A DNA stretch of 36,507 nucleotides. Origin: Parcubacteria group bacterium GW2011_GWE2_39_37 (GTDB lineage Bacteria; Patescibacteriota; Patescibacteriia; Patescibacteriales; GWE2-39-37). A program made the position numbers and the translations under genes. The notes under the pieces are model-generated. The model saw only the letters and a list, made by a program, of their open reading frames with translations. It ran no database searches and was not told where the DNA came from. The DNA lies in the NCBI GenBank assembly GCA_000995135.1, contig LBWY01000017.1, forward strand, positions 1 through 36,507, written 5' to 3'. The number at the start of each line of letters is the position of its first letter. Within the stretch, counting starts at the first letter, position 1. Positions 1-36,507 of this stretch are shown piece after piece.

Positions 1-151
1 AAAGACAGCCCAAGAGGGACTGTTCCGTTTCAACGCTTTGTGGTGGCAATTTGCCGACTGCTGGGTTATTACTCATGTATTCTATACTACACGTTCAAAG
101 CCTTTTTATCAAGCCGATTCTGTCCACTTTTTATCCACCGTCTTGCATTTT

Positions 152-175
152 AACCCCCTTTTACAAAGGGGGGTT
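152..175. repeat. Short C-run/G-run hairpin repeat
   Basis: AACCCCC is followed nine bases later by GGGGGGTT, giving a small hairpin with the core CCCTTTTACAAAGGG. It resembles the words seen inside cysS and in the 33.77 kb palindrome, so I read it as one member of a dispersed repeat family. The two ORF-track entries over it (38..241, 51..245) have no recognisable content. Otherwise I see no gene in 1-325. Confidence 0.5.
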
Positions 176-288
176 GAAGGGATTTATTTGTTTTTCTTAC
201 ACTATTGCAAAGTTTACAATATTTTGTTATTATATTTTTAAATAAGCAACCAGCCCCAGCGCTGTTTTATTTTTTGCTTGTTTCTCGA

Positions 289-323
289 AGTTAAAAGTTA
301 ATTGTCAATTGTTAAAAGTTAAT
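289..323. repeat. AT-rich word repeat (GTTAA/TCAATTG)
   Basis: The stretch is built from repeated GTTAAAAGTTAA and TTGTCAATTG words directly upstream of tRNA-Lys. A very similar block, GTTAATTGTCAATGG, is found at about 9999-10031 next to the CorA-like gene. Function unknown; probably a dispersed low-complexity repeat. Confidence 0.45.
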
Positions 324-325
324 AA

Positions 326-398
326 GCGCCCATAGCTCAGCCGGTAGAGCAGATCCCTTTTAAGGATAAGGTCCTAGGTTCGAATCCTAGTGGGCGCA
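326..398 (+). tRNA. tRNA-Lys (anticodon TTT)
   Basis: Cloverleaf: acceptor GCGCCCA pairs with TGGGCGC; D arm GCTC/GAGC; anticodon stem GATCC with GGATA (one mismatch at its base); loop CTTTTAA gives anticodon TTT (lysine, AAA/AAG); T arm CTAGG-TTCGAAT-CCTAG. The discriminator is A and the following bases are CA, so the CCA end is not encoded here, unlike the tRNA-Thr below. A strong terminator begins within the 3' end. Confidence 0.95.
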
Positions 399-438
399 CA
401 ATTTAAAAAGCCAGCATCCGCTGGCTTTTTAAATTGTG
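397..438 (+). terminator. Terminator of tRNA-Lys
   Basis: A perfect 19-bp inverted repeat (core AAAAAGCCAGC and its complement) with the 4-base loop ATCC. The right arm contains CTTTTT. The stem starts at the last acceptor base of the tRNA. Confidence 0.85.
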
Positions 439-483
439 TGTTTATTAGGTAACAATTATTATATTTAACGGATTTGATTATGA

Positions 484-567
484 AGACGTTGGCCTAGTTC
501 GTCGTGGGGCTTTCGCCCCTTCGAATCCCCGCCCGTACCGAACGTTCGAGCGGGAGTTGGGCACAAT
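484..567 (+). other. Degenerate tRNA-like GC-rich segment
   Basis: A GC-rich island holds the hairpin GGGGC-TTTC-GCCCC followed by TTCGAATCCCCGCCC (T-loop-like), then a second T-loop-like GTTCGAGCGGGAG ending TTGGGCACAATAAT. That end resembles the tRNA-Lys 3' end and flank (TGGGCGCACAAT). No cloverleaf can be drawn. I read it as tRNA scraps left after rearrangement; this is inference. Confidence 0.35.
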
Positions 568-611
568 AATACCCTTAAAAGGCTCATAGTTGTTGAAATT
601 TAAAAAGTCCA

Positions 612-642
612 TTGATATACTTTAAAAGGAATAAAATATAAT
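612..642 (+). promoter_or_regulatory. Putative promoter, methyltransferase
   Basis: TTGATA at 612 and TATAAT at 637-642, with a 19-base spacer (slightly long). A start about seven bases after the -10 would fall on the ATG at 650, predicting a leaderless mRNA. Confidence 0.45.
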
Positions 643-649
643 TATATTT

Positions 650-1485
650 ATGGATTTAAAAACAATAGCTGATTATTACGATTATACATTACCTTTTTAT
701 AATTTTTTTATCATGGAGAAACTAATGGGATACATTATGGTTATTGGGACAAAGAAACAAAAGATCATGATGAAGCGCTGATAAACACAAATAAATTTTT
801 AGCTGAAAAAGTCAACTTAAAAGCAAATGACTATGTATTAGATGCAGGTTGTGGAATCGGAGGTAGTTCAGTTTGGATTGCAAAGAATTACAAGGCTCAT
901 ATTGCTGGAATTACATTAAGTGAAAAACAGGTAGTTGAAGCAGAAAGAATTGCCAAGGTAAACCGCCTGGATCACTTATTAAAGTTTTATAAGAGAAATT
1001 ATTTAGATACGAAATTTAATGAAAATTCATTTTCAGTTGTCTGGGCAGTTGAGAGTGTGTGTTATGCCGAAGATAAAGAAGAATTTATTAAAGAAGCTTA
1101 CCGTGTGTTAAAAAAGGGAGGAAGGCTGATAATTTGGGATGGCTTTTTGGCAAGAAAGCCCATTAATAAAAAAGAAAAAGAAGAATTGGATATTTTTCTT
1201 GAAGGCTGGGCACTTCCGAATTTAGACGGAGTTTCTGAATTTAAAAACTCTCTTGTGTCAGTTGGATTTAAAAATATAAAAGAATACGATGTCAGTAAAG
1301 AATCTTTACCGTCAGCTGATAAAATCTATAAAATGAGTAGGTGGAGTTATCCTTTTTCAATTTTGCTAAATAAATTTAAATTAATTCCCTTGTTGTTGGT
1401 AAAAAATAATCGTTCAGGAATTATGCAGCATCGAATTATAACGAACGGCATTATGGAGTTTAGAGTTTATTACGCTGAAAAATAA
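650..1485 (+). pseudogene. SAM-dependent methyltransferase, frameshifted near the N-terminus
   Basis: The ORF track shows only the C-terminal 142 residues from a GTG at 1057, but the reading frame is open from 703. It contains the class I SAM-binding motif LDAGCGIGG and an upstream HGETNGIHYGYWDKE segment. The true N-terminus (MDLKTIADYYDYTLPFYNFF) is encoded from ATG 650 in another frame. The two frames meet at a run of seven T (703-709), and one extra T would restore a gene of about 278 residues. The layout matches the UbiE/sterol and tocopherol methyltransferase superfamily, which methylates small lipophilic substrates; the substrate here is unknown. The break may be a real mutation, a sequencing error in a homopolymer, or a slippage site. 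No terminator is evident downstream. Confidence 0.75.
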
Positions 1486-1527
1486 CAACAGCTATCACTG
1501 AAAAAATTGATAAAATTGAGTAATTGC

Positions 1528-1556
1528 TTGACAACAATCCAGATTCCTGCTATTAT
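1528..1556 (+). promoter_or_regulatory. Sigma70-type promoter of the DEAD-box gene
   Basis: TTGACA (1528-1533), 17-base spacer, TATTAT (1551-1556), with an extended -10 TGC in front. Predicted transcript start is near 1563, leaving a leader of about 128 nt before ATG 1691. Confidence 0.8.
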
Positions 1557-1600
1557 AAGTTATTAGCTATTAATTTAAATAGATTCGAGTCTCCTGTCAT

Positions 1601-1635
1601 TAAGTGGCCTGTAGAAATCGGGTCACTTATTTTTT
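1601..1635 (+). promoter_or_regulatory. Terminator-like hairpin in the DEAD-box leader (putative attenuator)
   Basis: TAAGTGGCC (1601-1609) pairs with GGTCACTTA (1621-1629), nine pairs with one G-U, followed directly by a T run. It looks like an intrinsic terminator yet lies between the promoter and the helicase start codon, so it may act as an attenuator or as a 5' mRNA stabiliser. Confidence 0.55.
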
Positions 1636-1690
1636 ATTCGCTTTATTCGAATGCACCTCATAATTGGGGTAGCCGAAGGCGAAAAACATT

Positions 1691-3058
1691 ATGACAGAAC
1701 AAAAAAACATTGCCAATCCAGGGTTTGAAGGATTGGGTATCAGCGCTTCGATACTTGAAGTGCTGAAAAAAATGGAATTGGCTACACCAACGCCAATTCA
1801 AAAAAAGGCCATTCCAGTTGCTATTGATGGCAAGGACTTAATCGGAGTCGCACAAACCGGCACCGGCAAAACTTTTGCCTTCGGCATTCCGATGTTGCAG
1901 CGTCTAGCCTTGTACAAGGGCAGAGGCTTGGTTTTATTACCTACTCGAGAACTTGCATTGCAGGTTGAGGAAAGTTTGCAAAAACTGGGTTTAACTCTTG
2001 GCTTGCGTACCGCGGCCTTAATCGGCGGCGAGCCGATCGGCAAACAGATGCAGGTTTTGCGAAGGAATCCACACATCATTGTTGCTACTCCTGGCCGATT
2101 GAATGACCATCTCAAAAGAAAATCAATCAGTTTGAAAGAAGTTAAAGTGTTGGTTTTGGACGAGGCGGACATGATGCTTGATATGGGCTTTTTGCCACAG
2201 GTAAAAGAGATTCTATCTCATGTGACTCATACTCATCAAACCATGTTGTTTTCAGCAACCATGCCGGTAGCGATTGTAAGACTCGCTTCAGATCATATGG
2301 CTTTGCCAGTAAGTATCGAGGTTGCGCCAGCCGGTACTACTGCTGAACATATCAGGCAAGAAATGTTCATCATGAAAAAAGAGGACAAGCTGACCCATCT
2401 GGAAAAATTGCTGAAGCAATATACAGGTTCGGTCTTAGTCTTTGCTCGCACTCGACATAGCGCCAAGTCTTTGACCAGAAGCATTCATTTGATGGCCCAT
2501 ACGGTGGCAGAAATACATTCCGATCGCTCCCTTGACCAACGCAAGAAGGCTTTGGCCGGATTCAAGGCAGGTAAATTTCGTGTCCTTGTAGCTACTGATA
2601 TTGCTGCCCGTGGAATCGATGTTAAAGACATTGAGTTGGTATTGAACTATGACTTGCCGGATAATTCAGAAGATTATGTTCATCGTATCGGGCGTACAGC
2701 CAGAGCCGGCAAAAAGGGAATTGCCATTTCATTTGCGATGCCAAGCCAATCGAAAGAAATCCGCAGCATCGAAAGGTTGATTAATAAAAATCTGCCTTTA
2801 ACCAAGTTCGCTGAATTAGATAAGGCGCCTGCTTTTACTTCTGGCCGTCGTAAAAAAGGCGGTTTTAGCAGGCCGAAATCAGCCGCTTTTGCCGGCAGTA
2901 AATTTTCCAGCAGCAGCCAGCAACGTCCAGGCGGGCAAAATCGATCTCCTTGGCAAAGAACGGAAGCGTCAGCAAGAAGCGGATATAAGCCAGGCGGCGA
3001 GCGACCTGTTGCCCGTGCAAAACAAGATTTTGGTTCACGAACAAATAGATCGAGATAA
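1691..3058 (+). CDS. DEAD-box ATP-dependent RNA helicase
   Basis: Unwinds RNA duplexes using ATP, in ribosome assembly or mRNA turnover (RhlE/CsdA-type family). Motifs in order: Q motif region with TPTPIQ near residue 35, Walker A AQTGTGKT, Ia PTRELA, Ib TPGR, II DEAD, III SAT, V ATDIAARGID, VI HRIGRTARAG. After the two RecA folds (to about residue 380) comes a basic, Gly/Ser/Arg-rich tail (GRRKKGGFSRPK and on) that probably binds RNA. The 455-residue length suits an RhlE-like enzyme. It is a single-gene unit with its own promoter, terminator-like leader and 3' terminator. Known relatives are often cold-induced, which would fit leader control, but that is inference. Confidence 0.95.
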   Translation: MTEQKNIANPGFEGLGISASILEVLKKMELATPTPIQKKAIPVAIDGKDLIGVAQTGTGKTFAFGIPMLQRLALYKGRGLVLLPTRELALQVEESLQKLGLTLGLRTAALIGGEPIGKQMQVLRRNPHIIVATPGRLNDHLKRKSISLKEVKVLVLDEADMMLDMGFLPQVKEILSHVTHTHQTMLFSATMPVAIVRLASDHMALPVSIEVAPAGTTAEHIRQEMFIMKKEDKLTHLEKLLKQYTGSVLVFARTRHSAKSLTRSIHLMAHTVAEIHSDRSLDQRKKALAGFKAGKFRVLVATDIAARGIDVKDIELVLNYDLPDNSEDYVHRIGRTARAGKKGIAISFAMPSQSKEIRSIERLINKNLPLTKFAELDKAPAFTSGRRKKGGFSRPKSAAFAGSKFSSSSQQRPGGQNRSPWQRTEASARSGYKPGGERPVARAKQDFGSRTNRSR

Positions 3059-3101
3059 ATCTTGCCAAAATCTAAAAAATACTTTAATATATTATAGTAA
3101 C

Positions 3102-3134
3102 AGAAATAAAGCACTTGGTGCTTTATTTCTTTTG
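3102..3134 (+). terminator. Terminator of the DEAD-box gene
   Basis: AGAAATAAAGCAC and GTGCTTTATTTCT form a 13-bp stem with a 3-base loop, ending in CTTTT. Confidence 0.85.
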
Positions 3135-3143
3135 TAAATATTA

Positions 3144-3162
3144 GCCAGCTTAGCTGTCAGTT
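3144..3162 (+). repeat. 5' fragment of a tRNA-Thr copy
   Basis: GCCAGCTTAGCT, then GT, then CAGTT repeats the first 17 bases of the tRNA-Thr gene that begins 92 bp downstream, with a two-base insertion. No other part of a tRNA follows. It is a scrap, not a gene. The rest of 3163-3235 shows nothing I recognise. Confidence 0.6.
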
Positions 3163-3235
3163 CCGCCAAGCCGCGGATAAAGTCTGAGAGCAGAATGTAA
3201 AAGTGAAGTTAATAATTTGTAGGTTAAAAATCTAG

Positions 3236-3311
3236 GCCAGCTTAGCTCAGTTGGTAGAGCAGCAGTTTTGTAAACTGCGGGTCACGGGTTCGAGTCCTGT
3301 AGCTGGCTCCA
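3236..3311 (+). tRNA. tRNA-Thr (anticodon TGT)
   Basis: Acceptor GCCAGCT/AGCTGGC, D arm GCTC/GAGC, anticodon stem GCAGT/ACTGC with loop TTTGTAA (anticodon TGT, reads ACA), T arm ACGGG-TTCGAGT-CCTGT. Discriminator T (3308), then an encoded CCA (3309-3311). A terminator follows two bases later. Confidence 0.96.
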
Positions 3312-3312
3312 G

Positions 3313-3343
3313 AAAAAGCTCCGCATTACGTCGGAGCTTTTTT
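3313..3343 (+). terminator. Terminator of tRNA-Thr
   Basis: AAAAAGCTCCG pairs perfectly with CGGAGCTTTTT around an 8-base loop, ending in a T run. Confidence 0.85.
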
Positions 3344-3369
3344 GAAAGCTAAGTTTTTAAATTACATTA

Positions 3370-3546
3370 CCTCTGTCATCTCGAATCCCGTTAGGGTGAG
3401 AGATCTCGGGTAAATAATGGAATATATTATTGGGTAAAAGGTTTAAAAATATAATAATTAGAATTTAAGATGCTATTTCTTTAAAATTAGTTATTACTAA
3501 TTTCCGAGATCTCTCCTCATCTGCTGATTCGTCGAGATGACAGAGG
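3370..3546. repeat. MITE-like palindromic repeat, TGTCATCTCGA family (copy 1)
   Basis: A perfect 15-bp terminal inverted repeat (CCTCTGTCATCTCGA / TCGAGATGACAGAGG) encloses inner arms GAGAGATCTCGG / CCGAGATCTCTC and an AT-rich centre. Copies with the same ends lie at 9749-9953 and 31483-31656. It fills the gap between tRNA-Thr and mtaB and ends 23 bp before the mtaB start. No protein is encoded, so it would need a transposase in trans if mobile. Confidence 0.8.
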
Positions 3547-3569
3547 AGTAAGAACATCTAAAAATAATA

Positions 3570-4961
3570 ATGAAAAGACCAACTTATAAAATATACACCC
3601 TCGGTTGCAAGGTTAACCAATACGATTCAGAAAGTTTGAGCAGAAAGTTGACTTCTGCTGGATTTGTCGTGGCGGAAAACAATGCTGATTTAGCGATTGT
3701 AAACACTTGCACAGTTACTCATTCTGCGATTGCCAAGGATAAGAAAATGATTGAAAAAGCTAGGACAGAAAATACAAATGCGAAGATTGCAGTGGTCGGC
3801 TGTATGCCGGTTAACTATAAAAAAGAAGTTGAAGAGTTGAGCGTGGATTTTATTTACGGCACGAAAGATGCGGATAAGCTAATTGAAGAATTTATTTCTG
3901 TCATTCCCGAGCAGTCGGGAATCCAGTTTGAAGAGTGTAGGATGGATCCCCGCCTACGCGAGGATGACGACAAGGAGGTGGGTTCATGTGAGCTAACTGA
4001 AAATTCATACAAAACCGGCAAGTCCAGGTATTTTTTAAAAATCCAAGACGGTTGTCAGCAGTTCTGTTCTTATTGTATCATTCCATACAATCGTGGAAAG
4101 CTCACTAGTAGACCAGTTGAAGAAGTTCTAGCAGAGGTTGAAAAAATCGTTGCAGCGGGGTATAAGGAAATAATTTTATGCGGCATTCATTTGGGGTTGT
4201 ATGGGGTGGACTTTAGTCGCACAACGCGTAACGCACAACGCGTAACGAATCTAGTAGGTCTTTTAAAAGAACTAATCAAGATTGAAGGTTTAGAAAAAAT
4301 TCGCTTGAGTTCCATTGAAGTAACAGAGGTGAATGACGAATTAATTGACTTGATTAAAACTAACAGAAAAATTTGTCGGCATTTACATATCCCATTGCAA
4401 TCCGGTTGTGATAAGATTTTGAAATTGATGAACCGGCCTTACACAACCGAGTTTTTTGTGGAGCGGATTGAAAAATTAAGAACAGCCGTGCCCGAAATAG
4501 CGATTACCAATGATGTGATTGTCGGTTTTCCTGGAGAGACCGAAGGAGATTTTAATATCACTTTTGATTTTATAAAAAAAATAAATTTCAGCAAACTGCA
4601 CGTCTTTCCATTTTCCGCCCATGAGAAAACTCCTGCTTTTTCAATGCCAGATCAATTACCGACATCCATAAAAAAAAAGCGTGCAAAAATTCTTTCTGAA
4701 TACAGCTTGGAATTAGAAAAAAAATATAAACAACAATTTGTCGGTCAAGAACTTGAAGTAATAGTTGACGGACGCAGTCAAGGAAAAGTTCATAGTGGCC
4801 AGCATCAAGAAGGCATAGATTCTTTTCGCGGCCAGCCGCGAGAGAGCAAAGCTCTTTTTCGTGGGAAGACCGAATATTATTTTGATATTGAATTTAACTC
4901 CGATAAAAAATTAAAGGCAGGGGATTTGGTAAAAGTTAAAGGCTGGAAATTTCTTGAATAA
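3570..4961 (+). CDS. mtaB: tRNA t6A37 methylthiotransferase MtaB
   Basis: Adds a methylthio group to N6-threonylcarbamoyladenosine at position 37 of tRNAs reading ANN codons. The N-terminal domain has YTLGCKVNQYDS (C13), C47 and C78 for the second Fe-S cluster. The radical-SAM motif CxxxCxxC is at C162/C166/C169 (GCQQFCSYC), and a TRAM-like C-terminus follows. GCKVNQ separates MtaB from MiaB. Three segments look like in-frame insertions of repeat DNA: residues about 110-135 (ending MDPRLREDDD), 214-226 (RTTRNAQRVTN, from a tandem CGCACAACGCGTAA) and about 415-440 (FRGQPRESKALFRGK). They lie outside the cluster ligands, so the enzyme is probably active. The stop codon touches the terminator of the convergent lipoprotein gene. 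Confidence 0.92.
   Translation: MKRPTYKIYTLGCKVNQYDSESLSRKLTSAGFVVAENNADLAIVNTCTVTHSAIAKDKKMIEKARTENTNAKIAVVGCMPVNYKKEVEELSVDFIYGTKDADKLIEEFISVIPEQSGIQFEECRMDPRLREDDDKEVGSCELTENSYKTGKSRYFLKIQDGCQQFCSYCIIPYNRGKLTSRPVEEVLAEVEKIVAAGYKEIILCGIHLGLYGVDFSRTTRNAQRVTNLVGLLKELIKIEGLEKIRLSSIEVTEVNDELIDLIKTNRKICRHLHIPLQSGCDKILKLMNRPYTTEFFVERIEKLRTAVPEIAITNDVIVGFPGETEGDFNITFDFIKKINFSKLHVFPFSAHEKTPAFSMPDQLPTSIKKKRAKILSEYSLELEKKYKQQFVGQELEVIVDGRSQGKVHSGQHQEGIDSFRGQPRESKALFRGKTEYYFDIEFNSDKKLKAGDLVKVKGWKFLE
3897..3975 (+). repeat. Palindromic repeat inserted in frame in mtaB
   Basis: The DNA TCTGTCATTCCCGAGCAG, then GGGAATCCAG, then GGATCCCCGCCTACGCGAGG and GATGACGAC has the TGTCATTCC...GAATGACR layout of widespread bacterial palindromic repeats, here read in frame as VIPEQSGIQ...MDPRLREDDD. 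The related intergenic copy is at 7431-7535. Confidence 0.7.
4218..4246 (+). repeat. Tandem CGCACAACGCGTAA repeat inside mtaB
   Basis: CGCACAACGCGTAA occurs twice head to tail (about 28 bp), encoding RTTRNAQRVTN in a stretch where the family has a short loop. The same CGTAACGC word appears inside prmC near 30003-30036 on the other strand. Confidence 0.6.
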
Positions 4962-4995
4962 AAAAGCCCCCATCATCTTATGAAAAATGATGGGG
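4961..4995 (-). terminator. Terminator of the minus-strand lipoprotein gene
   Basis: Read on the minus strand, CCCCATCAT and ATGATGGGG form a 9-bp stem followed by GCTTTTTT. It overlaps the last base of the mtaB stop codon, so the convergent genes are packed with no spare sequence. On the plus strand there is no T run. Confidence 0.8.
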
Positions 4996-5011
4996 TGATG
5001 CGTGGGCACTG

Positions 5012-5689
5012 TCAGTAGACGATGCCAGTGACGGTGATGGCGGGGAGTTTGAACGTCCCCGGCTTTCTCGGATTGGGATCGTACATGGTAGGGTTGTAAC
5101 CGAACTGACTTCCCCAAGGAGCAAGCTCGAATTTGGTTTCACCCTTTTTCTTACCTATCACCATGATATTTCCCAACTTGACCATGCCTTCGTAGGGGCT
5201 GTAAGGGTTAAGCCCCGTAAGAACCGCTGTTGTTAAGCCCTCGGTCGTGTTTTTTTCCAGGAGTATTTTTTCTTCAGAAGTTGGTGACGCCGCGTCAGGA
5301 TTTGTGAAAAGGAAAAAACCCGAGAAGGCGTTTTCTTCTTTGGCGGGTGTAAACCCGATGTACCCCACGTGGTCCGCGTTGTAGCCGAAGGCGATTGTGA
5401 AGCCGTGGAAGGGGAGAGTTGTGGAAGCGTAGACCGGCAACTCTCTTACCTCGCCGACACCTATGCTGAAATTTCCCATCAGCAACTGATCCGTGGGCGT
5501 TGCTTCGGCGGCAGACATTGTTTTGATGGTCTGGTCCGCGGATGTCTCCTGTCCAGGAGCGTCGTTCGTTTTTGCCACGGCTGTTGCGACGTTTGCGGTC
5601 GCCGACGTGGATCCATCATTGCTGCCGCAGCCGGGCAGAACAGACATTGCGAGCGAAACAATTATCATTGCGACGATGCTTCTTTTCAT
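5012..5689 (-). CDS. Orphan secreted lipoprotein, possibly cohesin-like fold
   Basis: I do not recognise a specific family. I chose the ATG at 5689 (MKRSIVAMIIVSLAMSVLPGC) rather than the track's start because a strong GGAGG lies eight bases upstream; this gives 225 residues. A hydrophobic signal peptide ends in lipobox LPGC, so the mature protein should be lipid-anchored. A Ser/Thr/Ala-rich linker follows to about residue 60. Then comes a beta-rich domain (FSIGVGEVRELPVYAS, FHGFTIAFGYN, VKLGNIMVIGKKKGETKFEL) whose pattern recalls cohesin/carbohydrate-binding modules; that likeness is weak. The gene looks GC-richer than its neighbours, with its own promoter, leader hairpins and terminator, suggesting transfer or a distinct gene class. 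Confidence 0.8.
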   Translation of the reverse strand: MKRSIVAMIIVSLAMSVLPGCGSNDGSTSATANVATAVAKTNDAPGQETSADQTIKTMSAAEATPTDQLLMGNFSIGVGEVRELPVYASTTLPFHGFTIAFGYNADHVGYIGFTPAKEENAFSGFFLFTNPDAASPTSEEKILLEKNTTEGLTTAVLTGLNPYSPYEGMVKLGNIMVIGKKKGETKFELAPWGSQFGYNPTMYDPNPRKPGTFKLPAITVTGIVY

Positions 5690-5766
5690 GGTATTCCTCC
5701 TTACGGTTTGTACTCTCAAAATTCGAGAGGAAGTTGGCTACCGAAAATCGTGTATTTTAAATTAAG

Positions 5767-5787
5767 AAGGTCCATTAACCGGACCTT
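5767..5787 (-). promoter_or_regulatory. Leader hairpin of the lipoprotein gene
   Basis: AAGGTCC and GGACCTT form a perfect 7-bp hairpin about 26 nt after the predicted transcript start, followed on the minus strand by CTTAATTT. It is weaker than a classic terminator but in the same position as other leader hairpins here. A second small hairpin, CTCTC/GAGAG, lies nearer the start codon. Confidence 0.45.
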
Positions 5788-5819
5788 TAGCTAGTGCTAG
5801 AGAATCTAGTTAACATGTA

Positions 5820-5848
5820 ATCATAGTATATAACTAAACTTTTGTCAA
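5820..5848 (-). promoter_or_regulatory. Promoter of the lipoprotein gene
   Basis: On the minus strand TTGACA (5848-5843), a 17-base spacer and TATGAT (5825-5820) make a near-consensus sigma70-type promoter, leaving a leader of about 120 nt. Confidence 0.8.
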
Positions 5849-5901
5849 GGGAAGAGGGCTAATATTAGTATTAAGAATATTTAGCTAATATTAGGTAACA
5901 G

Positions 5902-5930
5902 TTGCTCAATTAGCTAAAATAAGATAAACT
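5902..5930 (+). promoter_or_regulatory. Promoter of cysS
   Basis: TTGCTC, 17-base spacer, TAAACT (5925-5930). Transcription would start at or next to ATG 5937, so the cysS mRNA is predicted to be leaderless. No Shine-Dalgarno is needed or seen. Confidence 0.55.
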
Positions 5931-5936
5931 GAGGAT

Positions 5937-7421
5937 ATGGAAAAATTATATTTATACAACACATTAAATAAGAGAAAAGAGGAATTCAGGCCTCTTGTTG
6001 ATAATAAAGTCGGTCTATATACTTGTGGGCCGACCGTCTATAACTATGCCCATATCGGCAATCTTCGCACTTATATTTTTGAAGATATTTTAAAACGGGT
6101 GTTGCTATATAATGGCTACAAGGTTAAGCACATAATGAATATTACCGATGTCGGCCACTTGACTGGTGATATGAATATGGGTGAGGACAAATTGGAATTG
6201 GGTGCAAAAAGAGAGGGCAAGACTGCCTGGGAGATTGCGGAATTTTATACCAAAGCATTCAATGAAGATGTCAGTAAGTTAAATATTTTAAAACCGGACA
6301 AGCAACCAAAGGCGACGGATTATATTCAAGAGCAAATCGATTTGATAAAAAAATTAGAAAAAAAAGGCTATACCTATAAAACTTCGGATGGCATTTATTT
6401 TGATACTGCAAAGTTTAAGAATTACAATAAACTTTCACATTTGAAGTTGGATGAATTGAAAGAAGGGGCACGGGTAGAGAGAAATTTGGAGAAAAAAAAT
6501 CCGACAGATTTTGCTTTGTGGAAGTTTTCGGAACCCTTGACCCCTCCGTCGCTTCGCGCCACCTCCCCTTATAAAGAGGAGGATAAAATTAGTAGACGTC
6601 AGATGGAATGGGAATCACCTTGGGGGGTTGGTTTTCCTGGTTGGCACATAGAGTGCTCGGCGATGAGTTTGAAATTGTTGGGTAAGCAGTTGGATATCCA
6701 TTGCGGTGGCATTGATCACATCAATATTCATCATACTAATGAGATTGCACAGTCTGAAGCCGCCACAGGTAGGAAATTTTTTAACTACTGGCTGCATGGT
6801 GCATTTTTAAATATCGCCGGCGGAAAGAAAATGGCCAAAAGCGATGAGAATTTTTTGACTTTGGAAAATGCTTTGGTAAAAAAAGGCATCAATCCATTAG
6901 CCTATAGATATGGTGCCCTAAGCACTCATTACAGGAAGCCGATGGAATATTCAGAAGAGGCGATCAGATCTGCACAGAAAGGGTTGGACAAGCTTTGGAA
7001 AAAAATAATGGAACTAAAAGAACAGAAGGCAGAAGGAAAGGATCGGAAAGTAAATGCAGAATTTAAAATTCAATTCTTAAAAGTAATCAATGATGATCTT
7101 AATACTCCCAAAGCATTGGCTTTAGTTCAGAAAGTTTTGAAATCCGATTTATCACCCGAAGAGAAGTTTGCCACTGTCTTGGATTTTGACCAGGTGCTGG
7201 GGTTGGGACTAGATATAATTAAGATTAGGGTTGAGAAGTCCGTTATTTTTAAATGGGACATTGAAGGAACACAGCCAGAGGCAGCTAGATTATTGAAATT
7301 GCGAGAAAAAGCCCGTGCAGAAAAAAACTGGCCAGAGTCTGATAGATTGAGAGAGGAAATCGAAAAACTAGGCTATTCAGTTGAAGATACTAAAGAGGGG
7401 ATGCGGATAAAAAAGATTTAG
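5937..7421 (+). CDS. cysS: Cysteinyl-tRNA synthetase
   Basis: Charges tRNA-Cys in the cytosol. Zinc-site cysteine C30 lies in YTCGPTVYN; the HIGH-type motif is AHIGNLRTY; further zinc ligands are in GWHIECSAM (C240) and [10 protein letters not shown]; the KMSKS loop appears as KKMAKSDEN. At 494 residues it is slightly longer than the common 460-470. The excess is explained by about 21 extra residues (about 199-219, [21 protein letters not shown]) in the segment that normally runs straight into RQMEWDSPWG. That insert is encoded by a repeat-like sequence. A nearly leaderless promoter sits just upstream, and a 105-bp palindromic element follows the stop. Function is secure; the effect of the insert is unknown. 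Confidence 0.96.
6538..6585 (+). repeat. Repeat inserted in frame in cysS
   Basis: CCCCTCCGTCGCTTCGCGCC followed by ACCTCCCCTTATAAAGAGGAGG. The CCTCC...CCCCTT...GAGGAGG layout recalls the CCCCTT/GAGAGGGG repeats at 33.77 kb and 152-175. It encodes [15 protein letters not shown], a segment absent from standard CysRS. Confidence 0.6.
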
Positions 7422-7430
7422 CTTTTCTTT

Positions 7431-7535
7431 GTGTCATTCCGGATGGAGCAGAGCAGCGGAAGTCCGGAATCCAGAAAAATATTAAGCATAAACTTGATTG
7501 TAATTTCTGGATTATTGCTTTCGCAGGAATGACAC
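7431..7535. repeat. Palindromic repeat, GTGTCATTCC family
   Basis: GTGTCATTCC and GGAATGACAC form perfect 10-bp ends of a 105-bp element; inner arms include CCAGAAA / TTTCTGG. It lies between cysS and the permease and may double as a terminator for cysS. The remainder of 7422-7584 is AT-rich words (CATAATT) without a gene. Confidence 0.75.
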
Positions 7536-7584
7536 TGTTTAAATCTTCCCTCATAATTTTAATTCATAATTCTTACTACTTCAA

Positions 7585-8784
7585 ATGTCCTTAATTTTTC
7601 ATCACAATCATCATGTCCATGATTTTTTCAAGCAGAAAGAATTGAATGAACTTTATATTTCCCATGGAATCATGAACTTTGCTCTCGGCTTAGTTTCAGT
7701 TTTCGTACCAGTATATCTGTATACTCTTGGTTATTCTATCGTAGCCATTCTTGGATATTTTTTCTTAAACTCTTTGAGCTTTGTGCTACTTTCTTATGTT
7801 GGCGCAAGAGCGGTTGCTTGGTTGGGGGTCAAACATTCGATGCTGACATCAGTTGTTTTTTTAATACTTTATTTCATCGGATTGCGCCAAATAGAAGCTT
7901 ATCCTTGGCTTTTTTTTATACTGCCTATTGCTCGGACAATGGAAATGATGCTTTATAATTATAGCTTCCATTTAAATTTTATCAGTCATGCGGACAGGAA
8001 GGATCATGGCAAAGATGTGACTTTTGATCAGACCATCGCGTTGTTAGCAGGTTTGGCAGCGCCTTTTGTTGGTGGACTGCTGGCCAAATTTTTCGGCTTC
8101 AACGTTTTATTCTTTGTCGGGCTTTCAATAATTGCCGTTTCAGTTATTCCGCTTTTTTTCTCTGCGGAGAGTTACGCAAAATTAGCATTCAACAAGAAAG
8201 GTTTATATAAAGATTTGTGGTCCAGAGAAGGTAGGCCACTTTTGTTTAGTTATTCAGGCTATGCAATAGAATCTTGGATCGGGTTGATCTTGTGGCCGAT
8301 TTTTTTGATGATTATTTTAACGGATACCAGTAAAGTCGGTGCCTTAATTTCCTTACCGGCATTTATAACTTTGATTTTCTTTTATTTTTTTGGTAAAAAA
8401 ATCGACCAACTAAATAAAAATAAATTGTTATCTATCGGCAGCATCTTGCATTTTTTTGGTTGGGTAGGCAGATTGTTTGTTCAAGGTTTCGATTCGGTTT
8501 TCTTGGTCGATGCCTACAAAAGATTGAGCGAACGGTTCGTCCAAATTCCTTGGTCAGCGATTTTTTATGACATAGCTTCTGATGGAAATTATTTTAAGAT
8601 GATCGTGCAGAGAGAGGTAGCTTTGAACGTAGCTAGAATGATTATTGCCCCCGTATTAATGGTTGCATTTACTCTTGATAAGCCAAATAATTTTTTAGCG
8701 GCGTTTATAATTGCTGCCTTAGCAAGCCTTCTTTATCCAGCCATCAGTAAATTTTTATCTCCGGCTAAGGAAACTAGCATATGA
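7585..8784 (+). CDS. MFS-like multi-pass membrane transporter
   Basis: A 399-residue integral membrane protein. After a His-rich cytoplasmic N-terminus (FHHNHHVHDF) I count about eleven to twelve hydrophobic segments, with a charged central loop (SAESYAKLAFNKKGLYKDLWSREG) between two six-helix halves, the major facilitator layout. No substrate signature is visible. It overlaps dusB by ATGA (4 bp), so the two are translationally coupled, although the functions need not be linked. No Shine-Dalgarno stands out before ATG 7585; an internal start is possible but the N-terminal residues look reasonable. Confidence 0.75.
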   Translation: MSLIFHHNHHVHDFFKQKELNELYISHGIMNFALGLVSVFVPVYLYTLGYSIVAILGYFFLNSLSFVLLSYVGARAVAWLGVKHSMLTSVVFLILYFIGLRQIEAYPWLFFILPIARTMEMMLYNYSFHLNFISHADRKDHGKDVTFDQTIALLAGLAAPFVGGLLAKFFGFNVLFFVGLSIIAVSVIPLFFSAESYAKLAFNKKGLYKDLWSREGRPLLFSYSGYAIESWIGLILWPIFLMIILTDTSKVGALISLPAFITLIFFYFFGKKIDQLNKNKLLSIGSILHFFGWVGRLFVQGFDSVFLVDAYKRLSERFVQIPWSAIFYDIASDGNYFKMIVQREVALNVARMIIAPVLMVAFTLDKPNNFLAAFIIAALASLLYPAISKFLSPAKETSI

Positions 8785-9740
8785 GGAAAACTTTTTGGCA
8801 GAAATTAAATACCCCGATTTACGCTCTGGCACCGATGGCAGGGGTAACAGATAGCGCTTTTCGACAAATTTGCAAGAATTTTGGGGTTGATGTAGTGTAT
8901 TCGGAATTAGCGTCGGCAACGGCATTGAACTATGCTCCGGCCAAAACTTTGGAGTTGCTTAAATTTGTCCCTGCCGAAAGGCCTTATGTGGTCCAACTTT
9001 TCGGTTCCAACCCCAAGCATTTTGCAGTCGCCGCAAAGATGGCCACTCAAAAATTAAAACCCGACGGTATCGACATAAACTTTGGCTGTCCGGTAAAGAA
9101 AGTGCAAAAGCAAGGTGCGGGAGCGATACTGATGAGCGATCTCAAGCTTTCGCACGAGGTGATAAAAAGCGTCATTGATAACACACATTTGCCTGTTTCA
9201 ATTAAGATTAGGGCAAGAGTAGAAAAGGATGACGGAGCTACAAAGAAAAAAGTCGACGCTTTGATTTTTTTAGAAAAAATGAAAGATTTGCCGATTGCCG
9301 CAGTGATGATTCATGGGCGCAGTTTGGCACAAGGGCATAAAGGCGAAGTCGATTGGCAGATTATAAAAGAGGCAAAAAAAATATTTCCTGGAATTTTATT
9401 AGCCAACGGGGGAGTGAATGATTGGCAAACGGCCGAAGCTTTGTTAGAAAAAACTGGGGCAGACGGTCTGGGCATCGCTCGCGGAGCGATGGGTAGGCCT
9501 TGGATTTTTGAGGAGGTACGAAGTAAGAACGCAGAAGTCAAAAGTAAAAAAGAAATATTTAAAATCGCTCTTAAACATGCCAAGCTGGCAGAAAAGATGG
9601 GCGGAAGAGCCGGTATTGTTGAATTACGTAAACATCTTTGCTGGTACGTCACCGGCCTGGAAGGTGCAAGTGAATTGCGGCAGGAGTTGGTTAAGGTTGA
9701 GAGCTATAGGGATATTAAGAAGATATTGTCTGGAAAATAA
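8781..9740 (+). CDS. dusB: tRNA-dihydrouridine synthase (DusB-like)
   Basis: An FMN-dependent TIM-barrel enzyme reducing uridine to dihydrouridine in the tRNA D-loop. Seen: the FMN-site APMAGVTDSAFR near the N-terminus, SELASATAL, VQLFGSNP, the catalytic cysteine in DINFGCPVKKVQKQGAGAILM, SIKIRAR, MIHGRSLAQGHKGEVDW, LANGGVND and GIARGAMGRPWIF. Length 319 residues is typical. Starts within the stop of the permease (ATGA). A MITE-like element and a bidirectional terminator follow. The DusB assignment over DusA/C rests on the overall motif set. Confidence 0.92.
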   Translation: MRKTFWQKLNTPIYALAPMAGVTDSAFRQICKNFGVDVVYSELASATALNYAPAKTLELLKFVPAERPYVVQLFGSNPKHFAVAAKMATQKLKPDGIDINFGCPVKKVQKQGAGAILMSDLKLSHEVIKSVIDNTHLPVSIKIRARVEKDDGATKKKVDALIFLEKMKDLPIAAVMIHGRSLAQGHKGEVDWQIIKEAKKIFPGILLANGGVNDWQTAEALLEKTGADGLGIARGAMGRPWIFEEVRSKNAEVKSKKEIFKIALKHAKLAEKMGGRAGIVELRKHLCWYVTGLEGASELRQELVKVESYRDIKKILSGK

Positions 9741-9748
9741 AAAATTTT

Positions 9749-9953
9749 TGTCATCTCGTACGGAACGATGCCTTTAGCCCCGGACATGATCCGGGGGATG
9801 TGAGAGATCGGGTTAAAGTAAAAAAAACAATAGCAGGAAAGGTTTAAGAATAATTTTAAGTTTTAATATTTGAAGATTTCTTTAAATTCCAATATTACGA
9901 TATATTCCTGCCACACTCCGAGATCCCTCACCCTAAAGGGATTCGGGATGACA
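9749..9953. repeat. MITE-like palindromic repeat, TGTCATCTCG family (copy 2)
   Basis: Ends TGTCATCTCG and CGGGATGACA (imperfect), inner GAGAGATCGGG / CCGAGATCCCTC, and an inner pair GCAGGAA / TTCCTGC around an AT-rich centre. There is also a small GC hairpin CCCCGGACATGATCCGGGGG near the left end. Same family as 3370-3546 and 31483-31656. It occupies the dusB-corA convergent gap. Confidence 0.75.
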
Positions 9954-9963
9954 GAGGGAGAAT

Positions 9964-9993
9964 AAAAACAATCGCCCGCAGGCGATTGTTTTT
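9964..9993. terminator. Bidirectional terminator between dusB and the CorA-like gene
   Basis: AAAAACAATCGCC / GGCGATTGTTTTT, a perfect 13-bp stem with loop CGCA and T runs on both strands, fitting the convergent arrangement. Confidence 0.85.
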
Positions 9994-9998
9994 GTATA

Positions 9999-10031
9999 GG
10001 TTAATTGTCAATGGTTAACTGTTAATTGTTG
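9999..10031. repeat. AT-rich word repeat, second copy
   Basis: GGTTAATTGTCAATGG then TTAACTGTTAATTGTTG matches the style and words of 289-323, here abutting the 3' end of the CorA-like gene. Confidence 0.4.
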
Positions 10032-10032
10032 T

Positions 10033-11007
10033 TTACAGCCATTTCTTTCTTTTGAAAAACATTATAAATCCTACCCCGACTAAAGCCATGAATCCGAAGA
10101 TCAGCCAGAAACCGTATCTGGAGTCGACAAAAGGCATGCCTTCTGCTCGCATACTGAAAGTTGCGGCGATCAGGGTCAGATAAAAGCTGATAATCGAAAA
10201 GATTGTCAGAGTTTTCATGATATCACTCAGACGATAATTGAGTAGAGATTCGTTAGTGCTATTCAATACCTCAACGATTTCTTTTTGGCTTTCCATGATT
10301 TCCCAAATGGTAATAGAGTGATCAATCAATTTTTTGTAATAACCTTGCAGTTGACTGGTCGGCACCAAGCGGCTTTTCATTTCCATGAATTTGGTCAGGA
10401 TTTTCTTGTGGCTGTGCATGATCTTGTGAAAGCTCGTTATGTTATGTCTGAGTTTGAGGATATCGGTCACTGCCTTTTTTTGTTCCTGGGCGAAAATTAT
10501 CTCTTCGACCCTGTTGATCGCCAAACTGTTTTGATCAAGAATCGGGTAACAACTGTGCATCAATTTTTCTAACAGTTCATATAATAAGATGGTTGAAGAT
10601 TCAAATTGATAGGTGAGAAGGGAATCACCATCTTTTTTACATAGGTTGAAAAATTCATTCAATGCCTGCATGTTGCCATTGTGCAAGGTTATCATATAGC
10701 CATGACCGATAAAGAAATCGATTTCCGTTGCAGTGATTGTGCCATTCACAAAGATTGGGAAATGCATGATTGCAAAAATGTAGCCTTCGACATCACAATG
10801 TTTGACCGTTGGTCTTTGGGCAAAAACATTAGCAGAAGAGGCGTGGAGGTGTGGTAGTTGGAAATTGTATTTTTTTCTTAAGTATTCGATTTCTTTTTTC
10901 CCCGCATTAGTAACATTAATCCAGCGAATCTTATGATTGAGCGTCCGCGGATTATCGATGATTACCTCTTGGATGTTTTTGGTGATTTTTATTTCGTTTT
11001 TAATCAT
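10033..11007 (-). CDS. CorA-like divalent metal ion channel without canonical GMN
   Basis: CorA-family proteins form pentameric Mg2+/Co2+ channels in the inner membrane: a large cytoplasmic funnel, a long stalk helix and two C-terminal membrane helices. All parts are visible in the 324 residues: a soluble N-terminal domain, long helical stretches around residues 150-250, TM1 (IFSIISFYLTLIAATFSM), a short loop, and TM2 (YGFWLIFGFMALVGVGFIMFF) ending in the basic KRKKWL. The loop that should carry the selectivity signature YGMN instead reads MRAEGMPF, so the Asn is Pro. Substrate or transport mode may differ (ZntB-type relatives also vary here). The gene is divergent from 11113 and shares its upstream region. 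Confidence 0.85.
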   Translation of the reverse strand: MIKNEIKITKNIQEVIIDNPRTLNHKIRWINVTNAGKKEIEYLRKKYNFQLPHLHASSANVFAQRPTVKHCDVEGYIFAIMHFPIFVNGTITATEIDFFIGHGYMITLHNGNMQALNEFFNLCKKDGDSLLTYQFESSTILLYELLEKLMHSCYPILDQNSLAINRVEEIIFAQEQKKAVTDILKLRHNITSFHKIMHSHKKILTKFMEMKSRLVPTSQLQGYYKKLIDHSITIWEIMESQKEIVEVLNSTNESLLNYRLSDIMKTLTIFSIISFYLTLIAATFSMRAEGMPFVDSRYGFWLIFGFMALVGVGFIMFFKRKKWL

Positions 11008-11028
11008 TTTTGAAATTGTGTATAACTA

Positions 11029-11094
11029 TATTATGGCATAGATTGACAATTCGTGCAAAAAGATTTAAATTGTTCAAATGTCCTTTGGTATAAT
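11029..11094. promoter_or_regulatory. Divergent promoters between the CorA-like gene and the 82-aa gene
   Basis: Minus strand: TTGCAC, 17 bases, CATAAT with an extended TGC, directed at the CorA-like gene. Plus strand: TGG-TATAAT (-10 at 11089-11094), an extended -10 with no good -35, putting the start close to 11101, right at the Shine-Dalgarno of the next gene. Confidence 0.55.
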
Positions 11095-11112
11095 TAGTAT
11101 GAGGAGGTCGAC

Positions 11113-11361
11113 ATGAAGTATGACAAGATTGACTTGGAGCAAAAGATTTCCGACATGGGCGAATATGAAATCCCTTCGCTTGCTACACACATCAGGTTGT
11201 TCGCCGGTAAAGTCAGCTTCGGCATTTCAGACCGTCATGGAGATTTGAAAACTGCAAGGGGAAAGTTTTTTCAAATCCCACCCGGTATGAAAAGAGTTTC
11301 TTTCCCCGAATACATCAATGACGGCAATCATATTTATGGCCGTCCTCAATTCACCCGTTAG
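11113..11361 (+). CDS. Small orphan protein (82 aa)
   Basis: Not recognised. Translation is well supported: GAGGAGG six bases before the ATG, an extended -10 promoter just upstream, and a terminator at the stop codon. The protein has a charged N-terminal stretch, then a compact core (IRLFAGKVSFGISDRHGDL, FFQIPPGMKRVSFPEYI). It has no signal peptide, membrane segment or cysteines. It is a single-gene unit, like 22145 and 33505. The strong Shine-Dalgarno contrasts with most housekeeping genes in this window, which have weak or none. Confidence 0.75.
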   Translation: MKYDKIDLEQKISDMGEYEIPSLATHIRLFAGKVSFGISDRHGDLKTARGKFFQIPPGMKRVSFPEYINDGNHIYGRPQFTR

Positions 11362-11380
11362 CAATTGCTAGCGGTTTTTT
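11355..11380 (+). terminator. Terminator of the 82-aa gene
   Basis: CCGTTAGC and GCTAGCGG (one G-U pair), loop AATT, then TTTTTT. The left arm includes the stop codon TAG. Confidence 0.85.
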
Positions 11381-11395
11381 ATTTTTTCTAAAATA

Positions 11396-11404
11396 TGTTA
11401 TAAT
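11396..11404 (+). promoter_or_regulatory. Extended -10 promoter of the T4SS-like operon
   Basis: TGT-TATAAT (-10 at 11399-11404). The predicted start is only about five bases before ATG 11416, so the operon mRNA would be almost leaderless. Confidence 0.5.
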
Positions 11405-11415
11405 TTGGTTAATAT

Positions 11416-11934
11416 ATGGTACAGGGAAAAGAGATTGCAAAAAATTTAGGACAAGAAAAACTTCAAGAATCTATTGAGGCTAAAAAACCAATCGTTCAGG
11501 CAGAAAAAGAAACTGTTGCTGAGCGGTTTGATTTTGGTGTGCAAGAAAGAATGAAGGATTCTTCAACAAATACCGGCCAGGCAGAGGGCGAAAAATTAGT
11601 TTCTGTATCGGGGGGTTCAAATCCTCTGGGCGATCAGTTTGCAGCTAGACAGAAAAAGATTGAAAAAATCATGGAAGAAGGGATGGCGGATATCTATGTT
11701 AATTTATCGCCAGAAAAAAAGAATGAATTTAAGACAGTGGGTGAGAGAACTGCCTATCAAGTAAATATCCTATTAAGTGAAACTAAAGTAAAAGTTAAAA
11801 AAGTGATTGAATTAATCATAAATTGGCTGAAAATAATTCCAGGAGTAAACGCATTTTTCTTGGAAAAGGAAGCCAAAATTAAAGTCGAAGAAATGATAAG
11901 ATTAAAAAATGAGAAAGGGGGTGAGAGTGAATGA
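11416..11934 (+). CDS. Conserved hypothetical protein, first gene of the T4SS-like operon
   Basis: 172 residues, no known domain recognised. The first half is hydrophilic and probably disordered (Glu/Lys/Gln-rich). The second half has a helical segment with a hydrophobic patch (VIELIINWLKIIPGVNAFFLEKEAKIKVEEMI), too short and interrupted for a clear membrane span. It overlaps the pilin gene by ATGA, so it is co-translated with it, which suggests a role in pilus assembly or as a partner of the ATPase. That is inference from position only. Confidence 0.7.
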   Translation: MVQGKEIAKNLGQEKLQESIEAKKPIVQAEKETVAERFDFGVQERMKDSSTNTGQAEGEKLVSVSGGSNPLGDQFAARQKKIEKIMEEGMADIYVNLSPEKKNEFKTVGERTAYQVNILLSETKVKVKKVIELIINWLKIIPGVNAFFLEKEAKIKVEEMIRLKNEKGGESE

Positions 11935-12347
11935 AAAAGATGTTAAAACAGATGACTGCTTTCGCGGCAGTATTAGTTATCGTCTCACCTGTATTTTTAT
12001 TATCAGCTCCCGCAAATGCTTTAGACGTAAATGACGCTTTTGGTGGGGATACAACAAGACAAAATATTGAAACCAATTTAGGTCTTGGCAATGGGAACAA
12101 AGGACCGCAAGAAATCGCTGCCAGCATAATCAATGTTGCCTTAGGATTTTTAGGAATTATCGCAGTCGTATTGATCTTGATCGCCGGTTTCCAATGGATG
12201 ACTGCCGGAGGCGACACGGGCAAGGTTGATAGTGCGAAAAAAACTTTGGGTGCAGCCTTGATCGGTTTGGTCATAATCTTGGCTGCTTGGGGAATCGCAA
12301 ATTATGTATTGAAGAATTTGATTAATGCCACTGGCACCAATACTTAA
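11931..12347 (+). CDS. T4SS pilin-like (VirB2/TrbC-type) protein
   Basis: A 138-residue exported small membrane protein. It has a signal peptide (MKKMLKQMTAFAAVLVIVSPVFLL) with likely cleavage after SAPANA, a short Gly/Asn-rich region, then two membrane helices (IINVALGFLGIIAVVLILIAGFQWM and TLGAALIGLVIILAAWGIANYVL) joined by a short polar loop with GGDTGKVDSAKK. This is the VirB2/TrbC pilin layout and resembles the T4SS pilin family common in Patescibacteria. GGGGGTGAG lies before the start. Stop-start overlap with the upstream gene and an 18-bp gap to the ATPase place the three in one operon. Confidence 0.85.
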   Translation: MKKMLKQMTAFAAVLVIVSPVFLLSAPANALDVNDAFGGDTTRQNIETNLGLGNGNKGPQEIAASIINVALGFLGIIAVVLILIAGFQWMTAGGDTGKVDSAKKTLGAALIGLVIILAAWGIANYVLKNLINATGTNT

Positions 12348-12365
12348 TCTTTAATAAAAAGTTGT

Positions 12366-14921
12366 ATGGATTTCGGCATTGAGCAATCAAGCAACAGCTT
12401 GGGCGTTAATCTTGGGAATAGCGTCAATAATTATTCATATGATTATAGTTCACTTTTGGTGAGCCTGTTCTGGTTGGCTTTAGCAGTGGTGATCCTGGTT
12501 TTACTTAAAAAAATGATTACCAGAGTATCAGTCATGACAAGTTATCAGGATCACATCATTTATTTAGTAAGATTGCCAAAAGAAAAGCCAAAAGATCAAG
12601 ACAAGGATTTGACAGTCCAACAAGTACGAGAAGAGATTGCTCGTGGCGAAATTATTTTTTCCTCGATTGGAGGCCTTAGGGCGAAACGCGGCCCTAAGGC
12701 CTGGTTATTGGGGCGAAAAGATCATTTTTCTTTTGAAATAGTGGCTAGCAAGAAACATATTTCATTTTATTTGGTTGCACCGAAAGAGATGGGGCGCTAT
12801 CTTGAACAGCAGGTGCAGGCACACTATCCGGAAGCAGTGATGGAGCCGGTGCGTGATTATAATATTTTTAATCATCATTCTAGTATTTGTGCCGGTTATT
12901 TAAAAACCAAGCGCAGTTTTATTTTCCCAATCAGGACCTACAACAAGATGGACACCGATCCATTGAATTCCATAATCAATGTGATGTCAAAATTGGGGCA
13001 TGATGAGAGCATGGCTATTCAGTATGTAGTCAGAAGCGCCAAGGGCGTATGGCACAATAGAGCGAGCAGTGTGTTTAGTAAGATCCGCAAGGGTAAAACG
13101 ATTGATGAGGCTTTAGGTGGAAGCTATACTAGCAGTGTCATGGCAGGATTAACAGACCTGGTGAAAGCGGCAAACCCCAATTCTGCCAAAGAGCAGCAAA
13201 AGAATCAGACCATGATGCCCAAGCAAAATGCGATGGATGAACAGATTATGAAAAATCTGGAAGAAAAAAATGCCAAGGCCGGCCTGGATGTAAATGTCAG
13301 AATAATCGTAAATGCAAAAAATTTAAGCCAGGCAAAACTTTACCTAGATAATATCATAGGAGTTTTTGGCCAGTACAATCTGTATGAATACGGCAATATT
13401 TTCAATAACAAGATCAACCGTTTAGTAAGTATAGTCAAGCACAAAAGATTGATTCGGGATTATATTTATCGCCGATTTGATGAGCATATCAGCTTCCTAT
13501 TGAACACCGAGGAGTTGGCAAGTATTTTTCACTTACCGCTTCGTTGGACAGAAACGCCTAATATCCTTTGGCTGACCGCCAAGCATGCCCCGGCTCCTAC
13601 TAATGTCCCAGATGAAGGGATAATTCTTGGCACCAATCGTTATCGCGGATTGAGCAAGGAGATCAAAATCAAAAGAGATGATCGCCGCCGTCATACCTAT
13701 ATAATCGGTAAATCCGGCGTGGGTAAATCGGTGCTTTTGGCCAACATGGCTATTCAGGACATAATGAATGGCGAAGGGGTCTGCGTAATCGACCCGCATG
13801 GCGACCTGGTTGATGATATTTTGATGCGCATCCCGCCGGAAAGGGCAGAGGATGTGATCTTGTTTTCTCCCGCGGATATTGAACGGCCGTTGGCACTCAA
13901 TTTATTGGAATTTGATCCACGATATCCGGAACAGAAATCTTTTGTTATCAATGAAATGATCAAGATTTTTGATAAGCTTTATGATTTGAAATCTACCGGC
14001 GGTCCAATTTTTGAACAGTACATGCGGAATGCGATGCTTTTGATAATGAGCGACCCAGAAAGCGGCTCGACTTTAATGGAAATTCCTAAAGTCTTATCCG
14101 ATGCCAATTTCCGTCGCATGAAATTAGAGCGATGCAAAGATCCGACAGTGGTGGATTTCTGGCGCAAAGAGGCGGAAAAAGCAGGCGGCGATGCCGCTCT
14201 GGCCAATGTAGTGCCTTACATTACCTCAAAACTTACCTCATTTATTTCTAATGACATGATGAGGCCGATCATCGGCCAACAGCAAAGTTCTTTCAATCTT
14301 CGTGATGTGATGGACAAGCAAAAAATCTTGTTGATAAGCTTACCCAAAGGCCAAGTTGGAGAATTAAATGCCTATCTTTTGGGTATGATTTTGGTAGGTA
14401 AAATTTTGGTTAATGCACTTTCTCGCACAGATATGCCAAGAGAACAACGCAAGGATTTTTATCTATATATTGATGAATTTCAAAATTTTACCACTGATTC
14501 GATCTGTTCCATACTTTCTGAAGCTAGAAAATATAATCTGAATCTGATAATGGCGCATCAATATCTGGGGCAGTTAGTTAAAGGTCAAGATACTTCGATA
14601 AAAGATGCTGTTTTTGGAAACGTCGGCACTTGGGTGTCTTTTAAAATCGGCACTGAAGATGCGGAGGAAATTGAAAAAGAATTTTCACCAGTATTCAATC
14701 AATACGACTTGATAAATATTGACAAAGGCACGGCCTATATCAAATTATTGATCGATAACAGTGCTGGACGAGCTTTTTCTATGTCTACCACCTGGCCGCT
14801 TTTGGGTATAAAAAGAGAGGATTTGGCTAGTAGAATCAAGTCTTTAAGCCGATTGAAATATGGTCAAGATAGGAATATTATTGAGGCAGAAATAATGAAA
14901 AGAGCTCAGATTGAAATGTAG
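12366..14921 (+). CDS. T4SS-type ATPase, TraG/VirD4-like coupling protein
   Basis: 851 residues. One N-terminal membrane helix (about 29-48) is followed by a large variable cytoplasmic domain to about residue 420. A RecA/FtsK-like ATPase then has Walker A IIGKSGVGKS (about 445-454), VIDPHGDLVDD just after, and Walker B LYIDEFQNF (about 698-706), with a TraD/TraG-type stretch ILSEARKYNLNLIMAHQYLGQL. Such enzymes drive DNA or protein through a type IV channel or pilus. No relaxase, VirB6, VirB8-10 or prepilin peptidase is next to it, so this is the reduced CPR-style arrangement: pilin plus one big ATPase. It could serve DNA uptake, conjugation or host contact; sequence alone does not decide. 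No clear terminator follows. Confidence 0.88.
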   Translation: MDFGIEQSSNSLGVNLGNSVNNYSYDYSSLLVSLFWLALAVVILVLLKKMITRVSVMTSYQDHIIYLVRLPKEKPKDQDKDLTVQQVREEIARGEIIFSSIGGLRAKRGPKAWLLGRKDHFSFEIVASKKHISFYLVAPKEMGRYLEQQVQAHYPEAVMEPVRDYNIFNHHSSICAGYLKTKRSFIFPIRTYNKMDTDPLNSIINVMSKLGHDESMAIQYVVRSAKGVWHNRASSVFSKIRKGKTIDEALGGSYTSSVMAGLTDLVKAANPNSAKEQQKNQTMMPKQNAMDEQIMKNLEEKNAKAGLDVNVRIIVNAKNLSQAKLYLDNIIGVFGQYNLYEYGNIFNNKINRLVSIVKHKRLIRDYIYRRFDEHISFLLNTEELASIFHLPLRWTETPNILWLTAKHAPAPTNVPDEGIILGTNRYRGLSKEIKIKRDDRRRHTYIIGKSGVGKSVLLANMAIQDIMNGEGVCVIDPHGDLVDDILMRIPPERAEDVILFSPADIERPLALNLLEFDPRYPEQKSFVINEMIKIFDKLYDLKSTGGPIFEQYMRNAMLLIMSDPESGSTLMEIPKVLSDANFRRMKLERCKDPTVVDFWRKEAEKAGGDAALANVVPYITSKLTSFISNDMMRPIIGQQQSSFNLRDVMDKQKILLISLPKGQVGELNAYLLGMILVGKILVNALSRTDMPREQRKDFYLYIDEFQNFTTDSICSILSEARKYNLNLIMAHQYLGQLVKGQDTSIKDAVFGNVGTWVSFKIGTEDAEEIEKEFSPVFNQYDLINIDKGTAYIKLLIDNSAGRAFSMSTTWPLLGIKREDLASRIKSLSRLKYGQDRNIIEAEIMKRAQIEM

Positions 14922-14976
14922 GGAAAGCAGATTTTTTAAAAATTGATCATTTGTCCTGGCGCATTGCATTGAAAAG

Positions 14977-14985
14977 TGTTATAAT
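14977..14985 (+). promoter_or_regulatory. Extended -10 promoter of the receiver gene
   Basis: TGT-TATAAT (-10 at 14980-14985) without a convincing -35. Leader of about 34 nt, very A/T-rich, ending AAATTATG. The rest of 14922-15025 holds nothing else I can name. Confidence 0.55.
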
Positions 14986-15025
14986 GTACTTACTTTCAAA
15001 AAATAAAAAATTTTTAAAATAAATT

Positions 15026-15421
15026 ATGAAAAAGGAGAAAAAAACCATCGTCTTAGTCGATGATGATAAATGGTTAATCGACTTGTACGGTGAAAAACTT
15101 AGACTAGAAGATTTTAATGTCTTCACTGCGCATAATGGTAAAGATGGTTTTGAAATGATCTTGAAGCACAAGCCTGCTTTGGTTTTGTCGGACGTAGTGA
15201 TGGCCGGCGGAGATGGTTTTTATGTTTTGGAAAAAGTCCGTGCAAATCCGATTACGCATGATATTCCGGTAATCAGTCTCACCAACCTTTCAAATGAGCA
15301 GGATAAAGATGCTTTATACAAGCTCGGTACTAATGAATATCTGGTTAAAGCTGATTTTACTCCAACCCAGGTAGTGGAAAAAATCAGGAAGATTCTAGAC
15401 AAGCAGGCAAGGGCGAAATAA
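15026..15421 (+). CDS. Stand-alone response-regulator receiver protein
   Basis: A 131-residue CheY-like receiver domain with no output domain. Conserved residues: acidic cluster VDDD (D12-D14), phospho-acceptor D56 in VLSDVVMAGGDG, switch T86 in ISLTNL, and K108 in YLVKAD. It should be phosphorylated by a sensor kinase not present in this window and act by protein contact. Single-domain receivers often control type IV pili or motility. The T4SS-like operon just upstream makes surface-structure control an attractive but unproven idea. Own promoter; no strong terminator. Confidence 0.92.
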   Translation: MKKEKKTIVLVDDDKWLIDLYGEKLRLEDFNVFTAHNGKDGFEMILKHKPALVLSDVVMAGGDGFYVLEKVRANPITHDIPVISLTNLSNEQDKDALYKLGTNEYLVKADFTPTQVVEKIRKILDKQARAK

Positions 15422-15435
15422 TTTCTGATTTAGTA

Positions 15436-15462
15436 TTTACAAAATGAAAAATTTGCTATAAT
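15436..15462 (+). promoter_or_regulatory. Promoter of the 209-aa gene
   Basis: TTTACA (15436-15441), 15-base spacer, TGC-TATAAT (-10 at 15457-15462). The extended -10 compensates for the short spacer. Confidence 0.6.
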
Positions 15463-15466
15463 ATAC

Positions 15467-15494
15467 AAAAAATAAGCTGACATGCTTATTTTTT
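15467..15494 (+). promoter_or_regulatory. Leader hairpin with U tract before the 209-aa gene
   Basis: AAAAAATAAGC and GCTTATTTTTT pair perfectly around TGACAT, starting at about the predicted transcript start and ending 25 bases before ATG 15520. It has terminator form but an upstream position; see the finding on leader hairpins. Confidence 0.55.
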
Positions 15495-15519
15495 ATTACT
15501 TATAAACAAAAATAAAAGT

Positions 15520-16149
15520 ATGGAAAACCAAGACAAAAACATTGACAATGTGCTTGAAGAAGATCAAGCCGAAGAAACAAAGGGGGGAGAGAACGCAATT
15601 ATACCCAAATCGAAAATAATCTTAATAAAAAAGCTATTGCAGAATGTCAAAGAGAATAATGAACAGATCATCAAATTGCTTTCAACTTTTGTTGCGACTG
15701 AAGAGAATTTGAGGATAAGCGTCGGACAAGCTATCGATGAGAGTAGTAAAGGTTTGTCAAATAGTTCAGGCGCTGAGGAAAAGATTATTGAAGGAGTTTT
15801 TGATGGAGAAAATATGATCGGTCCGGACGGCAAGTCATATAATATATCCGCCAACTATGCTTCCAAGTCAAAATTAGTTGAAGGCGATGTCTTGAAATTA
15901 TCAATAACCGGCAACGGTACTTTTATTTATAAACAGATCGGCCCGATTGAAAGAGAGAGGGTTTCCGGCATTTTAAAAAGAGTGGGGGAGAATGAATTTA
16001 TCGTTACGGCTGAAGGCAAGAGTTGGCGGATAATCAATGCCAGCGTCACTTATTTCAAAGGCGAAGAAGGAGACGAGGTAATTATCTTGGTGCCAAAAGT
16101 CGGAGAAAGTAAGTGGGCAGCGGTGGAGAATATTATCAAGAAGCAATAG
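15520..16149 (+). CDS. Conserved hypothetical protein, OB-like beta domains
   Basis: 209 residues. The first 90 are acidic and helical, probably an oligomerising coil (IILIKKLLQNVKENNEQIIKLLSTF). The rest is beta-rich, with two similar modules: EGVFDGENMIGPDGKSYNISANYASKSKLVEGDVLKL and SGILKRVGENEFIVTAEGKSWRIINASVTYFKGEEGDEVIIL. I recall relatives in Parcubacteria that databases label ribosomal protein L7/L12, but this is not a canonical L7/L12 and I would not use that name. The fold suggests nucleic-acid or protein binding. Single-gene unit with a leader hairpin and a terminator. Confidence 0.75.
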   Translation: MENQDKNIDNVLEEDQAEETKGGENAIIPKSKIILIKKLLQNVKENNEQIIKLLSTFVATEENLRISVGQAIDESSKGLSNSSGAEEKIIEGVFDGENMIGPDGKSYNISANYASKSKLVEGDVLKLSITGNGTFIYKQIGPIERERVSGILKRVGENEFIVTAEGKSWRIINASVTYFKGEEGDEVIILVPKVGESKWAAVENIIKKQ

Positions 16150-16207
16150 AGCACGTGAGCATGTAGCACAGAGCACGTGAGCATTTATGGTGTTCACGTG
16201 CTTTTTT
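16149..16207 (+). terminator. Terminator with duplicated left arm
   Basis: AGCACGTGA (16172-16180) pairs with TCACGTGCT (16194-16202), then T6. The left-arm word GAGCACGTGAGCAT also occurs 22 bp upstream (16149-16162), overlapping the stop codon, so two alternative left arms could compete for one right arm. Confidence 0.75.
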
Positions 16208-16255
16208 GCTCAGGTGTTTTAAGTGTTTTCTCCTTGATTTTTTTTGTCTAAAGAG

Positions 16256-16283
16256 TTAGAATTAGGTTAGAATTTATTATAAT
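16256..16283 (+). promoter_or_regulatory. Promoter of dnaX
   Basis: TTAGAA (16256-16261), 16-base spacer, TATAAT (16278-16283). Predicted start near 16290. Confidence 0.55.
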
Positions 16284-16285
16284 TT

Positions 16286-16308
16286 AAAGCGAATAGTTGT
16301 CGCTTTTT
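16286..16308 (+). promoter_or_regulatory. Leader hairpin with U tract before dnaX
   Basis: AAAGCGA and TCGCTTT pair around a 7-base loop and run into TTTTT. It lies at the predicted 5' end of the dnaX mRNA and 17 bases before ATG 16325, so most of the leader is this hairpin. Confidence 0.5.
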
Positions 16309-16324
16309 ATCTATTTTTACCCAC

Positions 16325-17926
16325 ATGTTGACGCTTTATAGAAAATATCGACCGCAAAATTTTACTGAAATTGTCGGGCAGAATCATATCAAAATGGTAT
16401 TGCAGCATGAAGTTGAATCTGGCAAGGTGGCCCATGCTTATCTTTTTTGCGGACCACGAGCAGTGGGTAAGACTACCTTTGCCAGAGTGATGGCAAAAGC
16501 AGTCAATTGTTTGAATTTAGAATCAGGTAAGTACGAGCCTTGTGGCACCTGTGATAGTTGTCAGGATATCGCTCAAGGCAAAAGCTTGGATATGATAGAA
16601 ATAGATGCCGCTAGCCACACTGGCGTCGACAACGTTCGAGAAAATATTATCGCCAGCTCCAGAGTATCTCCCTCTAAATTAAAACGAAAAATATTCATTA
16701 TTGACGAAGTCCACATGTTGTCGATCTCTGCTTTTAACGCGTTGCTGAAAACATTGGAAGAACCGCCTGAAAAAGTCATCTTTATTTTGTGTACGACTGA
16801 AATCCACAAAGTACCGGCGACCATCATTTCTAGATGCCAACGTTTTGATTTTAAAAAGATCAGTCTAGCCGATCAGGTCAAGCGTTTGAATGTCATTGCA
16901 ACTAAAGAAGAAATAAAGATTGATAAAAGAGTGTTGGAAGCAATTGCCAGGAATTCCGGGGGGCATATGCGAGACGCAGAAAGTTTGCTTGGTCAACTAG
17001 TAACCATTGGCGGAAAAAAAATCACCGAAGAAGAGGCAGACCTGGTAATTCCTAGAAGTGATTTGTCTGAGGTGGCTAATCTGATTGACTTTCTAGCGCG
17101 TAAAGATGGAGCGGGCGGTATTCGCTTGATAAATAAAATGGTTGATGAAGGAGTTGATTTGAAAATCTTTACCAATGATCTGATTGAGATTCTTAGAAAG
17201 TTGATGTTGATTAAAATAAACCCGAGTTTGGCGGAAGCTTTCGGCCTGGAGGTTGGCGAGGCTCTCGAGTTGAAGATTGGTGAAGTCAATAAAAATTTAT
17301 CTCTAGAACAATTGATCCTTTTTATCGAGCAGTTTATGAAAACTGTAAATGAAATCAAGGGAAGTTTCATTATTCAACTGCCGATAGAATTAGCGATCGC
17401 CAAGCTATGTCAGAATATAACAGTCATTAATCCGCCTGAATCATTTAAAACCACCGCAACCATACAGAAAAAAGAAGAAGTGAAACCGGCTACACCAGCC
17501 TTAGAGTCGGCTAAGAACGGCGGAATTATTAATTATGAAGAAATCCTAGAAAAATGGAATGAGCTCTTAGTGCGAATAAAAAAATATAATCACTCTTTGT
17601 CATTTATATTGAGAGTTTGCCAGCCAAAGAGTCTCAAGGGCAACGAGCTTTGTTTGGCTTTTAAATATAAATTTCATAAAGACCGTGTTAACGACCCCTC
17701 GATAAAGCAATTAGTGGAGCAGGTCCTTTTGGAAACCTATAATACTAATATGACCATTGAAACCATAATCGACGAAAATCTGGAAGTGGATAATGGTTCT
17801 TTGGAAAAAGAATCTTCCTCAATACCTGATAGCCAGTCGGAAAAAGTGGATAAGCCTGATACAGGGATGAACGGCGGAGTAATAGATAATCTGCTAAAGA
17901 CTTTTGGCGGTAAAGTGGTGGGTTGA
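16325..17926 (+). CDS. dnaX: DNA polymerase III subunit gamma/tau
   Basis: Clamp-loader ATPase that loads the sliding clamp during replication. Walker A GPRAVGKTTF (about 43-52) has Ala where GPRGVGKT is usual; the lysine and threonine are kept. Four zinc cysteines C62, C73, C76, C79 follow (CGTCDSC), then Walker B IIDEVHML (about 125-132) and SRC sensor S169-R170-C171. Domain III and a long lid lead to a C-terminal region of about 150 residues (from about 385) resembling tau domains. At 533 residues it is mid-sized. A slippery-like CAG-AAA-AAA-G at codons 380-382 could give a shorter gamma-like form by -1 shift (stop about 14 codons later), as known for E. coli dnaX; speculative here. Confidence 0.95.
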   Translation: MLTLYRKYRPQNFTEIVGQNHIKMVLQHEVESGKVAHAYLFCGPRAVGKTTFARVMAKAVNCLNLESGKYEPCGTCDSCQDIAQGKSLDMIEIDAASHTGVDNVRENIIASSRVSPSKLKRKIFIIDEVHMLSISAFNALLKTLEEPPEKVIFILCTTEIHKVPATIISRCQRFDFKKISLADQVKRLNVIATKEEIKIDKRVLEAIARNSGGHMRDAESLLGQLVTIGGKKITEEEADLVIPRSDLSEVANLIDFLARKDGAGGIRLINKMVDEGVDLKIFTNDLIEILRKLMLIKINPSLAEAFGLEVGEALELKIGEVNKNLSLEQLILFIEQFMKTVNEIKGSFIIQLPIELAIAKLCQNITVINPPESFKTTATIQKKEEVKPATPALESAKNGGIINYEEILEKWNELLVRIKKYNHSLSFILRVCQPKSLKGNELCLAFKYKFHKDRVNDPSIKQLVEQVLLETYNTNMTIETIIDENLEVDNGSLEKESSSIPDSQSEKVDKPDTGMNGGVIDNLLKTFGGKVVG

Positions 17927-17950
17927 TTTTATAAAATTAACTGCTAAACT
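17923..17950 (+). promoter_or_regulatory. Putative promoter of the patatin gene
   Basis: TTGATT (17923), 16-base spacer, TGC-TAAACT (-10 at 17945-17950), overlapping the dnaX stop. Predicted leader of about nine bases. Confidence 0.45.
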
Positions 17951-17965
17951 ATAAAAGTTGTTGAT

Positions 17966-18781
17966 ATGAAAAATCCAAAAATCGGATTAGCCTTGGGTGG
18001 TGGTGGAGCAAGAGGCTTGGCGCACATCGGTGTATTGAAGGTGCTACATGAGGCCGGTATAAAAATTGATTATATTTGCGGTGTCAGTATGGGAGCCTTG
18101 ATCGGCGCCGGTTATAGTTTGGGTATGGATATCCTGGAAATGGAAAAAGAGGCTAACAGCTTTACAAAGACCAAGGCGATGAGGGAATTGGTTGATCTTT
18201 CAACTTTTAGGCGATCTATAATCAAAGGCAAAAAAATCTTTAAGTATATAGATAATTTTTTGGGAGAAAAAGATTTTAATGACACCAAGTTTCCTTTCAA
18301 GATTATCGCCACCAATCTTTCAGACGGTAGTGTGGTAGCTTTGACTAAAGGCAATTTAGCAAGAGCGGTTGAAGCTAGTATCTGTGTGCCTGGCATTTTG
18401 CCACCGGTTAAAATCGGTAATGATTATTTAGTAGATGGTGGCGTAGCAAATCCGACTCCGATTGATGAGACGATAAAAATGGGTGCCGATTTAGTGATAG
18501 GCGTAGATTTGATTATAAAGAAGCCGGTAAAAATAATTGACAACCCCAATATGATATTCACCCTGATGCAGTCTTATGAAATAATCAGAAACAAAGTTTT
18601 TGATTCCTGCATTAATAGTGGATATGACGGCAAGGTAGTCTTGATCAAGCCGGATTTGAACGGATATGGCGTGGTAAATAGTTTTAAGTTTTATAATATT
18701 AAAGAATTTATTGAAGCAGGCGAAGCAGCGGCAAGAAAGATGATGCCAGAGATCAGGAAGAAGATGGAAGGTTTGAAATAA
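17966..18781 (+). CDS. Patatin-like phospholipase (RssA/YchK type)
   Basis: 271 residues with the full patatin set: oxyanion GGGGARG near residue 12, nucleophile elbow GVSMGAL (GxSxG, Ser about 41), and catalytic Asp in DGGVANP (about 158-164). These serine-aspartate lipid acyl hydrolases cleave membrane lipids or lysolipids. No signal peptide, so it acts in the cytoplasm or at the inner membrane face. In CPR bacteria with little lipid synthesis, such an enzyme could process scavenged lipid; that is inference. Ends just before the tRNA-Gln island. Confidence 0.9.
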   Translation: MKNPKIGLALGGGGARGLAHIGVLKVLHEAGIKIDYICGVSMGALIGAGYSLGMDILEMEKEANSFTKTKAMRELVDLSTFRRSIIKGKKIFKYIDNFLGEKDFNDTKFPFKIIATNLSDGSVVALTKGNLARAVEASICVPGILPPVKIGNDYLVDGGVANPTPIDETIKMGADLVIGVDLIIKKPVKIIDNPNMIFTLMQSYEIIRNKVFDSCINSGYDGKVVLIKPDLNGYGVVNSFKFYNIKEFIEAGEAAARKMMPEIRKKMEGLK

Positions 18782-18786
18782 AATAA

Positions 18787-18812
18787 ATTATTCGGGGATC
18801 GTCTAATGGTAG
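18787..18812 (+). repeat. 26-bp direct repeat of the tRNA-Gln 5' end (left copy)
   Basis: These 26 bases, starting ATTATTCGGGGATCG and ending CTAATGGTAG, are identical to 19121-19146, which is the first 21 bases of tRNA-Gln plus five upstream bases. The left copy lacks the anticodon and T arms. Instead it continues into a GC-rich hairpin (GTCGCC/GGCGAC) and a second TCGGGGA word at 18840. It looks like an attachment or duplication scar. Confidence 0.85.
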
Positions 18813-18860
18813 TCGCCTCATCGGCGACCCGCCGGAGAGTCGGGGACAATAAATTTGTTT

Positions 18861-19117
18861 ATGTGGTATGTATACATATTACAGAGCATAAAAAATAAAA
18901 GGCTATATTGTGGTTATACTGATAATTTAAAAAGGAGATTTGAAGAGCATAATAATGGTGAGGGCGGAAAATTTACCCACGACAACAGACCCTTTAGCTG
19001 ATTTTTTATGAAGCATTCATAGAGAAGAAAGATGCTACTGTACAAGAGCTTTTTTATAAAACCGGGTATGGTCGGGAAGTACTTAAAGGTAAATTAAAAA
19101 ATTTTTTATCAAAATAA
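18861..19117 (+). pseudogene. Small GIY-YIG endonuclease, frameshifted
   Basis: Too broken for the ORF track. From ATG 18861: MWYVYILQSIKNKRLYCGYTDNLKRRFEEHNN..., a classic small GIY-YIG (UPF0213-like) start with YVY, YCG-YTDNLKRR and E-H. It hits a TGA at 18999 after ...THDNRPFS. In the next frame the family sequence resumes at 18998 (LIFYEAFIEKKDA...) and runs to TAA 19115-19117, about 85 residues in total. One extra base near 18997 would repair it. It lies exactly between the two tRNA-Gln direct repeats, so it is the likely cargo or agent of the insertion. It may be dead, or a sequencing error. Confidence 0.8.
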
Positions 19118-19125
19118 AATATTAT

Positions 19126-19196
19126 TCGGGGATCGTCTAATGGTAGGACAGCTGGTTCTGGTCCAGTCAATCGGGGTTCGAATCCCTGTCCCCGAG
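19126..19196 (+). tRNA. tRNA-Gln (anticodon CTG)
   Basis: Acceptor TCGGGGA/TCCCCGA, D arm GTCT-AATGGTA-GGAC, anticodon stem GCTGG/CCAGT with loop TTCTGGT giving CTG (reads CAG), T arm CGGGG-TTCGAAT-CCCTG. Discriminator G; CCA is not encoded. T38 suits glutamine tRNAs. Its 5' part is duplicated upstream and its 3' part is mimicked downstream. Confidence 0.92.
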
Positions 19197-19233
19197 CATA
19201 AAAATAAAATACACCTGAGCGAAGCGATAGCGT

Positions 19234-19260
19234 AGGGGTAAATCCCTGTCCCTGATCATA
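19234..19260 (+). repeat. Degenerate 3' part of tRNA-Gln
   Basis: AGGGGTAAATCCCTGTCCCTGATCATA follows the tRNA 3' end CGGGGTTCGAATCCCTGTCCCCGAGCATA with a few changes and a shortened T loop, 39 bp after the intact gene. A scrap, not a working tRNA. Confidence 0.6.
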
Positions 19261-19261
19261 C

Positions 19262-19306
19262 AAATAAAGAAGTACTAAGCGAAAGCGTAATACTCCTTTA
19301 TTTTAT
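19262..19306 (+). terminator. Likely terminator of tRNA-Gln
   Basis: AAATAAAG...AGTACTAAGCG pairs with GCGTAATACT...CTTTATTT in a long, slightly interrupted hairpin that ends in TTTTATTG. A related but weaker GCG hairpin precedes it at about 19211-19238. Confidence 0.6.
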
Positions 19307-19405
19307 TGTTTCAGAAAAGAATGAGACCTGCCCGACTGCCGAGACGAAAGTTTACTTTAGTATAAAGTAATTCAAAATTAAATAGTCTCATAAATAGCTA
19401 GGTAT

Positions 19406-19434
19406 TTGATGTTAAGGCTAAAATAAGATATAAT
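19406..19434 (+). promoter_or_regulatory. Promoter of the GIY-YIG gene
   Basis: TTGATG, 17 bases, TATAAT (19429-19434). Confidence 0.6.
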
Positions 19435-19472
19435 TTAAGCATTGGTAACAGTTGCTGAATAGGGAGAATTAT

Positions 19473-20210
19473 ATGCAAAAAATAATTCAAACAGAATCTA
19501 AAAAACTTAACCAGTCTTTAACAGAAAGATTGGGGTATTATGTATATTTATTGAAGGACCCAAGTACTGAGACTATTTTTTATGTTGGGAAGGGATGTGG
19601 AAAAAGAATTTTAGCTCATGAAAAAGATGCGCTATGTAAAATTATTAAAGATAACGAAAAGAGTAGGATAATAAGAAAAATTAAAAAGACTGGTAAAAAA
19701 GTAGAGGAAATAATTCTAAGACATGGAATGAGCTCAAGAGAAGCATTTGAAGTTGAAAGTGCAATGATCGATTATTTGGGTAAAAATAATTTGGTAAATA
19801 TTGTTAGCGGACATCATTCTCAAGGCAGAGGTATTATGACACTGCAGGAACTAAATGCAAAATATAAAGCAGTTGCGGCAGAATTTCAAGAAGAGGTATT
19901 ATTAATAAATATTAACAATTCCTTTAAGAGAGGGATGAGTAATGATGATTTATACGAAGTAACTAGAAAGCATTGGAGAGTAAGTAAAAAAAATGTTGAT
20001 AAAATAAAAATAGTTTGTGCTGTTTATCGTGGTTTAATAAGAGAGGTATTTAATGTTGAAAAATGGTGCGTTTCACCTGCAAGTAGAAAGGGGAGATGCT
20101 ATTTTATTGGAAAGCCGGCAGGTAAAAAAATTAGACAAAAATATTTAAACAAATCAGTAATAAAATATTGGCCAAAAGGAGTTGCGACTCCAGTAAGATA
20201 TGCCAGCTGA
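19473..20210 (+). CDS. GIY-YIG nuclease-family protein with C-terminal domain
   Basis: I start at ATG 19473 (AGGGAG 6-8 bases upstream) rather than the track's TTG, giving 245 residues. The N-terminal GIY-YIG fold has YVYLL (23-27), YVGKGCGKR (37-45) with the catalytic-type Arg, and a Glu in EVESAMIDYLG near residue 95; LVNIVSGH follows. The second half (WRVSKKNVDKIKIVCAVYRGLIREVF, KYLNKSVIKYW) is a separate domain I have seen only attached to this type of GIY-YIG protein; its role is unknown. With the broken GIY-YIG gene 350 bp upstream and tRNA-Gln between, this is part of an accessory island. It may be a homing-like or defence nuclease; not proven. Confidence 0.8.
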   Translation: MQKIIQTESKKLNQSLTERLGYYVYLLKDPSTETIFYVGKGCGKRILAHEKDALCKIIKDNEKSRIIRKIKKTGKKVEEIILRHGMSSREAFEVESAMIDYLGKNNLVNIVSGHHSQGRGIMTLQELNAKYKAVAAEFQEEVLLININNSFKRGMSNDDLYEVTRKHWRVSKKNVDKIKIVCAVYRGLIREVFNVEKWCVSPASRKGRCYFIGKPAGKKIRQKYLNKSVIKYWPKGVATPVRYAS

Positions 20211-20238
20211 ATTGGACTAATTATCTTAATAGATAAAA

Positions 20239-20721
20239 ATGAAAAATAAATTAACAGAAAAATTTTTTATCAAGATTAATCCTGCTTTTTTTTGGACTTC
20301 CATGGCTATTGTTATCATGTTGTCATTGTATGTTATTTTTGAAAATTATAAAATATCGGCCAGTAATTATGCTTTGGCTGCTGACTTAAATTATGTGATT
20401 GACAAAAATGTTGTAAAACATAAAAAAAATGAATTTATAGAATGCGATTGTGAGAAAAGATTCAAGAGAGACTACCCGATAATGTGGAGTGGAAGAGTAA
20501 TAGCATCTTTTGTTAGTGGTGAAGATGTTGGAGTGGAACGGTATGATAAAAAAACAAGATATAATCAGTTTTATTTAAGCACTCAAGGAAAATACGATGA
20601 AAAGTTAGGATCTGACATTAGGGTGAATGGTCGAATGGTGGGCATTACTTGTGCTTACGCTAATTCAATTTTTGGTGCTTGTGTTGCCGATGTTATAGCG
20701 GATAAAATAACATATTTATAA
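20239..20721 (+). CDS. Membrane-anchored hypothetical protein
   Basis: 160 residues, no family recognised. One N-terminal membrane helix (FFWTSMAIVIMLSLYVIF, about 18-35) with a basic cytoplasmic tip, then an extracytoplasmic domain. That domain carries four cysteines in two groups (CDC and CAYANSIFGAC), which could form disulfides, and beta-strand-like segments (VIASFVSGEDVGVERYDKKTRYNQFYL) that recall small OB folds. It begins 28 bp after the GIY-YIG nuclease in the same direction, so it may be its co-transferred partner. Confidence 0.6.
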   Translation: MKNKLTEKFFIKINPAFFWTSMAIVIMLSLYVIFENYKISASNYALAADLNYVIDKNVVKHKKNEFIECDCEKRFKRDYPIMWSGRVIASFVSGEDVGVERYDKKTRYNQFYLSTQGKYDEKLGSDIRVNGRMVGITCAYANSIFGACVADVIADKITYL

Positions 20722-20831
20722 ATGAAATAATTCCTCAATTCGATTGTAATATAGATATACAATATAAGCCTTAAGTTAAGGGGTCGGGTTAATTTAAGGG
20801 TATCTGTTATCTAATATTAATCAAAAAAATT

Positions 20832-21413
20832 ATGAAAAAAACAATTTCAACTCTAGTCTTGTCAACGATGATTTTTGCTGCTTTCTCAGTCATGGCTAAA
20901 GAAGGTGAATTTAAGGGGCCAAAAAATGAAATCAAGGCAGTGTCTTCCTCTGCCGCAACCTCGACCAAAACTGAGCTAAAGACAGCCAGAGAAAATTATC
21001 AGGCAAAGCTAAAGACTTTGAGGAGCGACTTTCTTGCTCTACGCAGAAATATCATTTCGGAAAAGAATGCAGGTCTAAAAACACCGAGCCAGACTTATGC
21101 CAGTTCCTCCAAGCAGATCCGAGAAGATCGGAATAATGCGATCAAAGCTGCCCAAGACGCTTATAAAAGCGGTACCACTACTGCCAGCAGCACCCTTAGT
21201 CTGAAAGAGATCCGCAAAACAGCAATCAAGACTGCAAATACTACCTACAATCAAAAATTAAAGGAAACGAAAGTTTTATATCAGGAGAGTAAAAAAGCAG
21301 TGATGGATAAATACTATAAAGCCATAAAAGAGGCTGAAACTGCTTATAAAGCAGCAGTTAAAGCAGCTCAAAGTGCTTATGCAGCGGCAAAAAAAGCTGC
21401 ATTTGCGAAATAA
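20832..21413 (+). CDS. Exported Ala/Lys-rich helical protein
   Basis: 193 residues. A signal peptide (MKKTISTLVLSTMIFAAFSVMA) with likely cleavage after VMA, then an almost entirely helical, Lys/Ala/Thr-rich chain. Recurring A-x-x-x-Y-K and AAKAAQSAY-type units, most regular near the C-terminus, suggest a coiled coil or histone-like basic helix. No cysteines, no anchor. Such proteins may coat the cell envelope or bind extracellular DNA; this is guesswork. Strong terminator after the stop. The 110 bp before it shows a CCTTAAGTTAAGG palindrome and AT-rich sequence but no clear promoter. Confidence 0.75.
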   Translation: MKKTISTLVLSTMIFAAFSVMAKEGEFKGPKNEIKAVSSSAATSTKTELKTARENYQAKLKTLRSDFLALRRNIISEKNAGLKTPSQTYASSSKQIREDRNNAIKAAQDAYKSGTTTASSTLSLKEIRKTAIKTANTTYNQKLKETKVLYQESKKAVMDKYYKAIKEAETAYKAAVKAAQSAYAAAKKAAFAK

Positions 21414-21424
21414 CTAATCTCGAT

Positions 21425-21457
21425 AAAAATAACCCAAGTTTTACTTGGGTTATTTTT
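21425..21457 (+). terminator. Terminator of the helical protein gene
   Basis: AAAAATAACCCAAGT / ACTTGGGTTATTTTT: perfect 15-bp stem, loop TTT, T run included. Confidence 0.9.
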
Positions 21458-21507
21458 ATTTTATTGCTAAAATGTAATTGTTAAAATAACTCTTAATTTG
21501 CAATTAA

Positions 21508-22080
21508 ATGTATTTATTTTTTGATACCGAGACTACGGGGTTGCCGAAAAACTGGAATGCGCCCTTGAATGATTTGAATAATTGGCCGCGCATCGTCCAA
21601 CTCGCTTGGCAATATTATGATGGAAAGGGAATTGTGCAAGCGAGCGCCAATCGCATCATCAGGCCTGAAGGATTTGTTATTCCTGAGCAGGCTTCAAACG
21701 TGCATGGCATTACTACGGAAAAAGCTTTGGCCGAAGGAGTTCCATTAAAGGAAGCACTCTTGGAGTTTGCGGACGTGCTTAGCGCTTCTCAATTCTTAAT
21801 CGCTCATAATATAAATTTTGATGAAAAAGTGACCGGTGCAGAATTCTTACGAAATAATATCCCATACGATTTGTTTTCCTTGGCAAAAGTTTGTACAATG
21901 AATTCGGCAGTAGATTTTTGCGCTCTGCCTGGCAATTATGGCTATAAATGGCCGACGCTCATGGAATTACACAATAAATTGTTCAAGGAAGGTTTTGATG
22001 GCGCTCATGATGCGTTGGCAGATGTCACCGCCTGTGCCAGGTGCTTTTTTGAGCTCAAAAATAGGGGGATTATCGGTTAA
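21508..22080 (+). CDS. DnaQ-like 3'-5' exonuclease (DEDDh)
   Basis: 190 residues containing only the exonuclease domain. Exo I FFDTETTG (Asp6, Glu8), Exo II HNINFDEKV, Exo III HDALADV with the catalytic His and Asp. It is the proofreading epsilon fold, but with no C-terminal polymerase-binding tail. It could be a DNA proofreader or an RNase T/oligoribonuclease-type enzyme. The ETTGLPKNWNAPLND insert after Exo I is typical of stand-alone 3'-5' exonucleases. Single gene; no clear terminator before the next promoter. Confidence 0.88.
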   Translation: MYLFFDTETTGLPKNWNAPLNDLNNWPRIVQLAWQYYDGKGIVQASANRIIRPEGFVIPEQASNVHGITTEKALAEGVPLKEALLEFADVLSASQFLIAHNINFDEKVTGAEFLRNNIPYDLFSLAKVCTMNSAVDFCALPGNYGYKWPTLMELHNKLFKEGFDGAHDALADVTACARCFFELKNRGIIG

Positions 22081-22082
22081 TC

Positions 22083-22111
22083 TTGACTTTTCTTTTTGAA
22101 TTCTATAAACT
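22083..22111 (+). promoter_or_regulatory. Promoter of the 90-aa zinc-ribbon gene
   Basis: TTGACT, 17 bases, TAAACT (22106-22111). It starts two bases after the upstream stop codon. Confidence 0.6.
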
Positions 22112-22144
22112 TCAAAATCAATATCACATTCCAAGGAGATGCTG

Positions 22145-22417
22145 ATGGCAAATCTTATTTGCAAAAAAGCGATAGCCGCATGCTATCAGCCAGACTGTAA
22201 ACATGTTTTGATTGAAGTTCTTTTGAAAGAAAAAAAAGATCGACCTAAATTTAACCAAATAGGGAGATTTTGTTGGGAGTCAGGACAAGCCAGATTTTAT
22301 AGCTTGTATGAATATGAAAACTGCCCCAGATGCGGAACCCTGTTCACGTTAGTGATAAAATTGAATAAGAATCCGCTCTCCGCAGAATTTATCGGCTATG
22401 ATGCTGACCCTGAATGA
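22145..22417 (+). CDS. Small Cys-rich (zinc-ribbon-like) orphan protein
   Basis: I start at ATG 22145 because AAGGAG (22133-22138) sits at the right distance; the track's ATG 22139 overlaps the Shine-Dalgarno. 90 residues with cysteine pairs C6...C13...C18, a lone C43 and CPRCG (about 60-64), which could bind one zinc ion. No known family recognised. It has its own TTGACT/TAAACT promoter and terminator, the same layout as the 82-aa and 52-aa orphan genes. Confidence 0.75.
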   Translation: MANLICKKAIAACYQPDCKHVLIEVLLKEKKDRPKFNQIGRFCWESGQARFYSLYEYENCPRCGTLFTLVIKLNKNPLSAEFIGYDADPE

Positions 22418-22423
22418 AACTAT

Positions 22424-22449
22424 AACGCTAGTAACTCTGGCGTTTTTTT
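22424..22449 (+). terminator. Terminator of the zinc-ribbon gene
   Basis: AACGC and GCGTT, loop of about 11 bases that can pair partly (TAG/CT), then TTTTTTT. Confidence 0.7.
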
Positions 22450-22513
22450 ATTTTGACTTTTTTTAAGTCTAGTTATAAGCTAATAGTAAGTCTTATTTAA
22501 TTAAAATAAATTT

Positions 22514-22804
22514 ATGGCAAACGCAAAAAATAAGCAAAAGCAAGAAAAATGTGAAAATTGTAGTGAAGAATTTAGCAAAGAATTTAAGTTGTCAGGGGAA
22601 AAATTGGTTAAGAAAGTTAAAGAATTAATTAAAGAGGGTAACGCAAGAAAGATCATTATCAAGAACGAAAAAGGAAAAGCGATAATGGAGATTCCAGTGA
22701 CAGTCGGAGCAGTGGGCGTAGTATTGGCTCCGGTTCTGGCAGCAGTCGGTGCCTTGGCTGCGCTAGTTACGGAATGTACAATCGAGGTAGTTAAGAAAAA
22801 ATAA
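22514..22804 (+). CDS. DUF4342 family protein
   Basis: 96 residues. The DUF4342 signature is clear: GEKLVKKVKELIKEGNARKIIIKNEKGKAIMEIPVTVGAVGVVLAPVLAAVGALAALVTECTIEVV, a helix, a small beta meander and a glycine/alanine-rich hydrophobic hairpin. Function is unknown; the hydrophobic segment suggests membrane association. The N-terminal tail has a CxxC (CENC) before the domain. A TTGACT/TAAGCT promoter-like pair lies at about 22453-22481. Confidence 0.85.
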   Translation: MANAKNKQKQEKCENCSEEFSKEFKLSGEKLVKKVKELIKEGNARKIIIKNEKGKAIMEIPVTVGAVGVVLAPVLAAVGALAALVTECTIEVVKKK

Positions 22805-22809
22805 AAGAA

Positions 22810-22850
22810 AATATTAAAAAAACCGCCGTATGGCGGTTTTTTTTAATATT
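22810..22850. terminator. Bidirectional terminator between DUF4342 and gyrB
   Basis: AATATTAAAAAAACCGCC and GGCGGTTTTTTTTAATATT form a stem of about 18 bp with T runs on both strands, in the convergent gap. Confidence 0.9.
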
Positions 22851-22869
22851 TCAGTTCAAAAGAAATTCC

Positions 22870-22905
22870 GGAGCCAGGCTCCGTCAGCTGACGGAGCCGG
22901 GCTCC
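22870..22905. repeat. GC-rich 36-bp palindrome after gyrB
   Basis: GGAGCCAGGCTCCGTCAG is followed by its near-perfect complement (one mismatch). The arms themselves contain GGAGCC/GGCTCC, so two smaller hairpins are also possible. It lies seven bases after the gyrB stop; the U tract on the gyrB strand is weak, so it may be a repeat or an RNA end-stabiliser. Confidence 0.7.
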
Positions 22906-22911
22906 ATAGTT

Positions 22912-24948
<2,037 letters not shown>

Positions 24949-24973
24949 TTATTTAACATTAGCATATTAATTT

Positions 24974-24999
24974 AAAAACAACCCAAATCATCTAGGGTT
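24974..24999 (-). promoter_or_regulatory. Leader hairpin with U tract before gyrB
   Basis: On the minus strand AACCC pairs with GGGTT around a 10-base loop, then GTTTTT. It starts about 8 nt after the predicted transcript start and lies 35 bases before ATG 24939. Confidence 0.5.
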
Positions 25000-25013
25000 A
25001 TTTTTATATAAAT

Positions 25014-25042
25014 ATTTTAGCAAAATTACGGCTTAATATCAA
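25014..25042 (-). promoter_or_regulatory. Promoter of gyrB
   Basis: Minus strand TTGATA (25042-25037), 17 bases ending in TGC, TAAAAT (25019-25014): good sigma70 spacing with extended -10. Confidence 0.7.
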
Positions 25043-25132
25043 GTTTTTGCGATTATTTTTACTGATAAAAATGTTTGTCAATTTAGCTTAGTCTATGTTA
25101 AAATAAAGCTATAAAAAATAACCATAAAAATT

Positions 25133-26083
25133 GTGATTGACAACGATCCTCAAAAGATAAACTTGGAAAGGTATCAAGATTTAGACGGTGTAACTTTAAA
25201 AAAGTTGAACTTCGGCCTTTGGTTTGTCGGCCATGTAAAGCTGATAAAAAATATCTTGTTTTGGCTCTTGATGGTTGCCGGCGGAATAGCCTGGCTTTAT
25301 TTTATTTACACTTTCGGGTTTTATGTTATTAAGGGCATGAAAGACGACGACAAGTTGCTGGCCAATATGGTTGCTGTACGTCCAATAGACCATAGATTTA
25401 TTCTCAATATTTCCGCCAAGCCTCTAGCAGCATCTGAAGTTCAGGTTTTTAATACCTCTGGTAATAAATATGATTTTTTGGTTCTAATTGAAAACCCAAG
25501 CCAACGGCACTGGGCGGATTTGAGCTATTATTTTTTGATCGACGGCCAACCATCAGAAAAGTTAAAAAATTATATTTTTCCAAATGAGTCTAAATATTTA
25601 ACCCTCTTGGCCAAAGAATTGAATTTCAAACCGAGCAGTGTTGAATTGATAATGGAAAATCCGAACTGGCATAGAATTGATGCTAAAAAAATACCTAATT
25701 GGGAAATATATAAAACCGAGCATATGAATATTGAAATTAAAAACGCCGGTTATGTCCCGCCGAGAACTAGTGGACTATCAGAAAAAATCAATCTAGGGCA
25801 GGTAGGTTTCACAGTGTCAAATCTTTCTCCTTATAATTACTGGAAGGTTAACTTTACAACGTTACTATATAGTTATGGCAGTGTAGTGGGAGTTAACCAA
25901 TATTTCGCCGATAGCTTGAAATCCGGCGAGACAAGGGTAATTGAGGCCAATTATCCTGGTCAGTTTGGTCGTATCGATAAGGTAGAAGTCATCCCGGATG
26001 TTAATTTTATGGATCCTACGGTTTATGAGAAATTTATCGGCAGCGGAATATTGCCGATTGAAGAAGTAAAGAAAGACAGATAA
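25133..26083 (+). CDS. Conserved membrane protein upstream of rodA
   Basis: 316 residues from a GTG start. No family recognised. A membrane helix (IKNILFWLLMVAGGIAWLYFIYTFGFYVI, about 38-66) follows a short cytoplasmic N-terminus. The large outside part is beta-rich, with repeated phrases about 'position' strands (VQVFNTSGNKYDFLVLIENPS, VGFTVSNLSPYNYWKVNFTTLLY), resembling FxLyD/immunoglobulin-like folds. It ends one base before the SEDS gene start, so the two are tightly linked and may act together in envelope growth. Confidence 0.7.
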   Translation: MIDNDPQKINLERYQDLDGVTLKKLNFGLWFVGHVKLIKNILFWLLMVAGGIAWLYFIYTFGFYVIKGMKDDDKLLANMVAVRPIDHRFILNISAKPLAASEVQVFNTSGNKYDFLVLIENPSQRHWADLSYYFLIDGQPSEKLKNYIFPNESKYLTLLAKELNFKPSSVELIMENPNWHRIDAKKIPNWEIYKTEHMNIEIKNAGYVPPRTSGLSEKINLGQVGFTVSNLSPYNYWKVNFTTLLYSYGSVVGVNQYFADSLKSGETRVIEANYPGQFGRIDKVEVIPDVNFMDPTVYEKFIGSGILPIEEVKKDR

Positions 26084-26084
26084 T

Positions 26085-27188
26085 ATGTTCAAAAAAATCT
26101 TCATATATTTAAAGAACATGGACTGGATAATGCTTTCTTCAGTCCTTTTGTTAATGGCCTTCGGTTTGGCAGAAATTTATAGCGTTTCTTTGGGTAAGGG
26201 GACTGATCTGCTTAATTTTAAAAAACAGCTTTTGTTCATAGCTATAGGGGTGGTGCTGATGCTATTCTTTGCTTTCTCTGATTATCACAATCTCCGCAGT
26301 TATAGTGTCTATCTTTATATTCTCGGGATAATCTTATTATTAGCAGTCTTGTTTTTTGGGAAGGTCATCAACGGTACCAAAGGTTGGTTCAGCATTTTTG
26401 GTTTTGGTATCCAACCGGTTGAATTTGTTAAATTATCTCTGATTATTTTTTTGGCAAGATATTTTTCTGGATCATCGATGAGAATCAATCAGTTGAGGCA
26501 TTTTGTCGTGACCGGAGGTGCAACCCTGATTCTTTTTGTCCTGATTCTGTTCCAGCCGGATTTCGGTTCAGCGATGTTGCTGTTTGCTCTATGGTTTTCG
26601 ATAATAATTTTTACCGGTCCGGAAAAGAAATATCTGTTTGCCATTTTCTTGATTATCGCTTTGTTGGCTGGAGGAGCCTGGTCTTTCTATCTCAAAGATT
26701 ATCAAAAGCAAAGAGTTCTTACCTTCTTTAATCCTTCCTTTGATCCGCTTGATCAAGGTTATAATGTCGCCCAAGCGATCATTGCGGTCGGATCTGGCGG
26801 ACTGGCCGGGAGAGGAATTGGTTTTGGCTCTCAATCTCAATTAAAATTTTTGCCCGAAAGCCAAACCGACTTCATTTTTGCCGTAGTAGCAGAAGAGCTA
26901 GGATTTTTGGGGGTAAGCTTGGTGATGCTTTTCTTCGCTGTATTCTTTGTTCGGTGCATTACTTCTTTGAAAAAAGTTAATAACGACTTCGGCATATTTT
27001 TCATTTTGGGTGTAGTTAGCTTGATTTTTATTGAAATGTTTATTAATATAGCAATGAATATGGGATTGCTTCCTGTTGTGGGAATATCATTGCCATTTAT
27101 CAGTTATGGAGGCAGTGCAATAATAATTAACCTAATATTAGTAGGTATTTTGCAAAGCATAATAATTAGGTCAAAAACGATTTATTAA
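26085..27188 (+). CDS. rodA: SEDS peptidoglycan polymerase, RodA type
   Basis: 367 residues with ten predicted membrane helices, the shape-elongation-division-sporulation glycosyltransferase that polymerises lipid II. Landmarks: FGIQPVEFVKLSLIIFLARY, QPDFGSAMLLF, the extracellular loop DPLDQGYNVAQAIIAVGSGGLAGRGIGFGSQSQLKFLPESQTDFIFAVVAEELGFLG and LLPVVGISLPFISYGGSA. The loop with DPLxxGY and QSQLKFLPE favours RodA over FtsW. The partner penicillin-binding protein is not in this window. It follows the 316-aa membrane protein with a 1-bp gap and leads into rplY. Confidence 0.88.
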   Translation: MFKKIFIYLKNMDWIMLSSVLLLMAFGLAEIYSVSLGKGTDLLNFKKQLLFIAIGVVLMLFFAFSDYHNLRSYSVYLYILGIILLLAVLFFGKVINGTKGWFSIFGFGIQPVEFVKLSLIIFLARYFSGSSMRINQLRHFVVTGGATLILFVLILFQPDFGSAMLLFALWFSIIIFTGPEKKYLFAIFLIIALLAGGAWSFYLKDYQKQRVLTFFNPSFDPLDQGYNVAQAIIAVGSGGLAGRGIGFGSQSQLKFLPESQTDFIFAVVAEELGFLGVSLVMLFFAVFFVRCITSLKKVNNDFGIFFILGVVSLIFIEMFINIAMNMGLLPVVGISLPFISYGGSAIIINLILVGILQSIIIRSKTIY

Positions 27189-27204
27189 TTTAACAAAATA
27201 TTTT

Positions 27205-27834
27205 ATGAGTGAAAAAATCGAATTACAGGCGCAAAGCCGTGACGCGAAGAAAGAGAAGGTAAATACAGTACGAGCTGAAGGGTTTATTCCTGCTGTAATT
27301 TATGGTACAGGGTTGCCCAGTTTAAGCATCAAAGTCAAAGAAAGTGATTTTGGCAAAGTTTTTACCAAAGCCGGCGAGACAAATTTAATCGAACTGACTG
27401 TTGATGGAAAAACCGAGAGAGTATTGATATATGATGTATCAAAAAATCCGATCAAGAGAAAAATTGAGAGCATCGATTTTATCCGAGTGGATATGAAGAA
27501 GAAAATCACCGTGGAAGTTCCTTTGGTGTTTGTTGGCGAAGCTAGGGCGGTGAAGGACTTGGGCGGATTTTTGGTTAGAAATGCTGACCACGTTGAGGTG
27601 GAGTGTTTGCCAGAAGATTTGATCAACCAGATTGAGGTCGATGTTTCTTTGTTGAAAGAAATTGAAGACTCAGTTAAAATGAGCGATTTGAAATTGCCTG
27701 CCGGCGTTGAGCTTACCAGCGTATCAGACGAAGTCTTGGCAATTGTCATTAAGCAAGAAGTCGAAGCTGAAGAACCAGTTGCTACTGCGGAAACTCCAGC
27801 TGAACCAGAAAAAGAAAAGGAAGCTGCAAAATAA
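27205..27834 (+). CDS. rplY: 50S ribosomal protein L25 (CTC/TL5 type)
   Basis: Binds 5S rRNA. N-terminal L25 beta-barrel (IELQAQSRDAKKEKVNTVRAEGFIPAVIYG, SIKVKESDFGKVF) up to about residue 95, then the TL5/CTC C-terminal domain (VEVPLVFVGEARAVKDLGGFLVRNADHVEVECLPEDLINQIEVDVS), and an acidic tail. 209 residues is normal for the two-domain form. It follows rodA by 16 bp, probably in the same transcript. Confidence 0.95.
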   Translation: MSEKIELQAQSRDAKKEKVNTVRAEGFIPAVIYGTGLPSLSIKVKESDFGKVFTKAGETNLIELTVDGKTERVLIYDVSKNPIKRKIESIDFIRVDMKKKITVEVPLVFVGEARAVKDLGGFLVRNADHVEVECLPEDLINQIEVDVSLLKEIEDSVKMSDLKLPAGVELTSVSDEVLAIVIKQEVEAEEPVATAETPAEPEKEKEAAK

Positions 27835-27854
27835 TAAGTTTAATATAAAAGGAG

Positions 27855-28946
27855 ATGTTAAACAAAGATATATTTTTTGATAAAAAAAAGCGGTTATTTT
27901 TAATAACTAGCTTTTTTTTATTGTTTTGTTTGTCTGTTTTTATTTCGTGGGCATATCTTAGGCTGGAAAAAAATGAAACCAAAGATTCTTTAATAAAAAC
28001 TAGCGAAGAAAAAAAAGCCGAAATCGACTCTTGCGATAATCAGCAATGCGCTAGCCAACTGAATCTGGTAAGAAGAAAAATCGACGGTATCTTGGTTGCG
28101 TCTGGAGAAGAAAACCCTCAGATGATAGGGGTTATGATCGATAATCATATGGACGCTCGTCCCCAGGCAGGATTGGCTCGAGCAAGTTTGGTGTATGAAG
28201 CTGAAGCCGAAGGGGCAGTCACCAGATTTCTGGCCTTTTTCTCTTCGGATGATGTGGTGGAAAAAATCGGTCCGGTCAGGAGTGCCCGGCCGTATTTTAT
28301 TGATTGGGCGACTGAAATCAATGCTTTGTATGTCCATTGCGGTGGTAGCCCTGATGCACTGAGCAAAATCAAAAATAAAGGAATCCTGGCTTTGGATGAA
28401 TTTTATAATAGCCGCTTTTTCTGGCGAGACAATAGCCGTCCAAGACCGCATAATCTTTTCACCTCGATAGAAAATTTGAATGATTACTTGGCCAGGAAGA
28501 AGGTAAAAGACCATGATATTCAAGCCTGGAAATTCAAAGATGATTTGCCGGCATCTCAGCCTGCGACGAGCACGATAATGATTAATTTCCGATTGCCGGA
28601 TTTTGTGGTAGAATGGAAATACGACAAGGAAAAAAATAATTACATCAGATATCAGAAAGGAAAAATACAGAAAACTGAAAAAGACGAGACAATCGTTGCA
28701 AAAAATGTTATAATTCAATACGTAGCTAGCCGGGTAATGGATGAGAAGGCTCGCCTGTCAATGGATAATGTCGGATCGGACAAAGCAATCGCTTGTATTG
28801 ATGGCAGGTGCGAAGAAGGAAAATGGAAAAAATCAGCCTCTGATTCGAGAAATTTATTTTACAAGAGCAATGGCGAACAGATAGAATTTAATGCAGGAAC
28901 AACCTGGGTAGAGGTAGTAAAAAATAATTATAACGTAGTATATTAA
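27855..28946 (+). CDS. DUF3048 (YerB-like) extracytoplasmic protein
   Basis: 363 residues. An N-terminal membrane helix (LFLITSFFLLFCLSVFISWAYL) and a charged linker, then the DUF3048 core: GVMIDNHMDARPQAGLARASLVYEAEAEGAVTRFLAFFSSD, KIGPVRSARPYFIDWATEINALYVHCGGSPDAL, and a second domain ending GEQIEFNAGTTWVEVV. YerB relatives are cell-surface proteins of unknown function. AAAGGAG touches the ATG with no spacer, which is unusual; the next in-frame starts would remove the membrane helix, so I keep 27855. Follows rplY by 20 bp. Confidence 0.88.
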   Translation: MLNKDIFFDKKKRLFLITSFFLLFCLSVFISWAYLRLEKNETKDSLIKTSEEKKAEIDSCDNQQCASQLNLVRRKIDGILVASGEENPQMIGVMIDNHMDARPQAGLARASLVYEAEAEGAVTRFLAFFSSDDVVEKIGPVRSARPYFIDWATEINALYVHCGGSPDALSKIKNKGILALDEFYNSRFFWRDNSRPRPHNLFTSIENLNDYLARKKVKDHDIQAWKFKDDLPASQPATSTIMINFRLPDFVVEWKYDKEKNNYIRYQKGKIQKTEKDETIVAKNVIIQYVASRVMDEKARLSMDNVGSDKAIACIDGRCEEGKWKKSASDSRNLFYKSNGEQIEFNAGTTWVEVVKNNYNVVY

Positions 28947-28955
28947 ACAAAGATT

Positions 28956-29441
28956 ATGGCAAAACAAAAAAACAATAAAAAGGGCTTTACCCTTATTGAA
29001 CTCCTGGTAGTTATTTCGATAATTGGCTTCTTGGCGGTTCTTGCTCTAGTGGCAGTAACCACGGTTAGAAGGGGTGCAAGAGATTCTTTGAGAGTGAATG
29101 CGATTTCTGCAATGCGTAAATCTCTTGAGTTGTATGCCAATGACAATGATGGTAATTATCCGGTTTCTGCCGGCGAATGTGTCGCTACAACCGGGTCAGT
29201 AGGGCCTGCTTTATTAGCATCCAAAGCTTTGGAAAGCGTAATGGTTGATCCTTCTTGGCCTACAGCCGTTCCGGCAAATGTGACTCCCGGAGGAACTGTA
29301 ATCGCGCCTTCGAATTCTTTTTGTTATTATTACTTTTCAGCTACTTCGACCAAAGATTTTACAGTTAACTATTACTTAGAAACTGATTCCAGGGCAGGGG
29401 CAAGCGGTATACATGTTGCCGGACCCAGCGGAGAGAAATAA
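28956..29441 (+). CDS. Type IV pilin/pseudopilin-like protein
   Basis: 161 residues. Class III signal: a short basic leader (MAKQKNNKK), cleavage site G|FTLIELLVVISIIGFLAVLALVAVTTV, the mature N-terminal helix with conserved Phe1 and Glu5. A globular part follows with two pairs of Cys-like positions (GECVATTG, SFCYYYFSATS) and the pseudopilin-type YANDNDGNYP motif. Cleaved by a prepilin peptidase and assembled by PilB/PilC-type machinery not in this window. It starts 9 bp after the DUF3048 gene and is followed by a bidirectional terminator. Confidence 0.9.
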   Translation: MAKQKNNKKGFTLIELLVVISIIGFLAVLALVAVTTVRRGARDSLRVNAISAMRKSLELYANDNDGNYPVSAGECVATTGSVGPALLASKALESVMVDPSWPTAVPANVTPGGTVIAPSNSFCYYYFSATSTKDFTVNYYLETDSRAGASGIHVAGPSGEK

Positions 29442-29461
29442 GAATTAGTACATAAAATAAT

Positions 29462-29491
29462 AAAAATCCCCGAATTATTTCGGGGATTTTA
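29462..29491. terminator. Bidirectional terminator overlapping the prmC 3' end
   Basis: AAAATCCCCGAA / TTCGGGGATTTT, a 12-bp stem with loop TTAT. The convergent prmC stop codon lies in this hairpin, so its last codons (KSPK-stop) are read from the stem. Confidence 0.85.
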
Positions 29492-30332
29492 TTATTGCCA
29501 GACGATCATAACCGCCCAGGTCTTTTTTTATTTGGAATTCTTTATCTGGTAATTCAGTTTCGACAAGTTTTTTAAATGCGACTGTCTGTGTATGGTCGAT
29601 TTCACAATATATAATGTATTTATTTATTTTATATTCTTTAATTTGCTGGAAAAGCTCTCGATAGTATTTTAATCCATCATTGCCAGCTACCAAAGCCAAT
29701 TTTGGCTCTCGTTTTATCGAAGGCGATTCCTTGACTTGCTTCGGCGTCAGGTAGGGGAGGTTGGCAAGGACTGTCAGGCTGGAGTCAGGAGTTAAGAATT
29801 TAGAATTAAGAATAGGGGAGAGAAGATTCCCTTTTTTGAAATTTATAATTTTATTAACTTTGTGTGTTAGTGCATTCTTTTTAGCAACCGCAAGTGCTTT
29901 GGATGAAATATCGATAGCATAAAACTTATAGCTCGGTTTATCGTAACTTTTCAACAACTTAGCTAGGGTGATAATTATGCAGCCAGAGCCAGTCCCCACA
30001 TCCACAAGCGTTACGTGTTCCAAGTTATGCGTTACGAGTTTTAATGCCTCCTCTACCATCAGTTCAGTTTCAGGTCGAGGAACCAAGACGTCTTCATTTA
30101 CAAAAAAATTCAAACCATAGAATTCTTTTTCTCCAGTTATGACGGCGACTGAGAAGCCTTTAATTCTTTTAGTTAATAATTTAATAATGTTTTTGATCTT
30201 TGTTCTAGTCAGTTCTTGTTCAGGATGTGATATGATGTACTCTCTCGGTTTTTTTAAAGAGAAGGCTAAAAGAAGATCTAAGTCTAGCGGTGAAACTTTT
30301 GAATATTTATTTTTTAATTCTTGAATAGTCAT
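29475..30332 (-). CDS. prmC: Release-factor glutamine N5-methyltransferase PrmC (HemK)
   Basis: Methylates the GGQ glutamine of release factors RF1/RF2. Helical N-terminal domain, then the class I fold: VPRPETE (85-91), VDVGTGSGCIIITLA (110-124), YAIDISSKAL, and motif IV LANLPYLTPKQV, where the usual NPPY is NLPY. 285 residues is normal. Two patches look repeat-derived: THNLEHVTLV from GTAACGCATAACTTGGAACA-type words, and ILNSKFLTPDSSLT from ATTCTTAATTC/CTCCTGACTCC words, both outside the catalytic motifs. Its substrate gene prfA lies directly upstream on the same strand, though a terminator-like hairpin stands between them. Confidence 0.93.
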   Translation of the reverse strand: MTIQELKNKYSKVSPLDLDLLLAFSLKKPREYIISHPEQELTRTKIKNIIKLLTKRIKGFSVAVITGEKEFYGLNFFVNEDVLVPRPETELMVEEALKLVTHNLEHVTLVDVGTGSGCIIITLAKLLKSYDKPSYKFYAIDISSKALAVAKKNALTHKVNKIINFKKGNLLSPILNSKFLTPDSSLTVLANLPYLTPKQVKESPSIKREPKLALVAGNDGLKYYRELFQQIKEYKINKYIIYCEIDHTQTVAFKKLVETELPDKEFQIKKDLGGYDRLAIIKSPK

Positions 30333-30345
30333 TTGGTGAATATAA

Positions 30346-30366
30346 AAAAGGAGCTAAGCTCCTTTT
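30346..30366. terminator. Hairpin between prfA and prmC
   Basis: AAAAGGAGC / GCTCCTTTT, 9 bp with loop TAA and T runs on both sides. On the minus strand it follows prfA by a few bases and would cut prmC off unless read through; no separate prmC promoter is evident. Confidence 0.75.
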
Positions 30367-30369
30367 CTT

Positions 30370-31422
30370 TTATTGTTCGGACCTTAATCTATTTTCTTCG
30401 GTTTTTAGAGCGGAGATAATTTCGTCCAATTCTCCATTCATGATCCGATCGATGGAATGAAGGGTGAGTTTGATGCGGTGATCGGAAATGCGATCTTGGG
30501 GAAAGTTGTAAGTCCTGATTTTTTCACTCCGGTCGCCAGTGCCGATTTGCGCCTTTCTTTGAGCGGCCTCTTTCTGCTGTTGTTCAAAACGGATTTTTTC
30601 ATAAAGACGAGAGCGTAAGACTTCCAAGGCCTTGACCTTGTTCTGCTGTTGAGATTTCTGGTCTTGGCAGGTTACAACCAGGCCGGTCGGCAGATGAGTG
30701 ATGCGGATCGCTGAATTGGTGGTATTGACTTTTTGTCCACCAGGGCCGGAGGCGGCATAGGTATCGATACGCAGATCCTCCATTCTGACTTGGACATCGA
30801 CTTCTGTCGCTTCCGGCAATACGGCAACGGTTGCAGCTGAGGTGTGAATGCGTCCGGCTTTCTCTGTTTCCGGTACTCTTTGTACACGATGCGTGCCGCT
30901 TTCATATTTCATATTGCTATAGACATTTTTACCGGCTACCGAAAAAACGATTTCTTTATAACCGCCGATGCCGGTTGGATTTGAATCCAAGAGTTCGATT
31001 TTCCAGCCCATCTTGCCGGCAAAAAGAGAGTACATACGGAAGAGATCGGCGGCGAAAAGTGCGGATTCATCTCCACCGGTACCCGCGCGGATTTCCATGA
31101 TGATATTTTTCTTGTCGTCTGGGTCGGCCGGATGAAGTTCAGTTTCAATTTGAGCTTTGAGGGTTTCCGCTTTTGTTTCTAGCTCTTTATTTTCTTCCTC
31201 GGCCATTTCCAAGTATTCTTTATCACTTTCATTCTGCAGAATCTCTTTGTTCTGTGAAATGCTATTATTGATTTTTTCTAATTCCAATATCAAATCAACC
31301 ACGTCTTTGATTTCGGCGCGTTGTTGAGAAAGGGTTCTGATCTTGTCCTGGTCGTTGGCATTGGCCGGATCAGAAAGCTGTTCATCTAGCAGTTTAAGTT
31401 TTTCTTTTATATCTTCGTACAT
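30370..31422 (-). CDS. prfA: Peptide chain release factor 1
   Basis: Recognises UAA/UAG and triggers peptide release. 350 residues: a coiled N-terminal domain (to about residue 100), [52 protein letters not shown], and the catalytic loop [22 protein letters not shown] with GGQ. The overall sequence fits RF1 rather than RF2; there is no in-frame stop as in many prfB genes. Since TGA is used as a stop in this window, RF2 should exist elsewhere. Cotranscription with prmC is likely but gated by the hairpin at 30346. Confidence 0.95.
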
Positions 31423-31482
31423 GAGAGATTTTAATTTATAATTTTCAATTTCTAAACAATGATTTAATTATTCAATTTCCTT

Positions 31483-31656
31483 CCTGTCATCTCGACGAGT
31501 CAGCAGACGAGGAGAGATCTCGGAGAATGGCAGGAATAATAAAAACAGAATAATAAACTTTAAAAATAAATCGATGATTTTAATAATACTAATTGTAAAT
31601 CAAGTTTTTACCTCTTCCCGAGATCTCTCACCCGTGAAGGGATTCGAGATGACAAG
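31483..31656. repeat. MITE-like palindromic repeat, TGTCATCTCGA family (copy 3)
   Basis: CCTGTCATCTCGA and TCGAGATGACAAGG ends, inner GAGAGATCTCGG / CCGAGATCTCTC, AT-rich core with the GGCAGGAATA word also seen at 9.8 kb. It lies between prfA and rpmE. Confidence 0.8.
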
Positions 31657-31662
31657 GAATAA

Positions 31663-31728
31663 AAAACGGTTATCTTATTTTATTCTGGTATAAACATTAT
31701 ACCACAAACAAAACAAGATAACCGTTTT
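31663..31728 (-). terminator. Long nested terminator of rpmE
   Basis: The outer stem AAAACGGTTATCTT / AAGATAACCGTTTT (14 bp) encloses an inner hairpin GGTATAA-ACA-TTATACC. On the minus strand it ends in T6, terminating rpmE. The inner arm contains TATAAT-like boxes. Confidence 0.8.
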
Positions 31729-31734
31729 GGATTG

Positions 31735-32022
31735 CTATTTTGAACTTTTTTTGTCTTCTTTGGCTTTGGCCTTGGTAGCTCTTTTGACTTTCTTGCCAAC
31801 TCTTGTTTTGGCCGCATCGTCTTTGGCGCTTGCTTTGGCGCGGAATTTTTCAACACGTCTAGCCGGGTCGACTAATTTTTGTTTGCCAGTGTAAAAAGGA
31901 TGGCAAGCAGAACATAGTTCAGTCTTGATTTCTTCCATGGTTGATCCAGTTACAAAGCTATTGCCGCATGCGCAAATAACTTTAGCTTCCGGATAGTATT
32001 TCTGGTGGGTATCTTTTTTCAT
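31735..32022 (-). CDS. rpmE: 50S ribosomal protein L31, zinc form, with extended basic tail
   Basis: Bridges the ribosomal subunits. The L31 core has the zinc-binding cysteines ([24 protein letters not shown]), then ends at about residue 65. It is followed by about 30 Lys/Ala residues ([34 protein letters not shown]), making 95 residues instead of about 70. The extra tail is common in CPR L31 and probably touches rRNA. It has its own strong promoter and terminator. Confidence 0.95.
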
Positions 32023-32041
32023 AGGTATATTAATTTATAAT

Positions 32042-32108
32042 AAAAAAGAGTCTCAAATGGACTTTTTAAAGATGTTATTATAATATTAAATATAGTCCTT
32101 CTTGTCAA
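32042..32108 (-). promoter_or_regulatory. rpmE promoter and leader hairpin
   Basis: Minus strand TTGACA (32108-32103), 17 bases, TATTAT (32085-32080). Starting about six bases after the predicted transcript start, AAAAAGTC pairs with GACTCTTTTTT (one bulged C) around CATTTGA, giving a terminator-like hairpin 20 bases before the ATG. A second TTGACA lies just beyond at 32118 on the other strand, in the intergenic space to the next gene, but without a convincing -10. The rest of 32023-32234 is AT-rich with nothing else seen. Confidence 0.65.
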
Positions 32109-32234
32109 GGCCTAATTTTGACAAAGTGATAGAATTTACTACGAAGATTACGAAACAAATCAAAACAATTGTCATTATTTCCCTTAACTCAACATTTATA
32201 AAGCGTTAGTTTGCAAAAATAATTAATAAAACAC

Positions 32235-33419
32235 ATGGAATTGAATGATTTGGAATTTCTCACTTCATCTGCTGGCCAGGAATTGTTGGATAAATATGCT
32301 AATATCAAAGAAAAGGAATTGAATGACTTGGCCTTGGCTTTGTCAAAAAAAGGCTTGGAACATATTCCGTCCTTGATTTCATTGATAAAACTGAGAATAA
32401 AGGCTAAAGATAAATTCACAAGAAGTGAGCAGATGTTTTTTACCAGCCTCGGTTTTGAGCAATCAACCGGGGAAAATATAGCCAGTTATATCGCTGGCCG
32501 GTTCGGTCAAGTCGGTAAAGTTGTTGATCTGACCGCCGGCATCGGAGGTAACCTGATATTCCTCGCAAAAAATAACCGGGTGATAGCAGTAGATCAGAAC
32601 GAAGTCCATCTGGAGTGCGCTCGACTCAATGCTGGTGCATATGGAGTTTTAAAAAATACTGAATTTATTCTTGGTAGAGCAGAGGATAATTTCATAAAAG
32701 ACGCTGATGCTTTTTTTATCGACCCGGCGAGAGATAGAGAGGGTAAAAGCAAAACTCGTTCAATTTTAAATTCTAGCCCAAATATTCTAGCTATCTTGCC
32801 GGAGCTTTTGAAAACAACAGACAAAATCTGTATAAAGATCTCTCCGGCTTTTGATTATAAAGAATTAGACAGTTTGCCGGGAAAGCCGGAGGTAGAAATT
32901 ATCTCCGAAGACAACGTTTGTAAAGTGTCGCTCTTGTGGTTCGGAAGCTTCAAGACCACGGAGAGAAGAGCAACGTGTTTGCTTGGCGATGAAACTTTCA
33001 GCTTTGTTGAAGCAGTACAAAAAAAACAGGCACCAGTCCTTGAACAGCCTTTAAAATTTCTTTTCGAACCTAATAAGGCGATCATCAAAGCTCATTTGAT
33101 TGATGAACTGGCTCAGAGGTTTGATCTAAAAAAAATAAATTCCGAAACCGCTTTTTTGACCAGCGATGTAATGGTTAGTGAAAAAAAATTATTTCGTTCC
33201 TTTGAGATTATCAGCATAGAAAAATTTTCTATCAAAGATTTGAAGAAAAAATTTAAAGCACTGGGCATTGAGCGAGCCGACATTCTGACTAGAAGATTTC
33301 CAGTGGCAGTAGAAGAATTGTATGAAAAACTTAAAATAGGGGAAGGCGGGGACTATGTTTTGATTTTTACCGTTTTAAAAGATAACAAGCGGTATTGCTT
33401 GTTGACTAGAAGAATTTGA
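32235..33419 (+). CDS. Class I methyltransferase with THUMP-like domain
   Basis: 394 residues. N-terminal helical domain (LEFLTSSAGQELLDKYANIKE), then a Rossmann methyltransferase with VVDLTAGIGGNLIFLAKNNRVIAVDQNE (SAM motif I and II) and FFIDPARDREGKSK (motif IV DPAR type). The C-terminal THUMP-like domain starts near residue 275 (FLFEPNKAIIKAHLIDELAQRFDLKKI). DPAR-type members of this family are Trm5-like and act on tRNA or other RNA; the exact target is unknown. Single gene, preceded by the rpmE divergent region. Confidence 0.85.
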   Translation: MELNDLEFLTSSAGQELLDKYANIKEKELNDLALALSKKGLEHIPSLISLIKLRIKAKDKFTRSEQMFFTSLGFEQSTGENIASYIAGRFGQVGKVVDLTAGIGGNLIFLAKNNRVIAVDQNEVHLECARLNAGAYGVLKNTEFILGRAEDNFIKDADAFFIDPARDREGKSKTRSILNSSPNILAILPELLKTTDKICIKISPAFDYKELDSLPGKPEVEIISEDNVCKVSLLWFGSFKTTERRATCLLGDETFSFVEAVQKKQAPVLEQPLKFLFEPNKAIIKAHLIDELAQRFDLKKINSETAFLTSDVMVSEKKLFRSFEIISIEKFSIKDLKKKFKALGIERADILTRRFPVAVEELYEKLKIGEGGDYVLIFTVLKDNKRYCLLTRRI

Positions 33420-33439
33420 AAAATTCTGGTTATTTTATA

Positions 33440-33468
33440 TTGACATTTTTGTTTATTTTAAGTAAATT
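33440..33468 (+). promoter_or_regulatory. Promoter of the 52-aa gene
   Basis: TTGACA, 17 bases, TAAATT (33463-33468). Confidence 0.6.
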
Positions 33469-33504
33469 TATATGTCCATGTTATTTCGAAGGGGGGGGTG
33501 AGCA

Positions 33505-33663
33505 ATGGCAGATATTATGGTAGTTTGTGAAAAAGATTGCACTTTTCAAATGTTGATTTCCATGAAGCAATGGGGACAGGTAAGCAAAAAGGATGACAAA
33601 GGGATATGCCCTGATTGCAGTAATTATTCTGTTGTTGCAAGCGAACAGAATGCATCTGGATGA
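33505..33663 (+). CDS. Small zinc-ribbon-like orphan protein (52 aa)
   Basis: Missed by the ORF track, which lists only an antisense shadow. ATG 33505 follows a purine-rich GAAGGGGGGGGTGAG, has a TTGACA promoter and ends at TGA 33661-33663 before a terminator. Sequence MADIMVVCEKDCTFQMLISM... holds CxxxC and CPDC, a likely zinc site. No family recognised. Same unit plan as 11113 and 22145. Confidence 0.7.
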   Translation: MADIMVVCEKDCTFQMLISMKQWGQVSKKDDKGICPDCSNYSVVASEQNASG

Positions 33664-33675
33664 TTCAGCCTTAAC

Positions 33676-33704
33676 CGCCATACAAAATGTGTGGCGCTTT
33701 TTTA
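33676..33704 (+). terminator. Terminator of the 52-aa gene
   Basis: CGCCATACA / TGTGTGGCG (9 bp, one G-U), loop AAA, then C and a run of six T. Confidence 0.8.
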
Positions 33705-33739
33705 ATTTTTTTAACTTTTTTAAATTTGAGTTTTGAGCA

Positions 33740-33771
33740 AAAAATACGAACGCTTATGCTTTCGTATTTTT
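33740..33771. terminator. Second terminator-like hairpin
   Basis: AAAAATACGAA / TTCGTATTTTT, 11 bp around a 10-base loop, T runs on both strands. Backs up the one before it, or serves the minus-strand M23 gene through the repeat. Confidence 0.75.
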
Positions 33772-33773
33772 AA

Positions 33774-33904
33774 AATTCCCCTCTTGAGAGGGGTGCCCGC
33801 AGGGCGGGGTGTGTAATGAATGCGATTAAATATTTTTTTATTTTTACTCATCATCGAACAACCCTGCCAGCCTTCGGCTGTCTACCCCTCTCAAGAGGGG
33901 AATT
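33774..33904. repeat. 131-bp palindromic repeat, CCCCTCTTGAGAGGGG family
   Basis: A perfect 21-bp inverted repeat at the ends; each arm contains the palindrome CCCCTCTTGAGAGGGG. Inside are a GC-rich GTGCCCGCAGGGCGGGGTGT and GCCAGCCTTCGGCTG hairpin plus AT-rich DNA. It ends nine bases before the M23 stop codon. Related words occur in cysS and at 152-175. Confidence 0.85.
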
Positions 33905-33913
33905 GAATCAGTT

Positions 33914-35812
33914 TTACTCCAAATATTTCAACGGGTCAACATTTACTCCATTGACCAAGACTTCGAAATGAAGATGGGGGCCGGTGGAGTAGCTGCCGGA
34001 GCCGATGCTGCCGGGTTGGCCGCCGCTCAAGGCGATCACCTGGTCTCTTTTGACGAAGTCGCCGACATTGATTTTGATTTGCGATAGGTGGCCGTATCTG
34101 GTTTTGATGCCATTGTCATGACGGATGGTTATGTAGCTATAGCTGGATGAATTGGTTTTTTCTGCTACTTCGACATAGCCGTCGGCAGCTGCTCTAACGC
34201 TACTGCCTTGGCCGGTCTCGATATCGATTGCATTATGTTCAGATATGTTTCGATAAGGATAGATCGGATCTTTAAAATAGTAGTTGATTGTTCTTCCGTT
34301 GGTTGGCCAAGAAAGATTATTCGAATTAACTAAATTCTTATTGTAAACATAAGCATTGTTAGTGTTGGAAACTATTACTTTTTCTGTCGGATCACCTTTG
34401 ATGGTAATCTTGCGATTTGTCTTGACGCCTCGGGCTTCTAATTTTTCTAAATTCAAGAAGAAACTATCCTTTGGCGTGTCCTTGCTATCCACTATGATCT
34501 CAAAGATATTTTCTTGCCCTGGCTGCATCAGATAATTATAAAAATGAAGCTTGTTGGCGCCGGCTACCGGCTCTTCAACATTACCGATCCTGTATTCTTT
34601 CTTGGAAAGAATTGCCAGATTATTGTAGCCGATACTTTTCGAAAACCCTTCTCCATTAGTGGCGACAATGATGTTCTCTAAAACGATCGGTTCATCGCCG
34701 GTATTTTTTATAGAAAAAGTAGCTACTCGGTTATTTTTGCTATTACTGATCAATTTGCCTCCGCCAAGAATATTAAGCTCAGCATTGGTTTGGCCGAAAT
34801 ATATTTTTTCACTGACAGCATTTATCCGAGAAAGGATTATTTCTTGGTTTGTATTGATATCCTTGATAGCGATACTGCTTAATTTCAACTGGGCTTGGGA
34901 AATTTTTAAGTTGGTGTTGGTATCGCCATAAACGTCCACCACCACGCGGTTGCCGCCGTAAATTCTGGCATCAAAATTTTCAAAAGAATAATTAGTATCG
35001 CCTGGTTTGGCAATGGTGTTTTGCGACCTACCATAGTTGATGTAGGCGCGTAAGTTACTGAAACCGTTGTAGTTATTAACTGCGTTAATGATTCCGGAAT
35101 TGTTGGTAAGATTAATTTTGGAAATGTTGATTTCTTTGCCTGCCGGTACTTCAAGAATGAAACTAGCTAGCTTGATATCTTTCTGGCCTTTTACAAAACG
35201 TTTTTCTTTGACTTCTTTGTTGTTGTAGACAAAGACGGCTGGAGCAGGGTAGTTGTTGTCCAGAATCAAATTGTTGCCTCCACCTGCCAAGTTACTGTTG
35301 TTCGCGATATAAAATATCAACCCGGCTTGCTTGTAATCTACATTGCTGTAGCTGTTCAGGTCGGTTTTGCTTACCATGATAATGTCTGAAGATTTGAAAC
35401 CAAAACTGTTGAAGTCATCTTCGTTTTTTATCAAGGTCTTTTTGCCAGAATTGATGTAGTAAACGGCTCTGTCACCGGGGACTTGGATCAAGTGAGCATC
35501 TGGCCATTGTTTCAAATCCCAGGCATAGATGGTTTTAACTTTCGACCATTTGTTGCCATAAGAAAGAAAAGCCTTCTCGTTGTTATATAGTTTTTTTACT
35601 TTCCTCTTGTGATCCAGATAGTAGATATTCGGGCTACCAGCCGTTTTTACTTGGGTAATGTTCTTGTCCAAATCAAATGCCGCTTCGGCCGCAGTAGTGC
35701 TAAAGAGGATGATTGCCAAGCCGACAGCCGAAACTAACAACTTTAGCATTGCTGCCCAGAAAATGTATCTGTTCCTGCGCAGTAGGTTTAATTTTTCTAA
35801 AAGTATTTTCAT
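33914..35812 (-). CDS. Secreted M23 (LytM) peptidase with CPR-type repeats
   Basis: I prefer ATG 35812 (MKILLEKLN) over the track's TTG start seven codons upstream, giving 632 residues. N-terminal membrane/signal segment (MLKLLVSAVGLAIILFSTTAAEA), then three or so repeats of the surface type IYYLDHKRKVKKLYNNEKAFLSYGNKWSKVKTI / VYYINSGKKTLIKNEDDFNSFGF, beta-rich domains in the middle, and a C-terminal LytM domain: HNAIDIETGQGSSVRAAADG, YGHLSQI, GPHLHFEV. The zinc ligands H...D and HxH are present, so it is a likely active peptidoglycan hydrolase. It may trim the cell's own wall or a partner's; unproven. Its promoter is divergent from rpsB. Confidence 0.9.
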   Translation of the reverse strand: MKILLEKLNLLRRNRYIFWAAMLKLLVSAVGLAIILFSTTAAEAAFDLDKNITQVKTAGSPNIYYLDHKRKVKKLYNNEKAFLSYGNKWSKVKTIYAWDLKQWPDAHLIQVPGDRAVYYINSGKKTLIKNEDDFNSFGFKSSDIIMVSKTDLNSYSNVDYKQAGLIFYIANNSNLAGGGNNLILDNNYPAPAVFVYNNKEVKEKRFVKGQKDIKLASFILEVPAGKEINISKINLTNNSGIINAVNNYNGFSNLRAYINYGRSQNTIAKPGDTNYSFENFDARIYGGNRVVVDVYGDTNTNLKISQAQLKLSSIAIKDINTNQEIILSRINAVSEKIYFGQTNAELNILGGGKLISNSKNNRVATFSIKNTGDEPIVLENIIVATNGEGFSKSIGYNNLAILSKKEYRIGNVEEPVAGANKLHFYNYLMQPGQENIFEIIVDSKDTPKDSFFLNLEKLEARGVKTNRKITIKGDPTEKVIVSNTNNAYVYNKNLVNSNNLSWPTNGRTINYYFKDPIYPYRNISEHNAIDIETGQGSSVRAAADGYVEVAEKTNSSSYSYITIRHDNGIKTRYGHLSQIKINVGDFVKRDQVIALSGGQPGSIGSGSYSTGPHLHFEVLVNGVNVDPLKYLE

Positions 35813-35873
35813 TTTATTGCTAATATTATACAAAATTAATACTATATATGTCGTAAAATTTAATTAATATAAT

Positions 35874-35902
35874 ATCATAGCATAAATTAATGATATTGTC
35901 AA
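35874..35902 (-). promoter_or_regulatory. Promoter of the M23 gene
   Basis: Minus strand TTGACA (35902-35897), 17 bases ending TGC, TATGAT (35879-35874). Leader of about 55 nt, AT-rich, without a hairpin. Confidence 0.75.
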
Positions 35903-35923
35903 CATCAATAAGAACAGATTGGT

Positions 35924-35953
35924 TTGACAAATGTTATTGTTTTATTATATTAT
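35924..35953 (+). promoter_or_regulatory. Promoter of rpsB
   Basis: TTGACA (35924-35929) with TATTAT at 35948-35953 (18-base spacer) or TATATT two bases earlier (16). Start near 35960. Confidence 0.65.
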
Positions 35954-35963
35954 TGTCTTATCA

Positions 35964-36099
35964 AAAGCAGGCAGTCTGCTTTAAAAAGGTTACTGATTTC
36001 AGTAGTCTTTTATTATTATTAAATCTCATACTCTAAATTTATATTTTCCTTGTTCTTCGCTTCGCGGAGGATGATGTAGAGTAGAGGCTAAAAGGAAAA
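35964..36099 (+). promoter_or_regulatory. Structured rpsB leader (putative autoregulatory RNA)
   Basis: Three elements in order. Hairpin AAAGCAG/CTGCTTT at 35964-35982. TACTG/CAGTA followed by GTCTTTTATT at 35991-36010, terminator-like. Then hairpin TTCTTCGC-TTC-GCGGAGGA (36053-36071) enclosed by TTTTCCTT (36044-36051) pairing with AAGGAAAA (36092-36099), which contains the ribosome binding site. In this fold the Shine-Dalgarno is hidden, as expected if S2 represses its own mRNA. S2 autoregulation is known in E. coli; the structure here is my own reading. Confidence 0.55.
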
Positions 36100-36105
36100 A
36101 ACCTT

Positions 36106-36507
36106 ATGATTAAGTTCCCAACAGTCGAGGAAATGCTCCATGCAGGAATGCACTTCGGACATCGTACCTCAAAATGGCATCCAAAAATGGCGCCATTCAT
36201 CTTTACCTCCAGAAACGGAGTACACGTTATCGATTTATCAAAAACCAGAAAGCAATTGAAAATTGCCTTGGATTTTATTGAAAAGAGCGTTGCGGAAGGC
36301 AAGACTATCTTATTAGTCGGTACCAAGACTCAAGTCAAAGAGCATATCAAGAGAATCGCCGAAGAAGTCGGCGTGCCTTATGTAAACGAAGGCTGGCTTG
36401 GTGGTGCATTGACTAATTTTACGATTATCAAAAAAGCGATCAGTAAATATGTCACTTTGCGTGCAGAAAAAGAAGCAGGCAAATTGGATAAATATACCAA
36501 GAAAGAA
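36106..36507 (+). CDS. rpsB: 30S ribosomal protein S2 (partial, cut by the window end)
   Basis: The first 134 codons; the gene runs off the 3' edge. MIKFPTVEEMLHAGMHFGHRTSKWHPKMAPFIF is the S2 signature, followed by TILLVGTKTQ and VNEGWLGGALTNF. AAAGGA lies 9 bases before the ATG. S2 is usually about 240 residues and followed by tsf; neither end is visible here. The only track ORF over it is an antisense shadow. Confidence 0.95.
   Translation, partial: MIKFPTVEEMLHAGMHFGHRTSKWHPKMAPFIFTSRNGVHVIDLSKTRKQLKIALDFIEKSVAEGKTILLVGTKTQVKEHIKRIAEEVGVPYVNEGWLGGALTNFTIIKKAISKYVTLRAEKEAGKLDKYTKKE

Follow-up and report, generated by a model that had tools for sequence, protein, structure and literature searches.

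The stretch of DNA analysed here (the window) comprises 36,507 nucleotides of contig LBWY01000017.1 from Parcubacteria group bacterium GW2011_GWE2_39_37. The locus under study contains a sole tRNA, an intact tRNA-Gln(CTG) gene at positions 19126 to 19197; this gene and all features of the locus described in this paragraph lie on the plus strand. The left neighbour is a gene for a patatin-like protein (17966 to 18781), which serves as the synteny anchor to the empty sites in two relatives, G002 and G003. It is followed by a tRNA fragment (18787 to 18812) consisting of five flanking bases (attat) and nucleotides 1 to 21 of tRNA-Gln. An identical copy of these 26 bp forms the start of the intact tRNA 334 bp further on (19121 to 19146). 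The arrangement is above chance: the identity is 100% across the 21 tRNA bases (E value of 4e-8 within its own locus), and dozens of loci share this layout (see below). The left fragment is interrupted in the D-loop, after GGTAG, by a 32-bp double hairpin (TCGCC-TCATC-GGCGA and CCCGCC-GGAGA-GTCGGG; 18813 to 18844). Behind the hairpin, tRNA sequence resumes with GACA (nucleotides 22 to 25; 18845 to 18848), and the upstream copy is therefore nucleotides 1 to 25 of the tRNA carrying a D-loop insert; the corresponding fragment in a relative, G007, has the same end point. Then follows a small GIY-YIG nuclease gene (18861 to 19117), which encodes about 85 amino acids in relatives with a whole gene and has an intact equivalent in G007. 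The GIY-YIG domain was detected from position 18861 (Pfam PF01541, E value of 2e-13), and its second half (18983 to 19111, E value of 7.6e-8) is in a different frame; thus, the window gene carries one frameshift. Downstream of the intact tRNA, an imperfect hairpin and a degenerate copy of the tRNA-Gln 3' end (nucleotides 56 to 72) occupy positions 19212 to 19257, the copy itself lying at 19241 to 19257. A hairpin and a degenerate 3' copy are also found behind tRNA-Gln(TTG) elsewhere in the same genome.

Most structural claims of the initial annotation, which was made from the sequence alone, held: the exact repeat of the tRNA-Gln 5' end with five flanking bases 334 bp upstream, the small GIY-YIG gene with one frameshift (PF01541 matches in two frames) and the GC hairpin in the interval, and the absence of an integrase, which was found neither in the interval of about 0.3 kb here nor in its intact version. 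The degenerate 3' copy was confirmed as well, but lies 43 bp past the tRNA instead of 39 bp. The annotation had further listed a second, intact GIY-YIG gene and a membrane protein downstream. The former is real (19473 to 20210) but is LEM-3-like (PF22945) and of a different type from the small GIY-YIG gene; behind it, a gene for a 160-amino-acid protein without any match is present (20239 to 20721). Neither was found beside tRNA-Gln in G002 and G003. Both are unnecessary for the pattern described here, and their membership in the element is not demonstrated.

In several genomes of the order, tRNA-Gln(CTG) is preceded by dnaX or by dnaX and the patatin gene. Empty sites at the syntenic locus, which had been proposed as a check, were indeed found: neither the 5' copy nor the nuclease gene is present at tRNA-Gln in G002 and G003 (same family, after the patatin gene) or in G063 (after dnaX). 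The site is occupied in G007, with dnaX, nucleotides 1 to 25 of the tRNA with a palindrome of 33 to 34 bp, an intact 84-amino-acid GIY-YIG gene (locus L092, 2599 to 2853, minus strand) and tRNA-Gln. G044 has a remnant: the hairpin region of its 5' copy is 94% identical to that of the window, the nuclease gene is absent, and the 5' copy has the same G044-specific base as its own intact tRNA. A different double hairpin is inserted at the same D-loop point in G033, and G075 has two full tRNA-Gln genes, one bearing a palindrome. With G002, G003 and G063 empty, G007 intact and G044 retaining only the hairpin, occupied, remnant and empty states thus coexist at the tRNA-Gln locus. The element would have been refuted if all relatives had the same layout with no empty site; this is not the case.

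The layout recurs at other tRNAs. In the genome of the window, a tRNA-Ser(GGA) copy split by palindromes in the D- and T-loops is followed by an 83-amino-acid GIY-YIG gene and the intact tRNA. We then searched 111 genomes of the order with the G007 protein, itself encoded by a tRNA-linked gene, and obtained matches in 75. Together with the own-genome genes, 119 loci were drawn down the ranked list; three were chosen because they sit by tRNA-Gln, a bias that is small compared with the effect. A tRNA on the same strand was found within 300 bp in 79 of the 119 loci (98 such tRNAs in total), and not a single tRNA on the opposite strand was found within 300 bp in any of the 119. Fifteen tRNA isotypes are represented. 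A GTDB-wide scan, for which the tRNA-Glu nuclease clade was used as the query because the mixed alignment was too diverse, yielded 44 loci, of which 40 have a tRNA on the same strand no more than 300 bp away, mostly tRNA-Glu. The tRNA-Glu loci came from metagenome-assembled genomes (MAGs) of Patescibacteria and Bacteroidota, and many are split at GTTTT^CATC with a double hairpin. Most genomes were MAGs, in which contamination could inflate the phylum range, but Bacteroidota isolates, which are immune to that, also have the layout at Asp, Arg or Thr (e.g., Pedobacter sp. BS3, Daejeonella oryzae DSM 19973, with the tRNA-Arg type at locus L246, and Echinicola arenosa). Among the best PF01541 matches examined phylum-wide (78 genomes), only 5 of 29 lay within 300 bp of a tRNA, as did 2 of the 10 GIY-YIG genes of the genome of the window; therefore, tRNA linkage belongs to certain clades and not to all small GIY-YIG genes.

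The order search and the GTDB-wide scan together gave 159 distinct GIY-YIG loci, most of them adjoining a tRNA gene. Where the gene lies just upstream of the tRNA (U-type), a fragment of the cognate tRNA was found beyond the gene in 67 of 84 loci (80%), compared with 5 of 672 (0.7%) for non-cognate tRNAs, and 61 of the 67 fragments start at nucleotide 1 of the tRNA. In the mirror form (D-type), the gene lies downstream of the tRNA and is followed by a 3' fragment, which was found in 13 of 25 loci for the cognate tRNA and in 0 of 200 for non-cognate tRNAs. The order of 5' fragment, GIY-YIG gene and intact tRNA, which the initial annotation had suggested looking for at other tRNAs, is therefore present both at tRNA-Ser of the same genome and in the 67 U-type loci, and its claim that the 5' half is duplicated has to be widened, since the 3' half may be the duplicated part instead. 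The gene commonly starts 10 to 30 bp past the end of the fragment (median gap to the match of about 20 bp), and the tRNA begins 0 to 50 bp past the end of the gene. With the gene so tight against both, there is no room for a missing half in most loci, which counts against decayed tandem copies. At one tRNA-Glu locus (L149), three successive 5' fragments, two with an identical palindrome, precede the nuclease gene, which resembles stacked invasions or duplications.

The GC hairpin is not peculiar to the window but a recurrent component of the element. We identified 68 inserts in tRNA fragments, and in all 68 no tRNA base was lost; their GC content was 71% and their fold z score was -3.8. The anticodon loop and the D-loop received 27 inserts each. 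Members of one nuclease clade share a hairpin type and site, even across tRNAs and host families: a 40-bp palindrome at CAGTT^GG or CAGAT^GG in the Ala/Asp/Met clade, a double hairpin at TTTT^CATC in the Glu clade, and an insert in the anticodon loop in the Tyr and Ser(GGA) clade. Insert lengths favoured 20, 30 and 40 (multiples of 10 in 23 of 53 unique inserts); inserts of the same clade are not independent.

Pieces of tRNA also occur without a nuclease. When tRNA flanks of the genome of the window were checked for partial repeats, 14 of 54 carried a cognate piece, 12 of these without a nuclease gene, and no nuclease remnants besides the known genes were detected in these flanks at an E value of 0.001. 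At 11 tRNAs lacking a nuclease gene (L013, L016, L017, L021, L023, L026, L028, L029, L031, L032 and L035), the 3' end is repeated downstream, mostly from the T-loop and mostly behind GC palindromes, and three times after tRNA-Lys. The intervening terminator arm seems to contain the 3' half of the tRNA in degraded, inverted copies.

The nuclease is a small (75 to 85 amino acids) GIY-YIG protein of the Slx1/UPF0213 type that consists of the catalytic domain only; PF01541 was matched in all 14 nucleases checked. In the aligned set, Y3, Y14, G16, R24, H28 and E60 are invariant, including the catalytic Tyr, Arg, His and Glu; the window copy itself is frameshifted. A DNA-binding module of the NUMOD type, as in I-TevI-like enzymes, was not recognisable in these proteins, and we therefore class the element as one that works like the Seg systems, not as a member of the Seg family. 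When the tRNA targets were mapped onto the tree of the 119 nucleases, 39 changes were needed, compared with 58.9 after shuffling, and none of 200 shuffles was as low. The tree rests on few columns, and its deep forks are unsure. Each nuclease clade is specific for the tRNA that it splits, and the clades extend over different host families and phyla. In unsaturated close pairs, dN/dS was 0.011/0.79, 0.022/0.38 and 0.042/0.94, well below 1, demonstrating purifying selection on the nuclease. Stop codons were found in the nuclease genes of several loci besides the frameshifted window copy. A search for a vector gave one partial relative in viral contigs and seven distant unannotated matches in phage records; no vector was found.

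At loci without a detected nearby tRNA, inverted repeats flanked the gene in 19 of 37 cases (control, 0.3%). Related GIY-YIG genes were seen within a 16S rRNA gene (L132; 16S match 1161 to 2852, minus strand), within a tmRNA gene (L183; tmRNA match 2266 to 2961, minus strand) and at the 5' end of an RNase P RNA (L151; 1928 to 2473, minus strand). In these three loci, inverted repeats of about 19 to 24 bp that would lengthen a stem flank the gene. In the genome of the window, five GIY-YIG genes (L043, L046, L047, L048 and L049) lie between repeats in inverted orientation (e.g., GTCATCCTGAACTCGTTTCAGGATCA), and these genes may be tied to the spread of such repeats. A match to a group I intron (RF00028) was seen at one further locus, L112; it lies beside a GIY-YIG gene in an apparent tRNA gene that ARAGORN misses. 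For the window, a group I intron in the tRNA was rejected: no Intron_gpI match was obtained at the gathering threshold, and a full tRNA copy is present instead of a second half.

The nearest known system is SegB of phages T4 and T6 (PMC13096335; review, PMC2988022). SegB cleaves within tRNA genes, and in phage T6 it causes tRNA-Tyr and segB to be amplified in tandem via microhomology between the tRNA 5' end and the segB 3' end (PMC13096335), and homing genes of T4 are under hairpin control (PMC2988022). Like segB, the genes described here are free-standing GIY-YIG genes beside tRNA genes of many isotypes. SegB cuts inside tRNA-containing DNA and duplicates tRNA segments, whereas cutting by the present nucleases is not shown. 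Unlike segB, the present genes are chromosomal, encode only a catalytic domain of 75 to 85 amino acids and are inserted within the tRNA, one half of which is left broken with hairpins; their clades are specific for one tRNA and split site. Homing genes of the LAGLIDADG and GIY-YIG types in rRNA insertions of the CPR (PMC11270868) resemble them in bacterial group, in the association with stem-loops of structural RNAs, and in horizontal spread with site-specific protein clades, but lie within rRNA genes and are partly in self-splicing introns. The survey of these insertions did not mention tRNA and placed GIY-YIG outside homing (PMC11270868). The closest solved relatives by sequence are the stand-alone Slx1 and UPF0213 proteins (1zg2 and 7cq2; E values of 1.5e-16 for UPF0213 and 3e-4 for SLX1), which are described as structure-specific nucleases or have no known role and are not described as tRNA-linked mobile genes. 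The double-hairpin elements of Allomyces mitochondria are paired short GC-rich hairpins at many sites. The inserts found here are likewise paired short GC-rich hairpins, but those of Allomyces are in organelle DNA and, to our knowledge, no nuclease gene is linked to them.

The anatomy is clear: a nuclease gene lies between a truncated tRNA half and an unbroken copy of that tRNA, all on one strand, and the truncated half, 5' upstream (U-type) or 3' downstream (D-type), has hairpins in its loops. The most probable explanation is that minimal, free-standing, homing-like GIY-YIG elements interrupt tRNA genes while one intact copy remains; cleavage and homing are inferred. Several criteria for such an element are fulfilled: the GIY-YIG domain has its catalytic residues, the gene sits in and disrupts the site presumed to be its target, empty as well as occupied alleles exist, and target-specific clades have spread horizontally. 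This supports the earlier proposal of a minimal homing-like element that preserves the tRNA by duplication, with homing activity remaining an inference, and the window locus is likely a decaying member of the family. We propose that the nuclease would cut an uninterrupted tRNA gene at a loop and that the break would be repaired from an element-bearing copy with tRNA sequence, presumably the most conserved DNA common to distant hosts, as homology on both sides. The element would thereby be copied in, a full tRNA would be rebuilt on one side, and the old half would remain on the other. The hairpin may inactivate the left-over half, as a nuclease target or a misfolding tRNA, or restrain translation of the nuclease. 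Fragments match the tRNA of their own genome best in 51 of 58 cases and the rebuilt half is not visibly foreign; the scheme therefore needs an additional step of local duplication or later conversion. Further points speak against it: the intact tRNA beside the gene would contain the presumed target, and how self-cleavage is avoided is unexplained; a recognisable DNA-binding domain like the NUMODs of classical GIY-YIG homing enzymes is missing; in the genome of the window, many hairpin-bearing 3' fragments of tRNAs lack a nuclease gene; just 5 of the 29 best phylum-wide GIY-YIG matches are near a tRNA; and the genomes are mostly MAGs.

Could the pattern have arisen otherwise? An ordinary tandem tRNA duplication with decay of one copy, between which and the other an unrelated GIY-YIG gene drifted, is in line with the frequent nuclease-free pieces in the genome of the window (12 of the 14 flanks with cognate pieces) and with the two full tRNA-Gln genes of G075. 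This is very unlikely, since the same order is found at most tRNA types with no opposite-strand case, nuclease clades track the tRNA target, and loci with few bases between gene and tRNA exclude a missing 3' half; the decayed tandem array named in the initial annotation as a refutation thus fails. Alternatively, the palindromes could be the mobile units, REP-like or double-hairpin elements with a preference for tRNA loops, and the GIY-YIG gene a helper or passenger. Indeed, palindromes are present in nuclease-free tRNA fragments (own tRNA-Leu and tRNA-Pro; G044, G033, G001 and G075), and inverted repeats often flank the non-tRNA GIY-YIG genes. However, palindrome sequence and site go with the nuclease clade and tRNA, as in the Glu, Tyr/Ser and Ala/Asp/Met clades, and the inserts are only 16 to 70 bp long without coding content. 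The genome does have Y1 transposase genes, but none was found at these loci, and we regard this alternative as unlikely. The interpretation of the GTAG hairpins as RAYT/REP elements was also dropped as the main reading; the two Y1 genes (PF01797; contigs C15 and C37) are unlinked, with no tRNA in the flanks examined.

A remnant of an integrase-type island with the tRNA as attachment site would account for direct tRNA repeats flanking an insert at the usual target of such islands. It is all but excluded, as neither a tyrosine nor a serine integrase is present in the interval of the window or of the intact version, the U-type repeats are 5' ends cut off at the D-loop or the anticodon loop, and the sole gene between them is that of the GIY-YIG nuclease. 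Finally, the locus could be a selected tRNA-amplification or regulatory cassette and not a selfish homing element, for which SegB of phage T6 (PMC13096335) is a precedent and to which the tandem fragments of L149 would fit. This is highly improbable: usually a single intact tRNA results and dosage therefore does not rise, the genes decay (in the window, and by stops in several loci), as expected of selfish genes, and the tRNA-Gln locus is often empty.

We thus favour the homing-like element. A bolder reading, which we would neither endorse nor dismiss, is that these loci belong to a hitherto undescribed but widespread class of chromosomal mobile elements of minimal size (about 0.3 kb, with one Slx1-like GIY-YIG nuclease). 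In Patescibacteria and Bacteroidota, these would home into loops of structural RNAs, namely most tRNAs as well as 16S rRNA, tmRNA and the 5' part of RNase P RNA. In this reading, tRNA sequence would serve as homology between distant hosts, rebuilding of the tRNA would keep the host alive, and hairpins would label the cut site or render it silent. The open-licence literature searched contained no description of GIY-YIG genes linked to tRNAs in either Patescibacteria or Bacteroidota. tRNA genes are classical landing sites of integrase-bearing islands; the elements described here would represent a second, integrase-free mode of using them, via a nuclease with a single catalytic domain, across much of the uncultured bacterial diversity as well as in cultivable Bacteroidota. 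They would account for many of the tRNA fragments and small GIY-YIG genes that these genomes contain and would give the phage SegB system a chromosomal counterpart. Moreover, with these elements it becomes testable how a nuclease of this small size selects one tRNA gene while sparing the adjoining intact copy.
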